A program made the translations under genes and the position numbers. Below are positions 1 to 64,000 of a stretch of DNA of 64,000 nt, one piece after another. The stretch is from Trifolium pratense (taxonomy: Eukaryota; Streptophyta; Magnoliopsida; Fabales; Fabaceae): positions 4,176,001 through 4,240,000 of the forward strand of contig NC_060064.1 of assembly GCF_020283565.1 (NCBI RefSeq), written 5' to 3'. The notes beneath the pieces were generated by a model. It saw nothing but the letters and a program-made list of their open reading frames with translations, did not search any database and had not been told where the DNA came from. Positions within the stretch are counted from its first letter, which is position 1. Each line of letters begins with the position of its first letter.

Positions 1-1228
1 AACCTCCTTTCATAATAATGTGCATCCCTCATTTAAAAACGGCCGTTTGCCACTTAAGATGTCGAGCAAGACACGTGCGATTTACGAATCAGTTAGTCGT
101 AGAAAGCTTCTTCAAAGTAATCAAGTTGGTGAGGATGTTGTGGTGAGAGATATTGTGACAGTTAGTCAAGATGGAAGTGGAAACTTTACGACGATTAATG
201 ATGCTATTGCTGCAGCTCCAAATAAATCTGTTTCTACTGATGGTTATTTCTTGATCTATGTTACTGCTGGTGTTTATGAAGAGTATGTTAATATTGATAA
301 GAAAAAGACTTATTTGATGATGATTGGAGATGGTATCAACAAGACTATCATCACCGGAAATCATAGTGTTGTCGATGGATGGACCACATTCGGCTCCCCA
401 ACTTTCGGTAATTTTACTTAAAAAAATACTTCATCTGTAACATATTATAAGCAAAAATCACTTTTACCGTTAGAAAAACTTATTTTGTTTTCTTATGTCT
501 CTAATTTTCGTTGTTATTTTAATGTTGCAGCTGTGGTTGGACAAGGATTCGTGGGTGTGAATATGACCATCCGTAACACCGCGGGTGCTATAAAGCACCA
601 AGCAGTGGCACTTCGTAACGGGGCAGATTTATCGACCTTTTACAGTTGCAGTTTCGAAGGGTACCAAGACACATTATACACACATTCGCTAAGACAATTC
701 TATAGAGAATGTGACATATACGGTACAGTTGATTTCATATTCGGAAATGCTAAGGTTGTTTTCCAAAATTGTAACCTTTATCCTCGTCTTCCAATGAGTG
801 GACAATTCAATGCAATCACAGCACAAGGTAGAACAGATCCAAATCAAGACACAGGTACTTCCATTCACAATTGTACAATTAAAGGTGCAGATGATTTAGT
901 TTCTAGTAATGGTAAAGTTGCAACATATTTGGGTAGACCATGGAAAGAGTATTCAAGAACAGTTTATATGCAAACATTTATGGATAATGTGATTAATGTT
1001 GCTGGTTGGCGTGCTTGGGATGGAGAATTTGCATTAAGTACATTATATTATGCTGAGTTTAATAATACTGGACCAGGGTCTAATACTGATGGAAGAGTGA
1101 CATGGCAAGGTTATCATGTGATTAATGCTAGTGATGCTGCTAATTTTACTGTGGCAAATTTCTTGCTTGGTGATGATTGGTTACCTCAGACAGGGGTGTC
1201 TTACACTAATAACTTGATTAATATTTAA
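1..1228 (+). CDS. Pectin methylesterase (pectinesterase), 3' part of gene
   Basis: Pectinesterases (carbohydrate esterase family 8) remove methyl esters from cell-wall homogalacturonan. Two exons are visible: start of window to 407, and 531-1228, joined by a GT-AG intron (408-530) inside an Ala codon. The 5' end, with signal peptide and probable PMEI-like pro-region, lies outside the window. An RRKLL-type pro-protein processing site precedes the catalytic domain. Family hallmarks follow in order: GVYEEY, QAVAL, QDTL (general acid Asp), DFIFG (nucleophile Asp) and LGRPWK (Arg). The stop TAA is at 1226-1228. The domain is complete and has no disrupting stops, so the gene is probably functional. 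It faces a PMEI gene on the opposite strand. Confidence 0.93.
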
Positions 1229-2353
1229 TGTGATCTTGATTAATTAGACACATACTAGTACTATATATAATATACTACTACATTGACACATTCACTTTGT
1301 TCTTTATCTTTTGTAAAATAAGTTGGTTATTGCTTGTGTACTATTCTAAATGATTTATTATCAATAATTATTGTACATGATGATGCCAGCAAATGTTGAA
1401 AGCAAATTGTTTCATTTCATTTAATTGATTAATGTGATTTTGTTATAAAGCAAATTTGATTACCATGTGATTGTCCCTTTTTTACAATTATTTAGTTATC
1501 ATAGCACTTTGTTCCTTTTTTTTAGGTAAGCACTTTGTTCCTTTTTACTACAATTGTTTGAGACTTTCATGCATCATCTTGATTTTGACTTCTTCAATCA
1601 TAATTCATTAATGAATAAGTCAAGGTGAAGATGGTAACATTCTTTCCATTAACGCGTGGGCCATTGTAGCTTTTGTTGATAATGTCTCCTCCTTCATTTA
1701 TTTGATTGATTGATTATTATGAACTTGGTTTGAAATACAAAGACTTAATATATTACGAATTTGAATTGTGTACGGTCACAATGTCGTGATTATGTTTAAT
1801 TATCAAAATCAATCAATGATGGGTTCAATCAAATTCGAGCTATATATTAATTGATTTTCTCTAAAGAGAATTCTAAAATACGAGTTTGAAGAATGAATTA
1901 CTTAATATTAATCAAATATCCATCGATATAACTAGCTACGAGGAGTGATAATAAACTCACTCTACCACGCATGCAATTTTTTGTGACAAATATGAGATAT
2001 AAGTGATTTTGAGAGAAGTAAAAACAAAATTGAAATTTCTTTAGCAACATTTATAATTACTACAACCAATATTACTAAATAAAATTTTCTTTATTATCAA
2101 GGGGAGACAAAACAAAACCACCAAGATAGGGCAAGTTGATCCCCTACTCTGTTTTGTTCTGCATTTTCTATGTTTTTCTAAGTCCTTCCTTATTTCGCAC
2201 GTAACAAAATAAACACAAAAACAAAAAGATTAAAAAGAAACTTTTTAATACTATAGAATCATATAAGATTCAAATACAAATTTCACAATGATGTGAAAAT
2301 TAAACAAGCATGATCAATAATAAAACACAAAGCAAAGATCATGATGATTTGAA
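1229..2353. other. Intergenic, PME to PMEI
   Basis: This AT-rich spacer separates the convergent PME and PMEI genes and should hold both 3' untranslated regions. I see no supported gene or transposon with clear ends in it. Confidence 0.6.
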
Positions 2354-2983
2354 TTAGATAATTTGTTGAGAAGCACCACCAACATGTTTGTGAACGTTAG
2401 CGACGTTAGGCATTGCCTTGTTAACGTTAGCGTTAGGTATTGTCATTGCCTTGTTAACAGGCAATGCCTTGGTAATAACAACAACAATGTTGCAGAGATT
2501 GCGGAAAGTTGTACTCTTGACAGACAAAATATCATCGTTGCCAGGAATCGAATCATCGCATGTAGTAATAGCAGCCAAAGCAGCTTTCAACCATGTTTGA
2601 GCATCAACCTCAGAATCAACTAACAATGCAGCAATAGTGTCTTCAAGTTGAGACTCGGCGTCTAATATTGTTTCTTTACAATCAGCCAAACCTTGTTGAA
2701 TTTCGGGGTCTAGATCAGGGTCGTCGATCAAACTCTTGACATCGGTTAAAATGCCGGAAGCATTTTTAGCTGCAACACGTAGTGCTATTATTGCTAAGTC
2801 TGTAAGGTCTGCAGTTGCAGATTTTGGGTCTGATTTAAGAACTTCGCGACAAAGTTTTCTGTTTGTTGATTTCGCAAAACTGCATACTTTGTTGATTTCT
2901 TCATTTTCTTTGACTTGTTGCGCGGTTGTTTGGTGAGTAAAGATAATTACACATATAACCAAAACCGAGAAGAGTTTTGTCAT
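2354..2983 (-). CDS. Pectin methylesterase/invertase inhibitor family protein
   Basis: This intronless gene encodes 209 residues. A hydrophobic signal peptide (about 1-21) suggests secretion to the apoplast. The PMEI fold is supported by Cys34 and Cys45 (N-terminal hairpin disulfide), Cys102 and Cys142 (second disulfide), and a free Cys164 near the end of the helical bundle. Family members bind and block pectin methylesterase or acid invertase, and sequence alone does not say which. The last 35 residues are unusual: they contain imperfect repeats of a VNKAM-P-NANV motif and a His-rich end. That tail extends past the usual domain end and comes from repeated gcattgccttgttaac-like DNA. The neighbouring PME gene is a possible but unproven functional partner. 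Confidence 0.85.
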   Translation of the reverse strand: MTKLFSVLVICVIIFTHQTTAQQVKENEEINKVCSFAKSTNRKLCREVLKSDPKSATADLTDLAIIALRVAAKNASGILTDVKSLIDDPDLDPEIQQGLADCKETILDAESQLEDTIAALLVDSEVDAQTWLKAALAAITTCDDSIPGNDDILSVKSTTFRNLCNIVVVITKALPVNKAMTIPNANVNKAMPNVANVHKHVGGASQQII

Positions 2984-3561
2984 TGTGTTTCTTGATTTTT
3001 GTAATTTTTTTTCTTCTTACTTTTTTTGTAACTTTGTTTTTTCTTCTTCTCGGAGTTTGGTTTTTTTTTATTGGATTGTTGTGTGCAATCACGAGGATGA
3101 TATTAGAGGAATGTTTCATTGTTTTATAATATGAGAGAGAGAGAGATGTGCAATCTGTGTCCAGTGATTTTTTTTTTTGCTAAAATTGGAATTTGTTTGT
3201 TATTCAACACACTTAATTTAGAGGATGATGATTCTTTACCATGAAATTAACCATTAATCGCATTCTACGCTTATGGCATTTCATTCTTTTCTATTTTTGG
3301 TGATGGGATGATTTAGATTGCTGGTTTGTTTAACTTCTTTGTTATTTATGGAAAGTATTGTTAACTTCTACGAGGGTGGGTGTTGAATATGTACTTTTGT
3401 TATTGGAGTTTTTTTTAAGTTCTACATTTCTTATGTTTCTGAGATGTTAAGTGTATATTGCGAGAACAACATTATCCTATGAGTTAGTTTTTGGGATGAA
3501 ATTCAAGAGAACTAAATTCTGCCCTAAAACAAGAGAAACAGAACCTTGATCAAAAGAAGCA
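2984..3561. other. Upstream region of PMEI gene
   Basis: This stretch is the 5' flank of the minus-strand PMEI gene. It holds T-rich and (GA)n tracts near 3130 and no other gene. Confidence 0.45.
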
Positions 3562-3569
3562 TTACACTA

Positions 3570-3815
3570 TGTGATTTACTTTTGTCATCCTACCAGTTTC
3601 TCGTGTGCCCTGCAAGTTTCCAATTTTACTTTTCCACTTCTTAAGTAGCAGACGTTATAAAAATAAGATTTTTGAGAAAAAAAAAAAAACACACTTCTAC
3701 CATGAAATTTTCAAGATTTTAAACATAGAATCCGTTATTTAAGTAGCGAACAGGGGTATTTTGGTAATTTTATAGGGCGCGTGAAAAATGTGGTAGAGTG
3801 ACAAAAGTAAATCCC
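3570..3815. mobile_element. hAT-like MITE with 8-bp target duplication
   Basis: The element is about 246 bp. Terminal inverted repeats start GTGATTTACTTTTGTCA on the left and read GGGATTTACTTTTGTCA on the complement of the right end, continuing through a shared CTACCA. TTACACTA flanks both sides (3562-3569 and 3816-3823). An 8-bp duplication fits hAT elements. There is no coding capacity. Confidence 0.75.
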
Positions 3816-3823
3816 TTACACTA

Positions 3824-5346
3824 GAATTGAAAAATACCTCCACCAAATGTGCTCTTAGCTTCGACAATCAAGGCCCGTGATTAATCTGCTATGCCAACTA
3901 TTTCTGGAATTGGAGCTTGATAGTATTGCTGGTGTTAACAAAATAAAACTGGTTTACCTCCCCACTACAAATCCACCACCCCATATGTAAGCCCTACACT
4001 AAATGTTCATATATAATTACTATTCCTATCATATTATTTATTTTCATAACTGGTAATAATAACTACAGTTGAAAATATTATCAAAATAAAAAATGTGGTT
4101 GAACCCAAGAGTATTTAAATGACATGGTAAAGGCTCTCCTCCGATTTAATCAAAGTTTCTAAGGGCAAATCCAACTCGAAAATATAACAATATTAAATTT
4201 CTTGAATGAGAGTTTTGTCATTCATTGTAGTTCCGCCTAACTTAAGAAATTAACTTATGTTATTTTGAGTAGAGAATACCTGGTTTGCATGGAAGAAAAA
4301 AAACTAAAGATAAAAATAAGGCATTTGGCATTTAGACATTTGTGAATTTTTTTAGTTCCTCGCGCTAATTTTGATCCGAAGTCATGAAAATTTTGAGTAT
4401 GACACAAATACCAACCAAATCAGACGATTGTGGTTGGTATATGTACTTAAAGTAATAAAGATTTGAATATGACATGAAGACCAACCAAATCTATATTCAG
4501 ACGATTATGATTGATATATGTACTTAAAGTAATAACAGGTCAGATTAATTCAATTTTTAAGGAAAAAGTATATTCAACTCAATAAAAAATTGGATTAAAT
4601 ATATTTTTTATCCCTATAAAAAATTGGATTAAATATATTTTTTAATCCGACTCATAAACACACTTGTTTCCCAAACATATGGAGTATTTCATTTGGTTTT
4701 AAATATAAACAATTTTTTTTTTTTCATATTCACCAAACAACTAATGTATTCAGTTGACCCAAATACATAAAATGAATTATTCAATGAAATTGAAAAAATA
4801 AATTACTTTATATATAAGATCGGATGTACTTCTTTATCTCTTTTCTTTTTGATAAAAATATATAAATAAAGCACCGATGAAATAAAAGTATTAAACAAAA
4901 TGAGAGAATAGGATAAACATTCTTCATTTGCAAGCAAAATGTGCTTTTAAAATCTCTCTAGAATCAGTATAATCGAGTGGAAACTAAAAAGAACCTTTTT
5001 GTTACAAAATTTCCAGTGACTTTAAGCCCTTAAGCCAATCAACTTATATAAGCACCACATGTCCCCTTTCCCCTTTGAGGTTTTGGTGGTAAGATCCCAA
5101 AATTCCTTTACCTCTTTTCCACTATTAAGCATAATCTTACTGTTTGAAACAAAACATGATTGAGATTTGAGATGAGATTCTATACACACAAAAAATAAAC
5201 ATAGTACCAAAAAATTCTCCAAAGTAGTAAAAGATATTTTAATGTGGTGGAATATCCACGTCATCAATCATCGTTGCAAATTGCAATACAATAAATACAT
5301 TTTCAGGATCCGACCCGTTATCTTCGGATACGTGAACCGACCCGGA
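3824..5346. other. AT-rich intergenic region with short direct repeats
   Basis: There is no convincing gene. Imperfect direct repeats of about 70 bp occur at 4394-4460 and 4464-4538, sharing gaccaaccaaatc and tatatgtacttaaagtaata. A tandem aaaattggattaaatatatt motif lies at about 4585-4645. An 81-codon minus-strand frame at 5022-5267 has no recognisable domain and was not called. Confidence 0.5.
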
Positions 5347-5907
5347 CTATCTCTGGTGGTAAGGTAACTCTACAATTACACTAAAAGGCTTTCTCGGACA
5401 CCCAACCGGTTCAAGAAAACTCGAACAACCTTCACCCGGTTCTTGTAAACCCGAAACAGAGCACGGTTCAGTATGAGTCTGAACCGTCACCGGTTGAACC
5501 GGAGTTCGGCAGAGAGGACAATTGGAATGAGAACCGAGCCACATATCAATACACTGAGAATGAAAATGGTGTTTACAATTAGGAAGCGTACGACACACAT
5601 CACCGTCGGTGAACTCCGATAAGCATACGGCGCAGTCGAGGACAGTGCGGTGGCTTGCGGAGGTTGAAAAGATGAAAGTAGGAATGGATTTGAGAACGGA
5701 AGGGTCGAGTTTTTCTTCTTTGAAAGTGGTGGTTGTAAGAGATTGTTGAGAGAATTGACGGTGGCGGTTGCGGCGATGGTGGCAGAGGTAGATATAAGTG
5801 CGAAAGAGAACGACGATGATTATGAGTATGAAGAGAAGGACTGAAGAACCTACCATGACTTTGGCGTTAAGGGCATACTTTTCTTGAAGGTTTTGGTCAG
5901 AAGCCAT
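5347..5907 (-). CDS. ATL-family RING-H2 E3 ubiquitin ligase
   Basis: The gene encodes 186 residues without introns, which is typical of the plant ATL family. Visible parts are an N-terminal transmembrane segment (about 20-42), a basic stretch, a GLD-like motif (EKLDPSVLKSIP, about 65-76) and a RING-H2 finger. Its zinc ligands are Cys92, Cys95, Cys111, His113, His116, Cys119, Cys130 and Cys133, with the conserved DMWL tryptophan before the last pair. ATL proteins are membrane-anchored ubiquitin ligases, often induced by stress or elicitors. The substrate cannot be read from sequence. All eight ligands are present, so it should be active. Confidence 0.93.
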   Translation of the reverse strand: MASDQNLQEKYALNAKVMVGSSVLLFILIIIVVLFRTYIYLCHHRRNRHRQFSQQSLTTTTFKEEKLDPSVLKSIPTFIFSTSASHRTVLDCAVCLSEFTDGDVCRTLPNCKHHFHSQCIDMWLGSHSNCPLCRTPVQPVTVQTHTEPCSVSGLQEPGEGCSSFLEPVGCPRKPFSVIVELPYHQR

Positions 5908-6136
5908 TGACAGAGAAGAAGAGAAAAACAGAGAGTCAGATTTTTTTGAAGGGGGGTTTGGTTTTTATGAAACTGTGGGAGACCAAGTTGATGTTTTTTT
6001 TTTTTTTAATTTTGGAATGGATTGATATGTGCTTATCTATTTGTAAGTATTTGTAGTAATGTAATAATGATATTCATAATTGGAACCATGTATTAGTGAT
6101 TTTTTTTTTTCTGAACTTTTGTAGATTCTTCGTAAC

Positions 6137-7245
6137 GGGATTGGTTATTATACATAAGCTATCTTTATGCACCATGCATAAGTTACTTAGTGCACCCCCC
6201 AAATTACTTGTGCACCCCCCAAATTACTAGCACACCCCCAAATTTCTCATGCACCCCCCAAATTACTTGTGCACCCCCAAATTTCTCATGCACCCCCAAA
6301 TTTCTCATGCACCCCCAAAATTTCTCGCACACCCCCAATATGACTTTTGCCCCCCAATTTTATTTTTTTGGTCCCCTCCACATTTCTAGCCTAAACCATT
6401 TTGTTGTGGGAATGGTTTCAGAGATATGCACTCCAAAACCATTAAGTGTATAAGATGGTTTTAGAGTACAACCCTATAATTAGAATACAAACAATAATTG
6501 TGATTTGAAACCATTTAACCAACATAATGGTTTCCAGAATTTTTAAAACCATATAAACACACATAAAACCATTTTACAATACAAATGGTTTCAGTGTATA
6601 ACTATCTGAAACCATTTAACCAACATAATGGTTTCCAGAATTTTTAAAACCATAAAAACACACATAAAACCATTTTACAATACAAATGGTTTCAGTGTAT
6701 AACTATCGGAAACCATTTAACCAGCATAATGGTTTCCAGAATTTTTGAAACCATAAAAACACACATAAAACCATTTTACAATACAAATGGTTTTAGTGTA
6801 TAACTATCTGAAACCATTTAACTGGTTTTAAATAATGATTATAATTGTACCAAAAAAAAACAATTATGATTCTAATTATAGGTTGTACTTCAAAACCATC
6901 TTATGCACTTAATGGTTTTGGAGTGTATATTTTTGAAACCATTCCCACAGCAAAATGGTTTAGGCTTGAAATATGGGGGGTTAAAAAAAAATTGGGCGCA
7001 CAAGTCATCTGGGGGTGCGTGAAAAATTTTGGGGGGTGCGCTAGAAATTTGGGGGGGTGCACGAGAAATTTGGGGGTGCGCGAGTAATTTGGGGGGTACG
7101 TGAGAAATTTGGGGGGTGTGAGATTAGGTGTGAGTGTGTGAGTTGAGATTGGCTAGGATTATTACATGTGGATGCTCAATCTAATGGATGTTATTGACTT
7201 ATGTACCATGCATAAGGATTACACTTATGTATAATAACTTCTCCC
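6137..7245. mobile_element. Mutator-like foldback MITE with 9-bp target duplication
   Basis: The 1,109-bp element is flanked by CTTCGTAAC on both sides (6128-6136 and 7246-7254). The 9-bp duplication indicates a Mutator-like (MULE) origin. Its ends are inverted repeats sharing GTTATTATACATAAG. Both arms, roughly 450 bp each, are complementary. They contain runs of a CACCCCC-AAATTTCTC minisatellite on the left and its complement on the right. The open frames at 6190-6453 and 6845-7087 are products of these repeats. No transposase is present, so it is non-autonomous. Confidence 0.85.
6507..6822. repeat. 101-bp tandem repeat inside the foldback element
   Basis: Three units start at 6507, 6608 and 6709, each with GAAACCATTTAACC. 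A 13-bp start of a fourth follows at 6810. The units differ at only a few bases. They sit in the loop region between the element's inverted arms. Confidence 0.9.
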
Positions 7246-7516
7246 CTTCGTAACATCATCTGAAATTGATTGAGTTTGCCATGTGCCATGTTTATCTGGC
7301 ACACACTCTCTTAGATTATTTTCTTTATTTATCATTTTTGTTTTTTTTTATATAAATTATTTAGCATTTTAGTTTTTTTTATTGAAATTACTGTTATTAA
7401 CTTATTTGTCCATCTTTCACTTTTCCCCTTTTGAGTAATTTTTAATTCTTCCTTTTAGAGTATATTTTATATTCATTCAATAATGTATAATGTATGTATC
7501 TTATTTTATATATATA

Positions 7517-7766
7517 CATTCCCTCCGTCCCAAATTTTGTGTTTTTCTTGAAATAAGTTTCATGAAAAAATGTATAAGTAATTTTCATTTGCTATTGCTT
7601 ATTGATAAAAGTAGAGTGAGAGAAAATTAAATGTAGTTTGCATTTAATTTTATGAGAATAAGTATAAATAATTCTTGGAAAATAGAAATTTTGATTGTTT
7701 TTATTCTCTTATAATTTGGGACAAAAAAATTGAGTTTTTTTCCCTTATAATTTGGGATAGAGGGAG
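7517..7766. mobile_element. Stowaway-like MITE
   Basis: The 250-bp element has TA on both sides. Its ends resemble the Stowaway consensus: TTCCCTCCGTCCCAAATT on the left and CTCCCTCTATCCCAAATT on the complement of the right end. The TA duplication and CTCCCTCCGT-type end point to Tc1/mariner. No coding capacity. Confidence 0.7.
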
Positions 7767-7859
7767 TATTAAATATAGTATTAACTATTCAATGAATTTA
7801 AATCGTTATTTTTAAATGTAATTGTGAAAAAAGGAAGTAAAGATAAACATAAGCAAATA

Positions 7860-8119
7860 TTCGTTGCGTCCCAATTTGATTGACACAGTTGACTGTTGTG
7901 CACTATTCACACATGTTGTTTTGACCTTATTTTCTACTAATAAACAAAAATAAATATTAGCATATAAAATGTTGTTTTTGATATGTCTCGATGAGTATTT
8001 TCAAAATATCAAATTTTTATAATTTTTACTATTATATAATTAAAAATATTAATCGTCAAAATTATGCATCGGCATGCGTGAAACAGACATCTGTGTCAAT
8101 CAAATTGGGACGGATGGAG
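7860..8119. mobile_element. Stowaway-like MITE
   Basis: The 260-bp element is flanked by TA. Its terminal inverted repeats share GTCCCAATTTGATTGACACAG. The right end reads CTCCATCC before this core, close to the Stowaway consensus. No coding capacity. Confidence 0.7.
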
Positions 8120-10352
<2,233 letters not shown>

Positions 10353-11235
10353 TATATGCTTATACATCATAACCCCTGCACCAAAATTACACTATTAAGC
10401 CATTTTTCAAAAAGCACACCCCTGCTAAAAAAGCCAACCAATTTTAAAGGAAAAAAATTTAGAAGAAGAATGTTCCATGAAAAATTTTGCTGTTTAACTG
10501 TTCCATGAAAAATTTTAAATAGCAAAACTTATAGATTAAATTTATCATAACTTTATGTTTATCATCATAACTTGAATAATTTGTTGTCTCTTTATGATTA
10601 GTTGCTTTCCATTAATCATTGATTTATTTTATTTTATTTTTATTTTTGTTAGAGATCATTGATTCTTTAATTAAAAAGAGTTACATATACTATGATGCGA
10701 AGATAAGAAGCCAATTTTGGGTCACTGACATAATAATAAAGTAACCTGTCGTTCTATTAGATGGCATCTCACTTACATCGCAATCTACGCATCCCACTTA
10801 CATACTTACATCCCACGGATGTTTGTGCATATCACATATTAGTGAAAGAAAAAAAAAATTATAGATTTGCAAAAGTATAGGAAGAGTGATTATTTGGTCA
10901 ATATGCTGCTAATCCAACATATTTTTTCCGAAAAAGGCTGCTAATACAATTGAAAGAGAGAACCACTTGGTGCTTGAAAGGGTCATAGTAAGATAAATGT
11001 GAAAACTAAGAAAGTGCTCAAATTATATATTCTTATTCAGAAAAGAAAAGAAAAGAAGAAATGTGTAACAAATGAATGATTAATTATAGCAAAAAGGGCA
11101 CAACTTGTTGTATGGGGCATTTGCTAGAAAACAGAAAATTGGTAGTGCTATCAGCATTGCCAAAATTTCAAACAACAATTCGATTGTTTGCCTTTAGAAA
11201 ACACATGCACTTATTAACACAATAATAGTATTAAA
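10353..11235. other. Intergenic, nothing recognised
   Basis: This is AT-rich DNA with a short direct repeat of gttccatgaaaaattt near 10470 and 10500. I see no gene or bounded element. Confidence 0.45.
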
Positions 11236-11249
11236 ATAGAATTGCATCT

Positions 11250-11417
11250 ACCGATCGTTAGTTGGTCCAGTGGTGATTGGCGCAAGACTTGGTAGGGAGG
11301 ATCACGGTTCGATCCCCTGCAACTGCGATCGGAGAGGCTGAAACCACTTAATGTCAGAACTGACTCTCGAATCAGATTATACGGTCTAGTGGATCGGATA
11401 CTGATAGTAAAAAAATA
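11250..11417 (+). mobile_element. tRNA-derived SINE with 14-bp target duplication
   Basis: The 168-bp element contains RNA polymerase III promoter boxes. Box A is TTGGTCCAGTGG (11262-11273) and box B is GGTTCGATCCC (11306-11316). It ends in an A-rich tail. Flanks ATAGAATTGCATCT (11236-11249) and ATAGACTTGCATCT (11418-11431) match at 13 of 14 positions, as expected for LINE-driven target-primed insertion. A truncated sister copy lies at about 26013-26076. Confidence 0.88.
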
Positions 11418-11431
11418 ATAGACTTGCATCT

Positions 11432-13078
11432 TGAATTATGACTTACATTTGATCATAGAGCTTTGCTAACGATTAAATAAACTATTTATTTAAAAGTTAA
11501 ATATTTCAATTTTCAATGCATTAACTTTACATATTTTTATAAAATTTTCTTCAAAACTTACTACTCTATATCCAACTCTGGAAACCTTATCAATGTGAAA
11601 CTCTGGTCAGCTTTAATTAGTAATGTAGAACTACTAACTTAACTCTTCATTTCAAAGTTAACAATAATGCAGCAGCATCCTATTTTCAATTAAACTAAAT
11701 ATCGATCGGTTGTGCTAATCCTTGTCATGTGTACCTCTTTCTGCATACATACAAAAACGGCGTCTTGCTCCAGTTGAGTGACTTGATGGTATGTTGTGAC
11801 AGGGCACTTGTCCCTGCTCCACAAGTGCTTTTTTTGGTTACACTCAAAAGCTCAACACAAGTTGTTTGATATATCAATCTTAATTCTTAAATACTATAAA
11901 AGGGAAAATAACGAAAAGCTAGATTGAGTGGGTTTCACATATTGCTTGCATAGAGAATATAGGCGTATATCATTAAATTGGTTTCTAATTTTATAGGACA
12001 CTTTCAAATAAGTTTTTAATTTCATGAATATTTTAAAAAGGTATTTGTCTTTATCAAATTTTAGGGCTTAATTAGTAAAATGACTCATTAAAGATATTTT
12101 TGGTTTCACATTGGTCCCTTAAAGAAAAAAATGACCGAATAGGTACCTTAAAGAAAAAAAAGTCTGAATATGTCCCTTAAAAACATCTCCGTTAATCAGT
12201 TTGGTCCTCGAAAAAATGGACGGAAAGGACCAAACTGATTAACGAAGATGTCTTTAAGGCCCAAGAATTGATGAAGTAAATGCAAGACCCAAACGAGCAA
12301 CGATGCTTCCCAAAAAACTGGGATAAGTAATTTAGCATGTAGTTAATTACTATTTCGGAATAAGTTGTCTCAACTCATTTAAAATCAAAGAAACACACAC
12401 ACAATAAGAGGTTAAAACTCACATAGAATTTTAAAAAAAAAAGATGGAAAAAAAATAAAAGAAATCCATATGTTAGTCTTCTATATCGTCTATGTATCCT
12501 TGTCGATAGTCACGTCATCATTTTTAACCGAGTTAACGTGTCTATTTAACATCAGAGACTAAATGACTAACAAATTGAAAATTAGTAGATTTATTTGAGT
12601 TTTTGTATGAATCAATGACTAATAAGATAACAACCTACATTTAAAATGGACTAAAATTGAATCAAAGAGGTGTAGTTAAAGAAAAGGGTATTTGTTAACG
12701 ACTAACGAGTAGTTAGAAAAGAGAAGGAAAAAAAAAATAGTATCAATTAATATTAATCATGTTTTTCATCACACATCACTCACTAAAACATCTCACTCTT
12801 AATATGATGTTGAAAAATATTTTATTCTTATTTGTTGTCGATGTAAAATTAATTCACACCGTCGGCGGTAGATATAATCTTTAAACTAAAAAAAATGGTC
12901 TTGAACACGAGTCAGGGACTCGCACCAATTAAAGTCAAAGAAACACACGCGCACACACAAACTCACTTCATCTGTTTCTTCTTCTTCTTCTTCTAAGAAA
13001 TTCAGAAGCGCTGAACTATAATAGATATAGAACTAAAAGCTTAAAACTACATAACGAGTTTCATTTCAGAAAAAAAAA
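11432..13078. other. Intergenic, upstream of epoxide hydrolase, with a hairpin
   Basis: A strong inverted repeat lies at 12182-12208 and 12226-12252, sharing GTTAATCAGTTTGGTCC and its complement. It is probably a MITE remnant. The region just before 13079 has CT-rich leader-like sequence. No other gene is seen. Confidence 0.5.
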
Positions 13079-15990
13079 ATGGAAAAAATAGAGCACACAA
13101 CGGTTCACACAAACGGAATAAAAATGCACGTGGCATCAATCGGTTCAGGTCCAGTAATCCTCTTCCTCCACGGCTTCCCTGAGCTTTGGTATTCATGGCG
13201 CCACCAGCTTCTTTCCTTATCCTCTCTCGGTTATCGCGCCATCGCACCTGACCTTCGTGGTTATGGTGACACCGATGCACCTTCTTCTGCGTCTTCTTAC
13301 ACCCCCCTCCATATCGTCGGTGACCTCGTCGGACTTCTCGATGCTCTTGGTGTGGATCGAGTTTTTTTGGTTGGGCATGATTGGGGTGCTGCTATGGCTT
13401 GGTATTTTTGTTTGTTGAAACCTGATCGTGTTAAAGCTTTGGTTAATATGAGTGTTGTTTATCGGTCTAGAAACCCTAGTAGAAAACCTGTTCAAACTAT
13501 GAGGGCTATGATTGGTGATGATTATTATATGTGCAGATTTCAGGTAAATTACTTTCTCCTACTTTTAATTACTATATGCTGATTATTTAGGTTGCTAATC
13601 AAATTAGTAATCAACTAGGGTAGCAATTACTCATTGAAATGGAAGAATAGTATTAGTGTCATGTAATTTAGGATTATGTTGACTATAGAATTGTTTGCTT
13701 TAACCAATACATTGGACTCCGGTGGTTAATGAGTTCCACCAATGGACGAATGGTTCAGGAGAATCCGAGTTCGATTCTTGGGTGGAACAATTCATGGTTA
13801 GACTTTATTTACCTCGCGTCTGAACTCTGGAATACTAGGGGCGAACCCTACCCTAGGAACCGGAGGGTTAACGCAAAAAATATGAATTTGTCTGGCTTTA
13901 AGTTCCTATTGGTTTTGTGAGGTTTATTTATATCAAATATTCAAATCCATATTTTAAGATGATGTTTGAGTTCATCTTAGACTTGTTGGGTCATTAGGTC
14001 TGCGTGAAACTTGTACCGAGTGTCGTAGTGATACTGCTTGACTTGTTGTTGGATTCATCTATTTCTCACCTTAGAAGCTGATTTTGTAGAGTTGCGTTTG
14101 ATAAAGGTATAAATTCTGGCTAATGGCTATTGATGCCAATTGCTTTGCCTTTAGCTGTTCTCAATATGCATTTGTTTATTTTGATATTTCTTTAACTGTG
14201 TTACTGCTCAAATCTCAAAATTTCATGTTTGTTGTAGACATTGCATTGCATCACTTTATGCAAGATCATTTTTGGTTTGATTTCTTTTGATATATGAATT
14301 TGGTTTGGTGGTTGGAGTAAGAGTTAAGGAGTAGAGTGTGATAAGGAACAAGAACGTTTGATCTTCATTTCCAACATAAATTATAATTATACTGACATTT
14401 GTCATTCAAGAAAAGCAACATAAAAACATTGGTTGAGTTCCATAGGTGAAAGCGAAATATGTAGTTGTCATATTTTTGGTTCATCTGAATTTGGATTTGA
14501 AGAATAGTCAGTCTTACTCCAAAGGAATGATACATTGGAAATATGTACTCAAGACATGGGGTTCTGTTATCATTTATTGCTCCCGATGGCCTAAATTTAT
14601 CTTACGATCCTTTTGAGATCATTTGGCTCATGGACAGAAGGAAAGATAGAGAGAGAGAACTCTCTATTTGCTCCTGGAAACTTGTTATTACATGATGTCC
14701 AGACACTTTGTGATGAACACTATTTATACTACTCTTGTAAGATTTTACAAAACAGAGTTTTTTTTGTGACATATAAAGCAAGTAAATGATTGCAAAAAAA
14801 AAAAATCTATAACTATTAAGGTTGCTCCGGTTCATATGGCTGAAAAAATCTAGAGATGCTATTGTTGTCCTAGTTCTTATGTCTTCATTTATCGGTGTTT
14901 CATAAAAGTTCCAATAATTCTTCACCATTAGTGTTCAGACAACAATGTTAATTAATATTAGGTGTATGCAGCCTTTCTGTTCATTATTCGGTGTTTCATA
15001 ACATTGTGTGTGCACGCGCGCACGTGTATGCAGAGCCTTTCAACTTCACATCTTTGTTGCTCCCTAATAACATGCTTCTGAATCAATTTCTTGTTTTCAT
15101 GAACAGTAGCTATCCAGTTCAATGTTCACAAGTTTCATGTATATTCATTAATTTTATATTTCAAAGATATATATGTATAAAGTTAATATCAAGTGCTATG
15201 CTATTTGGCTGTCATGCAGAAACCTGGGGAGGCTGAAGAAGAGTTCGCCCGTGCTGGTGCTGCCAGAATAATAAAATCATTTCTTACGCTGCGTGATTCA
15301 CGTCCACTGTGTGTGCCAAAGGAGATAGGGTTTGGAGGTTCCCCTAACACTCCTATTACTTTACCTAAATGGCTGTCTGAAGAAGATGTCAATTATTATG
15401 CTACCAAATTTGAACAGAAAGGTTTTACTGGTGGGCTAAATTACTATCGCGCTCTGGACCTGTAAGTTTCATCTCATTCATTTTCGTAAACATAACTATA
15501 CATATTGTAATGCACCCTCTATTTGTGTTTGAAACTAGGAACATTTTCCAACTTTATTTCATATACAATTGCCAAACTGTAACAAAGTAGCTTCTGTACG
15601 TTACATTTGAAAAAATGATTGAACTAGACTTGTGCTGCTTTAACCATGTGTCAATAAAAGAAGTTCAAAGTAGAAACTTTATCATTTGCAAAGAGGAGAT
15701 TACTATTAAATGTCCATTCGGGTAAATTTTGTTTTTTGTGCAGAACCTGGGAATTGATGGCACCATGGACCGGGGAACAGATCAAAGTACCGGTGAAGTT
15801 TATTGTGGGAGACCAGGACCTTACATATAACACACCAGGCGTTAAGGAGTATATACATAATGGTGGTTTTAAGAGACAGGTACCATACTTGCAAGAGATG
15901 GTTGTCATGGAAGGAGTAGCTCACTTTATAAATCAGGAAAGACCAGAAGAGATCAGCGCACACATATACGACTTCATCAAGAAATTTTAA
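13079..15990 (+). CDS. Soluble epoxide hydrolase (alpha/beta hydrolase)
   Basis: The enzyme opens epoxides, such as fatty-acid epoxides, to vicinal diols. Three exons (13079-13543, 15220-15461, 15744-15990) joined at GT-AG sites give 317 residues, a usual plant length. HGFP (31-34) forms the oxyanion hole. Asp101 in GHDWG is the nucleophile. Tyr150 and Tyr231 are the lid tyrosines that polarise the epoxide, and Asp261 and His296 complete the charge relay. All positions are offset by four from the potato enzyme, as known for that family. There is no transit peptide or signal peptide, so it is probably cytosolic. Intron 1 is long and carries a SINE-like insert. Confidence 0.95.
13690..13900 (+). 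mobile_element. SINE-like tRNA-derived insert in epoxide hydrolase intron 1
   Basis: This contains a box B-like GAGTTCGATTCTTGG at about 13768 and a possible upstream box A (GGACTCCGGTGG). A GC-richer body follows and then an A-rich end near 13880. It differs from the SINE at 11250. I could not define a target duplication, so boundaries are approximate. Confidence 0.4.
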
Positions 15991-17540
15991 TCGGCTTCGT
16001 TCTTCACGTGAATGTTGTGTAAAAGATATTTATAATTCATATTTTGGATTGCACTGTCCCACACGCTTGCAAGAGTGCCAAGTTTGCACATTTTCTAGTG
16101 TCTAGCGCAATTACTAGTATTTATGTCTTGCTTAATTTGCTTGAATATAGACAAGAAACAAACTTGTCTTAACCCTTTTAACTTAATCTATAGCTAACTT
16201 GCATTCCTTGTGCCTTGGCGCTGGCTGCTAGGGGTGTGTATGGTCCATAAGCCAAACCAAAACAAAATGTATACAAGAGTTAGCTCAAGCCGCATGAATA
16301 GTAATATCCTTGATGGATTGATGTCATTGAATTGATAGAGCCTCACCATTCTTATCAACAAGTTTGATTACGAAATTATGTGACAAGTGAAATTGGCGAC
16401 GGTGGAAATTGAGAGGAATACCATTGCATAAACTTATACGTAGGTAAGTTCTTGAGTGTGTACTCTGTAAATTGACCCATGTGAGTTAAATGCATGTGAA
16501 TGTTAAACAACAAGAGGTAGCTGTTGAGAATGAAAATTGAGGAGTGAAGTGTGGCCTGTCTTTGGGCTCACTACTGGTGGCGGCGATCTTGTGAAAATCG
16601 AGGAAGATGATTAATTTATAATCAAAGATGCATTCGGCAACGTATTGACCACAATTGTGAAACTGTTTATCATAGGCGTCAGAGTTGAGTCGCCATCAAA
16701 GACATTGGCGCATAGAGACTCGGTTAAAAAATTGTTTTTGTAAAGTGATTTAGTGCAAAAATTACTCTATATACTAGTATATGGTTTGGTTTAAAATATA
16801 GTTCAATTCAATGCTTTAGCGGGCTTTGGTAAGTTGCAAAGTAGTTTAGGCTTAGAACACGTATATTCATTTTGACAAAAGATGAAAACTCTAGCACAGT
16901 AGTTTAGGCCTGTATCACGGGAATGACAATGTAACCACACCCCTTCCTATTGTAATTTACAGAGATTTGGTATTTGATTGAACTCTCATGGTCAATTATT
17001 TCAAGTTTACTGACCGTCATGATAAAAGCAAAATTGTTAACAAATCCACAGACTAATACAAAGAATGAGAACAAACATTATGTAATCAGCTTGATAGGAG
17101 ATATCCCAAACCCTATAAACTCCAAACAAATCACCACCTCACTCAAGAACAAGAGTAGGTCGCGGAAAGATCACACCCAAACACATAAACCAAACCCTCC
17201 ATCAGTTAAATTTTGTTTAGCATCACAGAAAGATCCCGCCCAAAAACACAAACCAAACCCTCCCTCAAATCCATCTATCGTCACCTTTCAACAAAGTACC
17301 ATGAACCACACACAAAGCAAAATTGCAGAATAATAATGCTCATTAATTCTCTAAAAAAGTTTGGAAGAGAGTTTGTGCTTAAACAAAATTGTTTGGAGGC
17401 CAGTTCATTCTTTTTTCCCCTTGGGGAAAAAGAAAAACAAAAAACAAAACAAATAACACCAAAGAAAGATAAAACACTACATAACAATAATGATATAAAA
17501 GGAAAGGTCTTTCATGCTTGAGCTCCAAAACTTCCAAAAC
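15991..17540. other. Intergenic, epoxide hydrolase to eL18
   Basis: This spacer holds the 3' ends of two convergent genes. Two imperfect direct copies of an aaacacaaaccaaaccctcc-type motif start near 17178 and 17244. The weak open frames here show no domain. Confidence 0.5.
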
Positions 17541-19592
17541 TTAAACTCTAAAGCCTCTGCTCTTCCTCTTTCCTCTGGCCTTTTCAAACTTGCGTCCCCT
17601 ACTACGGACATAGGGCTTGGTGTGGCTGTGGGGCACACCAGGAGCTCTTCCAAAGTGCTTGACAGCCTCACGGGCATTTTTGGGACCTCTAAGAAGAACC
17701 TGAAACATTCATTCACGAAAGAGTTAACGTGCATGCCTTCAAATTTTCAAACAGCAGTGAATAAAGAACCACAAATATAATTTTCCCCTCCTTCAATTGT
17801 AATAAAAGGGCGGGCATGAAAACTATGAACAAAAAAGAAACAATTACAAAAATTAATCACAATATATTGGGCTAGAAGTGGATAAACAAGTATTATTTAA
17901 TAATGCAAGTTAGACACGGATATTAAACCAATTCAATCTAAATTTACTTTGTTAGATTGGTATGGGAGTGTCAGGACAAATAGTAATGCAAGTTTCAAAC
18001 TCAAAAAACAACAATTATAAGGTGAAAATATAAAAGAACAGGAAACATCATCATTGTCCAACACACGAACATACTTTTAACAAAGTAAAAAAAACTCTAG
18101 ATAACCTCACATTCATCATTCTACTCATTTTCATAGAGATGACAATACAATAGAAAGCAGTGAAAACATGATTTTAGATACGTGGTCTGTTAAAAACACA
18201 CTACTTGGAGGATATAAGAAAACACAAATTTACTACATGTTCAGACATGAAAAGACAATTGCAAAAATGGGGCTATGCATCAAAACAAGTAATAAATGTA
18301 CTAATATATGAAGTTTGGTGGCAAAAACTTGTATAAATTTATAAAGTTTGCTCACATGAGCTTAAGTCAATAAACCAACTAAAAAAACTACCACAATTTT
18401 GACAAAAGAATATCACCGAGAATTGCAATAAACAGAAACTAGTAGCATTAAAATTAAAACACATACCGTGTTCTGGCCTAAAGGAGCTCTAAGAGCCAGC
18501 TGATCAAAGGTGAGACACTCCCCACCAGCCTTCTCAATTCTTGCTCTGGCAGTTTCTGTGAACCTTAGAGCAGTTACCTTTATTGCAGGTACTTCATAAA
18601 CCCTAATGTCATCTGTCACCGCACCAACAACTACAGCAATCTTACCCTCCTATTGCAACAAAAAGAAAACACTCAGTAAACATACAATTATGATTATTTC
18701 TAAAACTAATTTCAAACTTCAAATATCATGTCAATTGTTAAGGGCATTGTTTGGATTATATCATTTGAATAACTTATTAAAACAGCTTATAACATGGCCC
18801 CGTTAGATTGGCTTATTTTTTTAGCTTATCCCAAACAGCTTATACAATAAATAAGCTTTTATTTTAATTCATAAGTTCTCACTAACGAAAATTATATCTT
18901 CATAAGCTGCTTTTTCATAAACTAATTTCACAAGCTTATAAATAGTACATAAAAGCTTATTTATTTGCATAAGCTCAAAATTAAGTCGATCCAAACGGAT
19001 CCTATGTCTATAATGCACTTGCATCTTATCTTCAGAAATATCAATTATTACTTACAAAAAATTAACTTTATTTTATCGTTTGCTAAGAAATAGCTTTTAC
19101 ATAAACACTAAAATGATATACACATAATTAAGCTATTAATCCAAACAGGGCCTAAGAATTAATATACCTTTCCCTTGGTGTAACGAATCAACCTAGAAAG
19201 TGATAGTGGTGGCTTGTTCACTTTGCTCATGAAAAGACGCTTGAGGATAACCTTATTGAAACTACTCTCAGTCCTCCGAACAAGGAAACGGTAAAGCTGA
19301 AAATACAAATCAAACAACGAAATCGATTCAAATACAAATCCATTATTCAAAATCACAATAACGAATGTAATAATAATAAAAATAATAAGAGTATAAAAAA
19401 TGGTACCTTAACGAGAAGCTTGAGGTAGATATCATTGGATTTGGGTGCGTTTCGTTTGGTCTTCTTGGACTTACCTCCTGCCTTCAAATCGATACCCTGA
19501 AATGCGATAGAAAAACGAAGTGAGATTTAGAGATGAAGGAGTTGGAAGAAATCGTGGTGGCGTTGGAGATGATTGATTGATGAACATACCAT
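17541..19592 (-). CDS. RPL18: 60S ribosomal protein L18 (eL18)
   Basis: This large-subunit ribosomal protein acts in the cytosol after assembly in the nucleolus. Five coding exons on the minus strand: 19590-19592 (only the ATG), 19407-19496, 19168-19296, 18467-18649 and 17541-17699. They splice to 187 residues, the normal plant eL18 length. The N-terminus reads [16 protein letters not shown]. The end [18 protein letters not shown] is characteristic. All junctions are GT-AG. Intron 3 carries a Tourist-like MITE. The promoter has telo-box motifs. Confidence 0.96.
18742..19152. mobile_element. Tourist-like (PIF/Harbinger) MITE in eL18 intron 3
   Basis: The 411-bp element is flanked by TAA (18739-18741 and 19153-19155). 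Its ends are GGGCATTGTTTGGATTA and, on the complement, GGCCCTGTTTGGATTA. A second inner pair, GGCCCCGTTAGATTGG and the complement of CGATCCAAACGGATCC, suggests a nested related insertion. No coding capacity. Confidence 0.75.
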
Positions 19593-19619
19593 GGTGGATG
19601 GAGCTTGTTGCTGCTGCCG

Positions 19620-19675
19620 AAGGAGTGAAAGGGGGCTAGGGTTTTGTTTAGGGTTAAATGGGTTTATTTATTTGG
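19620..19675 (-). promoter_or_regulatory. Telo-box motifs upstream of eL18
   Basis: Read on the minus strand, AACCCTAAAC and AAACCCTAG lie about 45 and 60 bases upstream of the ATG. AAACCCTA telo-boxes are a known feature of plant ribosomal protein promoters and fit co-regulation with growth. Confidence 0.65.
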
Positions 19676-21576
19676 ATTTCTTTGCTACCATTGAGAACCC
19701 GAGTCATCTTGGATCGCAATCATGACCCGTTTTGTGTATAATATTATAAAACGACCCGGATTACTTAAGACTTTTTTTTTTTACGGACGTTTTACTCAAG
19801 ACTTGTTCAATTATAATTAAACAAAAAAATAAAATTGTTCATTGTAAAATAAAACATGCCGATATTGGAATTGAGATTCAAATTCCGAACATTCAAATAA
19901 ATAATGATACTATATAAATATGTATTTTTTATTTCATGTAATGTATGTTGATGATTCTGGGTCATTACACTCATTTTAGAGTATTTCAAAATAGTTTAGT
20001 GAGAAGTTGTCATATTTTCATCATAGTGTAGGAGGAATTACATACAATTAGACGTTGCTTGTAAGAAAATAACAAATATTGGTTGTTTTGACTTATAAAT
20101 GTGTGGGGCTCTTTTTAGAAGTAGAAGTTCTATTTGATTATGTTGTTTAGGCATGGGGCGCATTAGTCCGTGCACAATTTTTTTTCCATTCACGAGTTGA
20201 CACGTCATTAAATAGAGATTTTAGTAACAAGGTTGGGGTTCTGAATTCTGTGTCGTGCGCTTCAGTTTCTGTCTTTGATGCTGTTGTTTTTGTTTTATGT
20301 TTCTGATGTATGCTTGTTCTTGTGTTTTTTGCTAGTTTTTTGTGTTTTTGATGTACATATCTTGTAACCATACTCCCTCAAAACATGCATTGTGTTTATA
20401 CTTATCATTTTGCTGCTCCAATTTATTATTATTTTTAAATTAAACACAATAAATATGTAGTTATTCTATCCTTATGAATTTAGTAAAGAGTCTGCTATGT
20501 AACAAAATGAGTGATCAACGATTAAACAACCGTCTTGTAACTCTTATAGAAAGCGGTGTTCTTGCAACAATTGACAATGATGTCATTTAGCTCATTCTCA
20601 ACAAAATGGATGGTAGACGATTTTCATTGTAAATGTATTGTGTTTCAACATGGTTTGCTTGATTGGCGTGGTTGTTAAAGCTTGCTGGTTCTATGTTGAT
20701 TATGTTGGAAATGGAATGAGATGATGTTATATTATTATGATATAGGAGTCCAATTTTGCTTGTTTTAGTGGCCTTTATAGTTTAAAGGTGTCTTTCTCTC
20801 TGCTATTAGTTTGAACGGGTGTATCAAGAACCTTATGCCTTAATTAATACATTATCTTTTTCATGCTCATTGTTTCTTTATTTTTATATTTTTTTATTAC
20901 ACATTCTTTAAGATTTTAGCCACACCAAATTTTCATGTTTGGATCCATCCCTGCTTAGTTCCCTAACGGTGTGTTTGGGTCCCACAACTGTTCAATTCTT
21001 CACATATATGCGGAGAAATAGCAAAGAAATGGCTCACATTATGTTATACAGTAAATACCCTTTATTTTCTCATAGATAAGTAACCGCTTCAATGAGAGTC
21101 ACCAATCCATAGCCTATAGTAGAATTTCTCCCTATTTAATTAATCCTCCAAATTAGTAAAGGTCATCAAAGTCTGAATGTGATAAAAAGAAAAATTCAAA
21201 GTCTTAATGGTAACAAAAATTTACTAATCTTTTGGTATTTCTTTTCTCTTCAAGTCTGAATGGGGGTATGATATTTTCTTTTATTAATTAATAATAAAGT
21301 GCTAAAATAATAGTAATCTCACAATAATTTAATTAAATTAAAACAAGTGGTTAAATTAATTAATTAACTGAATTTAAATAAGAGTTAAATTAATTTTGAT
21401 GGAAATATTATTTAACATAGGGGTATTATTGTACTTTTAAAAAATAACAACATTTCTCTCTTCTCCCTTATGATGTGTCCGAAAATTACTTGTACGGCAA
21501 TTCAATTCAATTCAACTCAATTAGATTTCTCATATAAATCCCTAAATTTCCTCCACCTGCCACGGCTACTCCGACG
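19676..21576. other. Intergenic between divergent eL18 and SEC15
   Basis: This should contain both promoters. It is AT-rich, and no further gene or bounded repeat is supported. The short frames at 19807-19989 and 20147-20371 have no recognisable domain. Confidence 0.5.
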
Positions 21577-23991
21577 ATGAACCCTTCGAAACTTCCGCGC
21601 CGGAAAGTTACTCAGGCAAACGGCGATGACTCCGGAGACAAACTCGACCAGCTTCTTCTATCATCCGCTATATGCAACAACGAAGACTTAGGCTCCTTCG
21701 TCCGCAAAGCTTTCGCTTCCGGCAAACCAGAAACTCTCCAACATCACCTCAAACACTTCGCTCGCTCCAAAGAATCGGAGATCGAAGAAGTCTGTAAAGC
21801 ACACTACCAAGACTTCATCCTCGCCGTCGATGATCTCCGATCGCTTCTCTCCGACGTTGAATCTCTCAAGTCATCACTCTCCGATTCAAATTCAAAACTC
21901 CAGTCCGTTGCTCGTCCGCTTCTCACCTCTCTCGATTCCTTCGTCGAAGCACGAAACGTTTCGAAAAACGTTAATCTCGCAATCGATTCAGTTGAAGCGT
22001 GTGTTCAGTTAATGGAAGTTTGTTCACGCGCTAACAGTTATCTCTCCGAGGACAAATTCTACATGGCGTTGAAGTGTGTTGATGCAATCGAGAGAAATTA
22101 CTTGGATAAAACGCAGTCGTCGAAGTTGAAGAAGATTCTTGAGAAGAAGATTCCAGAGATTCGTTCTTACATAGAGAGAAAAGTGAACAAAGAGTTCGGT
22201 GATTGGTTAGTTAAGATCCGTGTTGTGAGTCGTAATTTAGGTCAATTGGCAATTGGTCAAGCTTCATCAGCGAGACAGAGAGAAGAAGATCTTAGAATCA
22301 AACAGCGTCAAGCGGAGGAACAGAGTAGACTCAGTGTTAGGGATTGTATTTATGCTTTGGAGGAAGAAGATGAAGATGGAATCGTTGCTGGGATCGGAGA
22401 TGACGGTAACAGTAATGGTGGTGGTGGTGGAGGTTTGGGATTTGATTTGACTCCGTTGTATAGAGCTTACCATATTCACCAAACGTTAGGATTAGAGGAT
22501 GGATTTAAGCAATATTATTTTGAGAATAGGAAACTTCAGTTGACTTCGGATTTCCAGGTATCGTCTATGACGCCTTTTCTTGAATCTCATCAAACGTTCT
22601 TTGCACAGATTGCAGGTTTTTTTGTGGTGGAGGATCGTGTGTTGAGAACCGGTGGTGGTTTGATATCGAAAATGGAAGTTGAGAATTTATGGGAAATTGC
22701 TGTTAGCAAAATGTGTTCTGTGTTGGAGGATCAATTTTCTAGAATGCAAACTGCTAATCATCTTTTGTTGATTAAGGATTATGTGAGTTTATTAGGAGTA
22801 ACATTGCGTAGATTTGGTTACCCGATAGATGCCTTGCTTGATGTTTTAAGCAAACATAGGGATAAGTATCATGAATTGCTCTTGTCAGATTGTAGGAAGC
22901 AGATAGCTGAGGCTATAGGTGGTGATAAATTTGAGCAGATGTATATGAAGAAAGAGTATGAGTATTCTATGAATGTGCTTTCTTTTCAGATTCAGACAAC
23001 GGATATTATACCTGCTTTTCCTTACGTGGCACCGTTTTCGTCCACGGTGCCTGATTGTTGTCGTATTGTGCGGTCATTTATTGAGGATTCTGTTAGTTTC
23101 ATGTCATATGGTGGGCAGCTTGAGTTCTATGATGTTGTTAAGAAATATTTAGATAAGCTTTTGAGTGAGGTTTTAGATGAATCTTTGTTAAAGCTTATTA
23201 ATACCTCGGTTAGTGGTGTCTCCCAGGCAATGCAAATGGCAGCAAATATGGCTGTTATGGAGCGTGCGTGTGATTTTTTCTTTCGCCACGCGGCACAGCT
23301 TTCAGGGGTTCCTTTGAGAATGGTGGAGAGAAGCCGGAGGCAGTTTCCTCTGAGGAAAGCCCGTGATGCTGCGGAAGAGACGCTGTCAGGGCTGCTCAAA
23401 GCCAAAGTTGATGGATTTATGACATTGATTGAGAATGTAAATTGGATGACCGATGATCCGCCTCAAGATGGAAATGAATATGTAAATGAGGTCATAATGT
23501 ATTTGGAAACTGTGGTTTCGACTACTGCATCACAGATATTGCCAACTCAAGTTCTTAAAAGAGTTTTACTGGATGTTATTTCTCATATATCGGAGATGAT
23601 TGTTGGGACTTTAGTTAGTGATTCTGTTAAGAGGTTTAGTGTCAATGCCATAACTGGAATTGATACAGACATCAAGCTCTTAGAATCTTTTGCTGAATCT
23701 CAGGGAACCCATTTATCTGATGGGGATGCTAATCAGTTGAAATTGGCACTTGCTGAGTCAAGGCAAATGGTTAATTTGCTAGTAAGCAATCATCCCGAGA
23801 ATTTCCTGAATCCAGTGATCAGGGAGAGGAGTTACAATGCTTTGGATCACAAGAAAGTGGTGATTGTTTCAGAAAAGTTGAAGGATCCTTCAGATCGACT
23901 CTTTGGAACCTTTGGTAGTCGAGGGTCCAGGCAGAATCCAAAAAAGAAATCACTGGATACATTGATAAAAAGACTAAGGGATGTTAGCTGA
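21577..23991 (+). CDS. SEC15B: Exocyst complex subunit SEC15 (SEC15B-like)
   Basis: This is an intronless gene of 804 residues, as is usual for plant SEC15. SEC15 is a subunit of the octameric exocyst, which tethers secretory vesicles to the plasma membrane. The N-terminal part has the conserved KPETLQHHLKHFARSKESE and VCKAHYQDFI segments, followed by coiled-coil prone sequence (about 85-250). An acidic and poly-Gly linker lies at about 262-289. The C-terminal helical Sec15 domain runs to about 760, and the tail is basic (NPKKKS). The N-terminal sequence favours the SEC15B branch, from memory of the family. No disruption is seen. Confidence 0.95.
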   Translation: MNPSKLPRRKVTQANGDDSGDKLDQLLLSSAICNNEDLGSFVRKAFASGKPETLQHHLKHFARSKESEIEEVCKAHYQDFILAVDDLRSLLSDVESLKSSLSDSNSKLQSVARPLLTSLDSFVEARNVSKNVNLAIDSVEACVQLMEVCSRANSYLSEDKFYMALKCVDAIERNYLDKTQSSKLKKILEKKIPEIRSYIERKVNKEFGDWLVKIRVVSRNLGQLAIGQASSARQREEDLRIKQRQAEEQSRLSVRDCIYALEEEDEDGIVAGIGDDGNSNGGGGGGLGFDLTPLYRAYHIHQTLGLEDGFKQYYFENRKLQLTSDFQVSSMTPFLESHQTFFAQIAGFFVVEDRVLRTGGGLISKMEVENLWEIAVSKMCSVLEDQFSRMQTANHLLLIKDYVSLLGVTLRRFGYPIDALLDVLSKHRDKYHELLLSDCRKQIAEAIGGDKFEQMYMKKEYEYSMNVLSFQIQTTDIIPAFPYVAPFSSTVPDCCRIVRSFIEDSVSFMSYGGQLEFYDVVKKYLDKLLSEVLDESLLKLINTSVSGVSQAMQMAANMAVMERACDFFFRHAAQLSGVPLRMVERSRRQFPLRKARDAAEETLSGLLKAKVDGFMTLIENVNWMTDDPPQDGNEYVNEVIMYLETVVSTTASQILPTQVLKRVLLDVISHISEMIVGTLVSDSVKRFSVNAITGIDTDIKLLESFAESQGTHLSDGDANQLKLALAESRQMVNLLVSNHPENFLNPVIRERSYNALDHKKVVIVSEKLKDPSDRLFGTFGSRGSRQNPKKKSLDTLIKRLRDVS

Positions 23992-26012
23992 TTATGTTTA
24001 TATCTGTCTGTAAGGTACTCCCTCTTTGTCAATTTTCTTGTTTTGTGTTTAGTTTCATTTTGTATCCGAATTATTTCATTGCTAGTTCTTGATGAAATTA
24101 TTTTGTTAAGGCTGCCTATCAGTGTCTTCCAATTGCATTTCTAGATTTTACAACATTTGTTTGAAATGTATAATTCGTATGTTCATTTTTATTGGATTGG
24201 ATTTATTTATTTCATATCATGTTAATATGTTACTGTATCTGTTATGGATTCTAACGATGGCTTCATCAGTATGTTTTGAAACAATAATATGACTCTATCC
24301 CAACAGATTTCTTCTGCTTGCTAAAAGGACGTGTTTAATATGTAACATAGTTCTGGTTAATGAGTGGCAGCTTCTGTTTATTAAATTTTCACGGATCTAG
24401 GTTTCGCATTCCTGCTAACTCATCTTAGATTTTTTGAAATATCACAAGTATTTCTTTCACATTTCTGTATGTGTTAATCAACCTTATTCTTGTATTATAA
24501 TACCGCAATGTAGGGCTGTAAACTTTCTTAGAGCTTGATTGATTTTATTAGTCCAATGACAACAACGGTCGAGATTACTGAATATATATTGATTCTCACT
24601 TTGAGCTTTGTAAGACCTTGATCGATTCTATTAGTCCTTGGATGTTTCCAGTTGTGTTGTCATGATAGTTGGTTGGTCCTACTCAGGATAATACGTGGAT
24701 TATAAGATCCTGTCTAGTACAGTACCTAATAGGAAAAAAAAAGGTCACAAAAGACAGCAATTAAATGCAGAAACCACTTAAACCCAACACTTATGAGAGA
24801 ATGCATAACAATCAAGTGTTCTGCAAACTGGACTTATTAAGCTGATCAGACAAGTAGACCAGGAATTGGTCAGCTATCTGGTCCGTTTTAAATTAGAAAA
24901 TTGGTTGATCTCAAAACAAAAAAAAAATCCGTCTAAAACGAGTGAAAAGCTGGTGATAAAGAATGGTTTGATTTGATTATTTTTATTACTTAAAAAATAC
25001 TAATTATAAGGCAAATAATTCTCCACTGATAAATTATAAAAATCTACAGTCTATGGATACATTTTTATCATCCATTCTTGATTTTTTAGCCTATGCATAA
25101 TGCAATAATTTTAATGTGAATGTGATATTCTGTGTTTCACCTACAGCATGTTACAAAAAATGAGGTAGGAACAATGATAAACTAGTGACTGTTTTTTTAA
25201 GCATAAAAAAGCTGTCATTTCACCAGCATTAGCAATAATATAAGCAATACAATTAGGAATAATATAATTTTTTTTAGAATAATCAGTATATATAGCCATT
25301 TTAGCTAAAGCTTGGATATCTATAATAGTTTGTCTCTTGAAAAACTCTACAAAAAGATGTGTTAAAAAGAAGACAAAAGCACTCCACAATCTAAAATGAT
25401 AGAGGTCCAAAATTAGAACGATCCTGCTGCTGATCGTTAAAATTATCAAAGCACCAAAAAAACAATGTTGTCAACACTTAATTCAATGGCTAATACTTAA
25501 TTTTGTTGATCAAAAAAAAAAAAAATTCAATGGCTAATACCTTGACATGTTTCAAAATTTTCCATGGCAAATTGAATGTCTTCATTGCGGATACAAAGTC
25601 CACAACATTTTAATGAGCAGAGATAGCTTAGTTTCAACATTTACGCTGCCAGAAACAAAACCATTCGTCGGGCTTCCATAGATGTGCCTGTTGTTGCCAT
25701 ACTGCATAAGCCACCAACTTTCAATTCTTTCTTTGCACCGAAATAAACTTATCAGAGACAATCTGCCATGCCTTTCGATCACATATTTTGAAACGATTTT
25801 ACTTAAGAGCCTCTTTGTTATGGTTTATTTTATTGAAGAAAAAACATTTTTGTAAGTTCTTACATGTTTCCTACAAATTCTTTAAAAAAAAAACACTTTT
25901 CCAAAATGTATTTTTAAAGTGATTTTCATTTTTGTTTTACAAAACATTAAATAGAGAATAGTAAATTCTTATTAACAATAACAACTATACATTAATGAAT
26001 TTGAATAATGAA
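23992..26012. other. Intergenic downstream of SEC15
   Basis: This begins with the SEC15 3' untranslated region. Minus-strand frames at 25141-25449 and 25582-25782 show no domain I can name and may be decayed transposon sequence. No gene is supported. Confidence 0.45.
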
Positions 26013-26076
26013 ATCTGATTCGAGGGTCAGTTCTGATATCAAGTGGTTTCAGCCCCTTTCCGATCGTAGTTGCGGC
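26013..26076 (-). mobile_element. 5'-truncated SINE copy
   Basis: Read on the minus strand, this matches the body of the SINE at 11250-11417. Shared blocks are GGCTGAAACCACTT, CAGAACTGAC and CTCGAATCAGAT. The promoter end is missing. Confidence 0.75.
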
Positions 26077-26542
26077 CTTATGACTGTTTTGGTTAAATAA
26101 TTTTGTTTTTGTGACTTATGGTTAAATAGAATTTTATCCTCTTAAATGTTAGCAAATTTCGATTTACTCATCACTAAATTTGTCATGTCATTATTTACTA
26201 TCAATCATAAAACACATATTTACCTAAGACTAAAATAATAGAATCTTGAATACCAAAAAAATAAATAATAGAATATTGAAATCGTAAAAACATGTTAATG
26301 GAAATAAACCAAAATTTGCTAATGTTACAAAGGATAAAAGACCGATTAACCCTTAATACAATAGATACAAATGTCAAGTCCAAAAAAATTCCACGTGGTC
26401 CGCGAGTTGCACATATTATTGTTAGAATATTCTCATCATGCAAAACAAAATCATGCGAATCCAAATACAAGTCAAAGACATAAGTAAATGTTTTGGTTTT
26501 ATAAGCATCAACCATCAAACAAACTTAACAATTGCAAAATTC

Positions 26543-27025
26543 ATGATGATGATGAAGTCTTCACTAATATTTCTTTCTATTTTAATCCACTTAACAGTTT
26601 CACACTCATTAACCCAAAACCAAAACTTATCAGTCTATGAAGCCCTTCAACAATATGATTTCCCAGTTGGTATTCTTCCACAAGGTGCAACAAGCTATGA
26701 ACTAAACAAAAACACAGGAAAATTCACTGTCTATTTTGATGGAACATGCATCTTTGGTATAAAATCCTATGATCTCAAGTACAAATCTACAATTAAGGGA
26801 TTTATATCTAAAGGTAAACTTACTAAGTTGAAGGGTATTAGTGTCAAAGTTGAATTGTTATGGCTTAAAATTGTGGAGGTTACTCGTCATGGTAATGATC
26901 TTCAATTCTCTGTTGGTATTGCTTCTGCTCAATTTAGTGTTGATAATTTTTTAGAGATTCCACAGTGTGGTTGTGGATTTGATTGCAATAGTTTCAGTAG
27001 TGATGCTAATTTTTCTTCTATTTAG
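26543..27025 (+). CDS. DUF538 family secreted protein
   Basis: This single-exon gene encodes 160 residues. I took the ATG at 26543 because it begins a signal peptide (MMMMKSSLIFLSILIHLTVSHS); an upstream in-frame ATG at 26438 would bury it. The body has DUF538 features: YEALQQYDFPVGILPQGA, a KFTVYFDGTC strand, and a central YDLKYKSTIKGFISKGKLTKLKGISVK-like segment. The ending is Cys-rich (CGCGFDC). The family function is not firmly known. A Copia LTR begins only 31 bp after the stop, so the original 3' untranslated region is interrupted. Confidence 0.85.
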   Translation: MMMMKSSLIFLSILIHLTVSHSLTQNQNLSVYEALQQYDFPVGILPQGATSYELNKNTGKFTVYFDGTCIFGIKSYDLKYKSTIKGFISKGKLTKLKGISVKVELLWLKIVEVTRHGNDLQFSVGIASAQFSVDNFLEIPQCGCGFDCNSFSSDANFSSI

Positions 27026-27055
27026 ATTTGTTTTAGTACAATTTTAGTTGATAAT

Positions 27056-27310
27056 TGTTAATTGTAATGACATGTGAAGCTTCCAGATCAAGTTTTAATT
27101 TTCATAATTATTAGGAAATAAAGAGTCAAATAGCTGTTCAACTACATAGGCATCTGTTATGTTTTGAATAGCAGTTTTTATGTTCTTTGGTCTTCTTATT
27201 GCTCTTTAAATATGTATGATGAGCAATTCAATAAAAGATAACCTTCCACAAAAATAAAACTCTGTGTTCTCTCTTGTTCTATACATCTACATTCCTTTTA
27301 ATAACCAACA
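27056..27310 (+). repeat. 5' LTR of the Copia element
   Basis: This 255-bp LTR contains AATAAAAG at about 27230, a possible polyadenylation signal. Because it lies just after the DUF538 stop, it could end that gene's transcripts. Confidence 0.93.
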
Positions 27311-27351
27311 AATTGGCAATCAGAGCAGATTTCTTACGGGACCTGTTTGTC

Positions 27352-29844
27352 ATGGATGCTGAAGCAAGTTTTTCACAGGCTGCGCTTCCTATATTTGATG
27401 GAGAAAACTATGAGTTTTGGGCGGTAAGAATGGAGACCTATTTAGAAGCTTTAGATCTCTGGGAAGTTGTAGAGGAGGATTTTGAAATTCTTCCACTACC
27501 AGACAATCCTACAATGGCCCAGTTGAAAAATCACAGACAGAAAAAAATCAGAAAGGCAAAGGCAAAATCTTGTTTATTTGCTGGAGTTTCAAAAACAATT
27601 TTCACAAGAATCATGAGTCTTAAAACTGCAAGAGAAATCTGGAACTATCTGAAGGAGGAGTATGCAGGAGATGATCGGATACGGAACATGCAGGTTCTGA
27701 ATTTGATTCGAGAATTCGAATTGCAAAGGATGAAGGAATCTGAGACAATCAAAGAGTACTCAGACAAACTACTTGCCATTGCTAACAAGGTGAGATTATT
27801 AGGCACTGAATTTGCAGACTCAAGAATTGTACAAAAAATTCTTGTGACAGTGCCGGAAAAATATGAATCCACAATAACAACTTTGGAGAACACAAAGGAT
27901 CTATCCAACATAACTTTGGCAGAAGTTTTGCATGCTTTGAAGGCACAAGAGCAGAGAAGGCTTATGAGGCAAGAGGGATCTATGGAGAATGCATTTCAAG
28001 CCAAGTTGCAGATCAACAATAATGGGAAAAGTTTCAGCAACAAACCTGAAGTTCTTACTCACAATAAAAACAACAATCAAAATAGCAACATATATCCACC
28101 ATGTCCTCACTGCAAAAAAACTAATCATCTACCAAAAAAATGTTGGTGGAGGCCAGATGCAAGGTGTCACAGGTGCGGTCAGTTAGGGCACATGGAAAGG
28201 ATATGCAAATCACAACAACAGCAAGAAGAAGTCAAGGTTGCTGAGGATCTATCACAGGAGGAGCAATTGTTTGCAGTATCATGTTATGCTACACATAGTT
28301 CTACAGAAAGTTGGCTTATTGATAGTGGTTGTACAAACCACATGACCTATGATCGTGAGCTTTTTAGAGAGCTTGATGAAGCTGTTTTCTCTAAAGTCAA
28401 GATTGGAAATGGAGCATATATTGAAGTAAAAGGCAGAGGAACAGTGGCAATTGAAGGTCACACAGGTTTGAAACTAATTTCTGATGTTTTGTATGTCCCT
28501 GAAATCAATCAGAACCTTTTGAGTGTTCCTCAGTTACTAGAAAAAGGTTATAAGGTGTTGTTTGAAGACAAAAATTGCATGATTAAAGATTCAGAAGGTA
28601 GAGAGGTGTTCAATGTTCAAATGAAAGGCAAAAGCTTTGCCTTAGATTTTATGAACAAGCAGCAAGCTGCAGTGCACAAAGAGGTCAACAGTACAACACT
28701 TTGGCACAAGAGGTTGGGGCATTTCCATCACAATGCTCTAATGTATTTGAAAAAGAACAACCTTGCAAAGAATTCCATTGAATTAGAAGAAGAACTTTCA
28801 GCATGTGATGTCTGCCAATATGGAAAGCAAACAAGACTCCCTTTTCCAAAAGAATTGGCTTGGAGGGCTACAGAAAGGCTGCAATTAATACACACAGATG
28901 TCGGAGGACCCATGAGAACACCATCACTGAATGGGAGTAAGTATTATATTGTATTCATTGATGATAACACAAGAATGTGTTGGATTTATTTTATGAAGTT
29001 TAAATCTGAAGTTGCTCACATCTTTTGGAAGTTCAAAGCTTGGATAGAAACCCAAAGCAAGTGCAAACTGCAGGTTATCAGATCTGACAATGGAACTGAA
29101 TATACCTGTGAACAATTTAACAAGTTTTGTGAAGATGCAGGCATAGAACACCAGTTGACAGCACCGTATTCACCTCAACAAAATGGCACTGCAGAAAGGA
29201 AGAATAGGACAATTATGGAGATGGCTAGGTGCTTGCTTCATGAAAAAGAACTGCCAAAGAAATTCTGGGCGGAAGCTGCAAATACTGCAGTTTTTTTGCT
29301 GAACAGGCTGCCAACAAAAGCTTTGCAAAAAAAGACACCATTTGAAGCATGGGATGTGAAATTCTTGGAGTTGGATAGCTGGAATTGGAAAGACGACAAG
29401 AATATTGAATTTCAGGAGGAGAATGAGGCCATAGATGATGAACCTGTCAGAGGAACAAGATCACTTTCTGATATCTATCAAAGGTGTAATGTTGCAATCA
29501 TGGAACCTGCTGGATATGCAGAAGCAGCAAATGATAAAAAATGGATAGATGCAATGGAGGAGGAGCTCAAGATGATTGAAAAAAACCAGACTTGGAAATT
29601 GGTGGACAATCAAGCTGCAATTTCTATTGCTAATGATCCGGTGTTCCATGGCAGAACAAAACACTTCAAGATCAAATTTTTCTTTCTAAGAGAAGTTCAG
29701 AAAGATGGAGATGTTCAGCTTGTTTATTGTAGAACTGAACATCAAAATGCTGACATCCTAACAAAGGCCCTACCAACAGGCAGATTTGAGTTTTTGAGGA
29801 AAAGACTTGGGATATGCAGCTTCAATGTCAAGGAGGAGTGTTAA
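27352..29844 (+). CDS. Copia gag-protease-integrase polyprotein lacking reverse transcriptase
   Basis: One open frame of 830 residues. I took the start at 27352 (MDAEASFSQ), outside the LTR. Gag (UBN2-type) comes first, then a CCHC zinc knuckle (CHRCGQLGHMERIC, about 271-284). The protease motif is LIDSGCTNH (about 321). Next come GAG-pre-integrase and integrase with Asp in HTDV (about 513), Asp in RSDNGTEY (about 577) and Glu in NGTAERKN (about 613). The frame then skips from a TWKLVD segment at the start of reverse transcriptase to DNQAAISIAND in RNase H (about 750). Nearly all of the RT is missing, and a second gap follows integrase. Copia polyproteins are normally 1,300 residues or more. 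The element is therefore non-autonomous. Confidence 0.9.
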   Translation: MDAEASFSQAALPIFDGENYEFWAVRMETYLEALDLWEVVEEDFEILPLPDNPTMAQLKNHRQKKIRKAKAKSCLFAGVSKTIFTRIMSLKTAREIWNYLKEEYAGDDRIRNMQVLNLIREFELQRMKESETIKEYSDKLLAIANKVRLLGTEFADSRIVQKILVTVPEKYESTITTLENTKDLSNITLAEVLHALKAQEQRRLMRQEGSMENAFQAKLQINNNGKSFSNKPEVLTHNKNNNQNSNIYPPCPHCKKTNHLPKKCWWRPDARCHRCGQLGHMERICKSQQQQEEVKVAEDLSQEEQLFAVSCYATHSSTESWLIDSGCTNHMTYDRELFRELDEAVFSKVKIGNGAYIEVKGRGTVAIEGHTGLKLISDVLYVPEINQNLLSVPQLLEKGYKVLFEDKNCMIKDSEGREVFNVQMKGKSFALDFMNKQQAAVHKEVNSTTLWHKRLGHFHHNALMYLKKNNLAKNSIELEEELSACDVCQYGKQTRLPFPKELAWRATERLQLIHTDVGGPMRTPSLNGSKYYIVFIDDNTRMCWIYFMKFKSEVAHIFWKFKAWIETQSKCKLQVIRSDNGTEYTCEQFNKFCEDAGIEHQLTAPYSPQQNGTAERKNRTIMEMARCLLHEKELPKKFWAEAANTAVFLLNRLPTKALQKKTPFEAWDVKFLELDSWNWKDDKNIEFQEENEAIDDEPVRGTRSLSDIYQRCNVAIMEPAGYAEAANDKKWIDAMEEELKMIEKNQTWKLVDNQAAISIANDPVFHGRTKHFKIKFFFLREVQKDGDVQLVYCRTEHQNADILTKALPTGRFEFLRKRLGICSFNVKEEC

Positions 29845-30093
29845 TTGTAATGACATGTGAAGCTTCCAGATCAAGTTTTAATTTTCATAATTATTAGGAA
29901 ATAAAGAGTCAAATAGCTGTTCAACTACATAGGCATCTGTTATGTTTTGAATAGCAGTTTTTATGTTCTTTGGTCTTCTTATTGCTCTTTAAATATGTAT
30001 GATGAGCAATTCAATAAAAGATAACCTTCCACAAAAATAAAACTCTGTGTTCTCTCTTGTTCTATACATCTACATTCCTTTTAATAACCAACA
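29839..30093 (+). repeat. 3' LTR of the Copia element
   Basis: This appears identical to the 5' LTR. The polyprotein stop codon overlaps its first bases. Confidence 0.93.
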
Positions 30094-30261
30094 ATAATTG
30101 TATTTTTCTGCTGTTGTTTTTGAACTACAGTGTTCTATATAGTTGATTTGATTCTCAGTGTTACTTCTTCAGTGTGATTATTTAATTTAAGAGTATGTTT
30201 TGTTAAGTTTGATTGAGATTAATGATGATTCATTCATACAACTTCACCAAAATACTAACCA

Positions 30262-30385
30262 TTTGGCATGAGTCCGATCCTGGCTGATGCGTATGGAGAA
30301 ACTTTTATTGGAGAGGTCAACGACCCCTTAAATGGATCTCTCGGTTACCTCGAGAGTCGAGAGACTAGTGTTTGCAGTTGCACAA
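30262..30385 (+). mobile_element. Possible SINE fragment
   Basis: A box B-like GAGTCCGATCCTGG occurs at 30270. A body with ggatctctcggttacctcga follows. No box A or target duplication was found, so this is tentative. Confidence 0.3.
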
Positions 30386-30999
30386 AATAGTAACATTGAA
30401 ACTTTAACACGTGAAAGATTCCCCTCTTGCATCTGAAACAAAACCCAACATTGATAGTACCGATTTATGTTCAATCATCTTCCTGTTAACAACACAATTA
30501 ACAATACATGGTGTGTTTGTTCTTCAATTCCAGTTTAGAAGGATTTGAAGTGAAAATGTTATTTATGTGGCTAAACACTGCAATGATCAATTATGACAGA
30601 GGACTTAGCTAAAATTTCCAAATGTGATTTGCAGTGCCTTGTTAGGTGAGAACTACACACACACCCTATAAACGTATTTAGACCATAACTCATACAATGT
30701 GAGATTCTTAACACACTTTATGATCTAAAGTGGCCTGATAGAGGTAACCTAATAGCTTGTGGCTTAACAGATCCTGCATAAACTCTAATATTATCTTAGA
30801 ATTTGAGTTGTAGCAAACTCAACCCTTGATATATAATATTTTTTTGTCTTAATTGGCGCGGAATACTTAGCTATAACTATAACTGATATGCTAGTATTTT
30901 ATCAAGAGCATAGCATGGTATATAATGTATGGACAATTATGAAAAGAGCTTAGAGCTTTTCATAGTAGAAGAGCCAATTATGATGTTCTCCGTTTTCAC

Positions 31000-31314
31000 T
31001 CAGACAGTGTGGCACCACCCCGGCACTAAGTTGGTGTAACATCGCATCGACTCATCTCCATCCTCCATTCCTAACTCATCAGGAGTCTGTTCTGCCTTGA
31101 ATTTCCAACCATCAAATAAGAACTCAACTGAACTTCAGTTCAATAGATTGTTGATTTGATCAGAATATGCATTCATCAACTCCTTCAGTTGAGTGTTTCT
31201 CTTTATCTTAAAGGATACTTCAATTCCATCCTGGCCGTTGACCTTCGAATTTATGTGTTCGGCGATGATGTTGGGTTTCATATCTTCCTCGACCTTGAGA
31301 GTAGCACCAGACAT
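31000..31314 (-). pseudogene. SUMO pseudogene, intronless and frameshifted
   Basis: Minus-strand sequence starts [14 protein letters not shown] and continues with a SUMO core ([24 protein letters not shown]). The frame breaks near 31138. A shifted frame resumes with [17 protein letters not shown] and MEDGDE, and stops at 31000-31002. Plant SUMO genes normally have introns. This copy has none, so it looks like a processed retrocopy. The C-terminal Gly-Gly needed for conjugation is not recognisable. Confidence 0.8.
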
Positions 31315-31429
31315 GTTTCTTTGTCTTATGTGTTTTTCTCTGAAAAATTCCTCTACCACAATCTTAGTTATGGCTTGGATAAATTCGCCAAGTTCTTTCT
31401 AGATGTTCTGCTCTTAACCTTGGTGAAAT

Positions 31430-31725
31430 ACACTAGTTATCTACAAAGAGAGATCTCTGTGTGCAGCCAATTAGATCCCTGCGAAGATTGAAAAAGTGAG
31501 GATTATTCTTGTGCTAAAATTGTTCTTGCAGATCTTGCCAAATAGCATCTGCTGATGAGATGACCATATAAATTACACTTGTTATGATTTCCCTTGAAAT
31601 TGATTCTGAAAACCAAGATGCATCAATGTTATCATTGTTGCAGTCTGCAGAGCCAAATTCAATATTGATGAATGTTGCACCACCAGATGGAACAGAACTA
31701 GAGCAATGTACTCGTGAACTCAAAA
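31430..31725 (-). pseudogene. Copia gag fragment
   Basis: The minus strand encodes ASWFSESISREIITSVIY followed by AIWQDLQEQF, a stop, then HKNNPHFFNLRRDLI. This order is typical of Copia gag. It is interrupted by stops and has no LTRs, so it is a decayed fragment. Confidence 0.65.
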
Positions 31726-32164
31726 GATTTACTAAATATGATGAGAATGAATAATAACTTTACAATTCACTGCATATATAGCTAACAGAAAGAGAGGCCA
31801 TTTTTTGAAGAATGTTCCGATTCATGGCTCAATAGGGTTGGCAGTATCAATTAACAACCCAATAAGTGATATGATCGATTCACCGTAGTTTGAACCTATT
31901 TGCCTTTGTTATTAGTAGTACAGGCATGAAGCTTAACACCCTTAACTTTGGCGTGCCCTAAACAAATATCAAAAGTGAGCATTCAATAATCAATCTTTCT
32001 TAGGTTTCCTCTACTTGGAACCATTGCTGGCTTGGACAACATAAGCAATGTGTGCCTCAGTGGCAAAAGTGTGCTGGTGAGCTCCCTTTGAGTTTCTTTC
32101 TGAAGCAACAAAGCGAAAACCTTGTTCATGTGTGGGAGAGGATCCATTAGAAAAAGTTGGCCTC

Positions 32165-32295
32165 TGATCTTGTCAAATAGCAGCTGCGGATGACAGATAA
32201 ATTACACTTGTTATGATTTCCCTCAAAGTTGATTCCGAAAGCCAAGATGCAAAAATGTTATTATTGTTTGCAGTCTGCAGAACCAAATTCCACAT
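32165..32295 (-). pseudogene. Second, related Copia gag fragment
   Basis: This is a diverged direct copy of 31536-31666, again encoding ASWLSESTLREIITSVIY. It suggests a local duplication or two related insertions. Confidence 0.55.
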
Positions 32296-35293
32296 CGAGG
32301 ATCATGATGCGTGGAATTTAGTCAACAACAAAACTGAGTTTATTTCAGCCAATAAGATATGTTATGAATTGTACAAGCAAGGGATTGAGTTTATGAAGAC
32401 CGCAAAAAATTAATTAAAGATTGTTGAGGAGAGAAAAAATCAGAGTTGAATGCTGATAGTATAGAGGAAAGGAAAGGATCACTATAGAGAAGCAAAAATC
32501 TTCATGCAGCAAAGAAAAAGAATCATCTGGTTTATCGATGAAGGTTGAACAACCAAGATGGAAGAGAGCTAGTGTATGGTACTCTCATAATAACTCAAAA
32601 GATTTATGAATATATGATCGAGTAAATAGTCTATTTGCTCCCTCAAACAAGGAACTCGTATCAACTTAGTCTCTCATTTTATTGATATTTCAGAATAGTC
32701 CGTCACTTATCGAAATATTGATCGGTTAGTCTCTCTTTTAGTTTCAGTCTGTTAAGTGGTAATGTTTCGTGTTAAGTGGCACACTAGCACACAAGTCTAA
32801 CACATAAGCAAAAGTCGGGAACAAACCGATACAAAGCTATGTTTTTAATCTCAAATCTCCATTTCGGGTTGTCATCTTCCTATTTTCTTCTCCAAAACAA
32901 ATCACTAAATTGATTGCTTGGTTGACTGGTTGTTGCACAAACCAGAAAAATACTATTGTAGTATTACTGTATTAGTTCGTTGCCGCATCATACAATTTTA
33001 TCACAAACCAGAATAAGTATACTTCCAATTTTTACAGCAGTATCTATCATGAACACAACCAACTCAAGTTAACAAATCAGTGACTAAACTCCTCTACGAA
33101 GAGGCTACTACCCATGATGGCCGAAAAAAAATGGGGGCAAAGAGTTGCACAGAAACTGAAATTATTGTCCCTTACAAAAATCACAAGACAATTTTTTGTT
33201 TCAAGTACAAGTTGTCTAAAATATCAAGATAACATTTTGTTTACCAAATATCGTAAAAGACAACAAATTGTTCAACATCTTAAAAGTCTGTCATGTGTTG
33301 TTCTGCTCGGATCATTGGCATATCTAAGATGTGAATGTGTTTAGGAGTTTTCAACATTAGTCAGAAGAGAAAATGAAAGTGCTCACAATGTATTTAAAAG
33401 AGATTAAGTTTAGTTGGCATTTGAAATTGTCCAAACTTAGATTTTATTATCTCTCCCAACTAATGAACTAACTTAATCAATATTTTTGTAAGGGACTAAG
33501 TTTACACGATTGTCTAATTTGAGAGACTAACTTGCATCTAATTCAATTAACTACACACAACACATTCTCTTAAACGGGTAGTACACCCTAATACACATTT
33601 ATATGGCTTTGAACTTTCCTCTCCATTCTTTGTGCATACCTCCAAACATGGTCCCCTAAGTTGTTCGAATAAAAAATCTTTTAGGGAAAGATTTGCAATT
33701 TGCATCATAACTTTTAGGTGATATAGGATACGATTTTCTTTATATAGCAAGTTGCATATGATATATAATATGAAAATTCTGCACCAATGTTTGTGACTAG
33801 TGAATCACTAATTTCTGGTTCTATTGAATGTCTGCCCTTCAAATTGTCCTTTAATTCATCTCCAACTTGTAAGTTAGGTTGAGTGGGCACACCAAACAAG
33901 ACCCATCAGTTTAATTTAATTGAACACCCCATGCCTAATTAAGATGACGCACATTCTGACTATGTGCTAGTAGCTACTATGATTCGATCTTTATTATAAG
34001 AAAAAATCTACTTTTAAGATTCATCATATAAATCAGATATATCAGTTGTTCAATAAACATATTTTTCTTCTAATGAGGACCATAGGAAGTAAATTACTTA
34101 ATCTGCATACACCAAACCAAAGAAAAATTGAATTTCTCATCATGAGCGTGCAGAACTTTAAGAATGAGGATAAAAACAAGGAAACTAACTTAGCTATAGG
34201 GGTGTGCAAAATATCTGGTTATAAGGCCCAAACTCATAACCAGATCCAAGTCCATTTTTAAATACCTGGATTTTAGTATATGGTTACTAACCAAACCATT
34301 TTCATCCGGTCGGTTATCCACCCAAATTGAATTTTTGGATCTAGTTTAAATTGGTTATTATCAAATTTCAAAATTCATTCACGCAAAAAACAACAAGCAA
34401 AATTCATTCACGTAAAATTCATTCACGGCTTCACCATGCTCCGTCTCTCAGATCTTGCAATGAACCCTAAATCCCAAATCCACCATGATCTCTCCAATTG
34501 AACCCTAATCGATGATGTTTTCTTCCAATCGAACTCACTCTTCAATTGGAGTTAAAAACAATAGTATGGTGCTGGTCGACACATTGTTGATTGTTTGGGC
34601 AGCAATTACAACTGCATGAGTTAGAAAATGGAACCCCACTACAATATTAAAATCAGGTTTGTTTATTGCTTAGGTGACTTTAGGTATCATATCACAACAA
34701 TGGCTTCAAGTTATGCGTTCCATTGCCATATGTCCAGATTAGCAGATTATTTTATGTAGTAAGAATAGTATTTGTTTTTATTGATTTGTACTTATTGTCC
34801 AAACTGAATAAATCATCAACTTGAAAACGACTAAATTCCTTAGCAATTAGCCTTTCATGTTATACTTTACTTGCCACACACGCTTTGTCCTTTTGTGAAA
34901 TGCTGGTTGATTTATTTATTTATGCAATATTGCTGGCCTAAAAAGTGGGAATTTGTTTCCAATTTGCATTTGAGCCTTTTTCTCCTTTCGTTTTCATTGC
35001 AATTATGTTATAGTGTTAAAATCAATTCTTTCATCAATAATCATTCCCACTAGTTAATGACACGTTAAACATCCTATATAGCATTTTTCTTAAATAATAT
35101 TTTCTTTGTCTCAAAGTATAAGAAAAAGTTTTAATGAAAATATTACAAAAAGTTTGATAATTAGATCAAAATATGTATCTTATTCTTTGTTCGTATCAGA
35201 TAAATATAGCTTAGTAAAGTGGATTTCAAAAATTGAGGAGATCTTAATTAAACTAATAAACAATAGTCTTATTCCATCAATCAGAGTGATCAA
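32296..35293. other. Gene-poor region, nothing confidently recognised
   Basis: A plus-strand frame ending at 32413 has no domain I know. Sequence near 32635-32780 and 33480-33540 has the character of decayed repeat ends (gctccctcaaac and gagagactaac). The stretch near 34200-34370 resembles common dispersed plant repeats. No gene is called. Confidence 0.4.
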
Positions 35294-36456
35294 TTAAATG
35301 CAGTTTTGCCCTCCCTGTTTTGATTAAATCGGAATTTTATCCCCCCTGTTTTAAAACGCGGACTTTTACCCCCCTTGTTTTATAATTTTTTGGATTTTGC
35401 CCCCCCTAAAATTCTGCTTTCGAGTCACAACTTCAAAGCTTTGCACACAACTCAATTTGGATCAATAATTCACCAAAAGGATATCGAAATGACCGTAATC
35501 GAGTTATCTTTCCACAGAATCAAACCCTACTAAATTTGGAGTTACAAAGAGAGATTAATTACCGTTTTAGTGAAGGTATGTCCCCCAAAAATTATGCACA
35601 AAATCTGCTTTCGAGTCACAACTTCAAAACTTCGCACAGAATTCCATTTGGATCCATAATTCATCAAACGGATATCAAAATGACCGTAATCGAGTTATCT
35701 TTCCACAGAATCAAACTCCACTAAATTTGGAGTTACAGAGAGAGATTAATTATCATTTTAGTGAAGGTCTGTCCAAATCAATTATTGTATGGAACTACTA
35801 CTGGTATTTTTGTCATGTCTCTCACCCTGTAGCTCATTTTTCAATAGTATTTACATGTCCGGAAGGCTAACGAAATTACCTTTGTTTTCATTTAAATTTC
35901 GTCAAATTTGGAGTTATGATGTGTTTGGTAGACGATGTTGAATTTGAAGGTCATAAGTAGATTTCTGCAAAATTAGTAATTGGACAGACCTTCACTAAAA
36001 CTGTAATTAATCTCTCTTTGTAACTCCAAATTTAGTGGGGTTTGATTCTGTGGAAATCTAACTCGTTTATGGTCATTTCGGTATCCGTTTGGTAAATTAT
36101 TGATCCAAATTGAGTTGTGTGCGAAGCTTTGAAGTTGTAACTCGAAAAGCAGAATTTTGCAGAATTTTGGGGGACATATCTTCACTAAAACGGTAATTAA
36201 TCTCTCTTTGTAACTCCAAATTTAGTGGGGTTTGATTATGTGGAAAGCTAACTCGATTAAGGTCATTTCGGTATCCGTTTGGTGAATTATTGATCCAAAT
36301 TGAGTTGTGTGCGAAGCTTTGAAGTTGTGACTCGAAAGCAGAATTTTAGGGGGGCAAAATCCAAAATATTATAAAACAGGAGGGTAAAAGTCCGCATTTT
36401 AAAATAGGGGGTAAATTCCGATTTAATCAAAACAGGGGGGGCAAAACTGCATTTAA
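35294..36456. mobile_element. Large foldback (inverted-repeat) element
   Basis: The 1,163-bp element begins TTAAATGCAGTTTTGCCC and ends with its complement. Both arms carry GGATTTTGCCCCCCCTAAAA-type segments and an Asp/Arg-free repeat block containing caattaccgttttagtgaag. That block recurs four times in two orientations (near 35560, 35750, 35990 and 36185). The target duplication is not clear. There is no transposase. The frames at 35536 and 35973 are repeat-derived. Confidence 0.75.
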
Positions 36457-36596
36457 GTCATGTTTTTATCATTGAAACAAAATGGCAAATATGCATGAGG
36501 TGCATAAATATGACATAATATTGTATGATGTCGAAAACAAATTCCTTAAAAAATAACTTTTGGAGATTAACCGAAAGATTTTAAAAAATCAACGAT

Positions 36597-37243
36597 AATC
36601 ATAATAAATACGAGATCTTTAAAGTAGAATTAGATATCTAAACTAAATTGAATTAAAAGTTAAAAAAGTTATAAGGTAAAAGAGGCAACTATATCGACAA
36701 ATATCACTTGAAATTCATATATACACCCCCAATTTTTTTTAATGTAAATATTACCCCAAATCTCTGTCAAAACTCAAAACAGAGATTGTTACATAAAAAC
36801 TTGTCAAATGCTTAATCAAATAAAGAACATTTACAGATTGCGAAATTACCCTGAATCACTGTCAAAACAGAGATAATGCAACCAAATTATATTAAACTTA
36901 TCAAAATATTTAAAGTTACTTGGTTATTTGGCTAGTATTTTCTGATTATAGTTAAATTTACTCAAATATTTTTTGTAACCTTTGATCAACAACAATGCAA
37001 AATATTATCATAAACCAGTTTATAACGTGCAAGCTATAATCCAAACATCACACACAAAAACAAATTTAACAAAAATAGTATAAATTGCATTCAATAAAGA
37101 TTAGAAATACATCATCATTAACTAATGATCAACTAGCAACTAATAATCATTCTCCTTGTTTCCAAAACTAGTAAAAAATAAACCAAACGGAGTAGAATCT
37201 TCGTGATTAACAGAATCATTCATGAGATCCTCCACCGTTAAAA
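36597..37243. repeat. LEA-block duplication, 3' flank of copy A
   Basis: This matches 50714-51388 closely. The copies share the cgacaaatatcacttgaaat segment, the accccaaatctctgtcaaa segment and the 3' flank of the LEA gene. It is part of a segmental duplication that includes the LEA genes. Confidence 0.8.
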
Positions 37244-37649
37244 TTAGTTGTTAAGTTTCTTGCGGAGAAGTTTAGCTCGCAATTCAGCAGCGTCAACATC
37301 CTTAACATTTTCAGGCTTATAGTAACCGGTAACAGGATCCGGTACCCAAGAAACCTTGTAAGTAGAAACAACCTCTTCCCCTGTCTTTGTGGGTCCCATC
37401 TTGTTACCAATAGACACTGCTCCTCCCCTTGTTGCACTTTCTGTTGCAGCAGCGTAACCACGTCTGTTCAATTAATCAAAAATTACCATATTAAAAATCA
37501 CAACATTAAAATCATAATAAAAATTAATTAATGATAATTGATAACACTAATTAAGAAACACGTTACGTTACATACCTTGTGAGAGTGTTAGAGAATCCTT
37601 CAAGAACAATAGCGGAAAAAACCTTAGCGTTAGCGAAAGAACGAGCCAT
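37244..37649 (-). CDS. LEA_3 / SAG21-like late embryogenesis abundant protein, copy A
   Basis: Two exons (37576-37649 and 37244-37463) joined at an AG|A Arg codon give 97 residues. The N-terminus MARSFANAKVFSAIVLEG is an amphipathic, Arg-bearing presequence like those that send SAG21-type proteins to mitochondria. The C-terminal half has the family motif KVSWVPDPVTGYYKPEN. Family members are small stress-, senescence- or ABA-induced proteins linked to oxidative and dehydration tolerance. It differs from copy B at two residues. Introns are GT-AG. Confidence 0.92.
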
Positions 37650-37806
37650 TAGTGAATTTGATTAAATTGAGTGAGTGAAACAAAGATGTGTTGAATTTTG
37701 GTGAACTATGGAAAAAGCTTATTGTTGTTAGAAAGGAAATAAGCGCTTTTCCACAGTTTTAAAATTGAGTTTTGTGTGTTGTGAAGAGAAGTGGTGAGGG
37801 AGGCGC

Positions 37807-37814
37807 ATTATATA
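37807..37814 (-). promoter_or_regulatory. TATA box of LEA copy A
   Basis: CTATATAAT on the minus strand lies about 160 bases upstream of the ATG. It is conserved in copies B and C. Confidence 0.7.
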
Positions 37815-38217
37815 GGGATGAGAAAATATTAGGGTAAAAAAAAAAAAGATACGTATACGTGTCACGCGTGATTAGGAGATAATTTAGGTGCAAATTAAGC
37901 CAGAATATTAGCCGCGTCAATACCAAATCATTATTGTGTAACCAATGTTTTGTTGCCACCTGGCTGTAAAATAGTAGAGCCATGTGTTTTCTGTTTGCCA
38001 ATCATGATATGTAGAATCTTTTATTTTTAAAGGAAATATTTTATCTTAAATAATATTTAACCAAATTTTTTTTTATTTTATAATAAGAATAAGATATCAT
38101 TATTAAATTTAGGAGTAGTAAATCGTAACAAATCTTATTTCTTTCTTTCTTGTGAACCATGAGAAGAAGTTTCCAAAAAAATATGTAAAGTAAAAATGAA
38201 GGGCGGGGATAAAGTTA

Positions 38218-38627
38218 GTCTATGTTTGATAAAATTAAGCTATAAGTCAGTTTATAGCTGATAAGTCAGTTGATAGCAGAAAAACTAACTTATAACTGAT
38301 AGCTGAAAAACTAGTTGATTGAAATTAAAGTGTTTGGTAAAATTATCTTTTTAAATGATTGATAAATATAAAAAGACATTTATATGTAGTGGGTAGTTTT
38401 TTTTAGCGGGTAATTTTTTATTTTATAAAAAATAATAAAATTAAATTAAAGGTTAAAAATGAAAAAAAATCATAAAAGACTATAAGCTATAAGCTCAAAC
38501 GCTACTTGAAATAGCATCTCAAAAAACGCTATAAGCTCGTGAGAAATGCTTTTTACCGAACACTTTTATTTTTTCAAACAAGCTTATAAGCCATAAGCTA
38601 TCTTATTGGAGTTACCAAACATACATT
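38218..38627. mobile_element. Tourist-like MITE with proven empty site
   Basis: The 410-bp element is flanked by TTA (38215-38217 and 38628-38630). Its ends are GTCTATGTTTGATAA and, on the complement, AATGTATGTTTGGTAAC. The paralogous block at about 48237-48250 reads AAAGTTAATCG without the insert, which fixes the borders exactly. Confidence 0.88.
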
Positions 38628-38630
38628 TTA

Positions 38631-39196
38631 ATCGAAGGTTAGGGAAAAGTTGTGTGAAATGAGAAGTGTATGGCGGCGTCGTGAATGGGGGAGGGAGACG
38701 AGGTCAGTCAATGTTGTGTTTTAACTATAAGTCATGATGATGAAGTCAATTCAATGGAGGTGGATGAATGAATAAGTGAGGTGAATCTAGACTTGCTTTA
38801 TTGACTTGGCTCTCTCTAAGATACTTCCACGCAACACAACACAACTTTGTTCATTCATTCATCACTGTTGTTTACAACAACTACTATAGTACTACCAAGC
38901 ATATGAATCATATGTCGACAAAATACTATAATTGGTTGATTGATTGATATTGGGAGGAGAGGAGAAGAACCTTCCCAACTCATTCCCTCCAAGTGCAAAC
39001 ATACTTCCATGTCACTCATGTTTTGCTTACCAAATCTATCTTTCAATTATTACAACATCATTAAATAAGTCTTTCTTTGCATCTTGATTTTAGGTCAACT
39101 TACTAGTATTACTATATTAGGTTGAACAATTTTACTCGACTTAAATATGAGACTTTACAGTTATGTGAACTTTTTGATAGAAATTGATGCTTCCTC
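38631..39196. other. Upstream block of LEA copy A, partly disrupted
   Basis: The first part aligns with 48250-48295 (aaaagttgtgtgaaatgaga). The rest has no match in the other copies and no gene. Confidence 0.45.
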
Positions 39197-40092
39197 TGTT
39201 ATAAAAACGGTTTACTGATTTAAAAAAAAAAACAGAAAAACGAATTTTTCAAAATTGGCAACGAAACAAATTATTGGCTGAGTCGCGTACTAGGTCGTTT
39301 TCTTTAAGACGTTTCGCGGAACCACTCCAAGAAGTGCACTGTAGTATATCAACCGCGAAGTCCCCAGGATAAAACAGCCGTTTTTTAAAAGAAATACCGA
39401 TAAACTACTGCACTGTAGTATCGGCCAGAATAACACCAAGTATGGTCGAAATTTCGAACCACTCTAATTGATATACGAATATCAATTCTACGGCAACAAC
39501 CGTTCAATAATAGAAACAACAAAAAATAATTTTCGAAGAAAGAAATAGAGAGTAAGAAAGAAGCAGTTTTCTCAGAATGCAGAGAAAAGGAAGTGACTTT
39601 CAAACTGAAGAAGTGAAGTGTATTTATAGGCAAGTAGGGAGCTGGAATCAGAGGATTTTCAGGAGCTGGAATTGCTCAGTCAAAATTCCAAACGTGGCAC
39701 AAAGATAGGGACACGTAATTAAGGAGACGAATTAAAAGAAATTTAAATTCTTTTAAGCACATTTAACATGTGCGAATTAAGGAGACGAATTAAAAGAAAT
39801 TTAAATTCAAAATTTCTTAGTATTAAAAAATTAATATATAGCCCAAGCCGGACGACGGCGGCGCGCGCATGTGATATTCGACATTGTGTGTGGTCTCCCT
39901 TTCTTACAAAAGTGGGTACCCCAAGGGCACACCCTTGGTTGCCAACTTGTGATATATAAACACTACCAAGTAGTGTGATTTTTCCAATGTGGGACTCAAA
40001 GAGTCTTTTTTCAATTCACACTATAATGATTCTTACAATTGTGTTTATTTCAATACCAAGTTCCCTCCATAATTCTTCATCATGTTCCAACA
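39197..40092 (+). mobile_element. Probable solo LTR
   Basis: The segment starts TGTTATAAAAACGG and ends TTCCAACA. Flanks are TCCTC and ACCTC, a target duplication with one mismatch. A TATA-like GATATATAAACACT lies near 39950, and a GTGGGACTC motif of the kind seen in plant LTRs follows. A 35-bp direct repeat (start gaattaaggagacgaatt) occurs at about 39715 and 39775. No internal retroelement genes are present. Confidence 0.45.
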
Positions 40093-40659
40093 ACCTCTAA
40101 TCACGTTAAAGAAAATCTTTATCTTTTAGATTTGTCGCATGACTATAGAATGATGTTTTTTTTTTTTACAATAAAGTAAAGAATTGTATTATGCACCCAA
40201 ATAATTCCATATATAATTTAGAACTTCTTTAACGCTTCAAGTTTGGTGCTCTAAGTTTTATACCCATATGACCGAGTATCATTGTTAAGTACAGTAATAT
40301 AAGTAAAATAAATTTTAAAATTCAGACATATATTCTAAAATGTAAAACAAAAAACATGTTTCATATGAAATTAGTGTCAATTTATTAAAATGACGAATCG
40401 ACCAAATGAAGAAAAATTATAAAATTCTATGTAATTACTTCGTCAAATTATATTTACATTACCAATTTGTAACTTTTAAATTAAATTTTTATTGGTTGAC
40501 ATATTTTTATTTTTTTTGTTTAATAAAAACAATGCATAAAAATTATTCTCCAAATAAATACAACTGAAGTTGCAAAATTTAATGTAAATATTAAAACAAA
40601 AAATTGATTAACTAAATATTGAGATCCTTCAAAAAAAAAAAAAAGAAGTAAATATTGAG
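40093..40659. other. Remainder of LEA-block copy A and U1A upstream flank
   Basis: Sequence at 40124-40280 aligns with 52222-52345 (atttgtcgcatg, tatgcacccaaa, ttctttaacgct, agtttggtgctcta), so the duplicated block resumes after the insert. Beyond 40280 nothing is recognised. Confidence 0.6.
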
Positions 40660-40911
40660 GATGTTTTTTCTTCCCACCTCCCGTGAATCTTTTATACCCC
40701 CAACATTCCAATTTTGTCCTTGCAGAAAAATTCGGTTCGCGGAAACCGAATTTTTACTAGTGCAAATTCAGAGTAAACTTCGGTTTTTAGAAACCAAAAT
40801 TTGTTTTCAAGGCAAAAAAAACTTCGGTTTCTACGAACCGATATTTTTTCAAGGGCAAAATTGGAAATTCAGGGAGATAAAAGATTCACGGGAGTGGGAA
40901 GAGAAAACATC
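40660..40911. mobile_element. Mutator-like MITE in the U1A promoter region
   Basis: The 252-bp element is flanked by AATATTGAG on both sides (40651-40659 and 40912-40920). Terminal inverted repeats share TCCCGTGAATCTTTTAT and a GATGTTTTTTCTTCCCAC-like end. It ends about 175 bp before the U1A ATG. Inner AAATTCGGTTCGCGGAAACC palindromes add hairpin potential. Confidence 0.85.
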
Positions 40912-40927
40912 AATATTGAGCTTATTA

Positions 40928-41027
40928 GGCCCACATAATAAGATGGCCTAAAGCCCAATGACTTTGAAAGAAAAAAAAAACTTTGGTGGCACTGAGCATC
41001 GTCTCCGGCAGTGATTTATAGGGTTTA
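40928..41027 (+). promoter_or_regulatory. Site II and telo-box motifs upstream of U1A
   Basis: GGCCCA (40928-40933) and AGCCCA (40952-40957) match site II type elements bound by TCP factors. AGGGTTTA at 41020-41027 is a reverse telo-box. This pairing is typical of plant growth-related housekeeping genes. Confidence 0.6.
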
Positions 41028-41085
41028 ACCCCGGTGGCGAAGAAGCTTCCGCTCACTCTTCCATCTTCGAAATCTCAACTCAAAA

Positions 41086-44000
41086 ATGGCCGAAGTTAAC
41101 GCCGCTACCGAAACCCCTCAAAACATGACTATCTACATCAACAACCTCAACGAAAAAATCAAGATTGAAGGTTCGTTATTTATCCTTTTTTTTTTTGTTT
41201 CATAATATCAAATTTCAATAGCGACATTTATATATACTCGTTTGATGCAGAGTTGAAGAAGTCGTTGCACGCTGTTTTCAGCCAATTTGGAAAGATACTT
41301 GAGGTGTTGGCTTTCAAGACTCTGAAACATAAGGGTCAAGCTTGGGTGATTTTTGAAGATGTTACTTCTGCTTCCAATGCTCTTAGGCAAATGCAAGGTT
41401 TCCCATTCTATGATAAGCCCATGGTATCATATCTTCTTAAAGTTTCACTTTTCAGCTTTGAAATTGTGTTTTTATTTTATTTTAATTTAAGGTTTTTAGT
41501 TCTGTTGTTTGATTAGGATTTAGTTTGCTAGATAGAGTTTATCGGGAGTAATTTGGTTCTAATTTATAATTATGATACTTATTAAACATGGAATTATGGG
41601 ACTAAATAACAATCTTTCTGGAAGAATTTTGTTTGGAAATTTAGCATAATTAATTAGCTAGCAATGCCATCATTAGGTTAGAGAAAACAATGAAGAATGT
41701 TGTAGTGTAATGCTTATCTAGTAACCAATCGTGTTTCCTCAATAGATATTAAATTGATCTCACTAAATGAAAATATGGTAGAAAAAAGAAAATTGAACAT
41801 GTAAAATGTTGCATGAAATTGATCTCGTCTTGTGACGAGTGGCAATAGTTTTTTTTTTTTTTTTTAAAAGAGTGGCAATGGTTTTAGTGGGTATTTGCTA
41901 TGCTGTTTGTGGATTAAGTTCTCTTTATCAGATATGCTCCAAGTCCCTCACCGAAGAATAGCAGTATCTTTATATGGGTAGGATATTGGATTTTAGATAG
42001 AATTAGTTTAGGACACTAGGTAGTAGGAAATAGTAAAATTGATGCCTTGGACTTGCGAGTACTAAATTGATGCCATCGAGTACACCTGAGCTACGTTAAC
42101 TATGTTGTTTACGGGGTCTTCACTATAAATGTAATGTAAGGTTATCCTATAAGATAGTCATTAGATTAACTTCCTTCAATATAATTCTGTCAAATTAGCT
42201 TTATTTTGTGCGACTTTGATCGGGTGTTCCATAAGCATAGTCACGATGTTGACCATTGATCGATATGCGGATTTTCTCATGGAAAGGCAGATGCCCTGGT
42301 CACCCCATTATATTCTTCTTAATAGATATACACACTGTAACATCAGCATTATAGTTATATATTACATGCTTTCCACAAATATTCAGAACTTCTGTTGTGG
42401 CGCTGTGGCAGGAAACAGTTCACAAATATTTAGGGAACAATTCTAACATGACCTGTATTTTATTTTCTTTTGTTAAAATTGAGAAGGCACCGTGAAAGGT
42501 TTGAAACCAGTATGCGAGGGTTCAAAATATCATAAATAACCACCACCATGCCAAGAATCCATCAACGCAAAAGTTATATATAGCTCAGTGTACTTAATTT
42601 TCCCCATAAAAAATATCAACCGAGCTCAGCCATGCATCAATCCATGATGGTAGTTAGGGGAAGTCCTCTGCAAAGTCGTTAGTCCAAGTTTTATATCTCT
42701 GACTGTAGGCAAAGTTTGCTTGAATTCACAGTCCACTTTAGTTGTGAACAACCACTATTAGATTCAATAAAACTATTTTCTGTGATGTATGGTCTGACTT
42801 ATTGATGTGGCATGGCAGAATTTGCAATTATTTCCGAGTGTTTTGAGGCTATTAAAAGTTATTTCTATCATTGTGTGCTGCAATAAAAGTTGCTTGCTTT
42901 TTGCTGCTGGAGCTTTATTTTAATTGGTCATATATGGTTCTCTTGGTAGCCTGTGACATGGTTCATTGGTCTTGCCGGCCACCCCTGTTTGATATTTTTC
43001 AAATCTCTAGCAGAATTTTTATAAGTATTCTCTTTGATAGATAAAATAGATTTATTTGCACTACAGCTCAGTCAGTAAAAAAGTAGAATTTATCTTGAGA
43101 AATGAATTTGATCATTATCCCACATCTTGTGATAAATACAACTTAACTTGCTCATTGTTTGGCTTCATCTCCTTCCTTTCAGCCTGCTGATTCGGATATG
43201 TAATAGTTTATATCATTTCCATAAAACTATTTCTCATGCATGAAATTGAATTCAATATTGCAATCTATGCAGAGAATACAGTATGCCAGGACTAAATCTG
43301 ATATCATCGCAAAAGCAGACGGCACTTTTGTTCCTCGGGAAAAACGGAAGAGGCACGATGACAAAGGTACGACTCTGAGTTCTCTATTCGTTTTTAAGGA
43401 TATTGGATTGTTAAGTATAAACCATATGGGAACTTAAACTAACTAAACTAAGCTCATTTTTTCTTTAAAAGGAGAGCCTAAGTCACTGAATGCCTAATAA
43501 TGGCAATAAATGACTAATAGATTTCATACAGATTTTAACTTTTAGGGTGTTAGTGGTGGCGGGGGGTTTTGTTTGGTTGTCAAAGGGGCTTTTGGGGTTA
43601 TGCTTTCTGTAAGTTCCAATAAATGAAATTTCTGACTCCAACCGGCCTCTAGGTGCCCTTTATTTAGAAGCAGGAGTGTAGAGGCATCATTGTCCAAACC
43701 AATGATCCCAACTAGGTTGGCACCAGAGGCAGAAACAATCATTTGCAGCACCCCTAAATATTTATTAAAAAGGAAAAACAAAGAAACAAATAAAAACTAG
43801 AGAGGACCAAGCCAAACCCCGGCCAAGGTCAACAAAACCTATAACTTGGATGACTGTTCCTGTTTGATGAAGTTTTCATTAATATAAGCGGGCCAAAAAT
43901 CCCATTAAATGAAAGAAGCACTAGCTAAACCAATATTAGCTAATCTAAGGTAAGGTGCTTATTGAATTTAGTAAAATTTTGATATTTTTATGCTCCCATC

Positions 44001-44899
44001 AACAAAGAACAGACTTATGCTATGCTTTTGACTTTTTACTGTCTAGGATGGATGCAACTCTTTTAATGAAAAGCATTGTAATATGCTGTGTATAAATATA
44101 TTTACATAGTTAAGTTACATATTCAATTACATATTTTGGCAGGCAAAAAACGAAAGGACCAAAACGATGCTAATTTAGCTGGAATGGGAATAAATCCTGC
44201 TTATTCTGCTTACGGTGCAACACCTGCTGTAAGTTCCTCTGCTGCTGTAGTTTATTTTAGTGGGCATGTTGTAGGCATTTTAATATGCTAGTACTGTCTC
44301 ATACTCTCATTTAAATCGAGCATCTTATAATCCATATCATTTTATGGTCATTTTTCTTGAACTGACGTTTCTTTGCCATTCGTTGGCCTGCCTATGAAAC
44401 ATATTTTTTGATTTTCTGATAAAAGCCCGACTCAAAAAATAAAACAAAGAAAAAAATGTTTCCCTTCTAAAAAATGAGATAGTGCTATCTTCAACATAAA
44501 TGAAGATGAGATGACACTATCTGTTTCAAAGCAAGTTATTCTAATACATGGAAGCATGAACAATTTTGTTTCTGCATTTGTTACACGCTCTTTCTAATAA
44601 TGCAGTTATCCCAGATACCTTATCCAGGCGGTGCAAAATCCATGGTACCTGAGGCTCCTGCACCACCAAATAATATTCTCTTTATTCAGAATCTTCCCAA
44701 CGAGACCACTCCCATGATGTTGCAAATGCTCTTTCTTCAATATCCTGGGTTCAAGGAAGTTAGAATGGTTGAAACAAAGCCAGGAATTGCCTTTGTGGAA
44801 TATGGAGATGAGATGCAATCCACAGCGGCTATGCAGGCACTGCAAGGTTTCAAGATAACCCCTCAAAACCCTATGTTGATAACTTATGCCAAGAAATAG
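41086..44899 (+). CDS. U1A: U1 small nuclear ribonucleoprotein A (U1A)
   Basis: The spliceosomal U1A protein binds U1 snRNA stem-loop II. Five exons (41086-41170, 41251-41423, 43273-43366, 44143-44228, 44606-44899) splice to 243 residues, all at GT-AG sites. RRM1 has RNP2 IYINNL (16-21) and RNP1 KGQAWVIF (56-63). RRM2 has RNP2 ILFIQNL (about 170-176) and RNP1 GIAFVEY (about 206-212). The linker carries the nuclear-type basic stretch PREKRKRH. I prefer U1A over U2B'' because of [22 protein letters not shown] and the PYPGG linker, which fit plant U1A. Intron 2 is 1.85 kb. Confidence 0.93.
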
Positions 44900-46239
44900 A
44901 CACTGATTTATCCAACTTATGCTGTAAGAATGGCAAGAATCATATATCTTTGCATAGAGTTGTCAATCCATCCAATGCAATAGTTTATCTTCTTAATTGT
45001 TGTTTACCCTTAGCAGCTTCGCGTCTTGTATGATTGTAGTTAGGGTAATAACTTTTAACATTTTTATAAAAATCTGTATTTGTTAAATTACTATCTTTTT
45101 TTTTTTTTTTTTATTCTGGTAAATTACTATCTGGTTCAAGTTTATCCATCACATTCTCTGGATTTGTCATTTGTCTTGCACTTTTCTTGTTTGATGGGGA
45201 TTTCCTATAATTTTTGCTGGATGAATGTAAATTAATACATGATCTTTTTTTTTTGCTGAAGTACAAGACTATTTAAATCATCCTCTCTTGCTACTTCTTT
45301 GGTTATAATGAATGCGTCACCAAATAAAGTTTTTGCTTCATACAAGATGCACACGCCAATATTTATTATTTAATCCACTAGTCCTTAGATTTTTATAATG
45401 ACCTCATCAAGAATCTACCTTCATTTCTTGCACAACAAGGTAAAAATAAGAGAGCATGATCACTTAAAGTGATAACAACTCCAAACTGACACTAAACATA
45501 CTTTTCACCTTTTGTGATGAGGTAATAGAGGTATGGCATTTTGTGGCGGAGTGTTCTTTTTCTGAGACCAAAACATTAACTATAAACATTGTTCCTTAAA
45601 TACTCTGTCTCTCAAAATTGCATCGATATATAGTACCCATATTTCTCACACTTTGCTCAAGTTAAACTTGCACTTCCACACTCACTTTATCTTTCACTTT
45701 CATCAAACTCTAGGTGTGAATGATCTTTATAGGTTGAGAACTCTTTGTTGGAGAAGCTGGCAGGACACGTGCAATACCATCGGATCTCGAATAATGCATA
45801 TCATGTCATCGAGGAATAAGACCTAATTTGAGTGATATTTTACTGTAATGTGTTAACATTAACAACCTAAGATGACAATTGAGCTGAATTTCTAATTTCC
45901 AATGGGATTGTTGTGTCATCTGATATTATTGTCACATCATAAAGTAACATCCAGCTTAACTCAAATGTTTAACAATTAGACAAAGTCATAAAGAATCAAA
46001 ACCAAATTTCATTGATTTAAAATTAGTAAATTGAAATGTACAAGAACTTGTTTTAACTTCAAACTAAGGATACCAAAATACACATTCATTAATCTACATA
46101 ATCTCAGTGGTAAGCTTCTACTTATTTGTATCAGTCATCAACCTTTCATCATTTGCTTCATGAAAACTTTTGCTCTATCATCATTATCATAACTCCCAGA
46201 TGTGAAGAAAGAAAGCATTGAGCATGTTGTATACAACAC
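44900..46239. other. Intergenic, U1A to MED31
   Basis: This contains the U1A 3' region and the 3' flank of the convergent MED31 gene. It is AT-rich and no other gene is seen. Confidence 0.5.
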
Positions 46240-47847
46240 TCACTTTCTTTTCCTTTTACCAACCGTAGGATTCCTTGTGTCATTTTTTGCAAGACCAGAA
46301 CCATATGGCATTGGAAGTGGTTTAGGTAAAATGTGTTTTAGCCGATTGTTCCTATGGTTCTTCCAGAAATAGAACTGCTGTCTATGCACCAATTCCTAAA
46401 ATAGAAAAATAAATAAATAAATAAAATTGTCAATCTAAGAAACACAAGGCAAAGCAAATCTTAAACATATTTACTTCAAGGAGGTGAAATGCAAATAATC
46501 TGGCTTTGATTCAACTATATATGTGCATAATTAACCAAGTAAACAGATAATCTATTAGTGACATAAGATAGATACAGCAAAGCAGGAATCAAACCCATTC
46601 TTATCAATACCTACCACATCACAATTTCACAAAACAATAGACGATAGATTTCCCTACAAAGAGATTATTTAAGTAAAATGACACGGCATCTATATATATC
46701 TAACTTTTTCTCAATTCACAGTTTAAAACAAACTTTGTTATCAAAGATTACTATTAAAAAAATGATAGAGAATGGTTTAACTAACATATCACATGACCAC
46801 TCTAATATGAAATCCATGAGAAATCGTGATTTTGTAAAAGGATAGAAAGATATCACTATAACACTATTTACCTTATTGGTAGGATGTGCCATTGCTTTGC
46901 GAAAATTTGCATTCTGAAGAAGCTCAAGAAAATAGAGGCAGTGAGGATACCTAGTATTCGTAGAAAATGAGCAACTAAATCAGAAAGCAACCCATTTGAA
47001 CAAAGCATCAGTAGAATGAATAAAAATGACAGAACTGCTTCAAAAAAAATTGTTGCATAATGCTTACATAATAAACTTAATATATTCAGGACGTTGCCAA
47101 TACTGAAGATACTTTAAGTACTCAATGAATGCTTCATCCTCAAAATATCGGTTCTGAGCCAAATCTGTTCAAAATGCAACAGCCACATATGTAGCTATTA
47201 CTTAATGAAGCTGAAACTCTTAAAAACATATTGATAAAATGAAAATCATACAATGGATGTAGGCAGGATTAGCAAGGCATTGAACAAATTCCAGTTCAAG
47301 CAAAAACCGCCGCCGCCCATCATCCAAATCCTTGTATACATTCTTTGGCCTAAAGAAAAAGAAAAAACAACCATCAGTCCTTAAGCTAGCTCAACAGAAA
47401 ATTGAACATTTTTAATGAAGAAATCGATTAATGCAGACAAAATTAGAGTTTGTTGTATACGAAAAAACTTGAAAAGGGAACAAACTTCACACAGAACACA
47501 ACAAAAATACTATTAGTTATAGAGCTTTATATGGACAACCAATCAGACTTGGTTGGCTTACACTCATAACGTTTCTAGACAGTCAACAAAGAACTCAAAA
47601 TCAACCAGAAAGATAGAAATTAAGAGGAAAAGAAAAAGAATTGATCCCCATAATTTGTGTCAAGCCAACAAAGGATTCAGAAAAATGGAAAAAAAATCTC
47701 ATAAACAATCATATAAGTTTTGTATTAATTAATGATAACAATAGGAGTCTGAGAAACATGTTACGGTACATACCTTGTGAGAGTGTTGGAGAATCCTTCA
47801 AGAACAGTAGCAGAAAAAACCTTAGCGTTATCGAAAGAACGAGCCAT
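46240..47847 (-). CDS. Chimeric gene: LEA first exon joined to Mediator subunit MED31
   Basis: Five exons on the minus strand: 47774-47847, 47252-47349, 47068-47164, 46872-46950 and 46240-46395. The last four encode the conserved MED31/SOH1 core (for example FLLELEFVQCLANPAYIH, YLKYLQYWQRPEYIKFIM, HRQQFYFWKN) and a basic end KRKRK. MED31 normally acts in the nuclear Mediator complex that links transcription factors to RNA polymerase II. The first exon is a copy of LEA exon 1 (about 95% identical), giving MARSFDNAKVFSATVLEG. LEA exon 1 ends in AG and the MED31 exon starts with G, so the splice makes an Arg codon and keeps frame. The predicted product has 167 residues and no stop. All splice sites are GT-AG. 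I found no native MED31 first exon in the window. Expression of the fusion is inferred, not shown. Confidence 0.75.
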
Positions 47848-48330
47848 TAGTGAATTGATTAAATTGAGTGAGTGAAACACAAAGATGTGTTGAACTTTGT
47901 TGAACTATGGAAAAAGTTTGTTGTTAAGAGGAAATAAGCTTTTTTCCAGAGTTTTAAAATTGAGTTTGTTATTATGTTGTGAAGAGAAAGAGGTAAGGCG
48001 CAGTATATATAGGGATCAGAAAATAATAAGATACGCAAATCTTTTTTTAAGCAAATCTTTTTTTTTTAAGCAAATCTTTAATATTTAAGCAAATCTTTTT
48101 TTTTTTATAAAAATAAGATATGATTATTAGGAGTAGTAAGTAAATCGTAACAAATCTTTATTTCTTTCTTTCTTGTGAAGAAAGTATTACCATGAGAAGA
48201 AGTTTCGAAATATATAAAGTAAAAATGAAGGGTGGGGATAAAGTTAATCGAATGGTGGAAAAGTTGTGTGAAATGAGAAGTGTATAGCGGCGTCACATAA
48301 AAGAAATTTTTTGTCTTTTAAATTTGTCGC
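47727..48330 (-). repeat. LEA-block duplication, copy C (promoter, exon 1, start of intron)
   Basis: This copy aligns with the promoter, first exon and first part of the intron of LEA copies A and B. Homology ends in the intron near 47727, where unrelated sequence leading to MED31 begins. LEA exon 2 is absent. A TATA box, TATATATACTG on the minus strand, is kept near 48003-48012. Confidence 0.8.
48003..48012 (-). promoter_or_regulatory. TATA box of the LEA-MED31 chimera
   Basis: CTATATATAC on the minus strand is at the same place, relative to the ATG, as in LEA copies A and B. It is about 160 bases upstream of the start codon. Confidence 0.65.
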
Positions 48331-48500
48331 ATGGAAATACTTTCTTCACAAGGAAAAAGGAAAATAAAAGGTTGAGATCTACTACAGTCGGAGCGGACAA
48401 GTGACTGTTAGATCAAGAGACAGAGAAGTTAGATAATTGAACAAATGTGACCGTACCTGACAAAGTATAGATTGATTAAAGCTATAGCTAATTAGCAAAA

Positions 48501-49660
48501 TGTTATCTAGTTAGTTAGTTAGTTAGTTAGAAAACTAGCAACACAAGTTAGTGAGTTAGTTGTGATTTTATTAGTTAGATGAGGTAGTTAAAAGTTTGTT
48601 AGATCTATCTCATCTATATAAGACTCATTACACTTGTATCATTAACTAATTCAATCAATCATATACTGTATTCCTTTCATCTTCTTTACAAGCTAGAGCT
48701 TTTGTTTTCTCCATCAATGGAGTTTTATTCTTTACTTTTGGTATCAGCTTTATTCTTTACTATGTTCATCCCAACTTACAAGCACTTAAACAAGTGTTAC
48801 TATTAAGGCATTGTTTTGAAGGCCTTTTGGTGTATATTGACTCTGCTTCTCAGGCTTGGGAAGATTTGAAGGCGCGTGCTGATCGTGTGCGAGTTTCTTC
48901 TCTTCAACGGGAAATGTATGCTCTCCGTCAAGATTCTTGCTCCGTCACTGAATTCTTTACAAAATTGAAGGGTTTTTGGGAGGAATTGGAGCTGTATCGT
49001 CCTGTGCCTGATTGCACATCCACTTTTCGTTGCAAGTGTGAAGATATGAGAAACACCAAAAAGTTTAAAGAACAAGATTTGGTGCTTCTCTTTCTCACAG
49101 GTTTGAATGATCATTATGCAATGGTAAGATCTCAGATTCTATTAATGGAACTTTTTCCCCAATTGAATGCTGCTTTTGGATTAGTAATTCAGCATGAAAG
49201 TCTTAATGGTTTAGAAACTATAAGTGATTCATTGGATAATTCTGCTTCTATCAATTTTGCACGCAAACCGTTTGGCAAAAGTCCTGCTTCTTCCAAAAAT
49301 GACAAAATGTGCACTTATTGTGGATAATTGCTTTAAGAAGCATGGATTTCCACCGGGCTATAGATTCAAAGACGGTACTCTAGCTGTTAATAAACATCAC
49401 GGACAGGCTAGTGCACACTATGGACAGGCTAGTGCAAACCATGTTGCTAGTGAGGATCATGGAGGCAAAAATGCTGTGGATAATCGGATAGCCACATTCA
49501 ACTCTCAGGAATATCAACCTTTGATGGCTTTATTGAAATCCAACAGTCAAAATGCAGGTGAAGGAACTTCACAAGTGAATAGCATCACCAAAGTCATTGC
49601 TTCTTCTTACTGCAATGACAAGCAAGGTATTGGCTTTACTCCATTAGTTCTATTTTGCGG
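48501..49660 (+). pseudogene. Truncated Copia element: LTR remnant and broken gag
   Basis: An LTR-like segment starts TGTTATCTAGTTAG with (TTAG)n. It is followed by a Met-tRNA type primer-binding site, TGGTATCAGC (48739-48748). Gag then runs from about 48794 (SASQAWEDLKAR, SVTEFFTKLKGFWEELE, QDLVLLFLTGLNDHYAMVRSQI) to a zinc-knuckle start, MCTYCG, and a stop at 49325-49327. A shifted frame continues with NCFKKHGFPPGYRFKDG. There is no protease, integrase or RT. The element is cut off. Confidence 0.75.
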
Positions 49661-49878
49661 TATAATGTTATATCTGTAAGCTTAATTACCTCTCGGCATA
49701 AAGGACATCTTTCTCTAGGACTTGCTGCCTTAAGTCCATCGACAATAGATACTGATGCAGCCGGAGCAAGCACAAATGTAACAGAATATATGACCGCAAG
49801 TCAGAGAAACTGGATCAAACACTGTGTCCTGTCATCCAAGAGCCAAATGACGAACGATGTCAACATTATATATATGAG

Positions 49879-50280
49879 GGCTTTTTCTAACATGCACAAT
49901 CAACTCATGTGGTGCATGGTGCGCAAATTTCGAATAACATTATAATGAATACGAATTTTACAAAATCGACCGTTGGATTGAAAGATTATATCATATAGAT
50001 CATCCATATAATTTTTAGAAAAATCGAAAATCATTTGATATGTTAATGAGACCCATCAAAATTAACGGTTTATGAGTTTTTATTAAATACCGTTAATTTT
50101 GATGGGTCTCAATAACATATGAAATGATTTTCAATTTTTCTAAAAAAATCTATGGATGATCTATATGATATAATTTTTCAATCCAATGGTCAATTTTGTA
50201 AAATTCGTATTCGTTATAATGTTATTCGAGACTTGTGCACCATGCACCACATAAGTCACTTGTGCATGTTAGACTTGCCC
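49879..50280. mobile_element. Mutator-like foldback MITE
   Basis: The element is about 402 bp and almost entirely palindromic. Arms share TCTAACATGCACAA, TCGAATAACATTATAA, GAATACGAATTTTACAAAAT and TTGGATTGAAA. Flanks ATATATGAG (49870-49878) and ATGTATGAG (50281-50289) match at 8 of 9 bases. No coding capacity. Confidence 0.75.
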
Positions 50281-50289
50281 ATGTATGAG

Positions 50290-50713
50290 ATACTTTAGAC
50301 CATCTACAAATAAGATGTTTACAAGCATCCTTTTTTGGATAAGAATAAAAGTTTCCTTCAAATTAAAAATATATATCCATAATCATTAACTTGACTAGAT
50401 CAAATAGACGGCCTCAGTGTATGAGCAAGTCAAATGAAAAATACGAATGTTCCTAATGCACATAAATTGGGGAAGAATTCATAAAAAATTAACTTACCAA
50501 GCATATAGAACAAGTCAAGTTAAGATCAATTTTGATAGAATCAAAGAGGTCACAAATCTTTACATAAACTTCTTTTTCTTTTTTAAAAATTATAAGTAAC
50601 AAAAAAAAATGTTGTTGTGGCAGCTGATTCACTTAAGTGATTTGTTACATAAGCATTGACTTGGTCAAAATTGACATTTTGCAAAAGGGATAAACATAGG
50701 GGGCCAACTAGAT
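50290..50713. other. Intergenic, nothing recognised
   Basis: AT-rich DNA between the foldback element and LEA-block copy B. No gene is seen. Confidence 0.45.
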
Positions 50714-51388
50714 CATAATAAATACGAGATCATAATAAAATAGAATTAGATATCTTAACTAAATACGAGATCTTTAAAGTAGAATTAGATATCTTAACTA
50801 AATTGCATTAAAAGTTAAAAGAGTTAGAAGGGAAAAGAGACAACAATATCGACAAATATCACTTGAAATTCATATATACACCCCCAATTTTTTTTAATGT
50901 AAATATTACCCCAAATCTCTGTCAAACAGAGATTGTGTAACAATTAAATAAAAACTTGTCAAATGCTTAATCAAATAAAGAACATTTACAGATTGCGAAA
51001 TTGCTCTGAATCACTGTCAAAACAGAGATAATGCAACCAAATTATATTAAACTTATCAAAATATTTAAAGTTACTTTGTTATTTGGGTAGTATTTTTCTG
51101 ATTATAGTTAAATTTACTCAAATATTTTTTGTAACTTTTGATCAACAACAATGCAAAATATTATCATAAACCAGTTTATAACGTGCAAGCTATAATCCAA
51201 ACATCACACACCAAAACAAATTTAACAAAAATAGTATAAATTGCATTCAATAAAGATTAGAAATACATCATCATTAACTAATGATCAACTAGCAACTAAT
51301 AATGTTTCCAAAACTAGTAAAAAATAAACCAAACTGAGTAGAATCTTCGTGATTAACAGAATCATTCATGAGATCCTCCACGTTAAAA
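50714..51388. repeat. LEA-block duplication, 3' flank of copy B
   Basis: This is the counterpart of 36597-37243, with small indels and a short internal duplication of tagaattagatatcttaact at about 50745-50800. Confidence 0.8.
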
Positions 51389-51812
51389 TTAGTTGTTAAG
51401 TTTCTTGCGGAGAAGTTTAGCACGTAATTCAGCAGCGTCAACATCCTTAACATTTTCAGGCTTATAGTAACCGGTAATAGGATCCGGTACCCAAGAAACC
51501 TTATAAGTAGAAACAACCTCTTCCCCTGTCTTTGTGGGTCCCATCTTGTTACCAATAGACACTGCTCCTCCCCTTGTTGCACTTTCTGTTGCAGCAGCGT
51601 AACCACGTCTGTTCAATTAATAAAAAATTACCATATTAAAAATCACAACATTAAAATCATAATAAAAATTAATTAATATTAATATTAATATTAATGATAA
51701 TTGATAACACTAATTAAGAAACACGTTACGTTACATACCTTGTGAAAGTGTTAGAGAATCCTTCAAGAACAATAGCGGAAAAAACCTTAGCGTTAGCGAA
51801 AGAACGAGCCAT
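51389..51812 (-). CDS. LEA_3 / SAG21-like protein, copy B
   Basis: Two exons (51739-51812 and 51389-51608) give 97 residues, with the same structure as copy A. The differences are Phe for Leu near the end of exon 1 (SNTFT) and Ile for Val in WVPDPITGYY. The intron has an expanded (ATTAAT)n tract at about 51670-51695. It is probably functional and probably stress-induced, like its family. The promoter TATA box lies near 51968-51976. Confidence 0.92.
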
Positions 51813-52345
51813 TAGTGAATTTGATTAAATTGAGTGAGTGAAACAAAGATGTGTTGAATTTTGGTGAACTACGGAAAAAGCTTATTTGTTAGAGAGGAAA
51901 TAAGCTTTTTTCCACAGTTTGAAAATTGAGTTTGGTGTGTTGTGAAGAGAATTGGTGAGGGAGGCGCATTATATAGGGATGAGAAAATATTAGGGTAAAA
52001 AAAAAGATACGCGCGTAAAAATAAGATTTAAGCAAATCTTTTTTTTTTTTAATAAGAATAAGATATCATTATTAGGAGTAGTAAATCGTAACAAATCTTT
52101 ATTTCTTTTTTTCTTGCGAAGAAAGTATTACCATGAGAATTCCAAAATATATAAAGTAAAAATGAAGCGCGGAGATAAAGTTAATCGAGGCGAGGTCACA
52201 TAAAAGAAATTTTTTGTCTTTTAAATTTGTCGCATGGCTAAAGAATTGTGTTATGCACCCAAACAATTCCATTTGTATAAATAATTTAGAGCTTCTTTAA
52301 CGCTCTAAGTTTGGTGCTCTAATTTCTATATACATATGGCCGAAT
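51813..52345. repeat. LEA-block duplication, promoter flank of copy B
   Basis: This aligns with 37650-38215 and 40124-40280 of copy A and with 47848-48330 of copy C. It lacks the MITE and the probable solo LTR found in copy A. Confidence 0.75.
51968..51976 (-). promoter_or_regulatory. TATA box of LEA copy B
   Basis: CTATATAATG on the minus strand, conserved in place with copies A and C. Confidence 0.7.
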
Positions 52346-52782
52346 ATTTCTGAGATGTCAATGAACAGGACGTCCTTCTATTTATCGATAATATCTTCCG
52401 TTTTGTCCAAGCCTGATCCGAAGTATCGGCCTTATTGGGCCGAATGTCTTCCGTTGTGGGTTATCAACCTACCCTAGGTACTGAAATGAGTATTTACAAG
52501 AAAGAATTACTTCTACCAAAGAATTATCTATAACTTCTATTCAAGCAGTTTATGTACCTAACGGATTTGGATCATCTCCAATTTTCCTTTATGTTTTCTT
52601 TCATTTTTCTTAATTTAAGGGTCGGTAAATTATAAAGAATAAAAAGGAGAGAAAATCAATCATTAGATTAAGAAAAAATGAGAGAAAAAATGAGGGAAAA
52701 TTGGAGAGGATTCAAATCCTCCATATGAATGTGCATCACTGTTAAGTAGTAATAGTTAAAGAGAGGACGTGTATTATCTCAC
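52346..52782. other. Intergenic, nothing recognised
   Basis: No gene or bounded repeat is supported in this stretch. Confidence 0.4.
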
Positions 52783-53277
52783 GTAAAATGTCAAATACCT
52801 TCCTGAAATTTCAAAATTTGTTAAATACCCCCCTGAAATTTGGAAATAGGCAAATACCGCATGAAATTGTAAAATGTCAATCAAATTGTCTCCTGCTTCG
52901 TTTATTCTGTTTATTTTGATGAGGAAAAGATGAATGAGACAATAACTGATAAATAGTATGATGTTGATGATTGGTGTTTCTTGTCTGGTTCTGAATCTGA
53001 TGACTTAAATTGGTCTATTGAGTGGTTAAAACCTTTTGGTTCTGATTTTGAAAGCAATGATAATGATGATGAGGATGATTCTGGTGATGATGGTTTTGCT
53101 TCTTTTGGTTCCTTGTTATTCACCTTGTTGCAAGGAGGTTGAAGACTAAAAAAATGTACTTTTGAAGGCTCAAAATAGACGAAATAAACAGAGTAGGGGG
53201 CAATTTGATCGACGTTTTACAATTTCAGGGGGTATTTGACAAATTTTAAAATTTCAGGGGGGTATTTGGCGATTTAC
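52783..53277. mobile_element. Inverted-repeat element enclosing an acidic open frame
   Basis: The 495-bp element starts GTAAAATGTCAAATACC, and the complement of its end reads GTAAATCGCCAAATACC. Each arm of about 130 bp repeats CCTGAAATTT blocks and an aataaacaga segment. The unique centre (52957-53142, +) is open for 62 codons and encodes an Asp/Glu/Ser-rich stretch without a clear start codon. No target duplication was found. It may be a MITE that captured host sequence. Confidence 0.6.
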
Positions 53278-53696
53278 TCAATAATTAATTATTAAATATA
53301 CTAATTTAAAGACTCATGCATTCGAAAATTTCTTTTTTTGTTAAGTGGATGTACGCGCTTGGAACTTCGATTATATATAAATGAACTACACTACAAATTG
53401 AAGAATTTGAATTACCATCTAAAATTAAATATTTTTTTAAAAAAATCTCATTGTAACTAGGGGTGGGTGTAGGTACGGATCCATACCTATTAAACTGGTG
53501 TTGCTAAAAAAAATGTGTTCATAAACTTAAGTTTCATGCTTGCAGATTAGCTGAAAAGGTGGTTTTATTTCTAGCAAGAACCGGGAAAAATAACAAAGAA
53601 ATCAAATTTTTAGGTGTAAAGTTGAGACGAAAAAAAGAAAGTAAACAAACCAAATCAATATATGAGAGAAAAACGAGACTCGGACAGGAGGTGGGT

Positions 53697-53932
53697 GAGG
53701 GATGTACCTCTAATGCAATGTTGAGTTCAGTGGCGGAGCTAGACTAAAAATATAAATTAAATATGAAATTCATAGACCATTTACGTTTAAACAATGTTGC
53801 ATCGTTTAATAACATTTAATTTCATCCAAAATAATGTTGCATCGTTCAATAACGTCTGAAATAGATTAATATATTGTTTAGATCAACTAAAATTAACGGT
53901 GTTCAATAAAAATGTATTGTTTTTATCTTTTG
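53697..53932. repeat. Direct repeat, left copy
   Basis: This matches 55503-55763 across gatgtacctctaatgcaa, TTCAGTGGCG, gaccatttacgtttaaaca and tgttgcatcgtt. The right copy has one extra internal tandem unit. Both flank the cysteine protease remnant. Confidence 0.8.
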
Positions 53933-54194
53933 CAAGAGAGATTAGGTAGAAAAGAAATTTCACATGTATCTTGCTTTAATAGATTTACATGATACGGGAA
54001 TCGATTTTTTATTTTGTTATTTAAATTGCAATTTATATTAGGAGACAAGCCAATTATACAATTGACCTTACAATTACCATCACGAGTGGGATTGGAGAAA
54101 AAAAGATGTTGTTACTCCGATTACAGATCAAATGAACAGTAGTATGTACTTCATCCGTCCCTTTTTATAAGAATTTTTTCAAAGCTAAATTGTC

Positions 54195-54299
54195 CTTTTG
54201 GCTCCCTATATTTCAAAATAGCACTTCTAGCCCCTATCTTTACCCCTTTTGCAGATAGGGGGCTAGAAGTGTTATTTTTAAACATAAGGAGCCAAAATT
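54195..54299. repeat. Hairpin-forming inverted repeat
   Basis: Arms at about 54195-54240 and 54253-54299 share GGCTCC, CACTTCTAGCCCC-TATC and complements. It is probably the core of a MITE. Its ends are not clear. Confidence 0.6.
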
Positions 54300-54439
54300 G
54301 AAAGTTTATGAAACATAGGGGGTCAAAAATCTATAATAATGATATTGTAATAACTTTAATTTATAGATTGTTGATGTGCCTTCGGAACGATAGGCGCCGT
54401 CGAAGACGTCTATTTTATTTCGTCCCCGCCAAAAATGCT

Positions 54440-55236
54440 TTTGGCATTTTCAGAGCAGGAATTGTTCGACCATTGCGTCTGTGACACAAAAGGTGGTACC
54501 TTTCAAGATGGTCAACCAACAGCAACTTTCGATTACATATGCAAGAATGAGATATCTTTGCAAAAAGATTAACCATATGAGGGTAAAAAGATGACTTGCC
54601 AAAGAGATAAGGTACAATAGTTATTTGTCTCCCTTTCTCTAATTGCTTATGCGATTAATTTAGTTTATCATTACTAACGATTTTTTCAATCTAATTAATT
54701 TGCAGTTAATAGGAAGGCAGGTCATTTATATTCATGGATATGATGACGTTGACTCAGAAAATCTTGAAGAGCTGCTCAATGCGGTTAAACGTCAACCTAT
54801 ATGTATAAAATTAGTGTCCCTCTAAAGGATGTGGATAATTTCAAGAAATACGATGAGAAAGAGGTTTGTGTGGCAAATAACATTATTTCACTGTATGGGG
54901 ATAAATGACATCCTCAATACAATAAAATATTAATTTTATATTTTTATGTTTTATGATGTTTATAGGGGGTTTTCTCCAAAGGTGGTCGACACTAAAGAGA
55001 CAATATGTCATGGAATGGTGATAGTAGGGTATGGTAAATCTTCTGATGAAGTGTCGTATTGGATTCTAAAAAACTCGTGGGGAATACATGGCTGCATGTA
55101 CTTTGTAAGAGGTTCTGACAAAGGGTTATACGGAATCAACAATCATGTTGTCTATCCCATTAGGAATGTTTCATCTCAATCATGTTGTCTATCCTTGGTA
55201 GTACATTGGCTTGATCAAATTTTCTTTCATTTGTGA
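54440..55236 (+). pseudogene. Papain-like cysteine protease pseudogene
   Basis: Fragments in order are SEQELFDH, a broken FDYICKNEISLQKD-stop-PYEGKKMTC segment, DDVDSENLEELLNAVKRQPI, and CHGMVIVGYG with YWILKNSWGIHG. The catalytic His (CHG) and Asn (KNSWG) regions remain. The prodomain and the active-site Cys region are missing, and a stop lies near 54572. Intron-like sequence lies near 54617-54705 and 54865-54955. It is a decayed part of a C1A protease gene. Confidence 0.8.
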
Positions 55237-55502
55237 GATATCTATTTGAAACTAGAAATATAGACACTCTTTAGCTCTTGAATAGGAACAACATATGACG
55301 AGTTCCAGTCAGCATTAAATATTTCCCTAAGTTGAGATACAATGGCAGTGGTGTATGTCCCTTACATTACTAACTACATATTTTTCATTACTGACTCTTG
55401 TAAAATCAGGGTATATATTTCCTGTACTATTTCCACCCTGAATGGCAGGTACTGTATTATTGAAATCTGTTACTACATAATTTTTATGTTTAAACAATGT
55501 TG

Positions 55503-55763
55503 AGCGATGTACCTCTAATGCAAGGTTGGGTTCAGTGGCGTAGCCAGACTAAAAATATAAATTAAATATAAAAATTCAGAGACCATTTACGTTTAAACAA
55601 TGTTGCATCGTTTAATAACATCTAATTCATCTAAAATAATGTTGCATCGTTTAATAACATCTAATTCATCTAAAATAATGTTGCATCGTTCAATAACGTT
55701 TGAAATAGATTAATACGTTGTTGAGATCAATTAAAATTAACGATGTTCAATAAAAATGTATAA
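55503..55763. repeat. Direct repeat, right copy
   Basis: This is the counterpart of 53697-53932. The unit tgttgcatcgtttaataacatctaattcat occurs twice in tandem here (about 55600-55680). Confidence 0.8.
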
Positions 55764-55770
55764 ACCCTTA

Positions 55771-56651
55771 GGGTCCGTTTGGTGCGCATGATAGCATAGT
55801 GACAGGATATGATATAAAATAGGATAAGGATATGATAGGATAACAGCAGGATAACAGTTATACTCAGTTATCATATCCTGTGTTTGGTGCACACAGAATA
55901 ACAAACATGATAACTATTATATTTTGTTTTTAATACATACTTGCTCATAATAATATGATGACAAAATTACTCTTGTAAAACAATTGTTATTTTTTTAAAA
56001 TTATTTTGTAATACTTTGAATTTTATAAATAAAAAATATAAATAAGTAATCAAATAACTTTATATAATTTAAATAAAAAAATCATGAGAAAATAATCAAG
56101 TTTAATTTTTCATATGAATCATGATCAAATAAATAACTCAATAATATATACATGTTAGATAAGCCAAATAAATATATGATATATCTCATAAGTAAATAAT
56201 AAAACTACTATTGCAAAAGAATTATATTTAATTTTTTATAAAATTTAAATTAATATCCCTATTTGTCAATTTTTTAATAATCATTTTACTTTAAAATATT
56301 GTAATTTTAGTAAAATTTTGATTTTTTAGAATATATAAATTACAAAATTACCCCTGTGAGAAAATCACATATATATTTAAAAATTAATTATTTTATTATT
56401 TATATTTTATTAATTTTATTTTATGTATTTTAAAATATATTTTATAAAATAAATCAGTAATTTTTTTTTCTTATCCTATCCTGCTGGTAACCCAACTCAA
56501 ATTCAGAATAAGAATTATAACTAGAGAGACATAATATGATAAGCTTCAGGATTAACTTATCATATCCTGCTGTATCACCAAACACTAGATTGTGGCAGGA
56601 TATGATACAGTTATCCTATTCTATCTCTTATTCTGTGCACCAAACGAGCCC
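55771..56651. mobile_element. Tourist-like (PIF/Harbinger) MITE
   Basis: The 881-bp element is flanked by TTA (55768-55770 and 56652-56654). Its ends are GGGTCCGTTTGGTGCGCA and, on the complement, GGGCTCGTTTGGTGCACA. Sub-terminal GGATATGATA-type repeats occur in both arms. No transposase frame is seen. Confidence 0.82.
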
Positions 56652-56859
56652 TTAATGTTGTTGAGTTTCAATAACATATAACATGATTTTAAATTTTATA
56701 CTCGTTAAAACGTCACGGTTACAATTTGATTTCTCATATATATATATATATATAGACCAATCTTTAAAAAAAAATTAATTAAACACGTATTATTGTTTGT
56801 GTTTTCTTGTGGAGTTGTGGTGTAGAAATTTATGTGTAAAAAAAAATCAATTTAAAGCC

Positions 56860-56945
56860 AAAAAACACGGATCAACATGATCGAACTCCCGACACTCTCA
56901 TCATATACAGAGCCTTAACCACTGCACCTAGAAGAGTCATTGCAC
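56860..56945 (-). other. tRNA-like (SINE head-like) sequence
   Basis: The minus strand shows a box A-like TGCAGTGGTTAAGGC and a box B-like GGAGTTCGATCATG at tRNA spacing. It lacks a full cloverleaf that I can draw, so it is more likely SINE-derived than a tRNA gene. Confidence 0.4.
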
Positions 56946-57248
56946 TAATAAATTACGGTTATAAATACATATACTTATTAAAAATCGAAAATTCTGGTGT
57001 GGCTATAGCCACACTATGTCTCTACATAGGTCCGTCCCTGGGTGTAGGCCAGGTCGGCCTACAGAGGTCTACGGCCCAGTCTATATAGGCTCATGCCATG
57101 TCAGACAACTTTCTTAAATAGAGAACGCCAAAACTTTTTTATTAGCTATTTAGTTAAAAAAAATTGGGCTGCAGGTCATTAAGAAAAACTTTTTATGTGA
57201 AATAAACTTTAAACAAGCTAACAACTCATGTCAGACTTTCAAGACTAA

Positions 57249-57459
57249 GGGCTCGTTTGACCCAGCTTTTTTTAGAGTTTACGCAAATAACTTATGCAAT
57301 ATAAATTATGTTTTATGTTATTTTATAAGTTCACACTAATTAAAATTGTAATTTTATAAGCTATTTTATCATAAATTACCTTGAAAAAATTATAATAATA
57401 TATAAAAATTGCATAAGCTGTTTGTATAATCTCTAAAAAAAACTGGGCTAAACGAGCTC
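57249..57459. mobile_element. Tourist-like (PIF/Harbinger) MITE
   Basis: The 211-bp element is flanked by TAA (57246-57248 and 57460-57462). Its ends are GGGCTCGTTTGACCCAG and, on the complement, GAGCTCGTTTAGCCCAG. No coding capacity. Confidence 0.8.
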
Positions 57460-57659
57460 TAAAGTTTGAAAAATAAGCTTATAACAGATCACAAGTCAGA
57501 CTTTCAATTTTTTGACAAGTCAGAATTAGGCTTGCAAAACTTAGCTCGACATAGTTTATTCCCGTTCCTAATGCACCTTAGTTCAAAAAAAAAAAAACAG
57601 TATTTCTTGTCAATAAAGACGTAAAAACATACGGTATTTCTATTTAATTTAATAAAGTA

Positions 57660-58006
57660 CTCCCTCCGGTCCTTATTATAAGGAACAGTTTGACAAAAAC
57701 ACACAGACCAAGGAGACTTATTTTTTTATTAAAAATTCTAAAATGTTATGTTTAATTCCAAAAATAACCTTGGTCTTAATTGATTGTTGTCTCTTGTAAT
57801 TATCAATATACTAAAATGTTATGTTTAATTCTAGTGTGTGTAATTAATGTTAAGCATTGAAATAGGTTATATTGGAGTATGCAATTCAATTCAATAAGGG
57901 TATAAAAGGAATTACTTATTTAATAAAGCATAGATTTAAGGAGTGTTCCTTATGTAAAGGACCAAAAAAAAATCAAATTGTTCCTTATAATAAGAACCGG
58001 AGGGAG
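57660..58006. mobile_element. Stowaway-like MITE upstream of UTP14
   Basis: The 347-bp element is flanked by TA. Its ends are CTCCCTCCGGTCCTTATTAT and, on the complement, CTCCCTCCGGTTCTTATTAT, continuing through a shared AAGGAACA. It ends about 160 bp before the UTP14 ATG. Confidence 0.85.
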
Positions 58007-58168
58007 TAGTAAGGTTTATACAGTAATTTCATCTTCTTGTTTTTTTATTTATTTTATTTTTTTATAAACAGGTTATAATTTCTTTCGTTGGCGTTATCAA
58101 AACCTAACGGCGCTGCTACTTCTCCAACTCTGCACTGTTGAGTTGAGCTGTTACCACTTTCATCAACC

Positions 58169-61100
58169 ATGGCTGAGAAGAAGCGGAAAGAGAGAGCCGA
58201 CACCAGCCGCAACCGTAACACCGGAAAAAAGAAATCGAAGAAGGATTCAGGCCGCAAAAAAACCGGTCCTCATTTACCTTCATCACTGAAAAAAGAAATC
58301 GAACGCTTAAACCCTAACCCTATCGATGTCGATGAAATCGACAGTGACGTATACGAATACGAAGAAGAATTACCTGAAGAAGAATCAAGGAAGAATAAGC
58401 GATACGATCCTGTAGCTGTCAATGATGACGTTAACTTTTCTTCTGATTTCGAGGTTTGTATTGATTTCATGTATATTTGGTACTATTTTATGCTTTGATG
58501 ATTGCAATTCATGATTCGGTTTGGTTAATTTAATCTCTTTTGTATTCTTAGGACGAGAATGTACAATCGGACGACGAAAATGATGACGAAATCGACACTA
58601 TTTTCGAAGGAATCACCGGTATGCCAAATGAGACGTTTGCATATCAATGTTTCCGACGACATTGTTACTTTGTGATACATTTTTAATTTTTATCGTAATG
58701 CAGATAATAATAAGAAGGTGATGGTGAAGAATGATGTTATTCCAGAGCTATATCCTGAGTCTGAATATAATCCTAGTCGTGATGTTGTGGAAGGCGATGG
58801 ACGCGTTAGCATCGAGGATCTTCTTAATCCTCTTAGTGAAGAACCTGAATTTGCAAAACTTAGGAAGAGAAATCAACTAATTGAGAAACATGCTAGAACT
58901 GTTTATGCACCACTTCCGAAGGCAGAGCAAGCGAAGGTTGATAGGAAGGTAGCATATGAAATAACAAAGAAAGAAGTCACAAAGTGGCAACCTATTATTC
59001 AGAAAAACAGAGAGGCACCTACTATATTCTTTGATGAGAATACAGATCTTGGGTTTTCAACTATAGGAGCAATAGCTTCTGAATTTGAACCCAGGACTGA
59101 ATTTGAGAAGAAAATGGCTGCACTGGTTCATAATGACAAAGTTATTGAAGCTCATAACAAGGATGGTTCTAGGCTTCTTGAATTAAACAAGGTATGTATG
59201 TTGTTTATATTAGTTGGCAATCAATTTTTACATTACTGTTAGTAGCGGATTATCGAGTTTAGTATTTGATTGTCTTTTTTCTGGTTCTCATACTTTCCAA
59301 GTCTATGATCTATAAACAAAATATCTTGAATTTTCATTTGTAAAGTTGAACTTCTTTGGTTGTATCATTTATGGAGCTTTCTAAATTTCAAAACTCAAAC
59401 TTGAATTTGTTTGTTAAAATAATCATTGTTGGATATATAATTATACAATAGATTAGATTTGATTAAGATTGTTATTCTCCCCTTTGTGATTGGACATAAC
59501 CATAACCGACATTACTGCGGAGGAAATAAGATGGTATATATATTTTAAAATGATTTTTTTTTTTTTTTGGTTTCAGTAATTTCTTCACGAAAGATGGCAT
59601 GCCTTTTAAGTTGAATAGATTAATAGAATACAATTATTCGTTTAGGAAAATTCCATACTCAATTACTTCTGCCGAAAATTAATAGCACCAACTACATTGT
59701 TTAATTTTCTGTTTACATTATGATGCATGGATACTCCATTTGAGGGAGAGTACCAGTATCGTGTACGTACCCGTATCAGGACTGGGTACATACCCGTACC
59801 TTAATTTATGCACGTACACGTACATTAGTTTTTCTAAAAATGGCGTACCCCGTACTGGTACCCGTATCGGGTACCGTTACCGTACCCGCACATAGGCAAA
59901 TAAACTTTACAAAGCTATCATTATTGTGATTGAATTCCATTGTTTTTTGTTGTTTATGATGCTTGATAGATTTCTATCGAAGATGAGAAGGAAAGGCAAA
60001 ACCGGATGGCTAAAATGCGAAGCCTTCTTTTTCGTCATGAAATAAAGTTCAAGCATGTGAAAAAGATAAAGTCCAGAACATTTCATCGTTTGTTAAAGAA
60101 AGATAAATTGAAGGCATTGTCTTCTCAATTGGAAATGGATCCTGAAGCTGCTAATGAATATGCTTTGAAACAAGAACGCCAGAGGGTGGAGGTATGTGTG
60201 TGTGTGTTTATCATCTTTTTGATTGAAGGATGAAAATTGTTCTTATTAATCCTTTTCTTAATTCCCAACTTGTTTTAGGAACGCATGACTCTGAAACACA
60301 AACACAACAGTAAGTGGCTTCAACGTAACAAGCAACGTGGTTTAGATAAGCAGGATGAAGGAACTCGTGCTGCCGTGATTGAACATTTTCAAAGACATGA
60401 TGAACTGACTAGAAAAATCAATACTATGGACAGTAGCAGCAGCAGCAGTGATGATAGCAGTGATGAAGATGATGATGATATTACTGCTGATTCTGATCCG
60501 GATAAGGATAACAAGATTTTGCGAAAAGCAAAACAAAAGACACTAGAAGTGTTGGAGGAAGATGATGAAATTCCCACATCAGGATTGCTATCTTTACCTT
60601 TTATGGTTATTCTTCTTCTTTTCTTATTCTTGTCTTCCTGAAATGAATATTAGTTTCCCAACCTCTGATAGTATATACATGTTCCTAATCCCCACAAAGA
60701 CTGGGTTAAATACTTAAATAAATAAATATTTTTTAGTAAAAAAAAAAACTTAAATATTTTATATGAACTATTATCTTTTTAAATGATTTGTACTATTGAC
60801 AGTAGAAAGAGGGATCTCGAACAATGAGGAAGATATATCATTTTCGCATATTTTGCTTCTAAATATTTTCCTTTGGTATCCCATTTAGAGCTTGAAATTT
60901 TTGAGGTTGGATTTTCTTCTATTAGTTTATGACATCCATCTAATGTGCTCTGGTGTAGAGGCGTGGATTGGAGAAAAGAAAAGAGGCAACTATTGATGAA
61001 GTCAACCTAACTCTTCATGAATTTGAAGATTCCATGAAGAAGCCGGAGGATTCTGGCGGCTCAGAAGATCCAAAAGTAGCATCTACCAGTGGCAGAAGAG

Positions 61101-63266
61101 TATTTGGAACGGCTAAAGCCCAGACAATTGATGCTTCTAGTAAGGTGAAATTAGATAAATTTTACGATAACAGTGACGGTGAGGATGAATTGGAGGCCAG
61201 CAAAAGTGGGAACAATGAGAATGGGGGAAGTGATCTTCTGCAGAAGGATGTCATCAATGATTCGGTTTTAAATCAAGAGGATTTAGATACTCGCAAAGAA
61301 TCTGTTTTTAAGGTGATGAAACTTCTATCTTCTTGGACTTCTTCAGATGTTTGTTTTTGTTTGATGGGTATAACACATGTTATGCACTTCTTGAATTTTG
61401 ATCACAGAACTTTGATGAAGTTGTAAAAAACCCTGGGCCAAAAACTACATACGAAGTTTCCATATTTGCCTCAAATACATGGAAAAAGGTATAATATATT
61501 GTGTTGTTTTTATATATGGGTGATCCCTTTCTGTTATCAAAGAAAACTATTTTGATATCTTCCAGATAACTTGTGGCATTGTGTTGGACTGATTTATTGC
61601 TAATGGGCAGGCAAAAAACACAAATAATGTAGACACAGACATCAAGAAGTCTCCAAAGTTTACAGGGCCTGTTAGGCACAATGTGAAGGTATGAAATCGT
61701 TGTATTTCTGAAGAATATAAACTGAATTGTTGGATTTGCCTGAAAATGTTTTGTCATTTTATGTCCTAGAACACTGAAAGCGATCAATTGGGAGAGCAGA
61801 GCGATACGGATGATGAAGGACAGATGGTGGATGGAATTCTGACTTCTGCATCTAAACCATCTTATAAACTTCCATCTCAAGAGGAGCTCATTGCACAAAC
61901 TTTTGCTGGGGATGATGTAGAAGGTGATTTTGAAAATGATAAGCAGGCGATCCTCAATGAAGAAAATCCTGAGCCAGAAACGCCCCAAGATCTTCCTGGT
62001 TGGGGAAACTGGACTAATGTACAGAAAAAGATTGGTTTACCACCCCGGATGGTCAAAGAACATGAAGTTGCCGTGAGAAAAAGGGAAGACAGACTGAATA
62101 TGAGAAAGGATGCTAAGCTTACACATGTGATTATCTCCGAAAAACCAAGCAAGAAGGTTAGTGACATCAAATATAAGGTTTAGGACCTGCCAGATTATAG
62201 ACGTTACTCCTCCGTTCCTTTTTAAGTGTTGTTATAGAAGAATTTTTTGTTCCTATTTAACTATCGTTTTGATAGTTTAAAGTTACAATTTGTCAATTAT
62301 ACCCTTATTCTCTCGATAACTCCTACTTCACATTTTCGATAAAATTAATTCATTCTTTCTCAATAATTACATTCCTTTTTTCAAAATGAGGGTAGAATAG
62401 GAAAAAGATCCAACAATCCACTATCTTGGTTGGAGACCTTTATGCTAAAACGAAATAGGATTATAATATGTAAAGGCCAGAATGAAATATCAACAATACT
62501 TCAGTGCAGTGGGAATGGCTAGGGTGTTAGTCTACACCATTTGGCTGGAGGAACTGAATTTTCATAATTAATTGAGCTTTATAATTTAGTGTCTTGAATC
62601 ATTTTGCCATTTGCCAACCACCATTGTCTTGTGTAATGAATATTTTTCTTCTACGAACCGCCATTGTCTTGTGTAATGGATATTTTTCTTCTACGTCAAG
62701 TAATTGAGCAGGTTTTAATTTTATTCTTTTGGAAATATGACAGGCTGAGAAACTCTATACAAAAACCGTGCCCTATCCTTACCCTTCCAAAGAGATGTTT
62801 GATCAGATTAATCGTACGCCCGTTGGACCAGATTTTAACCCGACAACTACAGTTGGAGCTCTTATTCGGCCTGAAGTAAGTTTTTCAGAACACTTCCTTA
62901 GCAAATTGGCTATCCTTTGATTCTTTTGTGTGTTTAACTGTTTATCATCATGCTGTATCTTTTTATTCATAGTTATTAAGAATAATATTTGGACTGTCCT
63001 CCTTTTTGAAGTAGTAGTAAGTAAAGCCCTTAATTGGATACTTGCACCTGTATTTTATTTGTAGCTGCCTTGTGATTATATTTTTGTATGTGCAGGTGGT
63101 GAAGAAACCAGGTGTTATTATAAAACCAGTAGAGTTTGAGGAAGTGAATCCTCATGGTAAACCAGTGCAACAAAGTGTTAAGCACAAGTTGAAGAAAACA
63201 AAAGGCAATGATAGCCTAGCCGTAAAAAAATCGAAGTTCAAGGGAAAAAGATCAGCGGGAAAGTGA
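58169..63266 (+). CDS. UTP14: U3 snoRNA-associated protein 14 (UTP14)
   Basis: UTP14 is a nucleolar component of the small-subunit processome needed for 18S rRNA maturation. It activates the helicase Dhr1 in yeast. Eleven exons: 58169-58453, 58552-58618, 58704-59191, 59970-60191, 60279-60605, 60959-61312, 61408-61488, 61611-61688, 61770-62156, 62744-62875 and 63096-63266. They splice in frame at GT-AG sites to 863 residues. The N-terminus is Lys-rich. Conserved Utp14 stretches include YAPLPKAEQAKVDRKVAYE, IKSRTFHRLLKK, HKHNSKWLQRNKQRGL, LPGWGNW and YPYPSKEMFDQINRTPVGPDFN. Acidic Ser/Asp runs (exon 5) and a basic C-terminus are typical. The copy appears complete. Confidence 0.95.
59740..59895. 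repeat. GTACCCGTA-rich repeat in UTP14 intron 3
   Basis: This short block is packed with CGTACCCGTA, GGTACCCGTATC and related palindromic motifs in both orientations. It is GC-richer than the rest of the intron and looks like a transposon remnant. Confidence 0.5.
62617..62698 (+). repeat. 41-bp tandem duplication in UTP14 intron 9
   Basis: Two near-identical units contain CCATTGTCTTGTGTAATG followed by atatttttcttctac. A decayed Stowaway-like end (ctcctccgttcctttttaag) lies near 62208 in the same intron. Confidence 0.75.
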
Positions 63267-64000
63267 ATTACGATTCTGATCCAGTTCTAGAAATATTCAC
63301 CATTTTCAGTCTATTCTTTGCAAAGAACAACTTTGGAGATTGAAAGAAGAGTAAAAACAAATTTTAGCAGGCGGAAGCTTATGTCATCCAAGAGAAATAA
63401 TAGAACGAGGGAGGGTTGCTTCCCTTGGTGTATTAGTATTCACAGGTTAAATTATTGATTTTATTGTTTTTAAATTTAAAAATGTTATTTTATTTCCCTA
63501 TTTGTTATGTTTAAGCTGTTAAGGTAGTGGCAAAGAATCTAATACTGGCATACTGCGACAGATTTCTTATTTTGTAGTTGTATCAGATACTTTTTATATT
63601 TTATATATGAAGCTGTGAGATCTCATGTTTGTTTTTCAAGAAATGTGTGGTGACTGGCTGACTGCTGGTGAGTGTGGGGAAAAAAATAACTGCAGAATAA
63701 CCAGAAAAACAAAAAAAAACTTAATTAATTTTACCTTTTTTTTTGTGTGGGTAAAATCCAACATTGCTCTTCTTGGAAAACTTGTTTTCGATATGCTTGA
63801 CACATCAAATAATGCCCTCAAAAATGATTCTGAATGGTGGACAGGTTCTGCTTCATCATTCTTCTGGTTTAGTTGCCGGACATCACTTGGTTCCCTTCAT
63901 GTTCTTATTTGTTATGTGCAGTCAATGAACTCGACAGTCAATGACATTTTCTTCTCTAGACCATTGAATCTTAATTAGCTTTATATCCAACTTTCTGCAA
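63267..64000. other. 3' flank of UTP14
   Basis: This holds the UTP14 3' untranslated region and further AT-rich DNA. A 117-codon frame at 63625-63978 has no recognisable domain and atypical composition, so it is not called. Confidence 0.5.

Follow-up and report, generated by a model that had tools for sequence, protein, structure and literature searches.

An in-frame LEA–MED31 chimeric gene in Trifolium pratense with a first intron drawn from three genes

At one locus of red clover (Trifolium pratense), the first exon of a LEA gene stands upstream of exons encoding the Mediator subunit MED31, which raises the question of whether the two form a real gene, how they came to be joined, and what, if anything, the product does. 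The stretch of DNA analysed here (64,000 nucleotides, hereafter the window) had been described in an earlier note, made from the sequence letters, as carrying an in-frame fusion of this kind.

The chimeric gene and its mosaic first intron

The presence of an in-frame LEA–MED31 chimera was confirmed: this is a real, exon-shuffled chimeric gene, in which parts of two unrelated genes sit in one open frame. It occupies 47847-46240 of the window (minus strand) and comprises five exons, 504 nt encoding 167 aa with no internal stop, and four introns, all of which are bounded by GT and AG. Its parts, and the two full LEA genes of the window, are as follows.

47848..48340, minus strand: LEA-derived 5' region, with a TATATA box from 48011 (alignment against both LEA copies, motif scan, self-BLAST)
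47774..47847, minus strand: exon 1, which is exon 1 of a LEA_3 (SAG21/ARG2-type) gene, MARSFDNAKVFSATVLEGFSNTLTR, 74 nt, ending in phase 2 (LEA alignment)
47729..47773, minus strand: LEA-derived start of intron 1, donor GTATGT; the LEA end reaches to about 47729, not placed to the base (alignment)
47575..47728, minus strand: middle of intron 1, from intron 1 of a MIF-like gene with two copies on contig C6 (genome DNA search and alignment)
47350..47578, minus strand: MED31-derived end of intron 1 (alignment with native MED31)
47252..47349, minus strand: exon 2, MED31 (comparison with native MED31)
47068..47164, minus strand: exon 3, MED31 (comparison with native MED31)
46872..46950, minus strand: exon 4, MED31 (comparison with native MED31)
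46240..46395, minus strand: exon 5, MED31, including the stop, with a 120-nt in-frame gap relative to the native gene at about 46311 (comparison with native MED31)
45814..46239, minus strand: MED31-derived 3' UTR and flank; homology to the native gene ends at 45814 (genome DNA search)
37244..37649, minus strand: LEA gene copy A, intact, 97 aa, exons 37649-37576 and 37463-37244 (alignment; Pfam LEA_3a, E 9.9e-31)
51389..51812, minus strand: LEA gene copy B, intact, 97 aa, exons 51812-51739 and 51608-51389 (alignment)

Most of the structure drawn in the earlier note withstood checking, namely (i) a LEA exon 1 (47774-47847) with ATG and GT donor, separated from MED31 exon 2 by an intron of 424 nt, (ii) a TATA box in the LEA-derived 5' region, approximately 164 bp before the ATG, (iii) matching phases, with exon 2 beginning at the third codon base as the phase-2 end of the 74-nt exon 1 requires, (iv) four open MED31 exons with canonical splice sites, and (v) the end of LEA homology inside intron 1. 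The claim of a duplicated LEA exon needed a correction: the copy at the chimera is truncated, and the window also holds two full LEA genes (starting at 37649 and 51812). A Pfam search of the chimera (E up to 1) returned Med31 as its sole match (E 7.4e-37, nearly the full profile, positions 2-93 of 95), and the LEA_3 domain (PF03242) was absent. No MED31 start independent of exon 1 was found, in that intron 1 is closed by stops in the MED31 frame and the last open stretch directly before exon 2 contains no Met; the protein as drawn therefore needs exon 1. The breakpoints fall inside introns, with compatible phases, and both parent types are present and intact, as LEA copies A and B and as a native MED31.

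Exon 1 of the chimera and approximately 490 bp upstream of it can be aligned to both LEA copies, and self-BLAST of the window matched the chimera's LEA part (47693-48334) to 51653-52237 with 77.5% identity (E 2e-142). Chance similarity is far exceeded both by this match and by the Med31 one. The TATATA box lies at about -164 in the chimera, compared with -163 and -165 in the full LEA genes, and the 156-nt leader between this box and the chimera's start codon is free of ATG. Relative to LEA copy A, exon 1 carries two replacements (A6D and I14T) and two silent changes. Across the LEA part, 74 of 517 positions differ from copy B and 92 of 517 from copy A, while A and B differ from each other at 59 of 517, counts that are probably inflated by alignment in A/T-rich repeats. 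The two full LEA_3 genes are themselves in tandem, 36598-37853 and 50752-52011 being 93.7% identical over about 1.26 kb; further upstream their matches become fragmented (38048-38220 and 40177-40279 with 52019-52347).

A DNA search with the chimeric gene covered a 413.6-Mb assembly of 90 contigs and yielded ten matching places, with seven candidates scored. Besides the window, these were the two LEA copies (A and B) and the MIF-like gene at two places on C6; C3 gave a match of 110 bp confined to intron sequence, and the remaining four were pieces of a single locus on C1 (5.618-5.620 Mb). The C1 locus was the sole other place with MED31 exons, giving two MED31 loci in the genome by DNA search alone. 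The earlier note saw no native MED31 first exon and had suggested that the genome be searched for one; its observation holds for the window but not for the genome, as the MED31 gene on C1 is intact and has its own first exon, MASKAESESPTDTPPSP, which ends in CC before the intron and thus in phase 2. Native exon 1 and LEA exon 1 consequently share one phase, so that the phase match in the chimera needs no special explanation. Over the 116-position core, no differences (0) were counted between the native T. pratense protein and its white clover (T. repens) counterpart (P0002). Retroposition was considered as the origin of the chimera's MED31 part and was ruled out, because its introns are retained. 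C1:5621719-5621901, which lies upstream of native exon 1 by approximately 1.1 kb, gives a 62% match to the first 59 residues of a longer T. repens MED31 variant.

Intron 1 of the chimera is a mosaic of three genes, running from LEA through approximately 154 bp of the MIF-like intron into MED31. The idea of intronic recombination therefore stood as regards the position of the breakpoints, but not as a two-gene junction, since a piece of a third gene's intron lies between them. The MIF-like piece carries 7 substitutions in 148 positions and 6 in 150 relative to the two copies on C6. That gene has an exon 1 reading MPCIYISTNLNLDG... and a later exon with ...AAYAEIISMGGINKEVKRKL...; the Pfam MIF profile gave E 0.16 on a 43-residue piece of exon 1, which is below the cut-off, and the name MIF-like also rests on what we take to be recognisable motifs in the gene's exons. 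Four bases at the second seam, CTAG (47578-47575), are common to the MED31 intron and one MIF-like copy (L010), where L011, the other copy, has CTTG; the A/T-rich first seam is not placed to the base. Sequence at C3:22206811-22206937 is 80% identical to the final 110 bp of MED31 intron 1, up to the exon 2 boundary, and the 8 kb around it matched none of the MED31 exons.

As judged from these bases, the CTAG overlap would fit microhomology-guided template switching or patch repair as the most likely manner of joining. The MED31 introns (48 substitutions in 865 positions relative to the native gene) and the MIF-like piece (7/148 and 6/150) show similar substitution levels, which fits a single event. 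Divergence is greater in the LEA part, so that the LEA duplication may predate the joining, implying more than one event; on sequence grounds, two steps, with the LEA gene duplicated first and the parts joined later, appear equally possible as one event.

Second copy and rate of change

A protein search identified a second sequence with the same joining, a 167-aa entry (P0001) titled "unnamed protein product [Trifolium pratense]". It is identical to the chimera at 165 of 167 residues and differs by M110T and G162S; the cluster to which it belongs has one further member. P0001 is encoded on a 69.9-Mb contig and the window locus lies on the 46.1-Mb contig C6, of which the window spans 4176001-4240000, indicating that P0001 derives from a different assembly or haplotype. 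Neither the window gene nor P0001 contains a disabling change. Among the 120 MED31-like proteins listed of 491, P0001 alone has the LEA exon-1 peptide, and among all 20 matches to LEA residues 1-40 it alone is without a LEA Pfam domain. Proteins of T. repens and T. subterraneum that match LEA residues 1-40 included no chimera; both species appear there with ordinary LEA proteins. The chimera was not found in the open literature on MED31 in Trifolium or on MED31 and the Mediator complex in Medicago truncatula. An AF2 model of P0001 with 33 further sequences had a mean pLDDT of 48.7, too poor to interpret.

Relative to plant MED31 (SOH1, PF05669), the chimera has exons 2-5 and matches almost the whole Med31 profile, but differs in its LEA-derived first exon, in faster amino-acid change, and in the 120-nt in-frame gap that removes 40 Pro-rich tail codons. 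The MED31 exons carry 17 substitutions in 427 aligned bases. In the codon alignment with the native gene 18 codons differ, ten by replacement and eight silently. The replacement at codon 125 stands beside a gap and was assigned to the native side, T. repens having the chimera's residues there, which leaves nine replacements on the fusion branch; the silent change at codon 119 depends on gap placement. With silent changes split equally between the branches, fusion-branch omega was 0.60 (95% interval 0.21-1.80; 8 silent changes), or 0.69 (0.23-2.18; 7 silent changes) when the alignment-dependent change was dropped, and with the introns as neutral yardstick it was 0.97 (0.42-1.97). Four pairwise methods gave dN/dS values of 0.29 to 0.59 between chimera and native gene. 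The dN/dS calculation proposed in the earlier note places omega of the fusion branch at about 0.6-1.0, with wide intervals that include 1. Neutrality of the chimera's MED31 replacement rate is not rejected, and an omega below 1 is also compatible with these data.

Indels and conserved positions were also compared with neutral expectation. Nineteen indels fall in the introns, compared with one, in frame, in the chimera's exons (a further 3-nt gap belongs to the native side). In neutral simulations that started from LEA exon 1 plus the native MED31 sequence, the probability that everything remained intact was 0.0014-0.097 over nine parameter sets, governed mainly by the indel rate; 20% of indels were set as in-frame, compared with 2 of 19 intron indels that are multiples of three, a setting that favours intactness. 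Across 119 plant homologs, 75 of the 116 core positions are conserved in 98% or more; one of the seven core replacements struck such a position, where 4.5 were expected (P 0.007), and four introduced a residue that also occurs elsewhere among plants (P 0.016), but the sites changed were of ordinary mean conservation (P 0.32). When M110T of P0001, which alters a residue that is M in all 119 plant homologs, was added, these P values became 0.025, 0.032, and 0.37. Set against human MED31, the replacements gave no significant result in a hypergeometric test (P 0.10). These conservation results represent several tests on seven changes, and since an open frame was a reason for studying the gene, its intactness is biased upward. 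With these limits, frame, splice sites, and conserved positions have been kept somewhat better than neutral expectation, a hint of some selection.

Possible expression, product, and targeting

With the three-part anatomy, the open frame, the second database copy, and the intact native MED31 all observed, we assign a probability of roughly 0.68 to the reading that this is a young chimera of the red clover lineage, made by exon shuffling within introns, and most likely a redundant, weakly constrained MED31 paralog without an essential role. According to this reading, a third, truncated tandem copy of a LEA_3 (SAG21/ARG2-type) gene would have supplied promoter, leader, and exon 1, to which the MIF-like intron piece and a partial MED31 (part of intron 1, exons 2-5, and 3' UTR) were presumably joined at the DNA level, with microhomology-guided template switching or patch repair as the likeliest mechanism. 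Transcription would proceed from the LEA core promoter and splicing would follow the gene as drawn, and the predicted product would be a MED31 core that bears 25 foreign residues at its N-terminus and ends in a shortened tail. MED7 is the partner of MED31; if the chimera acts at all, it would likeliest compete with native MED31 for MED7 where the LEA promoter is on, rather than work in mitochondria. The parents of this young chimera are still in the genome and its seams are legible almost to the base in an intron built from three genes; it offers a chance to follow the fate of a highly conserved Mediator subunit given a new promoter and N-terminus.

A less probable alternative, whose odds overlap with those of the preferred reading, is that the locus is open gene-fragment debris of the same origin, but yielding neither transcript nor protein. 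The omega interval that includes 1 is consistent with this, as is the company the gene keeps, its neighbours including a MITE-like repeat and remnants of a Copia element and of a RING gene; against it, the TATA box, leader, and start are retained, neutral simulations keep the gene intact in 0.14-9.7% of runs, and both the window gene and P0001 are free of disabling changes.

It is unlikely that the chimera is a functional new gene in the stronger sense of a selected MED31 isoform, placed under a LEA promoter and altering Mediator dosage or composition under particular conditions. Its frame, splice sites, and most conserved core positions are kept better than chance and the same open joining recurs in a second T. 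pratense sequence, but neutrality of the replacement rate is not rejected, the M110T change of P0001 strikes an otherwise invariant position among the 119 plant homologs, 40 tail codons are lost, and the copied 5' region contains no ABRE/DRE motif. Distinctly improbable is the further version in which a three-gene chimera formed by template switching in a single event and was kept by selection as a LEA-promoter-driven MED31 isoform; if that were so, cells of red clover that express LEA genes would make an alternative version of a Mediator middle-module subunit.

The motif result concerns the earlier proposal that MED31 had come under stress control. No ACGTG, CCGAC, or G-box (ABRE/DRE) was found in the 502 bp upstream of the chimera's ATG, and the same motifs were absent from 448 bp upstream of LEA copy B; the upstream region of copy A has one ACGTG. 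Stress control of MED31 thus stays speculative, the 502 bp of fused 5' region offering none of these motifs, even though a promoter of this kind might respond to stress with the consensus motifs missing. A rewired Mediator, also suggested in the earlier note, is likewise speculative: native MED31 is intact and conserved, and neutrality is not rejected for the rate of change in the chimera's MED31 part.

An organelle signal, which the earlier note thought might have been added to MED31, fared no better. The available text of one report (PMC6032150) describes LEA_3 proteins as mostly predicted or shown to be mitochondrial, and states that the LEA_3 protein LEA38 of Arabidopsis undergoes cleavage after Y28 and A29 and remains cytosolic when residues 33-43 are missing; Arabidopsis LEA5 is reported in mitochondria and chloroplasts in the available text of another (PMC9244843). 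The chimera keeps LEA residues 1-25, followed by PKNVYKDLDDG, and therefore has neither the cleavage region nor the downstream segment that LEA38 requires; judged against those LEA38 data, as given in the available text (PMC6032150), the LEA_3 import signal is incomplete, lacking the region at and after the cleavage site. Import of the chimera into an organelle is accordingly predicted to be unlikely, and the fuller reading, in which the LEA presequence sends MED31 to mitochondria or plastids, is very improbable. The organelle locations reported for LEA_3 proteins and LEA5 (PMC6032150 and PMC9244843, available text) and a helical moment of the N-terminus that is not reduced (0.365 compared with 0.242) speak for it, but only residues 1-25 of the signal are present, with a net charge of +1 instead of the +2 of the LEA parent, and the MED31 residues after the junction are acidic (DLDD). 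Neither a stress-driven Mediator nor an organelle MED31 is supported by the results here, although the former retains some probability. An assembly artefact uniting unrelated sequence is highly unlikely, as nothing was found in its favour, the same joining occurs in P0001, a T. pratense protein with two residue differences, and the parts have diverged from their sources rather than being identical to them.

Known systems and surroundings of the locus

Exon-shuffled chimeric genes are a known kind, among which the three-gene seam described here is unusually legible. Plant 5' targeting exons gained by shuffling include those of the cytochrome c1 precursor (Long et al. 1996) and the rps10 and rps11 presequences (PMC6198282, PMC2031878). 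As far as the available text of these reports goes, the chimera resembles them in that one gene's 5' exon was joined to the coding part of another, and differs in that (i) the target is a nuclear Mediator subunit, (ii) the acquired exon carries only part of the LEA import signal, (iii) the native gene persists, and (iv) a piece of a third gene lies in the intron. Compared with LEA_3/SAG21/ARG2 genes (PF03242), the chimera has their promoter region, leader, and exon 1, but not LEA exon 2 or the LEA_3 domain.

Chimeras produced by Pack-MULEs and Helitrons contain several gene fragments side by side, and the adjacent gene fragments at this locus are a point of likeness. The chimera appears to differ from them in being enclosed by nothing more than chance-like inverted pairs, which were short and weak (15-21 nt, 76-87%) in a scan of 44800-51000, and in its 3' flank (45000-45830), for which the genome search returned the window alone. 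When genome copies of both flanks were sought, the upstream side yielded the Copia fragment and the MITE-like repeat and the downstream side was found once, with nothing convincing that encloses the chimera.

Upstream of the LEA fragment, at about 48412-49679, lies a truncated retrotransposon with LTR and gag (Pfam Retrotrans_gag, E 0.006), which from its features we take to be of the Copia type; a copy with two LTR matches is present on contig C7. Beside the chimera, at 49681-49846, is a RING finger gene fragment with weak RING matches and stops in the stretch tested, presumably akin to the RING of NLA/BAH1-type ligases. It is followed at 49886-50273 by a near-palindromic, MITE-like repeat of approximately 390 bp, the outer arms of which are 88% complementary and which has many copies in the genome (a lower bound). 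Self-comparison of the window also revealed other clustered direct and inverted repeats, at 6231-7120 and 35294-36456.
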